Notes under the pieces: model-generated | Told to the model about the DNA's origin: nothing | Database searches by the model: none | The model's input: the letters and a program-made list of their open reading frames with translations, nothing else | Assembly: GCF_009363715.1 (NCBI RefSeq) | Contig: NZ_CP045404.1 | Location: 2,944,001-3,008,000, forward strand | Source: Roseovarius sp. THAF9 | GTDB lineage: Bacteria; Pseudomonadota; Alphaproteobacteria; Rhodobacterales; Rhodobacteraceae | Direction: 5' to 3' | Length of the DNA: 64,000 nt | Part shown: piece after piece, positions 1 through 64,000 of the stretch | Layout of the letters: every line of letters begins with the position of its first letter | Position numbering within the stretch: the first letter of the stretch is position 1 | Made by a program: the position numbers and the translations under genes

Positions 1-1150
<1,150 letters not shown>

Positions 1151-1228
1151 GGGCTTTCTCCTCACGTGATGCCGGGCCTGACCTACCACAGGGCCCGTGT
1201 ATGATAAATAGAGATCGTTAAGTGATGT

Positions 1229-2482
1229 TCAATGCGCAAGGATGCTGGCAAAGAACATGTCTTCATCCCGCAAAAGTGTTGCAGTCCAGCCCTCTGAAAA
1301 CCCCGCAAGCGGCGCCGCGACCAAATGCCCGCCCCGCCAGACCGCCGGACTGGCCAAGAGCGACGCCCGTGGCAACCCCGGCTGCACCCGCTCTGCGCAC
1401 TGCGCCAGACCCGCCTCGCCGAGCGCGGCCACCTCGGCCCCATCGGGCCACGGCCCGTCCAGTTGCCAGCGGCCGTCCCACGCCTCACCCGGCGCGGTCC
1501 GCACCTGCGCCACCGCCTTCGGCTCGCGCGAGAACCGCAGTTGATCCGCCCCCACGCTCATCATCACCCCGTGCAAGGTCATGCCGTTGCCACCGCTAAT
1601 CGCCTCCAGCATCAGGTCCACCGCCTTGCCGCGCGGACCGTAATCCGCGCCGCTGATCCAGCGCAGGATCTCCTGCACCATGCGGCGGCAGATGTCGCGT
1701 GGCAGGGTCCGGAAGCCCTTGCACTCGACCATCACGTCGCCCCGGTCGAAACTGACGAGGTTGCGCGCCGCCAGAAAAACATACCAATACAGCGTGCTGC
1801 GCACCTCGCCCAGGTGGCGGGCGACATTGCCCAGCCCCCGCGCGGTCACGCCAAGGTCTTCCAGCGCGGTCAGCGCCTTGCGCACCCGCGCCCGTTCAAA
1901 GGCGTCGTCCTCGTTGGTCGGATCGTCGACCCAAGCCAGACCCTCGTATTCCACCAGCACACGCAGCTCGGCGCGCGACACCTGCAACAGCGGGCGGCGG
2001 AACTCCACCGCGCCCTGCCGCCAGCTTGGCGCCATTGCCGCCAGCCCATCGACCCCCGCCTCGCGCATCAGCCGCATGACAAAGGTCTCGGCCACGTCGT
2101 TCAGCGTATGGCCCAGCGCCACGTCGGTGATCTGCTCCGTCTCGGCCCAGTCCGCGATCAGGCCGTACCGCGCGCGCCGCGCCTGGTCGGGCAGGTTTCC
2201 CGCACCGTCCCAGCCGCGCCATTCCAGCGTCTTGTGCGGAACGTCCAGCCGGGCACAGAGCTCCGCCACGCCCGCCGCCTCATCGCGCGACGCCGCGCGC
2301 AGACCGTGATCCACCGTCACCGCGTAAGGGTCCGGCCCGTCCTGCGCCGCCCACTGCCGGGCCAGCAGCAGCAAGCCCAGCGAATCGCTGCCTCCGGACA
2401 CGGCAATGCCCAGCCGCTTGGGCCGGGCAGTCCCGAATGTCGCCACGAATTGATCAAGAATATGCGCCGTGGGGCTGTTCAC
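1229..2482 (-). CDS. tilS: tRNA(Ile)-lysidine synthase TilS
   Basis: Uses ATP and lysine to convert the wobble C34 of tRNA-Ile(CAU) to lysidine, so that the tRNA reads AUA as isoleucine. The N-terminal PP-loop motif SGGSDS is at residues 29-34, followed by the VDHGLR and GHTLND motifs typical of TilS. The product is 417 aa if started at the GTG at 2482. That GTG overlaps the stop of cpoB as GTGA, suggesting coupled translation. A longer in-frame start at 2572 would run far into cpoB and adds only residues unlike the family. The C-terminal half is less conserved, as is common in alphaproteobacteria. Confidence 0.95.
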   Translation of the reverse strand: MNSPTAHILDQFVATFGTARPKRLGIAVSGGSDSLGLLLLARQWAAQDGPDPYAVTVDHGLRAASRDEAAGVAELCARLDVPHKTLEWRGWDGAGNLPDQARRARYGLIADWAETEQITDVALGHTLNDVAETFVMRLMREAGVDGLAAMAPSWRQGAVEFRRPLLQVSRAELRVLVEYEGLAWVDDPTNEDDAFERARVRKALTALEDLGVTARGLGNVARHLGEVRSTLYWYVFLAARNLVSFDRGDVMVECKGFRTLPRDICRRMVQEILRWISGADYGPRGKAVDLMLEAISGGNGMTLHGVMMSVGADQLRFSREPKAVAQVRTAPGEAWDGRWQLDGPWPDGAEVAALGEAGLAQCAERVQPGLPRASLLASPAVWRGGHLVAAPLAGFSEGWTATLLRDEDMFFASILAH

Positions 2483-3357
2483 GAACACCCAAGGTTCTGC
2501 ATCGCCGAGGCCGCTTGCCCCACCGCGGGCGATTGCGGAAAGCGCTGCGCCACCTCTCCCAGGGTCAGGCAAGCCTCGTTGGTCTGGCCCAGCGCGCCCA
2601 GCGACCGGCCAAGCAGGAACAGCGCCTGCGGCGCTTGCGGGCCGTCCGGCGCGGTGCTGAACGTGTCCAGATAGGCGCGCGCCGCACCCGTCATGTCATT
2701 GGCCTGCTCCAGCGCCTCGCCACGCTTCAGCCCGGCCTGCGCCTCCATCGGGCTGCCGGGATAGTTGGTGGTGAAACGCTCGAACTGCTCGGCCGCGGCG
2801 GCGTACTCGCCCGCCTCGAACGCCGCCATGGCCGTGTCGAAATCGGCCTGCTCGGCCGCGGCCATCTGAACGCCGCTGTCGTTGCCCGTGGTGCCGCCCG
2901 TGGTCGCTGTGCCAGTCGTGTCGGTGGCCGGCGCGGTGCTCGTCGTGCCTTGCCCGGACGTCGACGGCTCGACCCCGCCCAGCGTGTCGCCGGGCTCGAT
3001 GCTGCCGATATCACAGGAAGGCTCCAACTCGCAGATCCGGAATTCCAGGTCGCCCACGCGGTTGGTTCCGTCGGTCACCACGCTGTCGATACGAAACTCC
3101 AGTTCCTCGGTCTTCGAGGTCAGGCGCTGCAACTCGGACTCAATGGTGTTCACCCGGTCCAGCACGCTTCCGCCTACGGTCGCGTTGCCGCTGGCGCCGG
3201 TGGTGTTCAGCTCTCGCTTCAGCTTCTGCAATTCGACATAGAGCACCGATAGCTCCTGCCGGATATCCGCCAGAGTTTCGGTATTGGCCTGGGCCGAGGC
3301 CGCAACCGGCCCCATCCCGAACGCGGCCACCACGAGGCCCAGTATTACACGACGCAT
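2479..3357 (-). CDS. cpoB: Cell division coordinator CpoB (YbgF)
   Basis: Periplasmic TPR protein that links the Tol-Pal system to septal peptidoglycan synthesis. The 292-aa product has a signal peptide ending at ASAQA, a helical coiled-coil segment at about 28-95, a Thr/Gly/Ser-rich linker at about 130-165, and tetratricopeptide repeats from about 170 to the end (DFDTAMAAFEAGEYAAAAEQ). I prefer the ATG at 3357, 5 bases after GGGG; a GTG two codons upstream (3363) is possible. It lies last in the tol cluster, next to pal, and its stop overlaps the tilS start. Confidence 0.93.
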   Translation of the reverse strand: MRRVILGLVVAAFGMGPVAASAQANTETLADIRQELSVLYVELQKLKRELNTTGASGNATVGGSVLDRVNTIESELQRLTSKTEELEFRIDSVVTDGTNRVGDLEFRICELEPSCDIGSIEPGDTLGGVEPSTSGQGTTSTAPATDTTGTATTGGTTGNDSGVQMAAAEQADFDTAMAAFEAGEYAAAAEQFERFTTNYPGSPMEAQAGLKRGEALEQANDMTGAARAYLDTFSTAPDGPQAPQALFLLGRSLGALGQTNEACLTLGEVAQRFPQSPAVGQAASAMQNLGCS

Positions 3358-3376
3358 GTTCACCCCACCATTCGTC

Positions 3377-3892
3377 CTAGCTTGTCGGCACCGCCGAGAT
3401 CACCGTCACGGCGCGGCGGTTCTTGGCATAGCACGCTTCGTTACTGCAGATCTCCAGCGGGCGTTCCTTGCCATAGCTGATGACCTTCAGACGCGCCGGG
3501 CTGACCCCCTTCGAGATCAGGTATTCCTGTACCGCGTTGGCGCGGCGTGCGCCCAGCGCGATGTTGTATTGCCGCGTGCCCTGCTCGTCGGCGTGGCCTT
3601 CGATGATGGCGTTGTATGCCGTGTTCGTGGCCAGCCATTGCGCCTGCCCGTCCAGCGTCGCCGTCGCCGTGGGCGACAGGGTGGACTGGTCCACGGCGAA
3701 CAGAACGCGGTCGCCAATCGTCTGCTGGAAATAGAGCGGCGATTGCGGATCCTGCGCGGTGCCCGCGACGCCGCTTGCCGTGCCGCTGGTGCCCGCGCCG
3801 TTGTTGTATTGATCGCCGAACCGGTCGGGATTGCTGCAGGCGCTCACCGCCAGCCCCGCCACCACGATCAGTGCCTTGCTCAGATGTTTCAT
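3377..3892 (-). CDS. pal: Peptidoglycan-associated lipoprotein Pal
   Basis: Outer-membrane lipoprotein that binds peptidoglycan and TolB and holds the outer membrane to the wall during division. The 171-aa product has a signal peptide with lipobox VSAC and the acylated Cys at residue 19. A short linker is followed by an OmpA-like domain at about 65-165 with the peptidoglycan-binding signature around GHADEQGTRQYNIALGARRA. The length is normal for Pal. It lies between tolB and cpoB. Confidence 0.97.
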   Translation of the reverse strand: MKHLSKALIVVAGLAVSACSNPDRFGDQYNNGAGTSGTASGVAGTAQDPQSPLYFQQTIGDRVLFAVDQSTLSPTATATLDGQAQWLATNTAYNAIIEGHADEQGTRQYNIALGARRANAVQEYLISKGVSPARLKVISYGKERPLEICSNEACYAKNRRAVTVISAVPTS

Positions 3893-3975
3893 TTCAGTGC
3901 CCCACTCGATGCTTTGTTGCTCTTGAATTGGTTAATATCATAGGCCCGTAACGGATGCATGTCCCTTTTGCGGCC

Positions 3976-5304
3976 TCAGTTCTGCAGCGGCCCCCAGGAC
4001 GGATCCGACGCGCCGGTCTCGGTGCGGACCTGCTTGAGGTTGCGCCCGGTGATGTCCACCGACCACAGGCTCGACGTGCCCTGCGCGCCTTGGGTTTCGC
4101 GGGTGAACATGATGACCCGGCCATTGGGGGCCCAAGTCGGGCTCTCGTCCAGGAAGGACGCGGTCAACAGGCGCTCCTCGCTGCCATCGGTGCGCATCAC
4201 GCCGATATGGAACCGGCCTTTGGATTGCTTGGTAAAGGCAATCAGATCGCCGCGCGGCGACCAGACCGGCGTGCCATAACGGCCCTGGCCGAAGCTGATC
4301 CGCGTTGCCTCGCCGCCACTGGCGGGCATCACGTAAAGCTGCGGCGTGCCCGAGCGGTCGGATTCGAACACGATCTTGCTGCCATCCGGGCTAAAACTCG
4401 GCGCGGTCTCGATCGACGGCGTCGTGGTCAGGCGCGAGGTTTGCCCGGACGCGATATTCAACTGGTAAAGGTCGGTGTTGCCGCCCGTGGTCAGGCTATA
4501 GACGATGGTCTGCCCGTTGGGCGCAAAGCGCGGCGCGAAACTCATCTCGCCATCGGCGGCATTCAGCACGTTGCGGCCCGCCGTGGCCACGTCCAGCACG
4601 TAGATCTTGGGAAAGCCGCTTTCATAACTGGTATATAGCACCCGGTCCCCATTGGGCGAGAACCGCGGCGCCAGCACGATCGACGCGCTGTCGGTCAGGT
4701 AGGTCACATTGGCGCCGTCGTAATCCATGATCGCCAGCCGCTTTTGCCGCGCATCCTTTGGCCCGGTTTCGGAGACAAACACGACGCGGCTGTCGAAATA
4801 CGGGTCTTCGCCCGTCAGCCGTGAATACACCTGGTCCGAGACCTTGTGCGCAATGCGCCGCCAGCCATCCACGGTGCCCACGAATTGCAGGCCATCGCCC
4901 ATCTGCTGCCCCGCGAACACGTCATAAAGCCGGAACTTCACGACGACCTTGCCGCTGTCATCCACATTGACGCCACCCACGATCAGCGCCTGCGCGTTGA
5001 TCGCCTTCCAGTCGGCGAACTGCACCGGGCTGGAAAACGCGGTGACGCGCGCGATATGCGCGTCCTGCGGAATTTCGCGGAAAAGACCCGTGCCGGTCAG
5101 GTCGGCGGCGATAACCCGCGTGATATTGGCCGCCATCTCCTGCGCCTGGGCGCTCTCGGCCACGAAATTCGGCACGGCAAAGGGCAAGGGCTCGATCACG
5201 CCCTCGGTGATTTCGATCCTCAGCGGCCCGCTGCGCTCTTCCTGCGCCATCACCGGCGCCGCAAGGCCTGCAAGGATCGCCACAAGGGCCAGAAATACTC
5301 TCAT
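3976..5304 (-). CDS. tolB: Tol-Pal system beta-propeller protein TolB
   Basis: Periplasmic protein that cycles between TolA and Pal. The 442-aa product has a signal peptide ([20 protein letters not shown]), the TolB N-terminal domain (about 30-150), and at least five propeller blades with the repeated pattern P-x-[FW]-[SA]-P-[NRD]-G, for example [20 protein letters not shown] and [10 protein letters not shown]. The ATG at 5304 is chosen because GGGGAG stands 7 bases upstream; an in-frame ATG at 5325 precedes this site and would add seven residues before the signal peptide. The gene begins one base after the stop of the TolA-domain paralogue. Confidence 0.97.
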
Positions 5305-5305
5305 G

Positions 5306-5668
5306 TCACTGCTCCCCTTCGACACCTGGGTCGAATGTCATTTCTATCTCGCGCCACGCCTCGTACTGATCGGCTGGCAGGTCATACCCGTCGCGCCCGC
5401 ATCTCAGGATGGCACGTGGCGCCACCATGAAAGAGTCCGTGTCGGACATTTCACGGGGAATTGAGCGCAGGCTTTCGTCAATCACGGTGCCATCCCGGTC
5501 CATCTTGAACGCTACGGTGACAACCGCGCCGCCCTCGGCCGGGTTCCAGCAGCGCTGTACGTCCTCGCGAAACCCGTCGATCCAGTCGGATGCCTGCGCC
5601 CCGGACACCGCCGCCGGGGCCAAAAGACCCGCCAGCACCGCCCCACCAATGATACCGTGCCGTTTCAT
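5306..5668 (-). CDS. Small secreted paralogue of the TolA C-terminal domain
   Basis: A 120-aa protein with a signal peptide (about 1-26, cleavage near GAQA-S) and a single domain that aligns with the C-terminal 100 residues of the adjacent TolA. Shared features are VQ-x-CWN at the start, R-x-RCG-x-x-GYDLP, and [11 protein letters not shown][DN]-P at the end, with both cysteines kept (Cys40 and Cys90 here, Cys296 and Cys355 in TolA). It has no membrane anchor and no long periplasmic arm. Its start (ATG 5668) overlaps the tolA stop as ATGA, and tolB follows after one base, so it is part of the tol operon. It probably arose by partial duplication of tolA. A role in binding TolB or modulating TolA is inference. 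Confidence 0.9.
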
Positions 5669-6822
5669 CGGATCCGCATGTTCTCCGGGTTGAAGGTCAT
5701 TTCGATCTCGCGCCATGTCGCGTATTTCTCGACCGGCAGGTCATATCCCCGCGCCCCGCAACGGATGATCGCCCGCCGCGCGGCCTCGAACGCTTGCTGT
5801 GCCGAGGAATTGCTGCCCCCCTCGCTGCTGATCATGCGGATCGAGTTCGTGACCGGGCGGCCATCCTCGGACATCGACACCGCCACCGTCACCGTGGTCG
5901 CCAGCGCGTCGGAACTCAGCGAGCCGACGTTCCAGCATTCCTGCACCGCCACGCGCAGCCCGTCCTTTTCCCCGGCGGTCAGCGGCGGGCCCTGCGGCGT
6001 GCCCTGCGATTGCGTGTCGGCGCCCAGCGCCTCGGCCAGCGCGTCGTTCACGGCCGAGCTGTCGGGGCTGGTGGCCTGCTGCGTCTCTGGTTCGGGGTCG
6101 GCCTGCTGCGCAGGCTCCTCGCGCGGCTCCGGGTCCGGGTCGGGCTGTGCCGCCGGTGTCGGCTGTTCGGGCCGCGTGCGCGGCCGGACCGAGCGTGTCG
6201 GCGCCGCAGAAGCGACTTCCTCGGCCTCGGTCACGATCTCGGTCGTGGCCTCCTGCCGGGCGGTTTCCTCCTGCTCAGGCGTCGGCTCCTCGGCCTGCTC
6301 CGAGGGCTCGGGGGCCTCTTGGTCCACGTCAGCGATCTCGACATCCGGCTCGGGCTGTTCCACCGCCTCGGGAGCGACACGCGGCGCGGGCCGGGGCTGC
6401 GGGCGATCCGACTGTTCGGGCGCCAGAACGGCGGTATCTTCCTGCGGCGGCGTCGGCTCCTGCGGCGCGTCGGCGATCTCGGCCTCCGGAACGGGCACCG
6501 GCTCGGGCTCGACGGCCTCGGGCACCGGGTCCGGCTCGGTACTCTCGGTCACTTCGGGCTGGTCCTGCTCGGGGGCCGTATCGGGCTCGGATGACAGTTC
6601 CGGCGCCTGCCCTTCCTCGGGCGGCTCGGGCGTGTCGACATTGGCGACCGCATCCGGCGACGGCTCGGCAACCATCGCGGCGTATTCCTCTTCCGAGACC
6701 GCCGTCACCTCGGTCACCTCGAACGGCAACGGCTCGGACTGAAACGCCCCGCCGAAGATGGCAAAGACGATCAGGCCCGTATGGGCCACACCGGAAATGA
6801 TCTGCCCGGTGTCCAGCCGCAT
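5665..6822 (-). CDS. tolA: Cell envelope integrity protein TolA
   Basis: Inner-membrane protein that transmits proton-motive force from TolQR to TolB/Pal. The 385-aa product has one membrane segment at about 12-30, a long arm at about 35-285, and a C-terminal domain at about 285-385 with Cys296 and Cys355. The arm is extremely rich in Pro, Glu, Gln and Thr (for example ATSPDSSAVN, and many PE/PEP repeats) instead of the Lys/Ala-rich helix of enterobacterial TolA. The ATG at 6822 follows the tolR stop by one base; an in-frame TTG at 6843 would lie inside tolR and is less likely. Confidence 0.93.
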   Translation of the reverse strand: MRLDTGQIISGVAHTGLIVFAIFGGAFQSEPLPFEVTEVTAVSEEEYAAMVAEPSPDAVANVDTPEPPEEGQAPELSSEPDTAPEQDQPEVTESTEPDPVPEAVEPEPVPVPEAEIADAPQEPTPPQEDTAVLAPEQSDRPQPRPAPRVAPEAVEQPEPDVEIADVDQEAPEPSEQAEEPTPEQEETARQEATTEIVTEAEEVASAAPTRSVRPRTRPEQPTPAAQPDPDPEPREEPAQQADPEPETQQATSPDSSAVNDALAEALGADTQSQGTPQGPPLTAGEKDGLRVAVQECWNVGSLSSDALATTVTVAVSMSEDGRPVTNSIRMISSEGGSNSSAQQAFEAARRAIIRCGARGYDLPVEKYATWREIEMTFNPENMRIR

Positions 6823-6823
6823 C

Positions 6824-7297
6824 TCAGCCGCCCTGCTCGTCAAGCGTGGGACCGCCGGTATCCGTCACCAGCCCGATATTGGCGAACCCGCCGCGATTGA
6901 GCGCGCCCATCACCTGCATCACGTCTGAATAGGGCACCGCCCCGTCCGCCCGCAGGAACACCCGCGTGCTGTCACGCTCCGTCGCGATGGCGCGCAGCCG
7001 GTTCACCAGCTCGCCGCGCTGCACCTCGGTGGTCTGAATCATCACGACTCCCTCGGCGGTCAGCGTCACGGTCAGCGGCTCTTCTTCCTCGCCCGGCAGC
7101 GCATTGGCCGCGGTCTCGGGCAGTTGCACCGGCACGCCCACGGTCATCAGCGGCGCGGCCACCATAAAGATGATCAGCAGCACCAGCATCACGTCCACAA
7201 AGGGCGTGACGTTGATCTCGGCCATCGGCCGGCTGCGGCCCCGGCCTCTGCGCCTGCGGCCCGTGTCACCTGATTTCTGAACGACGCCCGCACCCAT
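6824..7297 (-). CDS. tolR: Biopolymer transporter TolR (ExbD family)
   Basis: Partner of TolQ in the proton-driven motor that energises TolA. The 157-aa product has an Arg-rich N-terminal tail (RRRRGRGRSR), the family motif MAEINVTPFVDVMLVLLIIF with the conserved membrane Asp (in FVDVML), one membrane segment, and a periplasmic domain. The start at 7297 overlaps nothing but stands one base after the tolQ stop. Gene order tolQ-tolR-tolA is standard. Confidence 0.96.
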   Translation of the reverse strand: MGAGVVQKSGDTGRRRRGRGRSRPMAEINVTPFVDVMLVLLIIFMVAAPLMTVGVPVQLPETAANALPGEEEEPLTVTLTAEGVVMIQTTEVQRGELVNRLRAIATERDSTRVFLRADGAVPYSDVMQVMGALNRGGFANIGLVTDTGGPTLDEQGG

Positions 7298-7298
7298 G

Positions 7299-7994
7299 TC
7301 AGCTGTCCAATTGCCGACTTAGGATCGTCGCGAATTCGTCGGCAAACGCTTCGTAGCTGGCCACGATCCGATCGGCATCCGCACTCAGCTTGTTGTAGAA
7401 CACCACCGCCGGAATGGCCGCCAGCAGGCCCAGACCCGTCGCCAGAAGCGCCTCCGCGATGCCCGGCGCCACGACAGCGAGGTTGGTGTTCTGCTGCTCG
7501 GCGATCTCGATAAAGGCGTTCATGATCCCCCAGACCGTGCCAAAGAGGCCCACAAAAGGCGACACCGACCCGATCGAGGCCAGAATTGTCAGTCCGCTCT
7601 GCAACTTCTCGCTTTCCTTCACGATGGCCACGTCCATGCTGCGGTCGATCCGCGCCGTGGCCCCCGCGATCAGCGCCCCGTCGGTGCGGTGCGACCGCCG
7701 CCATTCGCTCATGCCGGCGGCAAAAACGCGCTCGGATTGTCCCGCCGGGTCGGGTCCGATCTCGTCGAAGAGCTCATCCAACGGCTCACCCGACCAGAAG
7801 CGCCGGTCGAACGCCTCCGCCTCGGCGCGCGCCTTGCGATAGGTGATGGTCTTCTGGATGATGATCGACCACGCCCAGAAGGACGCCACGATCAGCATCA
7901 GCATCACCAGTTTCACGATAAGCGTCGCGCGTGCGAACAATCCCCACAGCGAGAAATCAATCTCCTGTGCCATTGCCAGGGTTTCTGCTTCCAT
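7299..7994 (-). CDS. tolQ: Protein TolQ (ExbB/MotA family proton channel)
   Basis: Three-pass inner-membrane protein forming the TolQ-TolR proton channel. The 231-aa product has membrane segments at about 20-45, 140-165 and 178-200, with the family signatures GLFGTVWGIMNAF and GIAEALLATGLGLLAAIPAV. The length is normal. It is the first gene of the tight tolQ-R-A block; ybgC lies 115 bases upstream on the same strand. Confidence 0.96.
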   Translation of the reverse strand: MEAETLAMAQEIDFSLWGLFARATLIVKLVMLMLIVASFWAWSIIIQKTITYRKARAEAEAFDRRFWSGEPLDELFDEIGPDPAGQSERVFAAGMSEWRRSHRTDGALIAGATARIDRSMDVAIVKESEKLQSGLTILASIGSVSPFVGLFGTVWGIMNAFIEIAEQQNTNLAVVAPGIAEALLATGLGLLAAIPAVVFYNKLSADADRIVASYEAFADEFATILSRQLDS

Positions 7995-8109
7995 CTGCCT
8001 GCTCTTTGCTCTGCCGGGCCTTGTTGACTGGCCGTACTGAGCGCGAAACTAGACGATTTCCAAGGGGAAAGCCAACCTCAACCGCATCCGCGCGGTCAAT
8101 TGCAGGTGA

Positions 8110-8499
8110 TCAATGCAGCATCAGGCGGATATTTGCCGGTAGCCGCGCCGGGTGGCCGGTCTCGTTGATGCACACGATGGTCACCTGCGCCGAAAAGATC
8201 AGCTCTTCACCGCGCAGGACATGCTGATCCATGACAAGCCGGGCGCCAGTGACCGTGGTCACGCTGGTCCGCACCTCAAGCTCGTCGTCGAACTTGGCCG
8301 GGTGATGATAGTCCGCCTCGACCCGCCGCACGGCGAACACCACGCCATCGTCGCGCCGCATCGCATTCTGGTCGACGCCAAGGCCCCGCACCCAGTCGCT
8401 GCGCGCACGTTCTATGTACCTGAGGTAATTGGCATAATAGACGATCCCTGCCATGTCGGTATCTTCGTAATATACGCGGATGGGAAACGTATGGACCAT
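8110..8499 (-). CDS. ybgC: Tol-Pal-associated acyl-CoA thioesterase YbgC
   Basis: Hot-dog fold thioesterase found with tol genes in most proteobacteria; it hydrolyses short to medium acyl-CoA or acyl-ACP and has been linked to phospholipid metabolism. The 129-aa product contains the catalytic signature YYEDTDMAGIVYYANYLRY with the active Asp at about residue 15, then ERARSDW. It lies 115 bases upstream of tolQ on the same strand. Confidence 0.95.
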   Translation of the reverse strand: MVHTFPIRVYYEDTDMAGIVYYANYLRYIERARSDWVRGLGVDQNAMRRDDGVVFAVRRVEADYHHPAKFDDELEVRTSVTTVTGARLVMDQHVLRGEELIFSAQVTIVCINETGHPARLPANIRLMLH

Positions 8500-8585
8500 G
8501 CCTGACTTTTACGGTGCACGGGCGGCGGCGGCAATCCCAAAGAGGGGCTCTGCCCCACGGCGAACCTGCGGTTCACCGCTCCCCG

Positions 8586-8607
8586 GGATATTTCTGGCCA
8601 GAGGAAG
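8586..8607 (+). repeat. Dispersed intergenic motif, copy A
   Basis: Reads GGATATTT, three bases (CTG), GCCAGAGGAAG on the plus strand. The same 7+3+11 arrangement is present exactly in copies at 9838-9882 and 54082-54126 and in degenerate form at 33519-33552, always between genes. It lies in the gap between thpR and ybgC, just after the thpR stop. This copy has the palindrome TCTGGCCAGA in its centre. Its function is unknown. Confidence 0.8.
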
Positions 8608-8616
8608 ATAGTGCCG

Positions 8617-9153
8617 CTACAGCGGATAGTCGGCCAGCACGTCATAGACCGGGCCATCCGGCGTCAGGGTCGAGCCACAAAGGCAGAACCGATCCACCGC
8701 GAACGGCCCCGCGCGAAACTCGGCCCAAGCGCCAAGGAACGCGGTCAGCCGGCCCATGTCCACCGGCCTTGACCTCGGGAACCGGGCCAGCGTGACATGT
8801 GGGCGAAACCGCTCGCGCGGCAGGTCGATCCCCGCCAGCCGGGCCGCGCCGCGCACCTTGTCATGCAATTGCCGCAGCGGCTCCACCTTGGCCACATCGG
8901 CCCAGACCAGCGCCGGACGCCGCCCGCCTTTCACCTCGACACCCGTGAATTCCATCTCCCAATCCGGCACGCGGATCTCGCCCAGCGCCGTGTCCAACTC
9001 TTCCAGCACCGCCCCGGGCTGATCGTCGAGAAAGGTCAGCGTCATGTGAAGGTTCTCCTCGTCCACGAGCCGCCCTTGCCGCAGCGCCTCCTGCACCGGC
9101 AAGAGCGCCTCTATCGCCGCGTCGTCCAGCGGGACACCGACAAAGGTCCGCAA
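8617..9153 (-). CDS. thpR: RNA 2',3'-cyclic phosphodiesterase ThpR (LigT family)
   Basis: Two-histidine (2H) phosphoesterase acting on 2',3'-cyclic phosphate RNA ends. The 178-aa product has both HxTx motifs, HMTLTF near residue 36 and HVTLARF near residue 120, with the N-terminal RTFVGVPLDD typical of the family. The start is a TTG at 9153, four bases after the stop of the upstream gene; no good Shine-Dalgarno is visible, so translation may be coupled. The protein N-terminus fits the family exactly at this codon. Confidence 0.93.
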   Translation of the reverse strand: MRTFVGVPLDDAAIEALLPVQEALRQGRLVDEENLHMTLTFLDDQPGAVLEELDTALGEIRVPDWEMEFTGVEVKGGRRPALVWADVAKVEPLRQLHDKVRGAARLAGIDLPRERFRPHVTLARFPRSRPVDMGRLTAFLGAWAEFRAGPFAVDRFCLCGSTLTPDGPVYDVLADYPL

Positions 9154-9156
9154 CTG

Positions 9157-9792
9157 CTACATCTGCCCCAGCCGCGCACTCAGACGCAGTGCGTGGCTGG
9201 AATCCTGCGCCACGGCGGGCATGACCGGATCGTACCCCGCCCGGATCACCGCGCCGATATCGGGCCGCAGGATCACCTGCCCCTCGCCCGCCTGCGCCAG
9301 AACCGAGCGGTCGGTGAATGCCGTGTCGGACCACAGCAGGATCGTCTGCGCCACCTGCGCCAGCGCCAGCGTGTCGGCAGGCACTTTCGACAATTGCGCA
9401 TCCATCCGCAGGAAAACGAAGCTGGCCTTGATCGCGCCCGCCTCGTCAAAGCGGAAAATGCGGTACTGGTTGGCATCCGCCGCCTTCAGCCGCGCCACCA
9501 GCGGGCCAAGGTCCGGGATCATCCGGTCCATATCCGGCACCTCCAGCAACTCGCCCCACTCCCGGAAGAAAAAGAACATCAGGTTCACGCCCAATTCCGG
9601 GTCGGTCTCGGCCATCTGGTGGCCCGCCATCATCACCACGGCCTCGACCGCGCCCTTGACGACCTCCAGCGTCTTGTCGTCGGTGCCAAAGACCACCGGC
9701 ACGATGGGCCGCCCCCAACGCGCAAAGAGGTAAGAGCCATCGGCACGCGTGAACAGCGCCTCGACGTCTTCGGGAGAGATCAGATCAGCCAT
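9157..9792 (-). CDS. Conserved hypothetical protein
   Basis: A 211-aa soluble protein with no signal peptide or membrane segment. I do not recognise a domain. Visible features are a hydrophobic core (VVFGTDDKTLEVVKGAVEAV), an aromatic FFFFREWGE stretch, and a C-terminal half with ILLWSDTAF and QVILRPDIGAVIRAGYDPVMP. It lies between ruvB and thpR on the same strand, and thpR starts four bases after its stop, so the two are probably cotranscribed and a link with RNA or DNA metabolism is possible but unproven. Confidence 0.85.
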   Translation of the reverse strand: MADLISPEDVEALFTRADGSYLFARWGRPIVPVVFGTDDKTLEVVKGAVEAVVMMAGHQMAETDPELGVNLMFFFFREWGELLEVPDMDRMIPDLGPLVARLKAADANQYRIFRFDEAGAIKASFVFLRMDAQLSKVPADTLALAQVAQTILLWSDTAFTDRSVLAQAGEGQVILRPDIGAVIRAGYDPVMPAVAQDSSHALRLSARLGQM

Positions 9793-9837
9793 GGCCTTTC
9801 CCTACCAAAGCGGCCAGTCCATGCAAGTCAAAGCCCC

Positions 9838-9882
9838 CTTCCTCTGGCGACAAATATCCTCGCCGATGGCACAAAACTCTTC
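9838..9882 (-). repeat. Dispersed intergenic motif, copy B
   Basis: On the minus strand it reads GAAGAGTTTTGTGCC, ATCGGCGA, GGATATTT, three bases (GTC), GCCAGAGGAAG. It shares the 7+3+11 core with copies A and D, and the left flank (GAAGAGTT...TGCC.TCGGCG) with copy D. A short inverted repeat GGCG/CGCC brackets the ATATTT core. It lies between the ruvB stop and the start of the hypothetical gene. Confidence 0.85.
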
Positions 9883-9887
9883 TGGCG

Positions 9888-10916
9888 CTACCTCTCGAAC
9901 AGGTCACCCGACCCCGCCGCCTTGGGCGCGGCCATCCCCAGATGCGTCCAGGCCCGCGCCGCCAGCATCCGCCCCCGCGGCGTGCGCTGGATCAGTCCCT
10001 GCTGCAACAAAAACGGCTCGATCACCTCTTCCAGCGCATCGCGGCTCTCGCTGAGCGCGGCGCTCAGCGTCTCGATGCCGACGGGCCCGCCTTGGTAGGC
10101 CTCGGCAATGAGGCGCAGGTAGCGCCGGTCGGCCCCGTCAAGGCCCAGCCCATCCACGCCCAGCCGGGTCAGCGCGCTATCGGCCAGCCCTTGCGTGATC
10201 CGCCCGTCGCCCTCGACCACAGCGAAATCCACGACACGCCTCAGCAGCCGCCCGGCCACCCGTGGCGTGCCCCGCGCCCGCCGCGCGATCTCCAGCGCGC
10301 CCTGCGCCTCTGCCGGAACGCCCAGCTTCTGCGCATTGCGCGTCACGATCTCGTTCAACTCGTCCTCTGTGTAGAACTGCAACCGCGTGGGTATCCCGAA
10401 CCGGTCGCGCAAGGGCGTCGTCAGCAGCCCCAGCCGCGTCGTCGCCCCCACCAGCGTGAAGGGCTGCAACTCGATCCGTACCGTCCGCGCCGCCGGCCCC
10501 TCGCCGATCACAAGGTCCAGCTCGAAATCCTCCATCGCGGGGTAAAGCACCTCTTCCACCGCCGGGTTGAGCCGGTGAATCTCGTCGATGAACAGAACGT
10601 CATTGGCCTCCAGGTTCGTCAGGATCGCGGCCAGGTCACCCGCCTTGGCCAGAACCGGACCCGAGGTCATCCGAAACCCCACGCCCAGCTCGCGCGCCAT
10701 GATCTGCGCCAGCGTCGTCTTGCCAAGGCCGGGGGGGCCGTGAAACAGCGTGTGGTCCATCGCCTCGCCCCGCTGCCGGGCCGACTGGATGAACACCTTC
10801 AGGTTCGCCCGCGCCTCCGCCTGCCCGATGAAATCCGCCAGCGCCTGCGGCCGCAAAGCGCGGTCCACATCCTCGGGCAAGGCCTCGGGGCGCAGGGTTG
10901 GGTCAGGCTCGGTCAT
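9888..10916 (-). CDS. ruvB: Holliday junction branch migration helicase RuvB
   Basis: AAA+ motor that drives branch migration with RuvA. The 342-aa product has Walker A GPPGLGKT at 60-67, Walker [12 protein letters not shown] with DEIH at 111-114, the sensor region [18 protein letters not shown], and the C-terminal winged helix ending in [12 protein letters not shown]. Its length is normal. It lies 58 bases downstream of ruvA in the ruvC-ruvA-ruvB order. Confidence 0.98.
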
Positions 10917-10974
10917 GCGTCAATCGTCCCACGTCCACGCGGCAGGTCGCAAGACCTCTCGAGCACCGCTTGCC

Positions 10975-11646
10975 TCATCCCTTCGGCGCCAACAGCTTCA
11001 GCGCGGCGCGGATGAGGTCGGCGGTCGCAGCCTCGGGCGCCTCGCCCGCGGCCTGCGCCACCGCGCCCGCCGCCTCGGAGGGGCCGTAGCCAAGGTTCGT
11101 CAGCGCCGACAGCGCCTCGGCCTGTGCCGCGCCGTCCGGGGCCTTGGCGGGCGCGGGCTTGACCACCGGCGCCTCGATCACCTCGCCCTCGTCCGCGACC
11201 ACCTCCGGCGCGGCGGCCTGCGCGCTCGCGCCCATCGCCATCACCTCCGGCGCCTTGTCCTTCAATTCGATCACCACGCGCTGCGCCGTCTTGGGGCCGA
11301 TCCCCTTGGCCGCCTTCACCGCGTTCACGTCGCCCAAGGCAATCGCCCGGCCCACGCCCTCCGGTCCCAGCGTCCCCAGGATCGCCAGCGACGCCTTCGC
11401 CCCGATCCCCTGCACGCTCATCAGCAACCGGTGCCATTCCTTCTCGATCAGCGAGGTAAAGCCATAAAGCTGCAACAGGTCCTCACGCACCAACAGATCG
11501 GTATAAAGCGCCACATGCTCGCCCGCCCCCGGCAGCGCCGCAAGCGTCCGGTCCGAGCAATAGATGAGATAGCCCACACCCTTCACGTCAATCAGAACGT
11601 GATCGGCGGCGCGATAGTCGATGCGTCCCGCGATCCGCCCGATCAT
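10975..11646 (-). CDS. ruvA: Holliday junction branch migration protein RuvA
   Basis: Tetrameric junction-binding partner of RuvB. The 223-aa product has the N-terminal OB domain ([20 protein letters not shown]), helix-hairpin-helix motifs ([13 protein letters not shown] and [19 protein letters not shown]), and a C-terminal domain that contacts RuvB ([15 protein letters not shown]). It is about 20 residues longer than most RuvA because of an Ala/Pro/Val/Glu-rich linker at about 145-175. The ATG at 11646 overlaps the ruvC stop as ATGA. Confidence 0.97.
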
Positions 11647-12137
11647 GCGCGCACCTTCTCTTTCAGCACCCGTGCAGGCCCGTGATGCGCGTGGCAGATG
11701 GCAATCGCCAGCGCGTCGGCGGCGTCCGCCCCCGCCAGCTCGACCCCCGGCAATTGCACGCGCACCATATGCGCCACCTGGTCCTTGCCGGCATGGCCCA
11801 CGCCCACCACCGTCTTCTTCACCGTGTTGGGCGCGTACTCGCCCACGTCCAGCCCGAACTGCGCCGGCACCAGCAGCGCGATACCCCGCGCCTGTCCCAG
11901 CTTCAGTGTGCCCGCCCCGTCCTTGTTGACGAAGGTCTGCTCCACCGCTGCCGCCCCGGGCGCGTATTGTCCAATGATATCCGTAAGTTGTCCATGCAGC
12001 GACAGCAGCCGCGCCGCCAGCGTGCCCCCGTCCCCATGGCAAATCCCGTTCGCCACATGGCTCAGGCGGCTGCCTTCCATGTCGATCACGCCCCACCCGA
12101 GGTTGCGTAGGCCCGGATCGATCCCGATGACCCGCAT
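11643..12137 (-). CDS. ruvC: Crossover junction endodeoxyribonuclease RuvC
   Basis: Resolves Holliday junctions by symmetrical cleavage. The 164-aa product begins [19 protein letters not shown] with catalytic Asp7, and keeps [21 protein letters not shown] and the C-terminal [14 protein letters not shown] acidic site. The ATG at 12137 is chosen because the family begins exactly here; the longer in-frame start at 12287 adds unrelated residues. It overlaps ruvA by four bases. Confidence 0.97.
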
Positions 12138-12442
12138 CTGCACTGCCCGCCCTTGCTTGTTTTTCAACGCCCTAGCACGAAAGGGGAACAAACGCCAAGC
12201 ACTTCCACGCGGAAAACCACCCTTCGGCGTCATGCGCCGCGCGCGGATCACACCGCCTCGACATCCCTCCGCACAATATATGAACATGAAAAATAAAGCA
12301 TTAACATGACGTTAAGTAAAAATGACCCATGCAATGCCTGCATACTGACTATGCGGAAAATGCGTGTTGTCCGACTCTGCCGAAGCTCCTAACTCCAGCC
12401 TCAGAACAACGAATGTACCGACTGACATCAAGGACCATGACA
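12138..12442 (+). other. Intergenic region between divergent ruvC and DUF1127 gene
   Basis: About 305 bases with no credible gene. The second half is AT-rich compared with the surroundings and should hold divergent promoters. It includes an inverted repeat TTAAC-N5-GTTAA at 12301-12315, a candidate operator of unknown protein. I do not see a convincing -35/-10 pair and do not claim one. Confidence 0.5.
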
Positions 12443-12634
12443 ATGGCTGCAATCGACACCACCCGCAGCGTGCACCACGGCGCCCATTTCGGCTCCATCT
12501 TCGCACGCATTCTCGCAACCGTTTCCGCCTGGAACGACGCCCGCGTCACCCGCAACGCACTCAGCCGCCTGAGCGACCGCGAGCTGGACGACATCGGCCT
12601 GTCGCGTGGCGATATCGAACGCGCGATCCGCTAA
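12443..12634 (+). CDS. DUF1127 small protein (YjiS-like)
   Basis: A 63-aa basic protein ending in the DUF1127 pattern: W-x-x-R-x-x-R-x-x-L-x-x-LSDRELDDIGLSRGDIERAIR. Members are small arginine-rich proteins; some alphaproteobacterial ones affect RNA turnover or phosphate and stress responses. AAGGA stands 8 bases before the ATG at 12443; an ATG at 12437 is too close to that site. A strong hairpin terminator follows the stop. The gene is monocistronic and divergent from ruvC. Confidence 0.85.
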   Translation: MAAIDTTRSVHHGAHFGSIFARILATVSAWNDARVTRNALSRLSDRELDDIGLSRGDIERAIR

Positions 12635-12679
12635 TCCCGGATCTCGCCCGCCCGGCGTCCTCTCCCTGCGCCGGACAGC

Positions 12680-12715
12680 AAAAAGCCCTGCACGGGACCA
12701 ACGTGCAGGGCTTTT
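12680..12715. terminator. Bidirectional Rho-independent terminator
   Basis: Perfect inverted repeat AAAAGCCCTGCACG / CGTGCAGGGCTTTT with a 7-base loop. A T run follows on the plus strand (end of the DUF1127 gene), and five T follow on the minus strand (end of the 12784-13137 gene), so it can serve both convergent genes. Confidence 0.9.
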
Positions 12716-12783
12716 CGTATGAATAACTTGTCTTGAAATGAGAGGCGTCTTTGGAGGGCTGAGAGGCCGAACGTTACAACTCG

Positions 12784-13137
12784 TTACTTGACGAAGGGAC
12801 GCAGATACTGCGCGATGAAGCTGGACACCTGGTCCTTCTGCATCACGAAGGCGCCGGCCTGTTCGACCACGGTGCCGGATTTCAGCGCGTCGACCCGCTG
12901 GTCGTAGATCGCGCTGCCCAGATGCGCCAGGATCATCGCTTTGAACAGGAATACGCCCAGAATCAGGAACGCCAGACCGCGGACCGAAAAGCCCTGCGCG
13001 CGGCGCTTGGGGCGGAAAACGATCAGGCCGTCGCGCGTCACCTTGGCGGAATAACCGTTGGCCAGGCGGGCGCGGTTGCGGTCGATCTTTTTCAGGCGGG
13101 CATCGAAGCCCTGATAGGTGTTGGTCGCGTTGGTCAT
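12784..13137 (-). CDS. Small single-pass membrane protein, uncharacterised
   Basis: A 117-aa protein with a basic N-terminus (RLKKIDRNRARLANGYSAKVTRDGLIVFRPKRR), one membrane segment at about 52-72 (LAFLILGVFLFKAMILAHLG), and a C-terminal part ending SSFIAQYLRPFVK. AGGA stands 7 bases before ATG 13137. I recognise no domain. It seems to be monocistronic, with its own promoter region (13138-13246) and the shared terminator at 12680-12715. Confidence 0.85.
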   Translation of the reverse strand: MTNATNTYQGFDARLKKIDRNRARLANGYSAKVTRDGLIVFRPKRRAQGFSVRGLAFLILGVFLFKAMILAHLGSAIYDQRVDALKSGTVVEQAGAFVMQKDQVSSFIAQYLRPFVK

Positions 13138-13246
13138 GGCAGCGTCCTAAACTCTGTTCATCCCCGTTCCCTTGATGATGAAACTAGGTTTGAAATGTGG
13201 CAAAAGTGGGGCGCCCGCCTTTAAATAACTTTTTTTCCAAGCCTTT

Positions 13247-14122
13247 TCAGACACTTTTACGGGTCATTATCGTTGTCCACTCACCAATCTGGTCCCGCGA
13301 TACGACACTGTTTCCAGCCTCGGTATAAACCGCCGCAACCTCGTCGGCCTGTTCATTTAAAATGCCAGATAGAATCACTTGGCCCCCGGGCTTCAATGCC
13401 GCGGTGATTCCCGGCGCCAGCGCGATCAGCGGCGCTTTCAGGATATTCGCGAACACCAGATCGAACGGCGCGGCCCCGGCGATTCCCGGATGGTCCAGCC
13501 CCTCGGCCTCCAGGCAGGTCACCCGGCCCACAAGGTCATTGGCCGCCACGTTGGCCTCCGCCACCTCGACCGCGACCGCGTCGATATCGCTAGCCAGGAT
13601 CGTCGCCTCGGGCCAGACCCGCGCCGCCGCCATGGCCAGCACCGCGGTGCCACATCCCAGATCCAGCACGCTGTCCTGAGGCCCTTGCTCGGCGTTCAGA
13701 CGGTCCAGCGCCTTCAGACAGCCCAGCGTCGTGCCGTGATGCCCGGTGCCGAACGCCATAGACGCCTCGATCAACAGCGGCAGCGCATCCTCGGGCACCT
13801 TGTCGGCATCGTGACTGCCGTAGACAAAGAACCGCCCCGCCACCACCGGCGTCAGTTCCCGCTTCACCTTGGCGACCCAATCCGTCTCGGGCAATTCGGA
13901 TACCGTGAAATCGCGTGCCCCGTGCATCGACGCCAGCAGCGCCAGCCCCGCCGCATCCGGCGCATCCTCGAAATAGCCGCCCACTTCCCACAGGCCGGAC
14001 CCGTCCTCCAGCTCGAACACGCCCACGCCCGTGGGCTCGGGGGTCAGACGTTCCAGCGCCTCGCCCAGGGCTTCGGCCTCGGTTTTGCCGGGCAGCGTCG
14101 TCAAAGCGGTGAATGTGGGCAT
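13247..14122 (-). CDS. prmA: Ribosomal protein L11 methyltransferase PrmA
   Basis: SAM-dependent trimethylation of ribosomal protein L11. The 291-aa product has an N-terminal substrate-binding domain, the motif AFGTGHHGTT at about 123-132, the SAM-binding loop DLGCGTAVLA at 154-163, and NILKAPL at 226-232 (usually N-I-L-A-x-P-L). Length fits the family. The downstream MFS gene on the same strand is upstream in transcription, with a 22-base gap, so the two may be cotranscribed. Confidence 0.95.
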   Translation of the reverse strand: MPTFTALTTLPGKTEAEALGEALERLTPEPTGVGVFELEDGSGLWEVGGYFEDAPDAAGLALLASMHGARDFTVSELPETDWVAKVKRELTPVVAGRFFVYGSHDADKVPEDALPLLIEASMAFGTGHHGTTLGCLKALDRLNAEQGPQDSVLDLGCGTAVLAMAAARVWPEATILASDIDAVAVEVAEANVAANDLVGRVTCLEAEGLDHPGIAGAAPFDLVFANILKAPLIALAPGITAALKPGGQVILSGILNEQADEVAAVYTEAGNSVVSRDQIGEWTTIMTRKSV

Positions 14123-14144
14123 GCAGCCTCCCTTGGCGATGAAA

Positions 14145-15377
14145 TCACTCCGCCGGGGCGGGCGCCCGGGCGGTCAGAACCGTCTCATACCCCGGTTCGG
14201 GGTGACGGGGAATAAGCATCGCAAGGATAAATGACACGCCCGCCATCGCGGCGGCCATCACGAACACCGCCACCGGCGACACCAGCCACAGATAGCCCAG
14301 CGCGGCGGGCAGAAAGACGGCCGCGATGTGGTTGATCGTGAACGCCACCGCGGCGGTGGGCGCGATGTCACCCGGATCGGCGATCTTCTGGAAATAGGTC
14401 TTCAGCGCCAGCGCCAGCGCGAAGAGCAGGTGGTCGATCACGTAAAGCGTCGCCGCCAGAACCACGCCCCAGCTGAAAAAGTAGAGCCCGCCGTAAAGCA
14501 GGAACACAATCGCCAACCCGGCATATTCGAACAGAAGCGTTGCGCGCTCCCCGAACACATGCACCGCGCGGCCCATCAATGGCGCGAACACCATGTTGGC
14601 CACAAGGTTGATCAAGTAAAGCGCCGTGACCTCGTGCACCTCAAAGCCGAATTTCTCGACCATCATGAAGCCCGCGAAGACGATGAAGATCTGCCGCCGC
14701 GCCCCCGACATGAACTGCAACGCGTAATAGAGCCAGTACCGCCGCCGCAGCACCATCTTCTTGATCTGCGGATTGGGCGCCTCGAACTGCGGAAAGGCAA
14801 AGACGCAATACAATGCGATCAGCACCGTCGCCCCGCCCGCGATCATGTAGACGGTGTTATAGCTCAGATCGAGAGTCTCCCACGTCATCACGATCAGCAC
14901 GTAAGCCACCAGCGTCGTGCCCGACCCGGCGGCCAGCAGCCAGCCCAGCATTTGCGGCGCGCGCTCCTTCTTCAGCCATTGCAGCTGCAAGGACTGGTTC
15001 ACTGTTTCGAAATAGTGAAACCCGATGGAACTCAGCATGGTGATCGTCAGGATTCCGCCCAAACTGGGAAACCAAGCCGTGATCGCGGTCGCCACGCCCA
15101 AGAGGATCAGCGACACCAACGCCAGCGTCTGCTCGCGCATGAAAATGATGATCGCGATCACGCCGATGGCCAGGAAGCCGGGGATTTCCCGCACCGTGTG
15201 CAGCCAGCCGATATCCGAGCCATCGAACCCTGCCGCCTCGATGACGAAATTGTTGAGCAGCGCCGACCACGTGGCAAAGGCCAGCGGCATCGCCGCGGCC
15301 ATCAGGAACAAGAGCGCCACCGGCCGCCGCCAGATCGGCAACTCCCGCGCCAGTTCAAGGGGGTATGTCCTCGCCAT
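14145..15377 (-). CDS. MFS transporter
   Basis: A 410-aa integral membrane protein with about 12 hydrophobic segments and the general appearance of the major facilitator superfamily, including a 12-residue-scale cytoplasmic loop with RRRYWLYYALQFMSGARRQ in the middle. The substrate cannot be read from the sequence. I chose ATG 15377 (MARTYPLELA) over a GTG two codons upstream (15383). It is divergent from the YeeE/YedE gene, with 141 bases between them that hold an FNR-like box. Confidence 0.85.
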   Translation of the reverse strand: MARTYPLELARELPIWRRPVALLFLMAAAMPLAFATWSALLNNFVIEAAGFDGSDIGWLHTVREIPGFLAIGVIAIIIFMREQTLALVSLILLGVATAITAWFPSLGGILTITMLSSIGFHYFETVNQSLQLQWLKKERAPQMLGWLLAAGSGTTLVAYVLIVMTWETLDLSYNTVYMIAGGATVLIALYCVFAFPQFEAPNPQIKKMVLRRRYWLYYALQFMSGARRQIFIVFAGFMMVEKFGFEVHEVTALYLINLVANMVFAPLMGRAVHVFGERATLLFEYAGLAIVFLLYGGLYFFSWGVVLAATLYVIDHLLFALALALKTYFQKIADPGDIAPTAAVAFTINHIAAVFLPAALGYLWLVSPVAVFVMAAAMAGVSFILAMLIPRHPEPGYETVLTARAPAPAE

Positions 15378-15451
15378 GAACACGCTTTACGCCGATCTTT
15401 CCGCTTTGACCATTGCTTCGGCTGCAAAGCGACTGTGCAAAAATACGCGGC

Positions 15452-15465
15452 CTGATCTGGATCAA
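15452..15465. promoter_or_regulatory. Candidate FNR/FnrL-type box
   Basis: CTGAT-CTGG-ATCAA matches the FNR consensus TTGAT-N4-ATCAA in 9 of 10 positions. It lies in the 141-base gap between the divergent MFS gene (start 15377) and the YeeE/YedE gene (start 15519), 54 bases before the latter. Rhodobacterales regulate many genes by FnrL or Dnr-like proteins through such sites. Which gene it controls, and the sign, are not visible. Confidence 0.6.
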
Positions 15466-15518
15466 GGCCGACCGCCCGGCGCGATGGCATGACCCGATAC
15501 GAAGGAAAGGCAAGGGTC

Positions 15519-16583
15519 ATGGACGTTCTCGCCCTCGTGGAATGGATCGGCGAAGCCCCGGCAGCGGCGCTCCTGGGTCTGCTCACCGGCGTGATCTTCG
15601 GCGTCGCGGCACAACGCTCGCGCTTTTGCCTGCGTGCGGCGTCGGTGGAATTCGCCCGGGGCCGCATGGGCGACCGCATCGCGGTGTGGTTCCTGACCTT
15701 CTCGACCGCCGTCGTCTGGGTGCAAGGCGCGCAACTCTTGGGCCTCTTCCGCGCCTCCGACGCCCGCATGATGGCCATCCCCGGCAGCTGGTCCGGCGCG
15801 GTGATCGGCGGGCTCATCTTCGGCGCGGGCATGGTGCTGGCGCGCGGCTGTCCCGGACGCCTTCTGGTGCTCGCGGCCACCGGCAACCTGCGGGCCATCA
15901 CCACCGGCCTCGTCTTCGCCGTCGCGGCACAAATGAGCCTGTCGGGAATGCTCTCGGACCTGCGAACCCAACTGGCCGCGCTCTGGACCACCCAGGGCGG
16001 TCACAACATGGCCCTGCTCAGCACGCTTGGCCTGCCGTCTTATAGTGGCCTGCTGATCGGCCTTGCCTTCGCTGTTTTGGCCCTCGTCGTGGCGCGCCGC
16101 AACCGCATCGGCGCCGCTCGCCTTGTCTTCGCCTCCGGCGTGGGCTTCGCCGTCGCGGTGGGGTGGGTGTCGACCTTCGCGCTGGCGCAGGTCAGCTTCG
16201 ATCCCGTCGCTGTGACAAGTGCCACGTTCAGCGGCCCATCGGCCAACACGCTGATGTTCTTTCTGGTCTCCGACCCGGTGCTGAACTTCGATATCGGCAT
16301 GGTCCCGGGCGTGTTCCTCGGCTCCTTTCTCGCGTCCTCCTTCGCCCGAGAGTTCCGTTTTCAAGGCTTCGAAGACGCGGCCAACATGCGCCGCATGATG
16401 ACCGGCGCGGTGATGATGGGCTTCGGCGCGATGCTGGCAGGGGGCTGCTCCATCGGCAATGGCGTCACGGGGGCCTCGATCTTCGCCGGGACCGCCTGGC
16501 TCGCGCTCTTTTCCATGTGGATCGGCGCGATGATCACCGATTTGCTTGTGGATCAGGGCCGCGTTGGCGCAAAAACGGCCTGA
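15519..16583 (+). CDS. YeeE/YedE family transporter (possible thiosulfate or sulfur-compound importer)
   Basis: A 354-aa membrane protein made of two YeeE/YedE-like halves. The three family cysteines are present: RSRFCLR (Cys37), LARGCPGRL (Cys111) and LAGGCSIGNG (Cys310). In the thiosulfate importer TsuA the equivalent cysteines line the pathway and relay the substrate, so this protein probably imports thiosulfate or a related sulfur compound; that is inference from the family. An in-frame ATG at 15489 would add ten residues; 15519 is preferred because it begins at the first hydrophobic segment and follows an AAGG/AGGG stretch. No TusA or rhodanese gene is adjacent. Confidence 0.88.
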   Translation: MDVLALVEWIGEAPAAALLGLLTGVIFGVAAQRSRFCLRAASVEFARGRMGDRIAVWFLTFSTAVVWVQGAQLLGLFRASDARMMAIPGSWSGAVIGGLIFGAGMVLARGCPGRLLVLAATGNLRAITTGLVFAVAAQMSLSGMLSDLRTQLAALWTTQGGHNMALLSTLGLPSYSGLLIGLAFAVLALVVARRNRIGAARLVFASGVGFAVAVGWVSTFALAQVSFDPVAVTSATFSGPSANTLMFFLVSDPVLNFDIGMVPGVFLGSFLASSFAREFRFQGFEDAANMRRMMTGAVMMGFGAMLAGGCSIGNGVTGASIFAGTAWLALFSMWIGAMITDLLVDQGRVGAKTA

Positions 16584-16615
16584 TCTCCACCGTCCGGTTG
16601 CCGCGCCGCCTGCTC

Positions 16616-17314
16616 ATGTACGCCATCTCGCTCACCTCCATCCCGCCACGGTTCTCCCGGCTTGGCCCCGTCCTTGCCGCACTCCTCGCCCAGCGCCCCG
16701 CACCGGCGCGCGTCTTTCTCGCCCTGCCCGCGCAGTACAGCCGATATCCCGGGCCGGTCGCGCCACCGCCCCTACCGGACGGCGTCACCCTGTTGCACAG
16801 CAACACCGACCTCGGCCCGGCCACCAAGGCCCTGCCCGCCGCCGGCGCCCTCGCCGGAACCGACCTGCGCCTGATCTACTGCGATGACGACTGGCTCTAT
16901 GCACCCGGCTGGGCCGCGCAGCTTCTGACCCGGGGCGAAGAGGCCACCACCGGCCAGGCCTGGGACATCGCCAGGCTCGGCCGCACCGGCACCGGCACCG
17001 ACATCGCCCAGGGCTTTGCCGGTGTCTGCATCCGCCCCGCCTGGCTGGCCGCGCCGGATATGACCCCTCCGCCCGAAGCGCGCCCCGTCGATGACATTTG
17101 GCTCTCTGGTCAACTCGCGCGCCACGGCATACCGCTGCGCGCCCGGCCATCGGCCCGCCAGCAGATGCGCCCGGCCTATGACGACGCCCACGCCCTGCAA
17201 CACACCACGGCCCGCGACACCGCCAACCGCGCCTGCGCGGCACGGCTTCACGCGCTTTACGGCATCTGGCCCGAGCCCCCCGCGCCCAGGACCGCCCGCG
17301 CCGCCCGCTCGTAG
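16616..17314 (+). CDS. Putative GT-A type glycosyltransferase
   Basis: A 232-aa protein beginning MYAISLTSIPPRFSRLGPVL, with the acidic motif IYCDDDWLYAPGW (Asp90-92), as in the nucleotide-sugar/metal site of GT-A enzymes, and a later VDDIWLSGQLARHG resembling the acceptor/catalytic region. The start follows the YeeE/YedE stop by 32 bases; no strong ribosome site is seen. Its 3' end overlaps the convergent GT10-like gene by 58 bases. Donor and acceptor are unknown; family assignment is by motif only. Confidence 0.75.
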   Translation: MYAISLTSIPPRFSRLGPVLAALLAQRPAPARVFLALPAQYSRYPGPVAPPPLPDGVTLLHSNTDLGPATKALPAAGALAGTDLRLIYCDDDWLYAPGWAAQLLTRGEEATTGQAWDIARLGRTGTGTDIAQGFAGVCIRPAWLAAPDMTPPPEARPVDDIWLSGQLARHGIPLRARPSARQQMRPAYDDAHALQHTTARDTANRACAARLHALYGIWPEPPAPRTARAARS

Positions 17315-18147
17315 AACTCGGCATAAACCGCCGCCTGCGGGATCGCCGCCTCCAGCTTGGGCAACAGCGCGGCATAGCGCGCCTCCGACAGGTCCTGCAC
17401 CGCGGCCTTCATCTCAGCCTCGCTTTCGCAGACGATCATCCCGGCGGGGTCGATGAACTCGGCGATATTGGGACACCCCCAGTAGATCGGCACGCATTTG
17501 CACAGCACCGCGTCGATCAGCTTCTCGGTGAAGTAATTCACCTCCCGCACGTTCTCGATCACCAGCGAAAAGCGATACGGCGCCAGCCCGTCGGCCTTGT
17601 GCTCGAACGGCTGATAGCCCCCGCCCATCACATCGACGTCCAGCCCCTCGGCACGGGCGTGATCCGCCATCTCGTGGCGCAGCGCATGTCCCTCCTGCGA
17701 CCGCTTGGCCGAGGCGATGAGGCTGCACGCCCTGGTCTTCGTCAGGTCCAGCGCCGTCCAGTCCCCGACCCAGGTACAGCCCAACGGAAACAGCACGCCG
17801 TTCGGGATCGCCGCCAGCAGGCCGGCATTGGAGCACAGCACCTTGTGAAACCGCGCATATTGCCGCCGCAGCTTTTGCATGTGGTCGCCGTGAATGGCCT
17901 CGGGTTCCAGCACCATCACCGACACTTTCGCCCGCGTGCCCAGCCACGGCCGCCGATAGAGCAGGCTCGACGTGTAGACCACCAGGTGATCGTCCCGTCC
18001 CAGGTCGCGCAGCGTCTTGTCCGCCCCTGCCAGCCGCGCGGGGCGTCCCCTTGGCCAGACCAGCGCATCAAGGCGCACGCGCCCCGGCCGCAGGCCCGGC
18101 CGGACATCGTAAGGCATGATCGCAATGGCGTCGGAAACAGCGTTCAT
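17257..18147 (-). CDS. Fucosyltransferase-like glycosyltransferase (GT10 family)
   Basis: A 296-aa protein with the signature of alpha-1,3-fucosyltransferases in its C-terminal half: YRFSLVIEN at 191-199, YFTEKLIDAV from 205, and CVPIYWG at 218-224. Such enzymes transfer a sugar from GDP-fucose or a relative to surface glycans. ATG 18147 is chosen because the conserved protein begins there; the longer frame to 18492 would overlap the flavin reductase gene on the other strand. No nucleotide-sugar synthesis genes are nearby, so the glycan is unknown. Confidence 0.85.
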   Translation of the reverse strand: MNAVSDAIAIMPYDVRPGLRPGRVRLDALVWPRGRPARLAGADKTLRDLGRDDHLVVYTSSLLYRRPWLGTRAKVSVMVLEPEAIHGDHMQKLRRQYARFHKVLCSNAGLLAAIPNGVLFPLGCTWVGDWTALDLTKTRACSLIASAKRSQEGHALRHEMADHARAEGLDVDVMGGGYQPFEHKADGLAPYRFSLVIENVREVNYFTEKLIDAVLCKCVPIYWGCPNIAEFIDPAGMIVCESEAEMKAAVQDLSEARYAALLPKLEAAIPQAAVYAEFYERAARAVLGAGGSGQMP

Positions 18148-18277
18148 AGCCGCTCTGATAGGGCCAAACCAAGGGGCGTGCAATTGTCCGCATCCGCCTT
18201 CCGCCATTGACATCCCCGCTCGGGATGCCAGCATAAGGGCCACTCGGGGGGAACGGGTTCGGCCACAAGGGCATCTA

Positions 18278-18769
18278 ATGACCAACGCGCGCGACGCATT
18301 CATCGGGGCCATGCGACAGGTGGCCGCCACGGTCACCGTCGTCACCACCGACGGCGCCGCCGGCCGCGCGGGGGCGACGGTCAGCGCGTTCACCTCGCTG
18401 TCGGCCGATCCCCCTTCGGTGCTGGTCTGCCTCAAGGCCGACAGCACCATCGCCCGCGCGGTGGCATCGAACGGCGTTTTCTGCGTCAACATCCTGCCCG
18501 AGGACGCCGATCACCTCGCGCAGCGCTTCGCCGGCCTGTTCGACGCCGACACGCCCGACCGCTTCGAAGGGGTCGAGGTTTCGGAAACCGAATATGGCCC
18601 GCTTCTGCCCCGCGCCACGGCGTTTTCCTGCGCCCTCACGGACCGCCACGTTCACGGCAGCCACGCCATCTGCATCGGCGAAGTCACCGGCATCTCGGAC
18701 GCCGGGGAAAAACCGCTGACCTACATGAGTGGCACCTACCACATCGTCCGCCCCAAATCGCCGGTCTGA
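18278..18769 (+). CDS. Flavin reductase domain protein (FMN-binding)
   Basis: A 163-aa protein of the flavin reductase-like/HpaC family, which supplies reduced FMN or FAD to a partner monooxygenase or uses FMN itself. Visible features are the N-terminal MRQVAATVTVVTT, the flavin-binding stretch GATVSAFTSLSADPPSVLVCL, GVFCVNIL, and the C-terminal GDxx-type region ending LTYMSGTYHIV. AAGGG stands about 7 bases before ATG 18278. No partner oxygenase is adjacent. Confidence 0.9.
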   Translation: MTNARDAFIGAMRQVAATVTVVTTDGAAGRAGATVSAFTSLSADPPSVLVCLKADSTIARAVASNGVFCVNILPEDADHLAQRFAGLFDADTPDRFEGVEVSETEYGPLLPRATAFSCALTDRHVHGSHAICIGEVTGISDAGEKPLTYMSGTYHIVRPKSPV

Positions 18770-18918
18770 CCTCTCGCGCCTCTTCCCTTCGCCCCGCGCG
18801 ACGCCACAACCAAAACGCGATTTCCCCGCTTTTGGCACCATCTCGCTTTGCAGACGCCGCAATATGGCCCGGATTCGCGGTTAATACTTGGTCGACGACA
18901 GAGAAGAGGAACCGGGAC

Positions 18919-19539
18919 ATGGCCTATCTGGACTCCAACACCAAAGCGGGCTTGCACACCGTTGACATGACAGCCACCGCGCAGGGCCTCGTGGCCGGCG
19001 AGCGGTTCGAACGCTTCAAGGTCGAGGCGATGACCGAAATGGCCTTGCGTATCGCGGGCATCGTGATGGTCATGGGCTCGGTCACCATGTGGTTCTTCCT
19101 GCCGGTCGATCCCGAAACCGGCCGCCTGGCCGCGCACGGAATGATGGCCTCGCTCATGGCGCTGGCCGGCCTCGGCGTCTTCGTCTACGGCACCCGTGGC
19201 TTTCGCCGGCGCATGACGCTGGACATGCAGGCCGGCAAGCTGACCCTGACCAAGATCAACATGCACGACCAGGCCCGCGTCAGCCGCGTGCTCGACCTCG
19301 GCGCGATCGAAAGCATTTTCCTGCGCCGTCCGGCCCATGCCGGCGGCATGGCCACCCTGCTGGTGCGCGTCGCGGGCAAGTCGGCACCCGCCATAGCACT
19401 TTCCGGCGAAATCCACGAGATCGAGGAAGTCCACGCCGAGCTTTGCGCCGTGCTCAAGGGAACCAGCGCATGCGCCGTTCGCAAGCCCTCGCTGCGCATC
19501 TCGGACGGACCGGAACGCCCCAGGCGCATCGCCGCCTGA
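18919..19539 (+). CDS. Two-segment membrane protein, uncharacterised
   Basis: A 206-aa protein with two membrane segments at about 39-60 and 73-95 (ALRIAGIVMVMGSVTMWFFL; MMASLMALAGLGVFVYG), followed by a soluble C-terminal domain (about 100-185) with beta-strand character (KLTLTKINMHDQARVSRVLDL then ATLLVRVAG). AGAGGA stands about 8 bases before ATG 18919. No family is recognised; the layout resembles small bacterial PH-like membrane proteins, but that is a guess. Confidence 0.8.
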   Translation: MAYLDSNTKAGLHTVDMTATAQGLVAGERFERFKVEAMTEMALRIAGIVMVMGSVTMWFFLPVDPETGRLAAHGMMASLMALAGLGVFVYGTRGFRRRMTLDMQAGKLTLTKINMHDQARVSRVLDLGAIESIFLRRPAHAGGMATLLVRVAGKSAPAIALSGEIHEIEEVHAELCAVLKGTSACAVRKPSLRISDGPERPRRIAA

Positions 19540-19659
19540 AACGGCAACCGGCACCGACCCGCACGACCGGCACCGCCCCATAACAGGCCGGGGCTCCTCC
19601 GGATTGCCCTGGGACGGTCTTTGCCGCATTCTGATCCCGTTAACCAATTCGGGATTTGA

Positions 19660-20901
19660 ATGATGAAGCCTTTTTCGACGTTCCTGACGCTGGCCCTCGC
19701 CCTTTGCCTTTTCACCGCTGAAGCCGCATCCGCGCAGGACAACCCTGTTCAGGCCGCCCGCGCTGCTGGGCTTTACGGGATCACCCCCGACCTCAGCCGC
19801 CAGACCGGAAACGCACGCGCCCAAGAGGGGCAGGAGATCGCCTGGACCCGTTTCGGCATCCACTTCGAGGAATACAATAATCGCGCCTTTGTCGCCGCCC
19901 TCAAACCCGGCGGAGCCGCCGCATCGCAAGGCGCCAAGGTCGGCGATGTGTTGCGCGGCACCGATATCATGGGCGGCAGCGCGGGATTGACGGGCGTTCT
20001 GCAGGCCTTCGCCAGCGCGGCCTCCCGCGATACCCCCTCGGTCCTGCTTTACGTCTTCGATACCGACAGCGGCTGGCAGCGCGAATACCGCCTGACCGCC
20101 GCGGCGCCGGACGGAACCGTCGTCAGTATTCCGCCTGCATTGCGCGGGGCCGCCACCTCTCATGCCGGGCTGATGGCGATCCTGCGCGCCGACCCGGGTT
20201 TTGCCGATCCGGCCGATATCGCCTATGACGCGATGCTGGCGCTTCAGGCAATATCGAAACACGTCAAGGCCTGCTACGGTCCGAACGCCGTTGCGATCCC
20301 CGTCCAGATCACCACCACCACCACGACGCGCGACGGCTTCGGCATCATCAAGGATACCGAAACCGACCAGTACGGAGAGTTACTGCGCGTCCGGCCGGAA
20401 TTCGCGTCCTGGGCCCGGTCCAATCTGCGCATCTACCAGACCCAGCCGATCTCGACCGTGCGCAGCGCGGTTCTGGAACTCATCTCGCAACAGGGCTGCG
20501 ACGGCGAAGGCGTCCGCCAGCTTGAGGCCGGTCTGGCCAAGGTGATGAACGTCGCCCTGCCCGAGCCTGCGCCCGCGCCGCAAACTGGCGGCATCCCGGA
20601 CACGGCCGATGCCTTCATCGCGCAATGCTACCCGCTGATGATCCAGCGGATGCAAAGCAAGGGCCATATGGCGTCAGAGCGGTCGACGGCGCAGATCTGC
20701 CTTTGCCAGGAACATGCCGCGCGCGCCCTCGACGACGCGGCGCTTTATGCCAGTCTCAAGAATGCCGATGACAGCTACTACATCGCGAATCCCGACCTGC
20801 ACGGCCGTTTCGACCGGTCCTTCATGGAATGCTTCCGCGCCCCCGAAGGCTCCGCGCTGCGCGACAGGGTCGAGGCGCTCTGGCGCGAGATGAATATCTG
20901 A
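19660..20901 (+). CDS. Secreted PDZ-like protein, uncharacterised
   Basis: A 413-aa protein with a clear signal peptide (MMKPFSTFLTLALALCLFTA...ASAQ). A segment at about 65-135 (FVAALKPGGAAASQGAKVGDVL) looks like a PDZ domain. A Thr-rich stretch (TTTTTTRDGFG) and two Cys-containing regions near the C-terminus (AQICLCQEH; SFMECFRAP) follow. No protease catalytic triad is visible. It is probably periplasmic. Its end is marked by a strong bidirectional terminator shared with groL. Confidence 0.8.
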   Translation: MMKPFSTFLTLALALCLFTAEAASAQDNPVQAARAAGLYGITPDLSRQTGNARAQEGQEIAWTRFGIHFEEYNNRAFVAALKPGGAAASQGAKVGDVLRGTDIMGGSAGLTGVLQAFASAASRDTPSVLLYVFDTDSGWQREYRLTAAAPDGTVVSIPPALRGAATSHAGLMAILRADPGFADPADIAYDAMLALQAISKHVKACYGPNAVAIPVQITTTTTTRDGFGIIKDTETDQYGELLRVRPEFASWARSNLRIYQTQPISTVRSAVLELISQQGCDGEGVRQLEAGLAKVMNVALPEPAPAPQTGGIPDTADAFIAQCYPLMIQRMQSKGHMASERSTAQICLCQEHAARALDDAALYASLKNADDSYYIANPDLHGRFDRSFMECFRAPEGSALRDRVEALWREMNI

Positions 20902-20925
20902 AACCGGCCCCTACCGGCCGACAAA

Positions 20926-20962
20926 AAAGGGCCGCCCCGAACGGGACGGCCCTCTTTTTTTC
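20926..20962. terminator. Bidirectional Rho-independent terminator between convergent genes
   Basis: Stem GGGCCG-x-CCC / GGG-x-CGGCCC with a GAAC loop and one mismatch, followed by CTTTTTTTT on the plus strand and preceded by six A, which read as a T run on the minus strand. It serves the secreted PDZ-like gene and probably groL. Confidence 0.88.
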
Positions 20963-21008
20963 TGCGGCACCCTCTCGGCATTTGACTGCGCCAAAGGCCT
21001 ACAGGGGG

Positions 21009-21034
21009 CGTCACTTGCGTAACCGCAAGTGACG
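21009..21034. other. Perfect 11-bp stem-loop directly after groL
   Basis: CGTCACTTGCG, loop TAAC, CGCAAGTGACG, four bases after the groL stop. On the minus strand it lacks a T run, so it is more likely to protect the 3' end of the groESL mRNA than to terminate by itself. On the plus strand it is followed by TTTCTT and could back up the terminator at 20926-20962. Confidence 0.75.
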
Positions 21035-21038
21035 TTTC

Positions 21039-22688
<1,650 letters not shown>

Positions 22689-22745
22689 TTAAGTCGCTCC
22701 TGATGTTTTTGGTTGATGTTCAGCTTAGGATACGATCCGTGGCGT

Positions 22746-23057
22746 TCAGGCGGCTTGCGCGGCCTTCGCGTCGGTCGTCACACCCAGGATGTCGCTCTCT
22801 TTCATGATCAGCAGCTCTTCGCCGTCGATCGTGATTTCCGTGCCCGACCATTTGCCGAACAGGATGCGGTCGCCGACGGAAACGGCCATCTCGATCAGCT
22901 CGCCGTTATCCTTGCGGGCGCCATCGCCAACAGCAACGACTTCACCTTCGCTGGGTTTTTCCTTGGCACTGTCGGGGATAATCAGCCCACCAGCGGTTTT
23001 TTCTTCGCTCTCAACGCGGCGTACAAGCACGCGGTCATGCAGCGGTTTGAATGCCAT
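22746..23057 (-). CDS. groS: Co-chaperonin GroES (Hsp10)
   Basis: Lid of the GroEL chamber. The 103-aa product has the family start [38 protein letters not shown] in outline, with the mobile loop at about 17-33, and ends [10 protein letters not shown] and a short Ala-rich tail. AAGGAG stands 9 bases before ATG 23057. It is the first gene of the operon, downstream of a sigma-70-like promoter and CIRCE. Confidence 0.98.
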
Positions 23058-23109
23058 AGCTTTTGCTCCTTGGCTATCAAGTTTCCCTCAAGCCTCCCTG
23101 CGGAGGCCG

Positions 23110-23136
23110 TTATCACTCACCGTAGTCGAGTGCTAA
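23110..23136. promoter_or_regulatory. CIRCE operator (HrcA binding site)
   Basis: TTATCACTC, nine bases, GAGTGCTAA. This matches the CIRCE consensus TTAGCACTC-N9-GAGTGCTAA with one difference. It lies immediately downstream of the -10 element of the groESL promoter, in the expected position for HrcA repression of groESL. Confidence 0.96.
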
Positions 23137-23143
23137 CGGCGCA

Positions 23144-23172
23144 TAGCTAAGGAGCGATCACGAAGCTGTCAA
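23144..23172 (-). promoter_or_regulatory. groESL promoter, sigma-70 type
   Basis: On the minus strand a perfect -35 TTGACA (23172-23167) is followed by a 17-base spacer and a weaker -10 TAGCTA (23149-23144). Transcription would start near 23137, at the edge of the CIRCE element, leaving a leader of about 80 bases before groS. Confidence 0.8.
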
Positions 23173-23274
23173 CATGAGTCTGACAAAATTTTGTGCCGCC
23201 AGGCACGGGGCGTTGTTGCACGCATCGCCTTGCCCCTCTACATCTTGTTTGAGCCACGTAAAACAAGGGGTCAG

Positions 23275-24297
23275 ATGATGAAAACTTTCCGCATTGCTCT
23301 GCTGGCTCCCTTATGTTTCGCGCTGGGCTTCGCCCTGCCCGCCGCCGCGCAAGAAACCCAAGGCAACAACTGCGGCGGCGCCGACCTGATCGACGCGCTG
23401 GACCCCGGCACGCGCAAAAAGCTGGAGCGCGAAGCCGCGGCGATGCCCCATTCCGAGGGGATCCAGTGGCAGGCCAAGCGCGGCGACACGGTGATCGACA
23501 TTTTCGGCACCTATCACTTCGAACACCGCCTGACCGACGCGCATCTTCAGCGGCTGGAGCCGATCATCACCGCTGCCGACAAGATATACCTTGAAATCTC
23601 CAACGACGACCAGATGGCGATGCAGCGGGCGATGGCCGAAAACCCGTCGCTCATGTTCATCACCGAGGGCCCCACCCTGCCCGACCTTCTGGGCGAGGAA
23701 GACTGGCAGCAGTACCGCGAAGAGATGCAGGCCCGCATGATCCCCGGCTTCATGGCCGCCAAGTTCAAGCCGCTCTGGGCCGGGATGATGCTGGGCATCG
23801 GCCCGTGCGAGGCGCAGGCCGGCGCATTCGAGGCCAAGGGCATCGACATGCTGGTCGGCGACCGCGCCGCCGAGGTGGGCAATCCCAGCCGCTCGCTCGA
23901 AGAGTTCGACGCCCTTCTGACCCTGCTCGACAGCTTCCCGATGGACGACCAGATCGAGATGATCCGCATGTCGCTCGCCTGGCCCGGCGACATGAACGAT
24001 CTCTCCTACACGATCCGCGAACGCTACCTTTCCGAAGAGATCGCGATGACGCTGGTGTTCTCGCGCTACGTGTCCGAGGAATATGGCGGCGAGGCCGGGG
24101 CCGAGGGCTTCGCCATGGTCGAGGACCTGCTGCTTGAAAAACGCAACCTCGGCTGGATCGACCGGCTGGAGGCGCAGGTCGCCCCGGGCGACCACGTCCT
24201 CATCGCCGTGGGCGCCGGACACCTGCCCGGCGAGGTCGGCATCCTCAAGCTGCTGGAAGACAAGGGCTACACCGTCACACGCATGGAACAACTCTAA
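23275..24297 (+). CDS. TraB/GumN family secreted protein
   Basis: A 340-aa protein with a signal peptide (FRIALLAPLCFALGFALPAAAQ) and the TraB/GumN layout: an early GTYHFEHR motif, a middle segment with KPLWAGMMLGIGPCEAQAG, EAKGIDMLVGDRA, and a late VGAGHLPGEVGILKLLEDKGYTV. The family is related to the TIKI protease fold, with metal-binding GxxH motifs, but bacterial members are not characterised well. Start ATG 23275 or ATG 23278; AGGGG stands 4 or 7 bases before them. It is divergent from groESL. Confidence 0.88.
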   Translation: MMKTFRIALLAPLCFALGFALPAAAQETQGNNCGGADLIDALDPGTRKKLEREAAAMPHSEGIQWQAKRGDTVIDIFGTYHFEHRLTDAHLQRLEPIITAADKIYLEISNDDQMAMQRAMAENPSLMFITEGPTLPDLLGEEDWQQYREEMQARMIPGFMAAKFKPLWAGMMLGIGPCEAQAGAFEAKGIDMLVGDRAAEVGNPSRSLEEFDALLTLLDSFPMDDQIEMIRMSLAWPGDMNDLSYTIRERYLSEEIAMTLVFSRYVSEEYGGEAGAEGFAMVEDLLLEKRNLGWIDRLEAQVAPGDHVLIAVGAGHLPGEVGILKLLEDKGYTVTRMEQL

Positions 24298-24337
24298 GCC
24301 CTACCGCCCTTCCCGCCCCGGACGTGATCCGGGACCT

Positions 24338-24362
24338 CGTAGGGTGGGCGAAAACCCAAGCG
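24338..24362 (+). repeat. GGGTGGG...AAAACCCA intergenic motif, copy 1
   Basis: GTAGGGTGGGCG-AAAACCCAAGCG, nearly identical to the element at 55096-55117. It contains the small inverted repeat GGGT/ACCC around GGGCGAAA. It lies between the convergent ends of the TraB/GumN gene and meaB. Confidence 0.7.
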
Positions 24363-24487
24363 CCCTGCGTTAACCACCCCTTAACCATGCACCCTCCGTT
24401 CACGGGCGTTCCCGCGCCCGCCGCACCGCCGCAATACCACCCGAACACCGACGCGATACCGACGCGGGTTTCGCCGCTCCGGTCCGA

Positions 24488-25474
24488 TTAACCCTTTGAT
24501 TCGGAGAGCTGATCCAACACCCGCTGCGCCGCCACGCTGGGCACCGTGCGCCCCGCCGCCACGTCCTCGGCGCCCTCTTCCATCAGCGCCCGCGCCTCGG
24601 GTGTGTCCAGTTGCGCCATCAGGCCCCGCTTCACTTCCTCGCCGAACCAGTACCGCGCCTGCGCCTCGCGCCGTGCATCGAAATGCCCGTTCTCACGGCG
24701 CCAGTCGACCAGCGCAGTCATCTCGTCCCAAGCCGCTTTCAGCCCCTCGTCCTGCAAGGCCGACACCATCATCGCCTTGGGAAACCCCTCCGGGTCCTGC
24801 GGCCGTTTGCGCAGCAACCGCAACGCCCCGGAATAGTCGCTGCAGGTCCGCGTCGCCGCCGACTTCAGCTCGCCATCGGCCTTGTTTACAAGGATCAGAT
24901 CGGCAATCTCCATGATCCCGCGCTTCACCCCTTGCAACTCGTCGCCGCCCGCCGGGGCCAGCAGCAGCAGGAACAGATCGCACATCTCCGACACCACCGT
25001 CTCGGACTGCCCCACGCCCACCGTCTCGATCAGCACCACGTCAAAGCCTGCCGCCTCGCACAGCGTCACCGCCTCGCGCGTGCGCCGCGCCACGCCACCC
25101 AGATGCGTCTGGCTGGGCGACGGGCGGATGAACGCGCCGGGCTCGCGGCTCAGCCGCTCCATCCGCGTCTTGTCGCCCAGGATCGACCCGCCCGACCGCG
25201 CCGAACTCGGGTCCACCGCTAGCACCGCCACGCGCAGCCCCATGCCGGTCAGCATCATGCCAAACGCCTCGATAAACGTGCTTTTTCCCACTCCGGGCGT
25301 GCCCGACAGACCAATGCGGATCGCCTGCTTGCCATGCCCCGCGACCCGGTCCAGCAGGGCCTGCGCTGCCTCGCGATGATCGGCACGCCCGCTTTCCACC
25401 AGCGTGATCGCACGCGCCAGCGCCCGGCGTTCCCGCGCCACCAACTGTTCGGCAAGCTTTTCAGTATCGGTCAT
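24488..25474 (-). CDS. meaB: Methylmalonyl-CoA mutase-associated GTPase MeaB
   Basis: G3E-family GTPase that protects and gates adenosylcobalamin loading of methylmalonyl-CoA mutase. The 328-aa product has Walker A GTPGVGKS at 58-65, the switch regions VLAVDPSSARSGGSILGDKTRM and IETVGVGQSE, and the guanine-specificity motif VNKAD. The mutase genes are not in this window. It is divergent from the DUF3108 gene; the 260-base gap shows nothing I can name beyond likely promoters. Confidence 0.95.
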   Translation of the reverse strand: MTDTEKLAEQLVARERRALARAITLVESGRADHREAAQALLDRVAGHGKQAIRIGLSGTPGVGKSTFIEAFGMMLTGMGLRVAVLAVDPSSARSGGSILGDKTRMERLSREPGAFIRPSPSQTHLGGVARRTREAVTLCEAAGFDVVLIETVGVGQSETVVSEMCDLFLLLLAPAGGDELQGVKRGIMEIADLILVNKADGELKSAATRTCSDYSGALRLLRKRPQDPEGFPKAMMVSALQDEGLKAAWDEMTALVDWRRENGHFDARREAQARYWFGEEVKRGLMAQLDTPEARALMEEGAEDVAAGRTVPSVAAQRVLDQLSESKG

Positions 25475-25734
25475 CGCGAGTCGTCTCCTCCGGTCCGGAT
25501 CGCCGCATTGCGATCCCTGTCAGGGCCTTCCGCCTTGTGCCCCAGCCGGGCCGGAAATGTCCAGCAACCGCGGCAGGCCTCGGCACCGCCGGGCCGGTTT
25601 ACGAATTCCTAACCACTTGTGAACCACACTCCCCCACGGACCCACTGCAGATGCCGGGATGAAATCCGGGCTGACTGTGCTACGCTAAGCCTTGCGCCAT
25701 GCCCTTTCACGGATGCAATGCAAGAGGCCCGCAC

Positions 25735-26457
25735 GTGACAGTTAAGACCCGGTTAACCAATATCGCCCTCGCGGCGCTTCTTACCGCGCTCGGCACGACC
25801 ACCGCGCTCGCGGACAGCAGCCAGGCCCGCTACGACGTACGCCTGATCGGCGCCAAGGTCGGCGAAATGGCCATGGCCAGCAACGAAACGGCCAGCGCCT
25901 ACAGCACCCGCGCCCGCTTCGCCACCACGGGTGCTGTGTCCGCTCTCAAGCGGGCCAGCTTCGACCTCTCCGCCAAGGGCCGCAAGTCCGGCAATCGCCT
26001 TGTCCCCACCCGCTATTCCGAGGTGACGTCCGAGGGCCGCCGTTCGACCAACCTCAAGATCGCCTTTTCCGGCGGCGTCGCCACCCGCGTCACCGGCGAC
26101 ACCGGCAGCAGCGCACCCGCCGTCAATCCACGCTCCCTGCCCGGCGCCTACGACCCGTTGACGGCGCTCTATGCCGCCCTGCGCGATCAGGCCCCGAGCG
26201 AGCTTTGTTCTTTGAATTCAGATGTTTACGACGGCCACCGCCACGCCCGCCTCAGCCTCACCAGCCGCAAGGCACTGGGTGGCGGTCGCATCCAATGCTC
26301 GGGCCAGTACCGACGCATCGCCGGCTATTCCGAGCGCGAGCTACGCCACAGCACGGCGCCCGTGTCGATCATCTATGTCCCGAAGGGGAACGCCATGCGC
26401 GCCGACACCGTGATCGTGCGCACCCGCTATGGCAAAGTGTCGATGCATCGCCGATAA
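25735..26457 (+). CDS. DUF3108 domain protein, secreted
   Basis: A 240-aa protein with a signal peptide (LTNIALAALLTALGTTTALA) and the DUF3108 layout: RYDVRLIGAKVGEMAMASN at the start, a KRASFDLSAKGRKSGNRLVP region, and a C-terminal PVSIIYVP...ADTVIVRTRYGKVSM. A periplasmic beta-rich fold is expected; the function is unknown. I start it at the GTG at 25735, 7 bases after AAGAGG, because the upstream ATG at 25699 adds a non-signal extension. It ends seven bases before hrpB and is probably cotranscribed with it. Confidence 0.85.
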   Translation: MTVKTRLTNIALAALLTALGTTTALADSSQARYDVRLIGAKVGEMAMASNETASAYSTRARFATTGAVSALKRASFDLSAKGRKSGNRLVPTRYSEVTSEGRRSTNLKIAFSGGVATRVTGDTGSSAPAVNPRSLPGAYDPLTALYAALRDQAPSELCSLNSDVYDGHRHARLSLTSRKALGGGRIQCSGQYRRIAGYSERELRHSTAPVSIIYVPKGNAMRADTVIVRTRYGKVSMHRR

Positions 26458-26464
26458 GGCGGTC

Positions 26465-28909
26465 ATGACCCGGCAGAAACTTCCCATAGACGACGCCATC
26501 CCGGCGCTTCTGACCGCGCTGCGTGACACCGGGCGCGCTGTGCTGCAAGCGCCCCCCGGCGCGGGCAAGACCACCGTCGTCCCCCTTGAAATGCTGGCCG
26601 CAAACCTCACCACCGGCTGCATCGTCATGCTGGAGCCCCGCCGCCTCGCCGCCCGCGCCGCGGCCGAGCGCATGGCGGCGACCTTGGGCGAAAAGGCAGG
26701 CGAAACAGTGGGCTACCGAGTCCGCGGCGACGCCAAAGTCTCCGAGGCGACCCGCATCGAGGTCGTCACCGAAGGCATCCTCACCCGCCGCATCCAATCC
26801 GACCCCGAACTCACCGGCATCGGCGCGGTGATCTTCGACGAGTTCCACGAACGCTCCCTCAACGCCGATCTGGGCCTTGCCCTCTGCCTCGAAGTTGCCG
26901 GCGCCCTGCGCGACGACCTGCTGCTCTTGGCCATGTCCGCAACGCTCGACGCCGCCCCGGTGGCCGAGCTGATGCAGGCCCCCATAGTCACCTCCGAAGG
27001 CCGCAGCTTCCCGGTCGAGACCCGCCATCTCGACGCGCCAACGCTCAAGAAAACAAGGTGGGACGCGGCCCTCGCCGACCTTGTGACGAAAGCCGTCTCC
27101 GAGACCACTGGCGGCGTTCTCGTTTTCCTCCCCGGCGAAGGCGAGATCCGCCGGACCGACGCACTCCTGAAAGACCGCCTTCCGCCCGACTGTCACATCC
27201 GCCCCCTCTTCGGTGCGATGGACTTCGCCGCCCAACGCGCCGCCATCGCTCCCGCAATCGAAGGCCGCAAGGTGGTCCTCGCGACCTCCATCGCCGAAAC
27301 CTCGCTGACCATCGAGGATATCCGCGTGGTGGTCGACGGCGGCAAGTCCCGCCGCGCCCGGTTCGACCCCGGCTCCGGCATGTCGCGGCTGGTGACCGAG
27401 CCCGTCACCCGCGCCGAGGCCACGCAACGCGCAGGCCGCGCGGGGCGCGTCGCGGAAGGCACCTGCTACCGCCTGTGGACCAAGGGAGAGGAAGGCGCTC
27501 TGCCCGCCTATCCCCCTGCCGAAATCGAGGCGACCGACCTTTCGGGCCTCGCCCTCGAACTGGCGCTCTGGGGCGCCACCCCGGACGACCTGCCCTTCCT
27601 CACCCCGCCTAATCCCGGCAGCTATGCCGAGGCGCAGGCGCTGCTGCACATGCTGGGTGCTCTGGACGCGACCCACCGCATTACCGAGCATGGCAAGGCA
27701 TTGGCCAAGCTTCCCCTGCATCCCCGCCTTGCCCATATGCTGGGCACCGCCGGGCCCGACGCGGCCCTGCTCGCTGCATTGCTGGCCGGCCGCGACCCCC
27801 TGCCGCGCGGCGCCCCAGTAGACCTCACCCTGCGCATGGCCGCCCTGCGAGACCTCAAGGGCCGCCACCCGCATCCCGCCAACCACGGCGCGGTGATGCG
27901 CATCCGTGCGGAAGCCAAGCGCTTGGCCGCACAGGCAAAATCGACACCGAAAGGCTGGATGAGCGACGCCGAATGCGCGGCCCTCGCCTACCCTGACCGC
28001 ATCGGTCTGCGCCGCAAGGGCGACGCCCCCCGCTTCGTTCTGTCGGGCGGCAAGGGCGCGCTTTTGCCCGACGAAGACCCCCTCGCCGGTCAACGCCTGC
28101 TGGTCGCCACCGACCTCGACGGCAACCCGCGCGAGGCCCGCATCCGGCAGGCCATCGCGCTTTCCGAGTCCGAACTTCGCGCGCTTTTTGCAGACCAGAT
28201 CGCTTGGCAGGATGTCTGCCAATGGGACCGACGCGAGCGCCGTGTGTTGGCCCGCAAACAGGAACGCTTCGGCGCGCTGGTTCTGGACGACCGCATGTGG
28301 AAGGACGCCCCCGACGACGCCGTAGCCCTTGCCATGCTGGACGGTATCCGCGACCTCGGCCTCAAATGGTCCGACCCCGCCCGCCGCTTCGCCGCCCGCG
28401 TCGCCCTCTTGCGCGAGGCGGGCGAGGACCTGCCCGATATGTCCGACGCCGCCCTTCTGGACGAGCTTGAGACTTGGCTCTTGCCCTATATCACCGGCCT
28501 CAAGACCGCCGCTGACTGGAAATCATTCGACATGCTGGACGCCCTGCGCGCCCGGCTCTCCTACGACCAGATGCAGCGCGTCGATGCTGCCGCCCCGGCG
28601 CATTTCACCACGCCCCTCGGCCGCCGCATCCCCATCGACTATTCCGGCGACCATCCCGAGATCTCGCTGCGGCTGCAGGAAATGTTCGGCCAGACCACGC
28701 ACCCCACCGTGGGCCGCACGCCCTTGCGCGTCACGCTCCTGTCGCCCGCAGGCCGCCCGGTGCAGACCACGCTCGACATTCCCGGCTTCTGGGACAGTTC
28801 CTATGCAGACGTGCGAAAGGATATGCGCGGGCATTATCCCAAGCACCCCTGGCCCGAAAACCCGCGCGAGGCCGACCCGACCCTGCGCGCCAAACGCCGC
28901 AACTCCTGA
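26465..28909 (+). CDS. hrpB: ATP-dependent helicase HrpB
   Basis: DExH-box (DEAH/RHA-like) helicase. The 814-aa product has Walker A GAGKTT at 32-37, motif II in the HrpB form DEFHER at 125-130, SAT at 158-160, motif VI QRAGRAGR at 321-328, and the long C-terminal HrpB-specific region ending PYWPENPRE-like (here HPWPENPRE). Length fits the family. The ATG at 26465 follows AAGG at 5 bases. The physiological RNA substrate is not established in most bacteria. Confidence 0.96.
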   Translation: MTRQKLPIDDAIPALLTALRDTGRAVLQAPPGAGKTTVVPLEMLAANLTTGCIVMLEPRRLAARAAAERMAATLGEKAGETVGYRVRGDAKVSEATRIEVVTEGILTRRIQSDPELTGIGAVIFDEFHERSLNADLGLALCLEVAGALRDDLLLLAMSATLDAAPVAELMQAPIVTSEGRSFPVETRHLDAPTLKKTRWDAALADLVTKAVSETTGGVLVFLPGEGEIRRTDALLKDRLPPDCHIRPLFGAMDFAAQRAAIAPAIEGRKVVLATSIAETSLTIEDIRVVVDGGKSRRARFDPGSGMSRLVTEPVTRAEATQRAGRAGRVAEGTCYRLWTKGEEGALPAYPPAEIEATDLSGLALELALWGATPDDLPFLTPPNPGSYAEAQALLHMLGALDATHRITEHGKALAKLPLHPRLAHMLGTAGPDAALLAALLAGRDPLPRGAPVDLTLRMAALRDLKGRHPHPANHGAVMRIRAEAKRLAAQAKSTPKGWMSDAECAALAYPDRIGLRRKGDAPRFVLSGGKGALLPDEDPLAGQRLLVATDLDGNPREARIRQAIALSESELRALFADQIAWQDVCQWDRRERRVLARKQERFGALVLDDRMWKDAPDDAVALAMLDGIRDLGLKWSDPARRFAARVALLREAGEDLPDMSDAALLDELETWLLPYITGLKTAADWKSFDMLDALRARLSYDQMQRVDAAAPAHFTTPLGRRIPIDYSGDHPEISLRLQEMFGQTTHPTVGRTPLRVTLLSPAGRPVQTTLDIPGFWDSSYADVRKDMRGHYPKHPWPENPREADPTLRAKRRNS

Positions 28910-28918
28910 CTAATTCAG

Positions 28919-28945
28919 GAAAATTAAACGCAAAGTTTGATTTTC
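28919..28945. terminator. Stem-loop after hrpB, possible terminator
   Basis: GAAAATTAAAC, loop GCAAA, GTTTGATTTTC: ten matched pairs and one G-U wobble. It lies ten bases after the hrpB stop. The T-rich right arm is not followed by a longer T run, so termination is probable but not certain. Confidence 0.6.
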
Positions 28946-28998
28946 GGCGCAAGAAACGTATATACTTTTTTGAAAAGACGTAAGACGCGAGCAGAACC

Positions 28999-29460
28999 AT
29001 GACAACCTCGATGAAGAGGGCTTGGACGGAATACGTCCAGCCGATCCTACGCCGCCCGCCTGAACTGCAGGTCGCGGCTCTGTGCTACCGCGAAATCGCG
29101 TCGGGCGAGAAACAGGTCCTGCTCGTCACCAGTCGCGGCACCGGCCGCTGGATCGTGCCCAAAGGATGGCCGATGGACGGCAAGAAAGCCGCCGAAGCCG
29201 CGCTTCAGGAAGCGTGGGAAGAGGCCGGCGTTGCCGATTGCGCCGCGATCGAGGGCCATGTCGGCAGCTACGCCTACGACAAGCATCTCGATGATGGCTA
29301 CGATGCCCCGGTCGAGGTCGAGGTGTTCAAGGTCCGCGTCAAGCAACTGGCCGACATCTACCCCGAACATGACGAACGCACGCGCCGCTGGGTCAGCCCC
29401 GCCGATGCGGCTGAAATGGTACAGGAACCGGGTCTGAAGGCCATTCTGCTGGAAATGTAA
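28999..29460 (+). CDS. NUDIX hydrolase (diphosphoinositol/diadenosine polyphosphate type)
   Basis: A 153-aa protein of the Nudix fold close to diadenosine polyphosphate/DIPP hydrolases, with WIVPKGWPMDGKKAAEAAL followed by QEAWEEAGV. The core metal ligands Glu71, Glu74 and Glu75 are kept. The usual first Glu of the box is Lys62 and the Arg before Glu71 is Gln70, so the box is slightly degenerate. The substrate is therefore uncertain. It lies between hrpB and the PiT permease on the same strand, with about 80 bases on each side. Confidence 0.92.
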   Translation: MTTSMKRAWTEYVQPILRRPPELQVAALCYREIASGEKQVLLVTSRGTGRWIVPKGWPMDGKKAAEAALQEAWEEAGVADCAAIEGHVGSYAYDKHLDDGYDAPVEVEVFKVRVKQLADIYPEHDERTRRWVSPADAAEMVQEPGLKAILLEM

Positions 29461-29540
29461 CGGTTTTATGACAGTGCGGCATTGAACCGCCGCGCCAGAC
29501 CGGCTAGCGCTCTGCCCCGAACCGGACCGGGAGGGGACCG

Positions 29541-31022
29541 TTGGCCGACAACCCGCAGAACAACCAGTGGAAGACGCTCGACAAGGATCTCGGGCGGATC
29601 TCCCAGATCGAATACGCGACGGCTTACGTCTCGCGGCCCCTGGTCTCGCTCGGCATCGCCTTGGCCTTCATGGTCATCGCGGGGCTTGGCGCGGCGCTCT
29701 TTTTCGGGGCCTTTCCCAGCAATACGGTGGTCATCGTCGCAGCCATCTTCGGTGCCTACATGGCGCTCAATATCGGCGCCAACGACGTGGCGAACAACAT
29801 GGGCCCCGCCGTGGGGGCCAACGCCCTCACCATGGGCGGCGCCATCGTCATCGCGGCCATTTGCGAAAGCGCGGGGGCCCTGCTGGCGGGCGGCGACGTG
29901 GTGTCGACCATTTCCAAGGGCATCATCGACCCTAGCGGCATGCAGAACACCCAGACCTTCATCTGGGCGATGATGGCCGCCCTCATCTCCGCCGCGCTCT
30001 GGGTCAACCTCGCCACCAAGGTCGGTGCGCCCGTGTCAACCACGCATTCGGTCGTGGGCGGCGTCATGGGCGCCGGCATCGCCGCCGCGGGGCTAGCCAC
30101 GGTGAACTGGCCCACCATGGGCGCCATCGCCGCCAGCTGGGTGATCTCGCCCGTGCTGGGCGGGGTCATCGCCGCGGCTTTCCTGGCTCTGATCAAGACC
30201 CGGATCGTCTACCGCGACGACAAGATCGCCGCCGCCCGCCGCTGGGTGCCGATCCTCGTGGGGCTGATGGCCGGCACCTTCGCCACCTACCTTGCCATGA
30301 AGGGCCTCAAACGCATCGTCAAGATCGACATCGGCACTGCCCTCGTGATCGGCGCGGCGGCCGGGGCGGCGATCTATGCCCTGACCATCCCCTTGATCCG
30401 GCGCCAGTCGGAGGGTTTGGAAAACCGCCGCCGCTCGCTCAAGGCGCTCTTCGGCCTGCCGCTCATCATTTCAGCGGCGCTACTGTCCTTCGCTCACGGC
30501 GCGAATGACGTCGCCAACGCCGTGGGCCCCCTCGCGGCCATCGTCTACGCCTCCGAGGCCGGCGGCTTTGCCGGCGAGGTGGCGATCCCGCTCTGGGTCA
30601 TGATCATCGGCGCCTTCGGCATTTCCTTCGGCCTGTTCCTCTTTGGCCCCAAGCTCATCCGCATGGTCGGCAGCCAGATCACCAAGCTCGATCCGATGCG
30701 CGCCTATTGCGTCGCCCTGTCGGCGGCCGTCACCGTCATCGTCGCCAGCTGGCTGGGCCTGCCGGTCAGTTCCACGCATATCGCGGTGGGCGGCGTCTTC
30801 GGCGTCGGCTTTTTCCGCGAATGGTACATGGAACGCCGCCTTCAGAAAGGCCTGACAACCGGCGGCACGGGCAAGCGCCTCGCCCCCGAGGAACGCCGCC
30901 GCCGCAAGCTGGTGCGCCGCAGCCACTTCATGACCATCGTCGCCGCTTGGGTCATCACCGTGCCCGCCGCCGCGGTGATGTCAGCGGTCATCTTCTTCGT
31001 GCTCAACAGCCTGACAGGCTGA
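29541..31022 (+). CDS. Inorganic phosphate transporter, PiT family
   Basis: A 493-aa proton- or cation-coupled phosphate permease with about 11 membrane segments and both inverted family signatures, GANDVANNMGP (79-89) and HGANDVANAVGP (near 330), plus the matching P-V-S-[TS]-TH motifs (VGAPVSTTHS and GLPVSSTHI). The start is TTG at 29541, preceded by GGGAGGGG with 4 bases spacing. It is convergent with the fatty acid hydroxylase gene, with three bases between stops. I see no clear Pho box upstream. Confidence 0.95.
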   Translation: MADNPQNNQWKTLDKDLGRISQIEYATAYVSRPLVSLGIALAFMVIAGLGAALFFGAFPSNTVVIVAAIFGAYMALNIGANDVANNMGPAVGANALTMGGAIVIAAICESAGALLAGGDVVSTISKGIIDPSGMQNTQTFIWAMMAALISAALWVNLATKVGAPVSTTHSVVGGVMGAGIAAAGLATVNWPTMGAIAASWVISPVLGGVIAAAFLALIKTRIVYRDDKIAAARRWVPILVGLMAGTFATYLAMKGLKRIVKIDIGTALVIGAAAGAAIYALTIPLIRRQSEGLENRRRSLKALFGLPLIISAALLSFAHGANDVANAVGPLAAIVYASEAGGFAGEVAIPLWVMIIGAFGISFGLFLFGPKLIRMVGSQITKLDPMRAYCVALSAAVTVIVASWLGLPVSSTHIAVGGVFGVGFFREWYMERRLQKGLTTGGTGKRLAPEERRRRKLVRRSHFMTIVAAWVITVPAAAVMSAVIFFVLNSLTG

Positions 31023-31025
31023 CCC

Positions 31026-32015
31026 TCAGGCCCGCCGCCCGCGCCGGTCCTTCAGCGCCTCGTGCGCTTCGACCGTACCATCGTGGAAGGTCCCGAACCA
31101 CTTGTCCCACGGAACCTCCAGGTTGCCGTAATTCACCTCGAAATAGCGGTGATGCATCTGGTGATGGAACGTCCCCAGCGCCAGTGACTTGCGGTCCTTC
31201 ACCAGCAGGCTTTCGTACCCGGTATGCGAGGTCGCCGCCGTCAGTGCCTGATGCTGCATATGGAACAGGATATGCAGCGGATGCGCCGGCACCACCAGGT
31301 GGATCAGGATCGAGCTGAAGAAGATCACGTGCTCGACGGGGTGCATCGACAGGCCCGACCACGGCCCCACATTGACGTTTCGATGATGCAAGCTGTGTGC
31401 GATCCGGTACAGCGGCCCCCAGTGCAGTGCCCGATGCACCCAGTAGAAATGAAACGATATCCACACCGGCGTCAGCAGAAACAGCAGCACGAACGACACC
31501 GGGCTGTCGGCCCATGCCAAGGCTGGCATCCATCCGTTGCCCATCGCCCAGAACATCCCCACCTCGTAGGCCGTCCAGAACCCGACACCGCTGGTCAGCG
31601 TCCAGAACATGTTGTCCCGCACCTGCCCGCCCAAGCTGAATTGCCGCCCCTTGCGCATCAGGTCGCGCGGGTCGAACTTCAACCGCACGCCTTGCCCGCG
31701 TCGCATGTAGAAGAACCAGTGCAATCCTCCCGCGACCAGCGTCATCAGCACCATGTTCCGCAGCCAGATCCCGGCGATCCAGTCCAGGCTCAGCGTCTTC
31801 GTTGCCTCCAGCGAGGGCTGGAAAAACGCCCAGACGACCAGCGCGATGCCGACAAGCATCAGGTTCTCCGCCACCGCAAACCACCGCGCCGCGATCCATG
31901 ACACCATCCGCCGCGGCTCCGGCGGCCAGCTGAAGAAAGGCGACACGGCAATCGGCACTTCCGGCACGTGGTGCCACCCGGGAAGGGTTTCGCGCCCTCC
32001 TCCGCCGGTGCTCAT
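31026..32015 (-). CDS. Sterol desaturase/fatty acid hydroxylase superfamily protein
   Basis: A 329-aa membrane di-iron protein with the histidine clusters of the superfamily: HFYWVHRALH, HSLHHRN and HHQMHHRYFEVNYG. These coordinate the iron that hydroxylates or desaturates a lipid chain. ATG 32015 overlaps the gnd stop as ATGA, so it is translationally coupled to gnd. Substrate unknown; a hydroxylation of a membrane lipid or carotenoid-like molecule is possible. Confidence 0.9.
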   Translation of the reverse strand: MSTGGGGRETLPGWHHVPEVPIAVSPFFSWPPEPRRMVSWIAARWFAVAENLMLVGIALVVWAFFQPSLEATKTLSLDWIAGIWLRNMVLMTLVAGGLHWFFYMRRGQGVRLKFDPRDLMRKGRQFSLGGQVRDNMFWTLTSGVGFWTAYEVGMFWAMGNGWMPALAWADSPVSFVLLFLLTPVWISFHFYWVHRALHWGPLYRIAHSLHHRNVNVGPWSGLSMHPVEHVIFFSSILIHLVVPAHPLHILFHMQHQALTAATSHTGYESLLVKDRKSLALGTFHHQMHHRYFEVNYGNLEVPWDKWFGTFHDGTVEAHEALKDRRGRRA

Positions 32016-33424
32016 GCCTCGTCCCACCACGGCCCGTGAAACTTGCCGTCCCGGCCCAGTCGCTCGAACCCGTGATACCCGAAGAAATCCCGCTGCGCCT
32101 GGATGATGTTCGCGGTGCCATAGCCCTGCCGCATGCTGTCATACCATTGCAGCGCCGCCGACAGCGCCGGGATCGCGTGGCCATGCGCCACGGCCTCCGC
32201 TACGACCTTGCGCAACGCCGGCACGGTCCGCTTCAGGATCTCCGCGAAACGCGGCGACAGGAACAACTGCCCGTGCGGCAGATCCTCGCGGAACGCCTCC
32301 GAGATATCGTCCAGCAGCACCGATCTGATTATGCAGCCCGCCCGCCAGACCTCGGCAATCCGCGCATGGTCGAGCGCCCACTCATACTCTTGCGACGCCG
32401 CCTCCAGCACGCGAAACCCCTGCGCATAGCACAGAACCCGCGCCGCCATGAACGCCTCCGCCAGGGTGTCCTCATCCAGGGACAGCAGACCGCGTGCGCC
32501 GCCCAGCAGGTCCTGTGCCTTGACGCGCGTGTCCTTCTCAGACGACCACGCGCGCGCGGCCACCGCTGCCTCGATCATGGTCGCGGCCTGCCCCATGCGC
32601 ACCGCCTCCACCACTGCCCAGCGCCCCGTGCCCTTTTGTCCCGCGGCGTCCTTGATGACATCCACCACCGGATGCCCCGTCGCCGGATCGGTATAGGCCA
32701 ACAGTTCGCCGGTGATCTCCACCAGGTAGGATTTCAGCGCGCCGTCGTTCCAACTGGAAAACAGCGCCCCGATCTGCGCCGGCGACCAGACACAGCCGTA
32801 ATGCAGCAGGCCATAGATCTCGGCGATCACCTGCATGTCGGCATATTCGATGCCGTTATGCACAGTCTTGATGAAATGCCCCGCCCCGTCCGGGCCAAGG
32901 TGATCGACGCACGGGTCATCCTCGTACCGCGCTGCGATTGCCCGCAGAACATCACGCAACTGATCCCAGCTGTGATCGCTGCCGCCGACCATCATCGACG
33001 GCCCGTGCCGCGCGCCCTGCTCGCCACCCGACACGCCCATCCCGACGAAATGCAGACCTTTCTCCGAAAGCGCCTTCGACCGCCGCCGCGTGTCATGGAA
33101 ATCGGCATTGCCGCCGTCGATGATCGTGTCGCCCTCCGCCAGCAAGGGCGCCACCTCCTCGATCATCGCATCCATGGGCTTGCCGGACGGGATCATGAAC
33201 AGCATCAATCTCGGCGTCTTCAGCCCGGCCACGAAATCGCGCAAGTTTTCATGCGGATGCAAGCGCGCGGCCAGCGGCCCGGCCTCATCGACAAACGCAC
33301 CGATCCAGTCGGCTTCGCGGTTGGTCACCGCCACCTCGAACCCTTTCTCGGCCATGTTCAGCGCCAGCGCGCTGCCCATCGTGCCCAGCCCGTAAACCCC
33401 GATCTGTGCGATACCGCCTGCCAT
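32012..33424 (-). CDS. gnd: 6-phosphogluconate dehydrogenase, decarboxylating
   Basis: Third enzyme of the oxidative pentose phosphate pathway: 6-phosphogluconate to ribulose 5-phosphate, CO2 and NADPH. The 470-aa product has the NADP-binding IGVYGLGTMGSALALNMAEKG at the N-terminus, the catalytic GVSGGEQGARHGPSMM, VHNGIEYADMQ, and the signature IKDAAGQKGTGRW. Length is normal. GGAGCGG precedes ATG 33424. It is followed by a fatty acid hydroxylase gene with a four-base overlap. Confidence 0.97.
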   Translation of the reverse strand: MAGGIAQIGVYGLGTMGSALALNMAEKGFEVAVTNREADWIGAFVDEAGPLAARLHPHENLRDFVAGLKTPRLMLFMIPSGKPMDAMIEEVAPLLAEGDTIIDGGNADFHDTRRRSKALSEKGLHFVGMGVSGGEQGARHGPSMMVGGSDHSWDQLRDVLRAIAARYEDDPCVDHLGPDGAGHFIKTVHNGIEYADMQVIAEIYGLLHYGCVWSPAQIGALFSSWNDGALKSYLVEITGELLAYTDPATGHPVVDVIKDAAGQKGTGRWAVVEAVRMGQAATMIEAAVAARAWSSEKDTRVKAQDLLGGARGLLSLDEDTLAEAFMAARVLCYAQGFRVLEAASQEYEWALDHARIAEVWRAGCIIRSVLLDDISEAFREDLPHGQLFLSPRFAEILKRTVPALRKVVAEAVAHGHAIPALSAALQWYDSMRQGYGTANIIQAQRDFFGYHGFERLGRDGKFHGPWWDEA

Positions 33425-33518
33425 GTCCGCTCCTATGCTTCCCGGCCAGCGTAGACCGCACCGCGCCGGATGCCAAGAAACCCGACCATGCGGTCCGAGG
33501 GGGTTCCTGCGGCGCGCC

Positions 33519-33552
33519 CTTTTTCTTGGCAGAAATACTCTCGCCGAAGGCC
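33519..33552 (-). repeat. Dispersed intergenic motif, copy C (degenerate)
   Basis: On the minus strand it reads GGCCTTCGGCGA, GAGTATTT, two bases (CT), GCCAAGAAAAAG. It keeps the left flank of copies B and D (CC.TCGGCG) and the GAnTATTT...GCCA..G..AAG pattern, with substitutions. It lies in the 256-base gap between argF and gnd, which holds nothing else I can name. Confidence 0.65.
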
Positions 33553-33680
33553 GTCACAGCATTAGCCTAGCCAAGACACCCAGCGCGCACGCGTCACGCC
33601 CGCCAAGCATCCGAGGAGGCGCCCGCAGGGCAACGACGAGACAAACCTGCGCGCGTGCAACGCGCTCCTGCAGGTCAGGC

Positions 33681-34607
33681 TCAGACGCCCAGACACCAGC
33701 GCATGATCGCTTTCTGTGCGTGCAGGCGGTTCTCGGCCTCGTCGAATACGACCGAGTGCGGCCCGTCCATCACCGGGCTCGTCACCTCTTCCTCGCGATG
33801 CGCGGGCAGGCAATGCATGAACAGCGCGTCGTCCTTGGCGTGCTTCATCAACTCCGCATTCACCTGGTAGGGGCGCAGCATGTTGTGGCGCCGTTCCTTG
33901 CTGGACTGGCTGTCATGCATGCTGACCCACGTATCCGTCACCACCAGATCCGCGCCCTCAACGGCCTTGGCCGCGTCGCGCTCGATGGTGATCGTGCTGC
34001 CCGCCTTGCGCGCCAGCCCGACGAATTCGTCCTCCGGGTCCAGCTGCGCCGGCCCGGTGAATGTCATGTCGAATCCGAACTGTCCCGCCGCGTGCAGGAA
34101 GGATGAACAAACGTTGTTGCCGTCTCCGGCCCAGACCACCTTCTTGCCCTTGATCGGCCCGCGATGTTCTTCATAGGTCATCACGTCGGCCATGATCTGG
34201 CAGGGATGCGTGCGGTCGGTCAGCCCGTTGATCACGGGCACGTCGGCATACTCGGCCATCTCCTGCAGCACGCTTTCATCGAAGGTCCGGATCATGATCA
34301 GGTCGACATAGCGGCTCATCACCCGCGCGGTGTCGGCAATGGTCTCGCCGTGGCCCAGCTGCATGTCCGCGCCCGACAGCACCATCGTCTCGCCGCCCAT
34401 CTGGCGCACCCCCACGTCAAAGCTGGTGCGCGTCCGCGTCGACGGCTTCTCGAAGATCAGCGCGACCATCCGGCCCGCAAGCGGCTGCTCGTCATCGGCC
34501 GCGCCGCGCGGACGGCCCTCGCGCGCGGTTTTCATGTGCCGCGCGCCTTCGATGATCCCGCGCAACTCGCCCGCATCGGTGGTGTGAATATCCAGAAAAT
34601 GCTGCAT
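33681..34607 (-). CDS. argF: Ornithine carbamoyltransferase
   Basis: Makes citrulline from ornithine and carbamoyl phosphate in arginine synthesis. The 308-aa product has the carbamoyl phosphate site STRTRTSF, the motif HPCQIMAD, and the ornithine loop [14 protein letters not shown] 34607 follows GGAGCGGG; a non-ATG frame to 34622 overlaps argD and is not needed. argD lies directly upstream with an 11-base gap, so argD-argF form an operon. Confidence 0.97.
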
Positions 34608-34618
34608 CGTCCCGCTCC

Positions 34619-35806
34619 TCATGCCTCGGCCAGGGCCGTCTTCACCGCAGTCGCGGCCTTGTCCAGCCGCGCCACCGCGTCGCCGATCTCGTCGTCCGAG
34701 ATGATCAACGGCGGCAACAGGCGCACCACATTCTCCGCCGCCGGTACCACGGCCACTTCGGCGTCATAGCCCGCGGCCACGACGTCGGTATTGGTCGCCA
34801 CGCATTCCAGCCCCAGCATCAGGCCCGATCCGCGCACGCCCTTGAAGACCTCGGGATGCGCCGCCACCAGCCCTTCCAGCTTCTGCCGGAACAGGCCCGC
34901 CTTGCGGTTCACCTCGGCCAGGAATGCAGGGTCCGACACGATATCCATCACCGCGCACCCCACCGCACAGCCCAGCGGGTTGCCGCCATAGGTCGAGCCA
35001 TGCGTGCCCGCCGTCATACCGCTGGCCGCATCCTCGGTGGCCAGCACGGCCCCCAGCGGAAAGCCCCCGCCGATGCCCTTCGCGACCATCATGATATCTG
35101 GGGTGGCCCCGGACCACTCATGGGCAAAAAGCCTGCCGGTCCGACCCATCCCGCATTGCACCTCGTCGAATATCAGCAGGATGCCCTTCTCGTCGCACAG
35201 ATCGCGCAGCCCTTTCAGGCACTGGTCCGGCACCGGCTTGATCCCGCCCTCGCCCAGCACCGGCTCCAACAGGATCGCCGCCGTATTTTCGTCGATGGCG
35301 GCGTGCAGCGCGTCGTGATCGCCGAACGGCACATGCTTGAATCCCGGCAAGAGCGGCCCGAACCCCTTGGTCATCTTCTCCGACCCGGCGGCGGCAATCC
35401 CCGCGCTCGACCGGCCATGAAACGAGCCGTCGAATGCGATGATGTCAGTCCGCTCCGGCTGGCCCTTGTCGTGGAAATACTTGCGGCACATCTTCACCGC
35501 CAACTCGCAGGCCTCGGTGCCCGAATTGCAGAAGAAGGCCGTGTCGGCAAAGGTCTCGGCCACCAGCTTGTCGGCCAGCTCCTGCTGCTTGGGAATCTGG
35601 TAGAGGTTCGAGGTGTGCCAAAGCGCCCCCGCCTGCTCGGTCAGGGCCGCCACCAGCGCCGGGTGCGCATGGCCCAGCGCGTTCACCGCGATGCCCGCGC
35701 CAAGGTCCAGGAAACGTCGACCATCCGCCTCGATCAGCCAGGCGCCCTCGCCTTTGACAAAGCTGAGCGGTGCACGATTATACGTCGGCAGAACGGAGGG
35801 GATCAT
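34619..35806 (-). CDS. argD: Acetylornithine/aspartate aminotransferase family protein (ArgD)
   Basis: PLP enzyme converting N-acetylglutamate 5-semialdehyde to N-acetylornithine. The 395-aa product begins [21 protein letters not shown], contains [28 protein letters not shown], the PLP-ring Asp in [14 protein letters not shown], and the PLP lysine in [18 protein letters not shown] 35806 has GAGGA 8 bases upstream. It is the first gene of argDF. It could also act on succinylornithine or other omega-amino acids. Confidence 0.96.
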
Positions 35807-36075
35807 CAGTGGTATCCTCAAACATGGAAGCCCTTTGAGTGCCGTATGGCAGGGCGTTCGTCAATGGTGGAAAGGGTTTGGTGCGCTCCGGCACCGGGGG
35901 ATCGAACAGGCGAACGGGACGTCAGGCGCAGGTGCGGCGGCGTCGGCTTTGAATATATGTGCGGCGTTCGATCATGGGCGCTGACATAGCCGGTTCCGCG
36001 CCCCGCGCAAAGCGTTTTCTTCCGGCGCTTACATGACGCTTGAGTTTCCCCCGTCCGCCTGCCACTGGACAGGCG

Positions 36076-36981
36076 ATGACACCGCCCACCCAGAACCCCG
36101 GCGCAGCCGCGCTTTTGACCCTTGCCGCCGCCGCCTTCATCGCCGGTTGTACACTGCTGGCCAAGGCGCTCGGCACCGACGCGCTCGGCCCAGCTCTGCA
36201 CCCGCTGCAAATCAGCCAGGGCCGGTTCCTCTTCGCGCTCATCGCCATATCGACCTTCGCCGCCGTCACGCGGTTTCGCATTGTGCGCCCGGCGCTGCAC
36301 CTGCACCTTTTGCGCTCAGGCCTCGGCTGGGGCGGCGTCACGCTGATGTTCGCCGCCGCCGCGTTCATCCCGCTCTCCGACGCCACCGCGATCAGCTTCC
36401 TGAACCCGGTATTTGGCATGATGCTCGCCATTCCGATACTGGCCGAGCGTGTCGGCCCCGTCCGCTGGACTGCCGCCGCCATCGCCCTGCTGGGTGCACT
36501 GATCCTGACCCGCCCCGGCGGCGGCACGATCGAGCCCGGCGCGCTTTTGGCGCTGGCCGCCGCCGCCTGCCTCGGCGCGGAACTCATCGCGATCAAGTTT
36601 CTCTCTGGCCGCGAACGCCCGCTGCAAATCCTGCTGATCAACAACGGTTTCGGCTGCCTCATCGCCAGCGCGGCCGCGTTCTTCGTCTGGACCGCACCCA
36701 CGCCTGCGCAATGGGCGGCGCTGGCCGGGATCGGCCTCCTGATGGCCACCGCGCAAACCTGCTTCGTCAACGCGCTGGCCCGCGCCGATGCCAGCTTCGT
36801 CGCCCCTTTCTTCTATGCCACGCTGGTCTTCGCCGCGCTCTACGATGCCGCCGTGTTCTCGGTTCTGCCCGATGCGATATCCGTTCTCGGCGCGCTGACG
36901 GTCCTGTCCGGCGCAGCCCTCCTCGCGTGGCGCGAAGCCCGGCTCAAGGCGCCAACTACTCCACCCGCGCGCCCGCTCTGA
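36076..36981 (+). CDS. EamA family (DMT superfamily) transporter
   Basis: A 301-aa protein with ten hydrophobic segments in two EamA repeats, as in drug/metabolite exporters of the RhaT/YdcZ type (IPLSDATAISFLNPVFGMML in the first repeat, ARADASFVAPFFYATLVFAALYD in the second). ATG 36076 is preferred; a TTG at 36040 would add 12 residues. It is divergent from argD over a 269-base gap in which I see no named element. Substrate unknown. Confidence 0.88.
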   Translation: MTPPTQNPGAAALLTLAAAAFIAGCTLLAKALGTDALGPALHPLQISQGRFLFALIAISTFAAVTRFRIVRPALHLHLLRSGLGWGGVTLMFAAAAFIPLSDATAISFLNPVFGMMLAIPILAERVGPVRWTAAAIALLGALILTRPGGGTIEPGALLALAAAACLGAELIAIKFLSGRERPLQILLINNGFGCLIASAAAFFVWTAPTPAQWAALAGIGLLMATAQTCFVNALARADASFVAPFFYATLVFAALYDAAVFSVLPDAISVLGALTVLSGAALLAWREARLKAPTTPPARPL

Positions 36982-37044
36982 CCCGGCTTGCCATTGCAGG
37001 CCAAATGCCTACGGTCTGCCCCGACGCTGAAAGGAACTCGCCCC

Positions 37045-38214
37045 ATGGCCCATCGCCCCAACCGCCCGCTCTCGCCCGCCACCAAACTGGCGCAGGCCCT
37101 GCGCTATCTCGATCCCGCCACCGGCGCGATCGTGCCGCAGATTCAAACCGCCGCCACCTACGCGCGGGATGAAAACTACGAACTGCGGCAAAGCTACATG
37201 TACCGCCGCGACAGCAACGTCACCACCGAACAGGCCGAGGCGATCATCGCCGACCTCGAAGGCGCGACGGAAAGCCTGCTCTTTTCGTCGGGCATGGGCG
37301 CGGCCACGGCGGTGATCGAACATTTGCCCGCCGACGCGCATGTGGTGGTGCCCGAGGTGATGTATCACGGCGTCCTCGCCCAGTTCAAAACCTACGAGGC
37401 TAAGAACCGCCTGCGGGTCAGCTACTATCCCGCCGGCGATCTCGATGCGATGCAGGCCGCAACGCTCAAGGGCAACACCGCGCTGGTCTGGGTCGAGACC
37501 CCCAACAACCCCAACTGGGACACGACCGACATCGCCGCCGCCGCCAAGATCGCCCATGCCGCCGGCGCAAAACTGGTCACCGACTGCACCGGCACGCCCC
37601 CCTGCGCCACCCGCGCGCTCGATCTCGGCGCGGACATCTCGTTCCACTCTGCCACCAAGTACCTCAACGGCCATTCCGACGTGACCGCAGGCGTGCTTTC
37701 GGTCCGTGAAACCGGCGCCTTTTGCGACGAGATCTTCCACGTCCGCATGATCCAGGGCACCGTCCTGCACTCCTTCGACGCCTTTCTGCTGATCCGCGGG
37801 ATGCGCACGCTGATGCTGCGCTTTGAGCGCGCGACCGAAAACGCCTTGGCCGTGGCGCAACATTTCGAAGGACATCCCGGCATCGACGCCGTCATGTATC
37901 CCGGCCTGCCCTCGCATCCCGACCATGAGATCGCCAAGTGCCAGACCGGCGGCCTCTACGGCGGGATGCTCTCGATCCTCGTCAAGGGCACCGAGCAGAC
38001 CGCCATCGACGTCAGCCGCTATTGCGAGGTTTTCTACCCCGCCACGTCGCTGGGCGGCGTCGAAAGCCTGATCGAACACCGCAAGACCGTCTCGGGCGAA
38101 GGCTTCCCCGTCCATCCCCGCCTCCTGCGCTTGTCCATCGGGATCGAGGACGCGGACGACCTCATCGCCGACCTAGAGCAGGCACTGGAACGCGCCGGGG
38201 CGGCCACGTCGTAA
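37045..38214 (+). CDS. Cys/Met metabolism PLP-dependent enzyme (cystathionine gamma-synthase/lyase family)
   Basis: A 389-aa transsulfuration-family enzyme. It has YMYRRDSNVTTEQAE, the glycine-rich FSSGMGAATAV, WVETPNNPNWDTTDI, TDCTGTPPCATRALDLGADI, and the PLP lysine Lys205 in SFHSATKYLNGHSD. The substrate-specifying residues do not allow a choice between cystathionine gamma-synthase, cystathionine beta-lyase, methionine gamma-lyase or O-acylhomoserine sulfhydrylase. AAGGA stands about 10 bases before ATG 37045. It follows an EamA exporter on the same strand (63-base gap). Confidence 0.9.
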   Translation: MAHRPNRPLSPATKLAQALRYLDPATGAIVPQIQTAATYARDENYELRQSYMYRRDSNVTTEQAEAIIADLEGATESLLFSSGMGAATAVIEHLPADAHVVVPEVMYHGVLAQFKTYEAKNRLRVSYYPAGDLDAMQAATLKGNTALVWVETPNNPNWDTTDIAAAAKIAHAAGAKLVTDCTGTPPCATRALDLGADISFHSATKYLNGHSDVTAGVLSVRETGAFCDEIFHVRMIQGTVLHSFDAFLLIRGMRTLMLRFERATENALAVAQHFEGHPGIDAVMYPGLPSHPDHEIAKCQTGGLYGGMLSILVKGTEQTAIDVSRYCEVFYPATSLGGVESLIEHRKTVSGEGFPVHPRLLRLSIGIEDADDLIADLEQALERAGAATS

Positions 38215-38272
38215 CGTCACCCTTGATCGCTGCCCCCCTTCCCGGGCTAGATGTGACCCGAGGGAAGAGGAC

Positions 38273-38665
38273 ATGCCGCTCAGCATCTTGTTACCGATGG
38301 TCGTGCTCGGCATCGCAGGGATTGCGGTGCTGCTGCACCTGCTCGGCCTCTCGAAACCCGCGACATTCGAGGATGAGGCCGCCGCCCGCCGCGCCTGGCT
38401 GCGCGAATTCCCCGAGGATACGCCGACCCGCGTGATCCTCAGCCACAACCGCCACGCCGCCCTCATCGAAACCGCGAACGGCCCCGGCGTCGTCTGGCCC
38501 ATGGGTGCCGACACCACCGCGCGGCACCTCGACGGCGCGCGGATCACGCAGACCGACACGGGCCTGCGCATCGACCTGCCGGACTACACCGCGCCGCGCA
38601 TCACCCTGACACTCGACCCCGACGAGGCCAGCCTCTGGCCCGGCCTGATGGAGGCATCCCGATGA
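38273..38665 (+). CDS. Small anchored protein, uncharacterised
   Basis: A 130-aa protein with an N-terminal membrane segment (LPMVVLGIAGIAVLLHLLGL, about 7-27) and a soluble domain of about 95 residues (VILSHNRHAALIETANGPGVVWPMG). Its stop overlaps the start of the next gene (fatty acid hydroxylase family) as ATGA, so the two are likely expressed together. No family is recognised. Confidence 0.85.
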   Translation: MPLSILLPMVVLGIAGIAVLLHLLGLSKPATFEDEAAARRAWLREFPEDTPTRVILSHNRHAALIETANGPGVVWPMGADTTARHLDGARITQTDTGLRIDLPDYTAPRITLTLDPDEASLWPGLMEASR

Positions 38666-39600
38666 CCGATCAACTGACCTATCCCGACGTGGTGAACTTC
38701 GCCGTGCCGGTCTTCATCGCGCTCATCCTGATCGAACTCACCTGGATCGTTCTCAAGCGCCGCGGTGGCCGGTACGAGACCTACGACGCGCTGACATCGC
38801 TCGTGATGGGCGCCGGCAACGTGGCCTCCGGCATCCTTTTGGGCTTCGTCGCTTACGGGTTCTTCATGGCGCTCTGGGCGATGACGCCACTGGACCTCGG
38901 CACGTCGGTCTGGGTGGTGATCCTGTGCTTCGTGCTGGATGACCTGCGCTACTACTGGGTCCACCGTTTCGGCCACCGCATCCGCTGGGTCTGGGCCAGC
39001 CACGTCAACCACCACTCGTCGCAGCACTACAACCTCACGACCGCGCTGCGCCAGACATGGACCGGCACCTTCACCTTCATGATGCTGGTCCGCGCGCCGC
39101 TTATCCTCTTTGGCTTTCACCCCGCGATGGTGCTCTTATGCGGCGGTCTGAACCTGATCTACCAGTTCTGGATCCACACCGAGGCGATCACCCGCCTGCC
39201 CCGCTGGTTCGAGGCGGTGATGAACACGCCCTCGCATCACCGCGTCCACCACGGCCGCAACGCGCGCTATCTCGATGCCAACTATGCCGGTGTCTTCATC
39301 ATCTGGGACAAGATGTTCGGTACCTTCGTCCCGGAACAGGACAGCGAAAAGGTCGACTACGGCCTCGTGCGCAACCTCGGCACTTTTAATCCGATCCGCG
39401 TGGCCTTCCACGAATGGGTCGGCATTTTCAAGGACGTGACTCAACCCGGCATCACCTGGCGCGACCGGCTGAACTATTGCATCCAGCCCCCGGGCTGGAG
39501 CCATGACGGCAGCCGCGACACCTCGGAAACGATCAAGCGCAAGCACCTTGCCAAGCATCCCGAGGATGCGAACACGCCGGGCTTCAATACCCTCGGCTGA
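38662..39600 (+). CDS. Sterol desaturase/fatty acid hydroxylase superfamily protein
   Basis: A 312-aa membrane di-iron protein with three membrane blocks and the histidine clusters HRFGHRIRWVWASHVNHHS, SQHYN and HHRVHHGRNARYLDANYAG, close to the alkylglycerol monooxygenase-like branch. A C-terminal region (EWVGIFKDVTQPGITWRDRL) is typical of that branch. It is the second member of the superfamily in the window (the other is at 31026) and is distinct in sequence. It is coupled to a small anchored protein. The lipid substrate is unknown. Confidence 0.92.
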   Translation: MTDQLTYPDVVNFAVPVFIALILIELTWIVLKRRGGRYETYDALTSLVMGAGNVASGILLGFVAYGFFMALWAMTPLDLGTSVWVVILCFVLDDLRYYWVHRFGHRIRWVWASHVNHHSSQHYNLTTALRQTWTGTFTFMMLVRAPLILFGFHPAMVLLCGGLNLIYQFWIHTEAITRLPRWFEAVMNTPSHHRVHHGRNARYLDANYAGVFIIWDKMFGTFVPEQDSEKVDYGLVRNLGTFNPIRVAFHEWVGIFKDVTQPGITWRDRLNYCIQPPGWSHDGSRDTSETIKRKHLAKHPEDANTPGFNTLG

Positions 39601-39612
39601 CGCAGGCGCGGG

Positions 39613-39656
39613 AATTTTCTTGAAAAGAAAATTGCCCGGAATTTTTTCAAAATTCC
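39613..39656. repeat. Tandem pair of AT-rich stem-loops
   Basis: First hairpin AATTTTCTT-GAA-AAGAAAATT (39613-39633), second hairpin GGAATTTT-TTC-AAAATTCC (39638-39656), both perfect. They follow the fatty acid hydroxylase stop by 12 bases and stand out as very AT-rich in GC-rich DNA. They may form a terminator, or belong to a family of repeated extragenic palindromes. Confidence 0.75.
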
Positions 39657-39709
39657 GCCCCCGCCAAAGTGAATTCCCTTTCGCCCAGCCCCGCGCTAGG
39701 CATGACCTC

Positions 39710-40561
39710 ATGCGCCTTTTCCTGCTCACCGCCCTGACGATGGTGGCGTTCGCCGCCAATTCCATCCTTAACCGCCTTGCCCTCGCGGGCGGGCATATCG
39801 ACGCCGTTTCCTTCGGCGCGATCCGTCTCGTCGCGGGTGCCGCGATGCTGGCCGGGCTCTGCATCGTCCTGCGCGGCGGCCTGCGCCTTGGCGGTCCCGC
39901 GCGGGTTTCGGGCGTGCTCTCGCTGCTGGTTTACATGTACGGTTTCTCGCTCGCCTACACCGCCCTCGACGCTGGGCTTGGCGCACTCATCCTCTTCGGT
40001 ATGGTGCAAATCACCATGTTCGCCGCCGCTCTTCTAACGCGCGAGGCCCTGCCCGCCCTACGCTGGATCGGCGCAGGTCTGGCGCTCGCCGGCCTCGCCT
40101 GGCTGATGTGGCCCGGGGCCGGCACGGCCGTCAGCCCGTGGCACGGTGCCCTCATGGCTCTCGCAGGCATCGGCTGGGGCGTCTACTCTCTCGCGGGCCG
40201 CAAATCCAAGGACGCGTTGCAGGCCACCGCCGCCAATTTCACCCTTGCCGCGCCCGTCGGCCTGCTGGCCTGGCTCGTCCTGCCCAGCCCGGCCGAAGCC
40301 GCGGCACTTTCCGGCTACGGCATCTTCCTCGCGATTCTCGCCGGCGCCGTCACCTCGGGGCTGGGATATGCGCTCTGGTACAGTGTCCTGCCCACGCTCG
40401 CCGCCTCCGTCGCCGCCGTGGCCCAGCTCACCGTGCCGATCATCGCGCTTCTGGGGGGCATCCTCCTTTTGGGCGAGTCGCTCACCGTGCAGATCGTGCT
40501 CTCCTCTGCCCTCGTTCTGGGCGGTGTTGCGCTTTCCATGCCGCGCCGCCGCAATTCCTGA
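39710..40561 (+). CDS. EamA family (DMT superfamily) transporter
   Basis: A 283-aa protein with ten hydrophobic segments in two EamA repeats ([20 protein letters not shown] and [20 protein letters not shown]), as in drug/metabolite exporters. It ends with the basic tail PRRRNS. ATG 39710 begins exactly at the first membrane segment. Substrate unknown. It is not closely similar to the other EamA protein at 36076. Confidence 0.9.
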
Positions 40562-40607
40562 CGCAGGGGGCTGTATCTGGACGAGCGGAAGGCTTATCTC
40601 CCTATCC

Positions 40608-41330
40608 ATGAAAGCCGCGATCACCGCCCTTGCCCTTCTGCTCCCTGCCCCGGCCCTGGCCGACTGCGTGGTGCTGCTGCACGGCCTGGCGCGGACCGAA
40701 ACCTCCTTCATCGTGATGGAGGAAGTGTTGCAAAACGAAGGCTTCACCACCTTCCGCCCCGATTATCCCTCGACCGAACTTGATATTGCCGAACTGGCCG
40801 AGGAAACCCTGCCTTTCGCCGCCCGCGTCTGCGGCGAGGACAAGATCCATTTCGTCACCCATTCCATGGGCGGAATCCTTCTGCGCCACTGGCTGCGCGA
40901 CAACCGCCCCGACGACATGGGCCGCGTCGTCATGCTTGGCCCGCCCAACCACGGCTCGGAACTGGTCGATCAACTCGGCGGGCTGGAGCTGTTCGAGTGG
41001 ATCAACGGCCCCGCCGGAATGCAGCTCGAAACCGGCAAGGACGGCTTTGCCAACAGCCTTCCGCCGATTGATTTCGAGCTTGGCGTCATCGCCGGCACCC
41101 GCTCGCTCAACCCCTATTATTCCACGCTGATCGAGGGCGCCGATGACGGCAAGGTCTCGGTCGAGTCCACCAAGGTCGAGGGCATGGCCGACCATATCGA
41201 ACTGCCCGTCAGCCACACCTTCATGATGAACAACCCTTACGTCATCGCACAGGTACTTGCCTTCCTGAAGGATGGCGCCTTCGACCACGACATGAATATC
41301 ACCGACATGTTCATGGGCCTCACGGAATGA
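40608..41330 (+). CDS. Secreted alpha/beta-hydrolase (lipase-like)
   Basis: A 240-aa protein with a signal peptide ([14 protein letters not shown]) and the alpha/beta-hydrolase fold: the oxyanion [12 protein letters not shown], the nucleophile elbow THSMGG with Ser as nucleophile, and a probable catalytic His in LPVSHTFMM. It resembles PGAP1-like or triacylglycerol lipase-like bacterial hydrolases. Its stop overlaps the start of phnM as ATGA. Substrate unknown. Confidence 0.88.
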
Positions 41331-42475
41331 GCCTGTCACTGTGCCTGACCGGGGCCGAGGTGCTGACGCCCTCGGGCCTCGCAGACACGCCGCTCTGCCT
41401 GTCGGACGGTGTCATCATTGACGAGGCGCCAGCGCGCGAGGTTGACCTCTCGGGCTATCTCATCCTGCCCGGCCTGGTCGATGCCCATGGCGATGCGTTC
41501 GAAAAACACCTCGCCCCCCGGCGCGGCGCCATGAAGGACCTCGACCAGGGCCTGATCGTGGCCGAGGCCGAGCTGGCCGCGAACGGCATCACCACCGCCA
41601 CGCTGGCGCAATTCTACAGCTGGGAAGGCGGGATGCGCGGGCCGGACTTCGCGCGGCGCGTGCTGGAAAGCCTCGACGACATACGCCCCCGCGTCGGCAC
41701 CGACCTGCGCGTGCAGCTGCGCTTCGAGATCTCGATGCTGGACGACTACGCCACGATAGCGGATTGGATCACCCGCTACGCCATCCCCTATCTGGTATTC
41801 AACGACCACCTGCCGCATGACCTGCTGGCCAAGGGCAAGACACCGCCGGGCCATGTGGGCAAATCCCTCAGGATCGGAAAGAACCCCGACAGGCACCTCG
41901 AAGACATTCACGCACTGCACGCCGGAATGGAGGCCGTGCCTGCCGCGCTCGACGCGCTTTGCACGCAGCTTGCGGACATGCCCGTGCGCCTAGGCAGCCA
42001 TGACGACAGCACCGCCGCCCAGCGCGCCGCATGGACCGCGCGCGGCGTCCACATCGCCGAGTTTCCGGAAACCGCCGAGGCTGCAGAGGCCGCCCGTGCC
42101 AGCGGCGCGCCAATCGTTCTGGGGGCCCCCAACGTGGTGCGCGGCGGCTCGCACAAGGGCAATGCCAGCGCGCTCGACCTGATCGCGATGGGGCTGTGCG
42201 ATGCACTCGCCTCGGATTACCACTACCCGTCCATGCGCCGCGCCGCGTTCCTGCTGGCAGATGGCGGCCTGATGGACTTCGCCGCCACCTGGGGGATGAT
42301 CTCGTCGGGTCCGGCACAGCTTCTGGGTCTGTCCGATCGCGGCACGCTCACTCCCGGCCAGCGCGCCGACCTCGTCATTCTCGACGCGACCACGCGCGAT
42401 ATCTGCGCCACGCTCTCGGGCGGGCAGGTGACCTACATGAAGGGCAAGGTCGCAGACCGCTTCATCGCAGCCTAG
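41327..42475 (+). CDS. phnM: Alpha-D-ribose 1-methylphosphonate 5-triphosphate diphosphatase (PhnM)
   Basis: Amidohydrolase-superfamily enzyme of the C-P lyase pathway that removes diphosphate from ribose methylphosphonate triphosphate. The 382-aa product has the PhnM-like [19 protein letters not shown] metal site, a long middle with [32 protein letters not shown], and [12 protein letters not shown]. No phnGHIJKL genes are in the window, so this stand-alone copy may have another role. It overlaps the upstream lipase-like gene by four bases. Confidence 0.88.
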
Positions 42476-42585
42476 AGCGTTTCGCCTTTAACCTGAGCCA
42501 TCAGCTAAAGGCGAAACGCGTGCAATCATTGTCTGCTGCGCGACGTCTGGTGATAACCGGTAATCCTGGTTTGTCGCGAAACGCT
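42476..42585. repeat. Long palindromic intergenic element
   Basis: An outer inverted repeat AGCGTTTCGC (42476-42485) / GCGAAACGCT (42576-42585) encloses an inner perfect hairpin GCGTTTCGCCTTTA (42477-42490) / TAAAGGCGAAACGC (42506-42519). Element length is 110 bases, filling the whole gap between phnM and the MFS pseudogene. The left arm can pair with either right arm, giving alternative folds. It may be a repeated extragenic element and can also stop transcription of both convergent genes. Confidence 0.8.
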
Positions 42586-43773
42586 TTAGGCTGGCCCCGC
42601 CGCCGCGAACTGGCGCTGCAAACGGCGAAACACCCCCCAAAGCACCGCGCAAAGCGCCATGATCAGCGCCGCCAGTATCAGTGGGCTTCCCGCCATGTCC
42701 GTGGCCGCCCGAACACCGCCAAGCGCCGTCGGCGCCAGCCCCATCAACCCATAGTAAAACGCCCAGTAGACCCCCATGCCCGAGGCGCGGACAGACGGGC
42801 GCGTGGCCTCGACCGGCAAGGTCATGATCATCGCCGCCGCCGGGCCGATCACGACGCCGACCAGCATCAGGACCCACATGTTGCCGATCCACCCGCCGCC
42901 CATAGCGAAGGCCAGCAACACCGCGAAGGACAGCGCGAAACACCCCAACGCGGCCCCGTCCGGTCGGGGCAGGGAACGCGCCAGAACACCCCCCGCCGCG
43001 ACCTAAATGACAGCGGCCCAACCGATCACGCTGGCACCCGCGGCCGCCGCCACCACCGTGGCGCCCGTGTCAGACAGCTTGTCGGCGCTCCACGTGATCA
43101 CGGCAATGAAGGCCACGTTGTACAGCCCCCAAATGACACCCGCCAATCCGATCAGGATCCATTCGGTCCGCATCACCCGGTCTTTCTGCACGCTTGCCGC
43201 CCCCGTCGCGGACGCGCCGAAGGGCGATCGCCAGACCAGCGCCAGAAGCACACCTGCCCCCACGCTGACCACAGCCGGCACCATTAGCAAGGTCTCAAGG
43301 GGCAGCGACAGGCCGAGATAGGGCAGGATCAACATCGCAAGGGCCAGTCCCGCGGGCCAACTGGACACCAGGATGCCCATGGCAACCGGAAGATCGCTGC
43401 GCCCCTGGAACCAGTCACCCGCCATCTTCGTCAGCATCACGTTCAGCGCCACAGCACCCACGCCCGCCACCAGTCGCGCCGCAAGCTGCGCTTCGAATCC
43501 GGCCAGCATCGCCCCGGCAAACCCGCCTGCCGCCATCAGCGTCAGGCCCGCCAGCGCTGTGCGGATATCGCCGATGACCTGCCCGGCCCAGCCGCCAAAC
43601 AGCGCCGCCACGACACCCGGCAAAAGGTAGATGCCCACAAGCGTTCCGATGGCGGCAAAGCCAAGGCTCATCTGGTCGGATATCTGCGGGGCCAGGGCCG
43701 CGATGGATTGAAACTGCAACGCCATGGCGACACGCGCCAGCGTCAGTGCCGCAAGAATCGTCCATCGTCTCAT
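42586..43773 (-). pseudogene. MFS transporter interrupted by one in-frame TAG
   Basis: A 395-codon frame coding for a 12-segment MFS permease (MRRWTILAALTLARVAMALQ...) broken by a single TAG at 43005-43003. The frame continues without a shift past the stop (VAAGGVLARSLPRPDGAALG, then membrane segments to QRQFAAAGPA), and base composition and hydrophobicity are kept on both sides. The first part is 256 codons, the second about 138. This is either a recent nonsense pseudogene or a sequencing error. Nothing suggests stop-codon readthrough. It lies downstream of purEK on the same strand, with a 34-base gap. Confidence 0.88.
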
Positions 43774-43807
43774 GCCGCCTCCGAACCGCCCCGCCGGAGG
43801 CGTATGC

Positions 43808-44878
43808 TCAATCGCGCGTGATGCGGTTCACGTGCCCCATCTTGCGCCCCGGCTTGGCCTCGGCCTTGCCGTACAGATGCAGGCTGGTGCCCGCTTCCCC
43901 GGCAATCGCCGGAACGCGGGTAATATCGTCACCGATCAGGTTCTCCATCACCACATCGGCATAGCGCGACCCGTCGCCCAGCGCCCATCCCGCCACCGCC
44001 CGGATATGCTGCTCGAACTGGTCCACCGCACAACCCTGCTGCGTCCAGTGGCCCGAGTTGTGCACCCTTGGCGCAATCTCGTTCACGATCAGGCCCTCAC
44101 GCGTCACGAACAACTCCACCCCAATGACGCCCACGTAATCCAGTTCGTTCAGTATCCGCCCGGCCAGCAGCACTGCATCCGTGCGTTGCGCCGTGCTCAG
44201 CGTCGCCGGAACCGTGGTCGTGTGCAAGATCCCGTCCCGATGCACGTTCTCGCCCGGGTCGAAACAGGCCACCTGCCCGTCCACACCCCGGGCCCCGATC
44301 ACCGACACCTCTTGGCTGAAGTCCACGAACCCTTCCAGAATAGCCGGTGCGCCGTTCATCTCACCCAGCGCCGTTTCGGCCTCGGACGCATCGTTAATCC
44401 GCACCTGGCCCTTGCCGTCATAGCCAAAGCGGCGCGTTTTCAGGATCGCCGGTGTGCCCATCTCTTCCAGCGCCGCCTCGAGGCTCGCCAGATCGGTGAT
44501 GTCGGCGTAAGGCGCGGTGCTCAGCCCCAGCCCGGTCAGGAATTCCTTCTCGGTCAGCCGGTCCTGGCTCACCCGCAGCGCCTCGCGCGCCGGACGGATC
44601 GGGCGGGCGGCTTCCAGCACGTCCAGCGCCGACGTCGGGATATTCTCGAACTCGTAGGTCACCACGTCCACCGCGTCCGCAAACTGGCGCAAGGCGTCTT
44701 CGTCGTCGTAGGGCTTCTGCAGGTGAAAGTTCGACACGTGGCTGGCCGGGCAATCGCCCCCCGGCTCGAAAATGCAGGTCTTGAACCCCAGCCGGCTGGC
44801 GGCGACGGACAACATCCGGCCCAGTTGCCCACCGCCCAGGATCCCGATCACCGCCCCCTGCGGCAAAGGCTCAGTCAT
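43808..44878 (-). CDS. purK: N5-carboxyaminoimidazole ribonucleotide synthase
   Basis: ATP-grasp enzyme of purine synthesis that carboxylates AIR to N5-CAIR. The 356-aa product has [13 protein letters not shown] at the N-terminus, [23 protein letters not shown] in the ATP-grasp domain, and IGVELFVT...[21 protein letters not shown] 44878 overlaps the purE stop by eight bases; the longer in-frame start at 44956 lies inside purE. Confidence 0.97.
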
Positions 44879-45359
44879 CCGATGGCTCCTCCGGGATCGA
44901 GGTCGACAGCGCCTCGCGCCACCTGTCCAGCCGCTCCGCCAACGACGCATCTTCATTGGCCAGAATCGCCGCGGCCATCAGGCCCGCATTGGCCGCGCCC
45001 GCCGCGCCGATCGCCATGGTGGCCACGGGAAAGCCCTTGGGCATCTGCACGATGGAATAAAGGCTGTCCACACCGCTCAGCGCCTTGGTCTGCACCGGCA
45101 CGCCGATCACGGGCACGCGCGTCTTGCTGGCCATCATACCCGGCAGATGCGCGGCACCGCCCGCACCCGCGATGATCGCCTTCAGGCCCCGGCCCACCGC
45201 GCTTTTGCCATAGTCCCACAAGCGGTCCGGCGTACGATGCGCCGAGACGATCTTCGTCTCGTACGCCACGCCCAGCTCGTCCAGGATCAACGCGGCTTCC
45301 TTCATGGTGGCCCAGTCCGACTGACTGCCCATGATGATGCCGATCTGCGGATTGCCCAT
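44871..45359 (-). CDS. purE: N5-carboxyaminoimidazole ribonucleotide mutase
   Basis: Converts N5-CAIR to CAIR, working with PurK. The 162-aa product has [49 protein letters not shown] and the conserved [21 protein letters not shown] stands 6 bases before ATG 45359. It forms a translationally overlapping purE-purK pair. Confidence 0.98.
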
Positions 45360-45405
45360 GTCTCGCTCCCCTTTGCGGAGCGCGAACTATACCGATCAGG
45401 GGTGC

Positions 45406-45630
45406 CTACGCAATGATATCCGGCAGCAGCCGGTCCTCGATCCACTGGATCCGGTCTTTCAGCCGCAATTTTTGCTGTTTGAAGCGTTTCACGGTCAGAA
45501 AATCGCTGGTGCCTTTTTCCTCCAGCGCGCGGATCGCCTCGTCAAGATCGCGGTGCTGTCGGCGGAACTCCTCCAACTCCACCCGCAGCACTTCGTCCGA
45601 CTTCATCGAAAGGTCGTTGAACTTGTTCAT
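45406..45630 (-). CDS. DUF465 (YdcH family) small coiled-coil protein
   Basis: A 74-aa protein with the DUF465 pattern: RVELEEFRRQHRDLDEAI, SDFLTVKRFKQQKLRLKDRI. Such proteins form short helical hairpins; their function is not known. ATG 45630 is the first that fits, with GGAG about 11 bases upstream. It lies 46 bases upstream of purE on the same strand. Confidence 0.88.
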   Translation of the reverse strand: MNKFNDLSMKSDEVLRVELEEFRRQHRDLDEAIRALEEKGTSDFLTVKRFKQQKLRLKDRIQWIEDRLLPDIIA

Positions 45631-45799
45631 TCGGCCCGATTCTCCGAAAAATGCCCCGCGTCGCGACAGAATAGCGCCAAACCCTCTCGCAGCATAGCCC
45701 TTGCAGGCCCCACCCCGCGCCCCCATATTCATTCCAAGAGGTCGCCGCGAAAGGGGCCTTCACATACGGACTGTCGCTTGACTGCATAAGGACACGCCC

Positions 45800-46213
45800 A
45801 TGACGAAGCACACGATGGGATCGCACCCCTACATGCTCGGCTTCGAGCAACTGGAACGCCTGCTGGAACGCAGCGCCAAGTCGGGAAACGAAGGCTACCC
45901 GCCTTTCAACATCGAACAGACCTCCGACAATTCCTACCGGATCACGCTGGCCGTGGCCGGGTTTGCCGAGGGCGATCTTTCGATCACGCTGGAAGACCGC
46001 CAATTGGTGATCCGCGGACGCCAGCGGGACGATGCGGATGGCCGCGTCTACCTGCATCGCGGCATCGCCGCCCGCCAGTTCCAGCGCAGCTTCGTGCTGG
46101 CCGATGGCGTCGAAGTGGGCGAGGCGATCATGGAAAACGGGCTGTTGCACGTCGACCTGACCCGCGCCGCACCAGAAACGGTGGTTCAGACCATCAAGAT
46201 AAACAAGGGGTAA
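45800..46213 (+). CDS. Small heat shock protein Hsp20 (IbpA type)
   Basis: ATP-independent holdase. The 137-aa product has the alpha-crystallin domain at about 33-125: YPPFNIEQTSDNSYRITLAV, GDLSITLEDRQLVIRGRQ, YLHRGIAARQFQRSFVLADGVEV, and a C-terminal anchoring tail ending TIKINKG. It is followed after five bases by a DUF1150 gene. Heat-shock regulation is expected, but I see no sure RpoH promoter or ROSE-type thermometer. Confidence 0.94.
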   Translation: MTKHTMGSHPYMLGFEQLERLLERSAKSGNEGYPPFNIEQTSDNSYRITLAVAGFAEGDLSITLEDRQLVIRGRQRDDADGRVYLHRGIAARQFQRSFVLADGVEVGEAIMENGLLHVDLTRAAPETVVQTIKINKG

Positions 46214-46218
46214 ACAGT

Positions 46219-46446
46219 ATGGAAACGCAGTACGAATTCGATCACGAGGCCGAGCGTCCCATCGTCTATGTCCGCCAGGTCAACGCCGAGGATCTGCCCG
46301 AGGACATGCGCGAACAGGTGGGCGAGCTGGAAACGCTCTACGCCGTGCACAACGAGGAAGGCGAGCGCCTGGCGCTTGTCGCCGACCGCAAGATGGCCTT
46401 CGTTCTGGCCCGCCAGAACGACCTCGATCCGGTCGCCGTGCATTAA
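46219..46446 (+). CDS. DUF1150 family protein
   Basis: A 75-aa acidic protein with the DUF1150 pattern (IVYVRQVNAEDLP and GERLALVADRKMAFVLAR). The five-base gap to hsp20 implies cotranscription and a shared heat-shock role, which is inference from context; the family has no assigned function. Confidence 0.9.
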   Translation: METQYEFDHEAERPIVYVRQVNAEDLPEDMREQVGELETLYAVHNEEGERLALVADRKMAFVLARQNDLDPVAVH

Positions 46447-46561
46447 AAACTGCAATCCCGTTTCGGCCCTTATCCCGGGCCGAAACGCCGGCTGGTCAAA
46501 CAGCCCCTTCGCTGGCATATGGGTTTTCGACGCTCTCCCGACGCGAAAGGCCAGTACCCCA

Positions 46562-47437
46562 GTGACCCAGATCATCAATTCCCTCTCCGACATCTCCGGC
46601 AATTACGACGCGCTTTTCGTCGATCTGTGGGGCTGTGTGCATAACGGCGTCTCCGCCTACCCGGACGCGGTCGAGGCATTGATGACCTATCGCGCCGAGG
46701 GCGGAACGGTGGTGCTGGTCACCAACTCCCCCAAGCCCCGCGCAGGCGTCGAATCCCAACTCGAAAGCTTCGGCGTGCCCGCGTCCTGCTATGACGCCAT
46801 TGCCACCTCCGGCGACAGCGCCCGCGCCGCGATGTATCGCGGTATGGTGGGCCGCAAGGTGTGGTTCATGGGCGAATGGGCGCGTGACGCCGGCTTTTTC
46901 GAGCCGCTGGAGGTCATCGACGATCCCGTCGAGATCGAGCGTGTCGACCTAAAAGACGCCGAGGGCATCGTCTGCTGCGGCCCCAACGACCCTATGGCCG
47001 ACCTCGACACAAATCGCGCCGATTTCCTGTTCGCCAAGCAGAAGGGCCTGAAACTCCTTTGCGCCAACCCCGACATCATCGTCGACCGCGGCGATGTGCG
47101 CGAATGGTGTGCTGGGGCGCTGGCGCGGCTTTACACCGAAATGGGCGGCGAAAGCCTCTATTTCGGCAAACCGCATCCTCCGATCTACGACCTTGCTCGC
47201 CGCCGCCTTTCGGCACTGGGCAAGGATATCTCCAGCGACGGCATTCTTGCCATCGGTGACGGCATCGCCACAGACATCCAGGGCGCGACGGGCGAGGATA
47301 TCGATTCTCTCTTCATCACCGGCGGGCTGGCGGCAGACGAGACCAAAACGTCGCACCAGCCCGATCCGGACGCGCTAAACGCTTACCTGCAAAAGGAAAT
47401 GTCCTCTCCGACCTACGCCATCGGCAAACTGCGCTAA
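46562..47437 (+). CDS. TIGR01459-type HAD family hydrolase
   Basis: A 291-aa haloacid dehalogenase-superfamily phosphatase close to NagD/PGP types: the nucleophile motif ALFVDLWGCVHNG (DxW in place of the usual DxD), VVLVTNSPKPRAG, and the C-terminal ILAIGDGIATDIQGA. The start is GTG 46562 (protein M-TQIINSLSDI); AAAGG lies 11 bases upstream. It follows the Hsp20/DUF1150 pair by 115 bases. Substrate unknown. Confidence 0.9.
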   Translation: MTQIINSLSDISGNYDALFVDLWGCVHNGVSAYPDAVEALMTYRAEGGTVVLVTNSPKPRAGVESQLESFGVPASCYDAIATSGDSARAAMYRGMVGRKVWFMGEWARDAGFFEPLEVIDDPVEIERVDLKDAEGIVCCGPNDPMADLDTNRADFLFAKQKGLKLLCANPDIIVDRGDVREWCAGALARLYTEMGGESLYFGKPHPPIYDLARRRLSALGKDISSDGILAIGDGIATDIQGATGEDIDSLFITGGLAADETKTSHQPDPDALNAYLQKEMSSPTYAIGKLR

Positions 47438-47551
47438 CAAAATAACCCTTGATTTTCTGCGCCTGCAAAGTAATAAAGTTGCATCCTTACCTATCGTATG
47501 GTGTTATTTATTGCGCACCCGATGCTGGCGCAGGTGGAAATGGAGGGTCTG

Positions 47552-47995
47552 ATGTTGGACAACATGCCGCGCGGAACGATCACGATCGAAGAGATCGAAA
47601 TGGGAATGACCCGGTCGCTGCGCAAAGTGGTGACCGACGAGGACATTCGCATGTTCGCCGAGGTCTCGACCGACCATAACCCGGTGCACATGGACGACGA
47701 CTACGCCAACGACACGATCTTCGAGGGCCGCATCGCCCACGGGATGCTCACGGCCGGGCTGATCTCTGCGGTGATCGGCGAACAGCTTCCGGGGCACGGC
47801 ACCGTCTACATGGGCCAGACCCTGAAATTCCTTGGCCCCGTGCGCCCCGGCGACATGGTCGAGGCCGAGGTCGAGGTGACCGCCATCGACTACGCCAAGC
47901 GCCGCGTGACGCTCGAAACCCGCTGCCTCGTGGACGGCAAGAAAGTCCTCGTGGGCGAGGCGACAGTGCTGGCACCGACCGGCAAATTCGACTGA
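47552..47995 (+). CDS. MaoC-like (R)-specific enoyl-CoA hydratase
   Basis: A 147-aa single hot-dog domain protein with the hydratase-2 motif STDHNPVHMDDDYA (catalytic Asp and His) and RIAHGML. Such proteins hydrate enoyl-CoA to (R)-3-hydroxyacyl-CoA, in some species feeding polyhydroxyalkanoate synthesis. GGAGGG stands 4-5 bases before ATG 47552; earlier ATG codons are not needed. Confidence 0.92.
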   Translation: MLDNMPRGTITIEEIEMGMTRSLRKVVTDEDIRMFAEVSTDHNPVHMDDDYANDTIFEGRIAHGMLTAGLISAVIGEQLPGHGTVYMGQTLKFLGPVRPGDMVEAEVEVTAIDYAKRRVTLETRCLVDGKKVLVGEATVLAPTGKFD

Positions 47996-48101
47996 GCCGC
48001 GCACAACCGCTTGGCGATAGACCGCCGCGCGTCACACGCCCGGAACGCGAATCGTGTATGATGCGTTTCGTAAGTGGACAACCAGAGGGAGGACCCAACC
48101 G

Positions 48102-48284
48102 ATGGATGCAATCCAGACAGCCGAATACGCCCGCGCCCTGCTCAATGCCCACGGCCCCAAGGCCGAGGCCGAAGCAGCGCGCAAGATGCGTGAATCGCAA
48201 GAGGCCGGGCGCAAATCAGAGGCCGAAAACTGGGCGGCCATCCGCCAGGCCGTGATGCAGCGGCGCGGCCCTAGCCAGACCTGA
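48102..48284 (+). CDS. Small alpha-helical protein, uncharacterised
   Basis: A 60-aa highly charged, Ala-rich protein (MDAIQTAEYARALLNAHG, then EAEAARKMRESQEAG) predicted to be helical. GGGAGGA stands 8 bases before ATG 48102, which supports translation; upstream in-frame starts lack such a site. It lies between the MaoC gene and the convergent GST. No family is recognised. Confidence 0.75.
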   Translation: MDAIQTAEYARALLNAHGPKAEAEAARKMRESQEAGRKSEAENWAAIRQAVMQRRGPSQT

Positions 48285-48302
48285 GGCACGCGCCAAGGGC
48301 GA

Positions 48303-48929
48303 TCAGCCCATATCGGGCTCGGTCGCCTTGAAGCTTTCGATCTCCTGCACGGCGGCCCACCAGCGCGCCAGCTTGCCGGTAATGATATTGTCGGCCTCCG
48401 GCGTCAGCGACACGTAATAAATCATCGGCGCCAGCATGTAGTCCGCCAGCGTCGGCTCCTTGCCGCAGATGAACGGGTCGGCCCAGTCCATCAGCAGCGC
48501 GTTCAGCGTTTGTGAATCCGCAAGGCTCTTCGACAGGGCATCGTCATTCTTGCCGCCGATCAGCTCGGGGAACAGGTGATAGCCCGCCGCCCCCATCAGG
48601 GCGTCGTACCCATAGCTGGTGAAAACGCTGATCGCCTCGTTCATCTTCGCCCGCGCCTTGGGGTCGTCCGGCACAAGGCTCGGCCCCTTGCCCGTCTCGT
48701 TGATGTAGCGGCAGATCGCGTCGCACTCGCGCAGGCGCATATCGTCGATATCCATGACCGGCACCTTGCCGAAGGGATGCCGCATCAGGTGCTCCGGCTG
48801 CTTGGGCTCGCCTTCCAGCACGTTCACATGCACCTGATCGTAATCAATATCGTTGTCCATCAGGACCATGCGCGCCGTCCGCACATAGGTCGATCCATTG
48901 AAACCGTAGAGCACGGGTATGTCGGCCAT
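48303..48929 (-). CDS. Glutathione S-transferase family protein
   Basis: A 208-aa protein with a thioredoxin-like N-terminal GST domain (VLYGFNGSTYVRTARMVL...FGKVPVMDIDDMRLRECDAICRYI) and a helical C-terminal domain (WADPFICGKEPTLADYMLAPM). The cis-proline VP is present. GGAGA stands 6 bases before ATG 48929. It is divergent from ribF. Specific substrate unknown. Confidence 0.93.
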   Translation of the reverse strand: MADIPVLYGFNGSTYVRTARMVLMDNDIDYDQVHVNVLEGEPKQPEHLMRHPFGKVPVMDIDDMRLRECDAICRYINETGKGPSLVPDDPKARAKMNEAISVFTSYGYDALMGAAGYHLFPELIGGKNDDALSKSLADSQTLNALLMDWADPFICGKEPTLADYMLAPMIYYVSLTPEADNIITGKLARWWAAVQEIESFKATEPDMG

Positions 48930-49052
48930 TCTTTCTCTCCAATCATCTCGTTGCTGCTGCATGAACGCATCAGAACGGTTTACGTTTCTTTCAAAACCGA
49001 ATGCGCGGCACCGCCTCTTGATCACCCCCCCGCATCCGGCTACCCCTGCGCC

Positions 49053-49979
49053 ATGCGCATCATCCGCGATTACACCTTCATTGATCCTCAGGACCGGGGC
49101 GCCTCCGTCGCCATCGGAAACTTCGATGGTGTGCATCTCGGCCACCAATCGGTGATCGACCTTGCCCGCAAGGGCGACGGTCCCCTCGGCGTGCTAACGT
49201 TCGAGCCGCACCCGCGCGAGTATTTCGCCCCCGACGCGTCCCCCTTTCGCCTGATGGGCCACGAGGCGCGCGCCAACCGCCTCGCCAAGCTGGGCGTCGA
49301 ACGGCTCTACGAGCTCAATTTCAACGCCGCCCTCGCCAGCCTCACACCCGAGGAGTTCGCCCGCAACGTAATCGCCGACGGTCTCGGACTGACACACGTG
49401 GTCGTCGGCGCCGATTTCTGCTTCGGCAAGGGCCGCGCCGGCAATTCCGCCGACCTGCACCGGTTCGGGCAGGAAATGGGATTCGACGTCACCATCGCCA
49501 CGCTGCTCGAAGGCGACGACGGCCAGGTCTCCTCCACCGCCATCCGCGAGGCGCTCAGCGAGGGCCGCCCCCGCGACGCCGCCGCCATGCTGGGCCACTG
49601 GCACCGCATCGACGGGCCTGTCATCGGCGGCGAACAGCGCGGGCGCGATCTTGGCTATCCCACCGCCAACATGTCCATCGAGGGGCTGCATCCGCCGCGC
49701 TTCGGCGTCTATGCCGTGCTGGTCGACGTGCTCGACGGCCCGCACTCGGGCCACTACCACGGCGCCGCCTCTCTCGGTACGCGCCCGATGTTCCAAGGTG
49801 AAGTCCCCAATATCGAAACCTTCCTCTTCGATTTCTCCGGCGACCTCTACGGCGCCGACCTCTCGGTCGCCCTCGTCGAATACCTCCGCCCCGAGGAAAC
49901 CTTCGACAGCTTGGAGGCCTTCATCGCCCAGATGGACGCCGACTGCGACCGCGCCCGCGCGGTGCTGGCCGCCACATGA
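49053..49979 (+). CDS. ribF: Bifunctional riboflavin kinase/FAD synthetase
   Basis: Converts riboflavin to FMN and FMN to FAD. The 308-aa product has the FAD synthetase nucleotidyltransferase motif VAIGNFDGVHLGHQ at about 20-33, the middle SSTAIREALSEG, and the flavokinase domain with GRDLGYPTANM and FGVYAVLVDV. The conserved N-terminus fixes the start at ATG 49053. Its stop overlaps the next gene (YcgN) as ATGA. Confidence 0.97.
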   Translation: MRIIRDYTFIDPQDRGASVAIGNFDGVHLGHQSVIDLARKGDGPLGVLTFEPHPREYFAPDASPFRLMGHEARANRLAKLGVERLYELNFNAALASLTPEEFARNVIADGLGLTHVVVGADFCFGKGRAGNSADLHRFGQEMGFDVTIATLLEGDDGQVSSTAIREALSEGRPRDAAAMLGHWHRIDGPVIGGEQRGRDLGYPTANMSIEGLHPPRFGVYAVLVDVLDGPHSGHYHGAASLGTRPMFQGEVPNIETFLFDFSGDLYGADLSVALVEYLRPEETFDSLEAFIAQMDADCDRARAVLAAT

Positions 49980-50464
49980 CCGACGCCTCCGATCCCATCG
50001 ACCGCTCCGGCCTGCGCCCGCGCTACTGGGAAACCGTGTCGCTGGACCGCATGACACAGAAAGAGTGGGAGGCGCTCTGCGACGGCTGCGGCAAATGCTG
50101 CCTCAACAAGCTCGAGGACGAGGACACCGGCGAGGTCGCCCTGACCCGCATCGCCTGCCGCCTCTTCGACGACAGCACCTGCCGCTGCGCCAATTACGAC
50201 ATCCGACACCAGTTCGTGCCCGAATGCATCTCGCTCTCGCCCGAGAATATCGAAGGGAGCCTCTATTGGCTGCCCGAAACCTGCGCCTACAAGCTTCTCT
50301 GGACCGGCAAGCCGCTCTACGACTGGCACCCGCTCATCTCCGGCACACCCGACAGTGTGCACGCCGCCGGGGTTTCGGTGCAGAACGCCACCCTGCCCGA
50401 GTTCGAGATTTCAGAGGACGAGTGGGAAGAGCATCTGATAGAGGAACCGCTGGGATGCGACTAG
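49976..50464 (+). CDS. YcgN/UPF0260 family cysteine-cluster protein
   Basis: A 162-aa protein with the family's Cys cluster CDGCGKCC near residue 36 and further Cys in TRIACRLFDD, CRCANY and ECISL, suggesting a metal or Fe-S site. W-x-L-P-E-T-C-A-Y and PLYDWHPL are also typical. Function is not known. It overlaps ribF by four bases and the threonine aldolase gene by ten, so the three form an operon. Confidence 0.92.
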   Translation: MTDASDPIDRSGLRPRYWETVSLDRMTQKEWEALCDGCGKCCLNKLEDEDTGEVALTRIACRLFDDSTCRCANYDIRHQFVPECISLSPENIEGSLYWLPETCAYKLLWTGKPLYDWHPLISGTPDSVHAAGVSVQNATLPEFEISEDEWEEHLIEEPLGCD

Positions 50465-51501
50465 CCTCCGACAACACCGGCCCTGCCCTGCCCCAGGTGA
50501 TGGAGGCGCTGGCCCGCGCCAATGACGGCCACGCCACGCCCTACGGCGCCGACACGCTGACCGACGCCGCCCGCGACAAGGTGCGCGCGGTCTTCGCCGC
50601 CCCCGACGCCGCGGTCGAGTTCGTCACCACGGGCACCGCGGCCAACGTCCTCGCGCTCGCCACCCTGACCCAGCCGTGGCAGACCATCTTCTGCACGCCC
50701 CGCGCACACATCCTGGTCGACGAATGCCACGCGCCCGAGTTCTACACCGGCGGCGCGCGCCTGACCCTGACGGGGCATGAGGACAAGATGACGGCCGATG
50801 ATCTCGCAGCCGCTATCTCAGCCCTGCCCCGCCGCGACGTCCACGCCTCCGAGGCGGGAACGGTCGCCCTCACCCAGGTCACCGAGATGGGCCAACTCTA
50901 CACACTGGAAGAATTGCGCAGCCTCTCGAACGTCGCCCATGCCCACGGCCTTTCGGTGCATCTCGACGGCGCCCGCTTTGCCAATGCCTGCGCCGCCCTC
51001 GGCTGTACGCCCGCGCAAATGAGCCATGAGGCCGGCATCGACGCCGTCTCCTTCGGCGCCTCCAAGAACGGTTGCCTGAATGTCGAGGCTGTCGTCATGT
51101 TCGACCCGGCTAAGGCGTGGGAACTGGAACGCCGCCGCAAGCGTGGCGGGCATCTGGTTTCCAAGGGTCGCTTTCTTGCCGCGCAGATGCTGGGCTATCT
51201 CGAAGACGACGTCTGGCTCACCTCGGCACGCCGCGCCAACGCCAACGCCGCCCGCCTTGTCGCGGGCCTGCGCGCCCTGCCGGACTGCACCTTCCTTGCC
51301 GAACCGCAGGCCAACATGATCTTCGCCCGCCTGCGCCGCGCCACGCACCAGCGCTTGCACGCGGGCGGCGCGGTCTATGGCCTCTACGAAGGTCCTCTGG
51401 AAGATGGCGACCCGGACGAACCACTCCTGATGCGCTGCGTTTGCGACTGGTCCCTCACCGAGACCCAGATCGACGACTTCCTGGCACTCGCCAAAGGCTG
51501 A
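50455..51501 (+). CDS. ltaE: Low-specificity L-threonine aldolase
   Basis: PLP enzyme that splits L-threonine (and allo-threonine) to glycine and acetaldehyde. The 348-aa product has MRLASDNTGPALPQVMEAL, FVTTGTAANVLAL, CHAPEFYTGGARL, HLDGARFANACAAL and the PLP lysine Lys204 in SFGASKNGCL. GAGGA stands 9 bases before ATG 50455. The last gene of the ribF-ycgN-ltaE group. The exact stereo-specificity is not readable. Confidence 0.93.
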   Translation: MRLASDNTGPALPQVMEALARANDGHATPYGADTLTDAARDKVRAVFAAPDAAVEFVTTGTAANVLALATLTQPWQTIFCTPRAHILVDECHAPEFYTGGARLTLTGHEDKMTADDLAAAISALPRRDVHASEAGTVALTQVTEMGQLYTLEELRSLSNVAHAHGLSVHLDGARFANACAALGCTPAQMSHEAGIDAVSFGASKNGCLNVEAVVMFDPAKAWELERRRKRGGHLVSKGRFLAAQMLGYLEDDVWLTSARRANANAARLVAGLRALPDCTFLAEPQANMIFARLRRATHQRLHAGGAVYGLYEGPLEDGDPDEPLLMRCVCDWSLTETQIDDFLALAKG

Positions 51502-51510
51502 GCCGCCGCC

Positions 51511-51912
51511 TCAGGCCCACCACCGCGCCACCGCGACACCCACCGTGGCTGACGTGCCCGTCAGCAGCGTGCCCCAGGTAAAGTCCGTCGCAACCATCCG
51601 CCACGTCCAATCCTTCAGCGTCGCAAGGTTGGTGAACTCGTAGGTGCCATAGCCCATCGCCCCGATCAGCGCCGCGGTGCCGAACACCCACAGCAGCGTC
51701 CGCTCATGCTGCATCGCGGGCCAGCTGACGAACCACAGCACGCAGAAGATATAGAAGGCATAGAACACCACCGCCGGGCCCATGCGCGGGCTGTCCAGCA
51801 GCAGGCCCTTGATGTCCTTCTCGAAGGTCGGCTTGATCAGGTAACTCAGGCCCAGGTAGTCCAGCCCGAGGAAGACCGCGAAGGTCACGACGTAAAGAAT
51901 GGCGATGGTCAT
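51511..51912 (-). CDS. DUF2177 family membrane protein
   Basis: A 133-aa protein with four membrane segments (ILYVVTFAVFLGLDYLGLSY; VVFYAFYIFCVLWFVSW; WVFGTAALIGAMGYGTYEF; WGTLLTGTSATVGVAVA) and the DUF2177 signature TYEFTNLATLKDW. AGGAGG stands 6 bases before ATG 51912. Function unknown. Confidence 0.9.
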   Translation of the reverse strand: MTIAILYVVTFAVFLGLDYLGLSYLIKPTFEKDIKGLLLDSPRMGPAVVFYAFYIFCVLWFVSWPAMQHERTLLWVFGTAALIGAMGYGTYEFTNLATLKDWTWRMVATDFTWGTLLTGTSATVGVAVARWWA

Positions 51913-52009
51913 GCTTGGCCTCCTGACCGATTGAACGCAGGCCGGACCGCGCCGGTTCCTGCCGCCCTTCAAGAGCTAGCGTGAAACCCGTCAGGACAAC
52001 GCTTCCGTG

Positions 52010-52816
52010 TCACACGTTGCGCAGAAATCGCAGTATTTCCGCACTCACCTGCCGCGCATGGGTCAGCGGCACCATGTGCCCCGCCCCGGCCATGACCGCG
52101 CGCTCGGCCTTGGGCAATCGCGCTGCCAGCCCTTCGTTGATCGCACCGATGATGGCCGGCGAGGCGCTGCCCTCGATCAGCAGAGCGGGCTGCGTCACGC
52201 CCTGCAGGACACCGGGCGCCAGCAGCCCCCCCACATCATCGTAAAGCGCGGCATGCCCCGCCTCGATCAGCGGCATCTGCGCCGCCAGTCGGTCGCGCTC
52301 CGGCGCGCTCAGGCTCTCCCATTCCGCGCCATTGCCCCAGACCGACAGGAAGGCCCGCGCCGCCGCATATCCGTCACCGGCTTCCATGCCGTCGGTGAAC
52401 CCGGCCATCTGCGCCGCGAAGCCGTCCCGCATCTGCGGATGATCGGCCAGCGCCACGGCAAAGAAAACCGGTTCGATCAACACCAGAGACCGCACCAGCT
52501 CGGGCCGCATGACCGCCAACCGCAACGCCACCGTCGCACCGAAGGAATGCCCGATGATATGCGCAGGGCCGTCCAGAAGATCAGCGGCAATCTTCGCCGT
52601 CACCTCCTGGATCTCGCCGCGTTCGTCCCAATCGCCGCTGCGCCCATGCCCCGGCATATCGAACGCCGTCAGGGTCAGCGCCCCCGACAAGTGCCGCGCC
52701 AGCGCGCCCCAAGTCCCCGAGTGTGCCAGCGAACAATGGATGGCCAACGCCGGTTGCGGCCCTTGCCCGAACGTCGTCCAATACGTCGGAAACCCGGCTT
52801 TCAACGCCTCAGGCAT
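52010..52816 (-). CDS. Alpha/beta-hydrolase fold protein
   Basis: A 268-aa soluble hydrolase with [11 protein letters not shown] (oxyanion region), [13 protein letters not shown], the nucleophile elbow [13 protein letters not shown] with the Ser nucleophile, and a late [14 protein letters not shown] with the catalytic His. Resembles carboxylesterase or peptidase-like hydrolases. Substrate unknown. Divergent from prs with a 174-base gap. Confidence 0.93.
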
Positions 52817-52990
52817 CGCTCCTCACGGGGGCATCTGCGGGGAAATGCGGCAGGGTGCGTCTCATTTTCATGGCCTTTCGCGGCATTCGGCACCCTCGCC
52901 CAATGCATGTCTTTGCCAGACGTGCCACCCATGCTAATCGGTGTCAACGTCACGAATCTGTCAAGATCGACCACCCGGGGACCCTTTCAC

Positions 52991-54007
52991 ATGTCAGTCA
53001 CTCACGAGCCGAAGCTCATTTCCGGCAACGCCAACATGCCGTTGGCCACAGCCGTCTCGCGCCGCATGTCCATGCATCGCGGCGTCAATGTCGGGCTCGT
53101 CGATGCCCGCGTCGAACGTTTCAACGACGGCGAGATCTTCGTCGAGGTGTTCGAGAACGTGCGCGGCGAGGACATGTTCATCATCCAGCCGACGTCCAAT
53201 CCGGCCAACGACAACCTGATGGAACTGCTCATCATGTCCGACGCGCTGCGCCGCTCCTCGGCCAAGCGCATCACCGCCGTGATCCCCTATTTCGGCTACG
53301 CCCGGCAGGACCGCCGCACCAAGGCGCGGACGCCCATTTCGGCCAAGCTGGTGGCCAACATGATCGTTGAAGCCGGCATCGAACGGGTCCTGACCATGGA
53401 CCTGCACGCCGCCCAGATCCAAGGCTTCTTCGACATCCCCGTCGACAACCTCTATGCCTCGCCGGTCTTCGCGCTGGACGTGATGACCCAGTTCCGCGAC
53501 CACCTCGACGACGTGATGATTGTCTCGCCCGATGTCGGCGGCGTGGCCCGCGCCCGCGAACTCGCCAAGCGGATCAACGCTCCCCTCAGCATCGTCGACA
53601 AGCGCCGCGAGAAAGCCGGCGAAGTGGCCGAGATGACCGTGATCGGTGAAGTCACCGACAAAATCTGCGTGATTGTCGACGACATGTGCGACACCGCCGG
53701 CACCATGTGCAAAGCTGCCCAGCACCTGATGGACAACGGCGCGCGCGAGGTGCACGCCTACACGACCCACGGCGTCATGTCCGGCCCGGCGGTCGAGCGG
53801 ATCACGGGCTCGGTGCTGAAATCCATGGTCATCACCGACACGATCCAGCCCACAGAGGCTGTCAAGAACACACCCAACATCCGCATCATCCCCACCGCCC
53901 CGGTCTTTGCCCAGGCGATCTTGAACATCTGGAACGGAACCTCGGTGTCGTCGCTCTTCGAGACCCCGACGCTGGAGCCTATCTACGAAGGCCAGTTCGG
54001 CACCTGA
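52991..54007 (+). CDS. prs: Ribose-phosphate pyrophosphokinase
   Basis: Makes PRPP from ribose 5-phosphate and ATP for nucleotide, histidine and tryptophan synthesis. The 338-aa product has [66 protein letters not shown], and the PRPP loop [13 protein letters not shown] 52991 fits the family start. It is about 20 residues longer than the E. coli enzyme. A copy of the dispersed motif follows it. Confidence 0.97.
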
Positions 54008-54081
54008 TCGCAGTCAAATCGAGTGGCTGCGCCACCCACTATTGATTGATTGAGGCCAAAGGAAGAACCAAGCCTGCGCGT

Positions 54082-54126
54082 CTTCCTCTGGCGTAAAATA
54101 TCCCCGCCGGAGGCAAAGAACTCTTC
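54082..54126 (-). repeat. Dispersed intergenic motif, copy D
   Basis: On the minus strand it reads GAAGAGTTCTTTGCC, TCCGGCGG, GGATATTT, three bases (TAC), GCCAGAGGAAG. The core matches copies A and B exactly and the left flank matches copy B. GGCG/CGCC brackets the ATATTT core. It lies between the convergent ends of prs and the H-type lectin gene and touches the lectin stop. Confidence 0.85.
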
Positions 54127-54475
54127 AGTAGAGCTGCCAGTCGTCCTCGTGCGGCACGGCGCCGATCGCCATCCACCGGATGCGGGCGCGGGCGACGCGC
54201 GTGTCTCCCCATGTGCGAAAGACCACATCGAACCCCGTTGCCCCCACGTTCTCGGCGGTCACGTCGGCGCGGGCGTTCGTCGCGCTGTCCATGTCCCACA
54301 TCGACAGGCTGACATGCACCGAAGGCGGCTCTTTGAAAGCCTTGCCGAACGTCACCTTGCGGCGGCGTTCGCGGGCGCCGGTGCCGGTCCACATCTCGCC
54401 GCCATCCTCGTAGTCGGAAAACAGGACGTCGTCGCCCTGTTCGATCCCGATGGTCTGATTGACAAGATACTTCAT
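54125..54475 (-). CDS. H-type lectin domain protein
   Basis: A 116-aa protein whose C-terminal 75 residues match the H-type lectin fold: VTFGKAFKEPPSVHVSLSMWDMDSATNAR, VGATGFDVVFRTWGDTRVARARIRWMAIG. In animals such domains bind N-acetylgalactosamine; bacterial ones are mostly uncharacterised. It has no signal peptide. It lies downstream of the atp operon terminator. Carbohydrate binding is inference from the fold. Confidence 0.85.
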   Translation of the reverse strand: MKYLVNQTIGIEQGDDVLFSDYEDGGEMWTGTGARERRRKVTFGKAFKEPPSVHVSLSMWDMDSATNARADVTAENVGATGFDVVFRTWGDTRVARARIRWMAIGAVPHEDDWQLY

Positions 54476-54534
54476 CTACCGCCACACGCCGTCACGCCAC
54501 TGCTCCTACTATCGCTTTTCGGCGAAATTGAGAA

Positions 54535-54573
54535 ACAAAAAGGAAAAGGGCCCGACATTTGTGGGCCCTTTCC
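54535..54573 (-). terminator. Terminator of the atp operon
   Basis: On the minus strand AAAGGGCCC, loop of nine bases, GGGCCCTTT, then TCCTTTTTG. It lies 27 bases after the atpC stop and before the H-type lectin gene. Confidence 0.88.
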
Positions 54574-54599
54574 GAAATATGTCGTCTGCCCGACCGTGC

Positions 54600-55043
54600 T
54601 CAGGGAGCGGGGGCCTTGGACGAGGTCGAAAGACCGATCTGGTCGCCCATCGCCACCATGTCGGACAACAGTTTCGCGGCGTCATCCACCGGCCCAGGCT
54701 CGTTGACGAAGGTCTCCTGCGCCTTTGCCAGCCGGTCCGTGGCCTCGTCGACCATCTTCTGAAACTCGTCCTGGGTCATGTCCTCGCGCGGCAGCGCGCG
54801 TTCGGCCAGCACCGAGATCGAGTCGGCGTTGATCTCGGCGAAACCACCGGTGACGACGTACTCCTTGTCGCCCTCCGGGCCGGACACGCTGACGACACCT
54901 GGGCGCAGCGTAGTGATCAGCGGCGCGTGGTTGGCCATCGCCGTCATGTCGCCGTCGCTGCCGGGGATCTGCACCTGCGTCACCTCGATCGACGCCAGCA
55001 GGCGCTCGGGGCTCACCAGGTCGAATTGCACTGTATCAGCCAT
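54600..55043 (-). CDS. atpC: F1 ATP synthase subunit epsilon
   Basis: Rotor subunit that couples the gamma shaft and can inhibit ATP hydrolysis. The 147-aa product has [43 protein letters not shown] in outline and a helical C-terminus. GGAGG stands 5 bases before ATG 55043. Last gene of atpHAGDC. Confidence 0.97.
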
Positions 55044-55095
55044 ATTGGCCTCCGTTTCTGTCGCGCCAGGCTTTACCCACCCCGCGGACCGATCC

Positions 55096-55117
55096 GTAGG
55101 GTGGGTGAAAACCCACG
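55096..55117 (+). repeat. GGGTGGG...AAAACCCA intergenic motif, copy 2
   Basis: GTAGGGTGGGTG-AAAACCCACG on the plus strand, nearly identical to 24338-24362. It sits between the atpD stop and atpC inside the operon. A nearby ACCCACC (from about 55075) can pair with GGTGGGT, so a larger hairpin between the two genes is possible. Confidence 0.7.
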
Positions 55118-55118
55118 C

Positions 55119-57448
<2,330 letters not shown>

Positions 57449-57463
57449 TGCCTCGTCACCCCC

Positions 57464-59002
<1,539 letters not shown>

Positions 59003-59563
59003 TTATCCGACCTCTTTCATTGCATTCTGTAGGGAATTGAGGCGCGAGCGGATCGACGTGTCGATCATCTTCGAGCCCACCTTTACGACAAGACCGCCAA
59101 TGAGGCTTTCATCGACGGTCGCATTGATCTTCACGTCTTTTCCGACGGTGCTTTTCAGCGTTTCGGCCAGCTTCTTCGACTGCGCGTCGGTCAGCTTGAC
59201 GGCGCTGGTCACATCGGCGGTCACCTCGCCCTTGTGATCCGCGATGCGCTCGTTCAGCTGGCGCACCAGTTGCGGCACCGCGAACAGGCGCCGTTTCTGC
59301 GCCATCAGCGCAAGGCCGTTCTTCAGTTCGGGCACAAGCCCCATCTTATCCGCAATTGCCGCGATGGCGCGCTCCTGGTCTTCCCGGCTGACGACCGGGC
59401 TGCTGAGCAGGTCGCGCAGATCGGCACTGTCATCAAGAGCGGCGGAAAGATCGGCGAGGTTCGTTTCAAGCTTGTCCAGCGAGTTTGCATCTTTGGAAAG
59501 CTCGAAAATGGCAGTGGCATAGCGTTCGGCAATGCCGGAGGAGATCGAAGCTGGTTCGGACAC
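59003..59563 (-). CDS. atpH: F1 ATP synthase subunit delta
   Basis: Peripheral stalk subunit holding F1 to F0. The 186-aa product starts [22 protein letters not shown] with the delta-type N-terminus and ends [22 protein letters not shown] 59563 is chosen because GGAAGG stands about 6 bases upstream; a GTG at 59569 is too close to it. It is the first gene of the operon; the F0 genes (atpBEF, atpI) are elsewhere, as usual in this group. Confidence 0.96.
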
Positions 59564-59972
59564 GTCCACCCTTCCGATAGTTCTGACCCCGGCTCGACAA
59601 AAGACGGCGCAAAGGCCGTCTTTACCAGGGTGGTTAGAGACGATGAAACTCGCGAGACATCGATTTTCGTGGGCGGTTTAGCAGACCGTTGTGAAGCTCG
59701 CAAGCCAGCAGGACGGACTAAGACCCAAGCAGGGGGCTTTTGATATCAATGACTTACGGGCTATGCGACCGAATGCGCAATTTTATTGCGACAAAAATCG
59801 TAACTTTTCGTCGCTTTTTTGCGATTCCTTCCTGCGCCACCTGCACAGAAGTCAGGCATGACAGGGATTTGGCGCATCAAATGCCGTTAACGCTACCACC
59901 CTCCAAGCCCGCGCATGTGGGCCCACTTTCTTCCACGTTGCACAGCGCACTCCATCTCCCTAAGGACCCCTG
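59564..59972 (+). other. Intergenic region and leader of the atp operon
   Basis: About 409 bases between divergent atpH and the VanZ-like gene, without a credible coding frame. It includes a hairpin at 59600-59623 (AAAGACGGC, loop GCAAAG, GCCGTCTTT), which on the minus strand is followed by TTTTG, so it looks like a terminator or attenuator about 40 bases before atpH. The block 59770-59830 is AT-rich with near-inverted repeats (GCGACAAAAA...TTTTCGTCGC) and may hold the atp promoter. No exact -35/-10 pair is claimed. Confidence 0.6.
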
Positions 59973-60332
59973 ATGACCCGTCCCGCCGCCTCCCGTGTTC
60001 GTCTCGCTCGCGTCCTGACGCTTGCGCTGGCGCTCGGCATCCTTGTCACCACGCTTTGGCCGTCGCACGCGCCGCCCGTGCCGGTCACAATCCGCGACAA
60101 GGTTCTGCACACTCTGGCCTTCGCGGCCCTGATCCTGCCCATGGCCGTGACCGAGCCGCACCGCGCCCTGCGCCTCGCGCCCCTCTGCATCGCCTTTGGC
60201 GCGGCCATCGAGGTGATCCAGCCCGCCGTCGGGCGCGGCGCCGAATGGCTGGACCTGCTGGCCGATGCGCTCGGCGTCGGGCTGGGCCTCGCTCTGGGGT
60301 GGAGTTTTCGCGCAGCCTTCCGACGCCGTTAA
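59973..60332 (+). CDS. VanZ-like membrane protein
   Basis: A 119-aa protein with about four hydrophobic segments and the VanZ pattern: [26 protein letters not shown], then [36 protein letters not shown] stands 6 bases before ATG 59973. The family includes the teicoplanin-resistance protein VanZ, but most members have no proven role. Its stop overlaps the convergent methyltransferase stop (TTAA). Confidence 0.88.
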
Positions 60333-61081
60333 ACCGGCTTGGCCTCCGGTTTCGGCTTCGGCGCCAGAACGCCCAGCGGGCTGCGCACCGTATCGCGGAT
60401 GGCCGAGCCGCGATCGGTGGGCGCATGCACCCGCTTGGTGGCCTGCACGATCAGCACGCCGCCTTTCAGCACCACCGACAGCTTGCCGCCCATGTTCTCC
60501 CACATGCCTGCCGTCTTGCGCCAGAATTTCCGGTGCGACGGCGGCTGATAAAGCGCCGTCACATGCCGCTCGGGCAGGAAATTCCGGGTCTTCAGCTGCG
60601 CCTCCAGCTGGCTCTGGCTGTAGGGTCGCCCGTAGCCGAACGGCGTCCGGTCGCTGCGCGACCACAGGCCCGCGCGGTTCGGCACCACGAAGAGCGCCGA
60701 TCCCCCCGGCCCCAGCACCCGCCAGCATTCCTCCAAAAGCTCGCCGGGCCGCTCGCAGGTCTCCAGCCCGTGCACTAGCATCAGCTTGTCGACCCGCCCC
60801 GTTTCCAGCGGCCACAGGGTTTCCTCGCACAGAACGCTGATATTGGGCTTGTCGGCGGGCCAGTGGATCACCCCCTGCGGCGCGGGCATCAGCGCGATCA
60901 CGCGCCGGCTGTCCTTCAGGTAGGGCCGCAGAAACGGCACGGCAAAGCCGTAACCGGCCACCGTCTGCCCCTTCGCCTCGGGCCACAACGCCCTGATTTC
61001 GGCGCCCACGGTTTTCTGCACCGCACGCCCCAGCTGGTTGCGGTAATAGAAATTCCTCAGGTCCTGCACGTCCAGATGCAT
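60329..61081 (-). CDS. Class I SAM-dependent methyltransferase
   Basis: A 250-aa protein of the Methyltransf_11 type: [26 protein letters not shown] in place of the usual E/D-x-G-x-G-x-G loop, then [39 protein letters not shown]. The C-terminus is Pro/Lys-rich. The nucleotide-binding loop is less Gly-rich than usual, so SAM binding should be tested. Divergent from gloB. Acceptor unknown. Confidence 0.85.
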
Positions 61082-61145
61082 TGCAGCCCGCGCCTCGATC
61101 CGTCACTCTCGGGGCAAACATAACCACGAATTCAAGGATGGACCA

Positions 61146-61913
61146 ATGACATTGCAGATCGAAACCGTCCCGTGCCTTTCGGACAACTACGCCTTTCTCG
61201 CCCACGACTCTGAGACCGGCGAAACGGCTGTTGTGGACGTCCCTGAGGCCGCGCCGATCCTCGCCGCACTCGCCGACAAGGGCTGGACCGCCACGCATGT
61301 GCTGATCACCCACCACCACGCCGACCACGTGCAGGGCCTGGACGAGCTTCTGGCCAAACATGACGCAAAGGTCGTCGGCCACGCCGCCGACGCCTCCCGC
61401 CTGCCAAAACTGGATATTGCGCTCAATGACGGCGATACGATCACCATTGGCTCGGACACCGGCACCGTCATGGATGTCTCGGGCCACACCATCGGCCACA
61501 TCGCCTTTCATTTCCCCGACAGCAAAGTCGCCTTCACCGCCGACAGCCTGATGGCCCTTGGCTGTGGCCGCGTCTTCGAGGGCACCATGCCGCAGATGTG
61601 GGACAGCCTGTCGAAACTCGCCGCCCTGCCGCCCGAGACGACCATCTGCTCAGGCCATGAATACACCGCCGCCAACGGGCGTTTCGCGGTCACTATTGAT
61701 CCCGACAATCCGGCGCTTATATCAAGGGTGAAGGCGGTCGAAGCCGCCCGCGATCAAGGGAAACCCACCGTTCCCTCCACCCTGTCCGAAGAACTGGCCA
61801 CCAACCCGTTCCTGCGTGCCACCGATCCCGCCGTTCAGGCGCATCTGGGCATGACGGGCGCAGACGCCGCCGACGTGTTCGCCGAAATCCGCACCCGAAA
61901 GGACAATTTCTAG
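61146..61913 (+). CDS. gloB: Hydroxyacylglutathione hydrolase (glyoxalase II)
   Basis: Zn-dependent metallo-beta-lactamase fold enzyme that hydrolyses S-lactoylglutathione to lactate and glutathione, ending methylglyoxal detoxification. The 255-aa product has the metal motif THHHADH at 55-61, SGHTIGHIAF, FTADSLMALGCGRVFEG, and CSGHEYTAANGRFA. AAGGA stands 7 bases before ATG 61146. A short hairpin CAAAAG-CAG-CTTTTG at 61954-61968 follows. Confidence 0.97.
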   Translation: MTLQIETVPCLSDNYAFLAHDSETGETAVVDVPEAAPILAALADKGWTATHVLITHHHADHVQGLDELLAKHDAKVVGHAADASRLPKLDIALNDGDTITIGSDTGTVMDVSGHTIGHIAFHFPDSKVAFTADSLMALGCGRVFEGTMPQMWDSLSKLAALPPETTICSGHEYTAANGRFAVTIDPDNPALISRVKAVEAARDQGKPTVPSTLSEELATNPFLRATDPAVQAHLGMTGADAADVFAEIRTRKDNF

Positions 61914-62099
61914 GCACGCTGCCGGGGCGGCCAAATTGTCACGGGAGGGCCTGCAAAAGCAGCTTTTGTAAGATCGGAAAGGGAAAAGTGAACGGGTTTA
62001 GGAAAAAAGTCCTTGAAGGCTGGCCTGTATCGACCAAACTTTAATCATATAAGGCGAAGGTCGCGGGACCGGCCCTAGCCCAAGCAGAGGGAGCACACC

Positions 62100-64000
62100 G
62101 TGCCGTCATTCTCGAACACCCTTGAACAGGCAATCCACGCCGCTCTGGCCCTCGCCAATGCGCGGCAACATGAATTCGCGACGCTGGAACACCTCCTGCT
62201 CGCCCTGATCGACGAGCCCGACGCGGCCCGCGTGATGAAGGCGTGCAGTGTCGATACCGAGGAACTGCGCACCACGCTGGTCGAATTCATCGACGACGAC
62301 CTGTCCAACCTCGTCACCGACATCGAAGGTTCCGAGGCGGTTCCGACCGCCGCCTTCCAGCGCGTGATCCAGCGCGCCGCCATCCACGTGCAATCCTCCG
62401 GCCGCACCGAGGTGACGGGCGCCAACGTCCTCGTCGCCATCTTTGCCGAGCGTGAATCGAACGCCGCCTACTTCCTTCAGGAACAGGACATGACCCGCTA
62501 CGACGCGGTCAACTTCATCGCCCATGGCGTCGCCAAGGACCCCGCCTATGGCGAATCCCGCCCGGTGCAGGGCGTGGGCGAGGAAGACGCCGACTCCGCC
62601 AAGTCCTCGACCGAGGGCGAGCAGGTGGAGAACGGCGAATCCGCCCTTGCGAAATACTGTGTCGACCTGAACGAGAAATCCCGTCAGGGCGATGTCGACC
62701 CCCTGATCGGTCGCGACAGCGAGGTTGAGCGCTGCATCCAGGTGCTCTGCCGCCGCCGCAAGAACAACCCGCTTCTGGTGGGCGATCCCGGTGTGGGCAA
62801 AACCGCCATCGCCGAGGGTCTCGCGCACAAGATCGTCGAGGGCCAGACGCCCAAGGTTCTGTCGAAAACGACCATCTTCTCGCTGGACATGGGCGCGCTT
62901 CTCGCCGGCACGCGCTATCGCGGTGACTTCGAAGAACGGCTCAAGGCCGTCGTGACCGAGCTGGAAGAACATCCCGACGCTGTGCTCTTCATCGACGAGA
63001 TTCACACCGTCATCGGCGCCGGCGCCACGTCGGGCGGCGCGATGGACGCCTCCAATCTGTTGAAGCCTGCGCTTCAGGGCGGCAAGCTGCGCTGCATGGG
63101 CTCCACCACCTTCAAGGAGTTCCGCCAGCACTTCGAAAAGGACCGCGCCCTGTCCCGCAGGTTCCAGAAAATCGACGTGGTCGAACCCACGGTCGATGAC
63201 GCGGTCAAGATCCTCAAGGGCCTCAAGCCCTATTTCGAAGAGCATCACAGCGTGAAATACACCGCCGAGGCCATCAAGTCCGCGGTGGACCTCTCGGCAC
63301 GCTACATCAACGACCGCAAGCTGCCCGACAAGGCCATCGACGTGATCGACGAGGCCGGTGCGGCACAGCATCTCGTGGCCGCCTCCAAGCGGCGCAAGTC
63401 CATCGGTCCCAAGGAAATCGAGAATGTCGTGGCCAAGATCGCCCGCATTCCCCCGAAGAATGTCTCCAAGGACGATGCCGCGGTGCTTAAGGATCTCGAA
63501 GGCTCGCTCAAGCGCGTCGTCTTCGGCCAGGACACCGCGATCGAGGCGCTGTCGGCGGCGATCAAGCTGTCCCGGGCCGGCCTGCGCGAGCCGGAAAAGC
63601 CCATCGGCAACTACCTCTTCGCCGGCCCCACCGGCGTGGGCAAGACCGAGGTCGCCCAACAGCTGGCCGATACGCTGGGAGTGGAACTGCTGCGCTTCGA
63701 CATGTCGGAGTACATGGAGAAACACGCGGTCTCGCGCCTCATTGGCGCGCCTCCGGGCTATGTCGGCTTCGACCAGGGCGGTCTGCTGACCGACGGCGTC
63801 GACCAGCACCCGCATTGCGTGCTGCTGCTCGATGAGATCGAAAAGGCCCACCCGGACGTGTTCAACATCCTTCTGCAGGTGATGGACCACGGCAACCTGA
63901 CCGATCACAACGGCCGCACGGTGAACTTCCGCAACGTGGTCCTGATCATGACCTCGAACGCGGGGGCGACCGAGCTTGCCAAGTCGGCCATCGGCTTTGG
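62100..64000 (+). CDS. clpA: ATP-dependent Clp protease ATP-binding subunit ClpA, 5' part (runs off right edge)
   Basis: AAA+ unfoldase partner of ClpP. About 633 codons are present. The Clp_N double repeat is at about 1-145, an acidic linker (about 160-185) follows, then AAA domain 1 with Walker A GDPGVGKT at 228-235 and Walker [15 protein letters not shown], and AAA domain 2 with Walker A GPTGVGKT near 509 and [14 protein letters not shown]. There is no long M-domain, so ClpA and not ClpB. GTG 62100 has GGGAG 6 bases upstream. No clpS is adjacent; gloB lies upstream. Confidence 0.96.

Follow-up and report, generated by a model that had tools for sequence, protein, structure and literature searches.

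A TolA domain III paralogue, probably exported, encoded between tolA and tolB in Roseovarius and other Alphaproteobacteria

Domain III of TolA is where bacteriocins and filamentous phages take hold of the Tol motor, which the cell cannot readily give up. The tol operon also encodes CpoB/YbgF, an accessory exported protein, as the free domain described here would be, although CpoB/YbgF belongs to another family and has its own gene at this locus (2479-3363). The β3 edge of TolA is described as taking TolB, g3p and ColN by strand addition (PMC4339652, PMC7391070), and the binding of TolA III to TolB as weak, with a Kd of ~40-200 µM (PMC7391070). Small domain III proteins with neither arm nor anchor are also annotated on Enterobacteriaceae plasmids and phages as 'cell envelope integrity protein TolA' or 'TolA C-terminal domain-containing protein' (for example, WP_001237044 in plasmid locus L205 and VUF53968 of phage mEp460_ev081). 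These copies have lipoboxes and lie at a distance from tol on mobile elements, some of which are bacteriocin plasmids; one source records a TolA protein on a cloacin plasmid and gives no function for it (PMC10269471). The Roseovarius gene, unlike these copies, is chromosomal, lies within the tol operon and has no lipobox. The literature searched, which left subscription journals mostly uncovered, yielded no description of a free TolA domain in the tolA-tolB gap, and the novelty of the gene is unproven; the operon section of PMC12204202, in the part of that source available, does not mention one.

The window, that is, the whole stretch of 64,000 nucleotides of the Roseovarius sp. THAF9 genome that was analysed, contains the standard tol-pal set plus the free gene. 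All features lie on the minus strand, in the order ybgC (8110-8499), tolQ (7299-7994), tolR (6824-7297), tolA (5665-6822), the free TolA domain III gene (5306-5668), tolB (3976-5304), pal (3377-3892) and cpoB/ybgF (2479-3363, start provisional). The products of ybgC, tolQ, tolR, tolB, pal and cpoB scored over the cut-offs of TIGR02799, TIGR02796, TIGR02801, TIGR02800 (450 bits), TIGR02802 and TIGR02795, respectively. The start of tolA (MRLDTG) was picked by comparison, and its domain III lies at approximately 5668-6012. The free gene encodes 120 amino acids plus a stop and has orthologues in relatives. Its product begins with a signal-like N-terminus (residues 1-26, 5591-5668, with the cut AQA^S placed by eye) followed at once by a domain III-like region (residues 28-114, 5327-5587) with two cysteines, C40 and C90; in the predicted secondary structure the last β strand comprises residues 107-112 (5333-5350). 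As the preliminary description had stated, the gene overlaps tolA by ATGA (5665-5668), which contains the tolA stop and the free gene start, and tolB follows after one base: the free stop TGA occupies 5306-5308, the single base 5305 and the tolB ATG 5302-5304. The likely Shine-Dalgarno sequence of tolB, AGGGGAG (5312-5318), falls within the final codons of the free gene, and GGGGAGCAGTGA is common to all five Roseovarius orthologues (five species) at this putative site.

The free gene is almost certainly a paralogue of TolA domain III. Residues 30-114 of its 120 residues align with the adjacent TolA at 51% identity (E 1.2e-18), which bears out the earlier claim of likeness to the TolA C-terminal domain, and the VQ-x-CWN, RCG-x-x-GYDLP and WREIEMTF motifs and both cysteines are indeed common to the two proteins. 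The tails differ (DPGVEGEQ in the free protein vs NPENMRIR in TolA). In contrast to TolA (TIGR02794, PF06519), the free protein has neither the membrane helix that anchors domain III to the motor nor the long periplasmic domain II, and it has its own signal-like start. Structure prediction gives the fold of TolA domain III, and relatives carry the gene; neither result refutes the identification. Thus sequence, synteny and predicted fold uphold the identity given in the preliminary description, a paralogue of TolA domain III that lies in the tol operon and has a signal-like start, and the roles suggested there (titration of TolB, an adaptor for TolA, a decoy for phage or toxin) are still conjectural. 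TIGR02794 (tolA_full) matched residues 24-114 below its cut-off (E 1.1e-4, 21.6 bits vs 59.45), and the genuine TolA of the window likewise fell under this cut-off (0 families called). Pfam yielded TonB_2 alone (E 0.037); however, the free protein is structurally less similar to the C-terminal domains of TonB and HasB (TonB_2, PF13103) than to TolA, and the operon differs. The TolA family PF06519 had 0 matches in the THAF9 genome, free protein included. This profile appears to be blind to the clade, because most of the own-family genomes listed also had no match, and, having matched 83 of 398 genomes, it says little on absence. When the genome was searched with the free protein, just one match besides TolA was among those listed, and it was weak (E 0.033).

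Same-place copies occur in four other Roseovarius genomes at 88, 71, 67 and 62% identity, the first in R. confluentis (NZ_PPFE01000004) and the second in R. atlanticus (NZ_LAXJ01000007), so the observation is more than chance. The genus set held 84 genomes, of which 82 were measurable (G033 had no TolA match and G017 reached a contig edge before tolB). A second domain was located in the tolA-tolB gap of seven: the five orthologues (THAF9 itself, which is G000, and G066, G006, G083 and G012), G086, with a free copy of 185 amino acids, and G002, with a remnant frame of 76 amino acids that is devoid of the domain core and overlaps at both ends. The five orthologues cluster as a single clade (100/100), and so do the TolAs encoded alongside them (100/98). 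Since the gene is absent from 75 of the 82 loci, each with a single TolA domain, it is dispensable. The homologous TolB start in 72 of those 75 lies no more than 60 bases past the tolA stop, and in the other three at 62, 109 and 121 bases.

The search was extended, by sequence and by profile, to 394 genomes of the family. At least two profile matches were obtained in 30, and positions and frames placed a copy within the tolA-tolB gap in 19 of these (G000, G109, G132, G139, G170, G227, G240, G251, G380, G390, G417, G418, G426, G452, G467, G472, G484, G488 and G491). In G380 the contig starts within the upstream domain and tolA is presumed; the G227 product is 452 amino acids long; the G109 copy appears frame-shifted in its middle; and the order in G484 is tolA, another long TolA-like gene whose domain is degenerate, the copy with a signal-like start, and tolB. 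Tandem long frames (G111), pieces at contig edges (G308, G487) and second matches elsewhere (G114, G183, G306, G378, G403, G421, G473, G496) were not counted. G111 has three long TolA-like frames in tandem ahead of tolB, and one unlinked second match in G018 (C389, E 2e-4) carries an in-frame TGA. The class sample contained 385 genomes, five of them from the same family. Among the 380 others, two matches were found in 15 and the tolA-tolB arrangement in five (G556, G670 and G762, of one genus, G729 and G734), counts that are lower limits because the profile was built from one family. The other matches comprised a tandem pair of long TolA-like genes (G658), unlinked second copies of the domain in shorter frames (G513, G711, G775, G776 and G811, all Alphaproteobacteria), and second matches that were long, unlinked or at a contig edge (G540, G651, G720, G764).

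The anatomy of the gene was compared across 30 tolA-tolB copies, seven from Roseovarius, 18 from other genera of the family and five from outside it. The chosen start lay at -1 relative to the upstream stop in 26 and at +2 in four, counts that lean towards overlap because free starts were chosen by closeness to the tolA stop; for G484 the stop of the middle gene was used, and the -1 codon of G670 and G762 is a GTG, doubtful as a start, which an ATG follows ~18 bases later. TolB overlapped the free stop in ten copies (nine at -1, plus G002), started at +4 in the five Roseovarius orthologues and at +7 in G251, and started 63-181 bases past the free stop in 13-14 (G418, G484, G452, G139, G472, G488, G390, G467, G380, with tolA presumed, G491, G417, G132, G426 and G109). 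A rule combining hydropathy and small residues, written post hoc, called a signal in 30 of 30 copies, compared with 42 of the window's 168 long ATG frames. The free protein is very probably exported. Clear lipoboxes are present in G734 (LMLGC-S, L155:1803-2264) and G556 (LLAGC-S, L153:1767-2252), which may be lipoproteins; the one flagged in G491 is doubtful. Of the 31 free domains used for the tree, 28 have at least two cysteines, and the remaining three and their TolAs have none. In G418 (L116/L110), domain III of TolA has lost its cysteines and the neighbouring free copy retains two.

The best explanation overall, to which we give a probability of about 0.5, is an exported duplicate of the tolA 3' end that most likely binds TolA III ligands away from the motor. 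The duplicate would have been retained between tolA and tolB, its translation would be coupled to that of tolA, and its product would leave the cytoplasm through its own signal peptide. Because it has neither the domain I anchor nor the domain II arm, the free domain would offer the ligand-binding edge strand of TolA but could not pull; by position, strand 107-112 would correspond to the β3 edge of TolA. Peptides that dock on TolA III may then be taken up by β-strand addition, keeping the motor clear. We consider it slightly favoured that the domain mimics a TolA ligand site. The ligand of first choice would be an invader, that is, a Tol-dependent phage or bacteriocin, for which the domain would be a decoy, and that of second choice TolB; the decoy role in particular is put forward tentatively. 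A decoy or competitor fits better than a core adaptor or regulator because of the patchy presence of the gene, its repeated origin or re-copying, the signal-like starts, the kept core and the fast change. The free protein had 0 matches among the phage records and plasmid records searched. That the TolB N-terminus resembles those of non-carriers is uninformative for this reading. A free, repeatedly made and apparently exported copy would either serve the cell as a decoy of its own making or compete naturally with the Tol motor, and either role opens the protection or tuning of Tol-Pal to a test by one gene deletion in a marine bacterium that is not pathogenic.

The free domain is under genuine constraint, which is weak in Roseovarius and tighter in other lineages. 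Pairwise dN/dS among the five orthologues was 0.27-0.94 (median ~0.6; pairs with G012, 0.63-0.94), in comparison with 0.03-0.09 for TolA domain III and 0.04-0.08 for TolB in the same genomes, so that the median is about ten times that of the domain of tolA itself. The dS values of the free gene and of tolA and tolB were broadly alike, except for G000-G066, where that of the free gene was lower. Values of dN/dS up to 0.94 would suit a nearly neutral leftover, one of frequent duplicates at the junction, which stays open only because ribosomes must cross it to reach tolB and whose protein does little. The absence of the gene from most Roseovarius species, the 76-residue G002 remnant that overlaps both neighbours and the likely tolB Shine-Dalgarno sequence inside the free gene would suit it also, but we consider it unlikely for several reasons. 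First, all 30 copies have signal-like starts. Secondly, columns conserved in 11 TolA rows had changed less in the five orthologues than the others (12 of 33 vs 35 of 54, p 0.014). Third, in the genus of G556, G670 and G762, dN/dS of the free domain was 0.17-0.24 vs 0.01-0.12 for the TolA domain (free-domain dS 0.49-2.03, of which the higher values are rough). Lastly, coupling would be needless in the 13-14 copies with tolB 63-181 bases past the free stop. In addition, a frame free of selection survives a branch of 0.2 substitutions per site with a chance of ~0.17, and five open frames together are thus unlikely by chance, although coupling alone could keep frames open.

The position of the gene between tolA and tolB, with overlap, is also consistent with a protein that titrates or regulates TolB by filling its N-terminal TolA box, thereby tuning the pulling of TolB off Pal by TolA. 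The five Roseovarius orthologues retain the W..(IV)EMTF end with minor changes, its F is invariant in the 30-row and 50-row alignments, and in E. coli TolA the matching strand is where TolB binds (PMC4339652). However, a regulator of a conserved machine would be expected to be conserved itself, yet 19 of 394 family genomes have the gene and it evolves fast. The weak binding of TolA III to TolB would require a large amount of protein, and the TolB N-termini of carriers are no different from those of non-carriers. This role is accorded a low probability, similar to that of the leftover.

With regard to origin, it is highly likely that the free copies arose repeatedly or were re-copied from tolA. 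The domain tree comprised 97 rows (31 free, 66 TolA; G002 excluded) and ~106 columns, with long branches and provisional bootstrap values. On it the free/TolA label required 17 changes, at least six of them by starred branches, and free copies were monophyletic in 0 of 200 bootstrap trees. In G734, G491 and G086 a starred branch united the free copy with its own TolA as sisters, and the free genes and TolAs of G556, G670 and G762 all grouped together. The C-terminal tails were closer to the TolA of the same genome than to those of other genomes (0 of 20,000 permutations at n=26, at n=25, without G658 and with the real TolA for G484, and at n=23, further without G086 and G002); for example, both G729 genes end in FDPSKMFGQ. 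A single ancient paralogue with many losses and occasional overwriting from tolA by gene conversion would account for the likeness of the copies in place and overlap, and in G086 (L051) the last 59 residues are identical in the free copy and its own TolA and the front has diverged, which looks like conversion. Part of the signal of independent origin may thus be conversion, since re-copying is visible there, and conversion would mimic the starred sister pairs. However, forcing 26 free rows into one clade (without G380_F, G380_A, G227_F, G227_A, G484_M, G452_F and G109_F) cost 172 log-likelihood units (AU p 0.00034), and the gene-less Roseovarius loci, with tolB within 60 bases of tolA in 72 of 75 and within 121 in the rest, have no room for a remnant domain. 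We therefore regard one ancient paralogue as quite improbable. An origin of the signal peptide from tolB, through a duplication spanning the junction, was also considered and is unsupported in general: own free/TolB pairs were no better than swapped ones (26 genomes, p 0.31; with corrected pairs, 4718 of 20,000 at n=25 and 5266 of 20,000 at n=23). In four of the five orthologues only TolB signals of the own clade equalled the own-pair score; in G006, seven beyond it did.

A new adaptor, in which the domain has shifted to another partner (a divisome protein or TonB-dependent receptor, for instance) and has ceased to compete with TolA, is very improbable: the tail and surface have diverged and the lipobox-bearing G734 and G556 copies could sit on the membrane, but the tol operon of the window has no extra partner gene. 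For the preferred reading, a domain binding TolA III ligands away from the motor, the mobile-element copies offer by analogy a parallel to the decoy role, not proof. Some Gammaproteobacteria have small second copies that PF06519 detects. One such copy (L197) matched 1,328 of the 72,556 plasmid records, in 299 cases along 80% or more of its length, and a single record among 50,697 from phages. The preliminary description stated that E. coli has no such gene, but Escherichia plasmids account for 556 records with matches to small TolA-domain genes. On the Klebsiella plasmids NZ_CP040836 (L205:851-1584) and CP139241 (L208:788-1521), the gene for a TolA-domain lipoprotein overlaps a TonB-family gene, and both plasmids carry colicin E3-like immunity and lysis genes. 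The TonB-family product of L205, the one translated, is small with a signal-like start, and the pair looks like motor-less mimics of both machines used by bacteriocins. Another TolA-domain gene lies near an ABC/HlyD exporter of a kind that we read as microcin-type; for several plasmid analogues, no bacteriocin neighbour was found in the stretch shown. It is conceivable, though rather doubtful, that a motor-less exported TolA domain III is a general anti-parasite device, in which repeated in-place excisions of tolA and plasmid or phage lipoproteins, joined on klebicin plasmids by a free TonB domain, serve as decoys for the translocation peptides carried by filamentous phages and Tol-dependent bacteriocins. 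A lipobox was seen by eye in seven of the ten small genes shown (including L197, L199 and L200), the other three being the near-identical genes of G938. These three PF06519 genes (L198, L202, L203) lie within ~27 kb on one contig, more than 200 kb from the tolA-like match.
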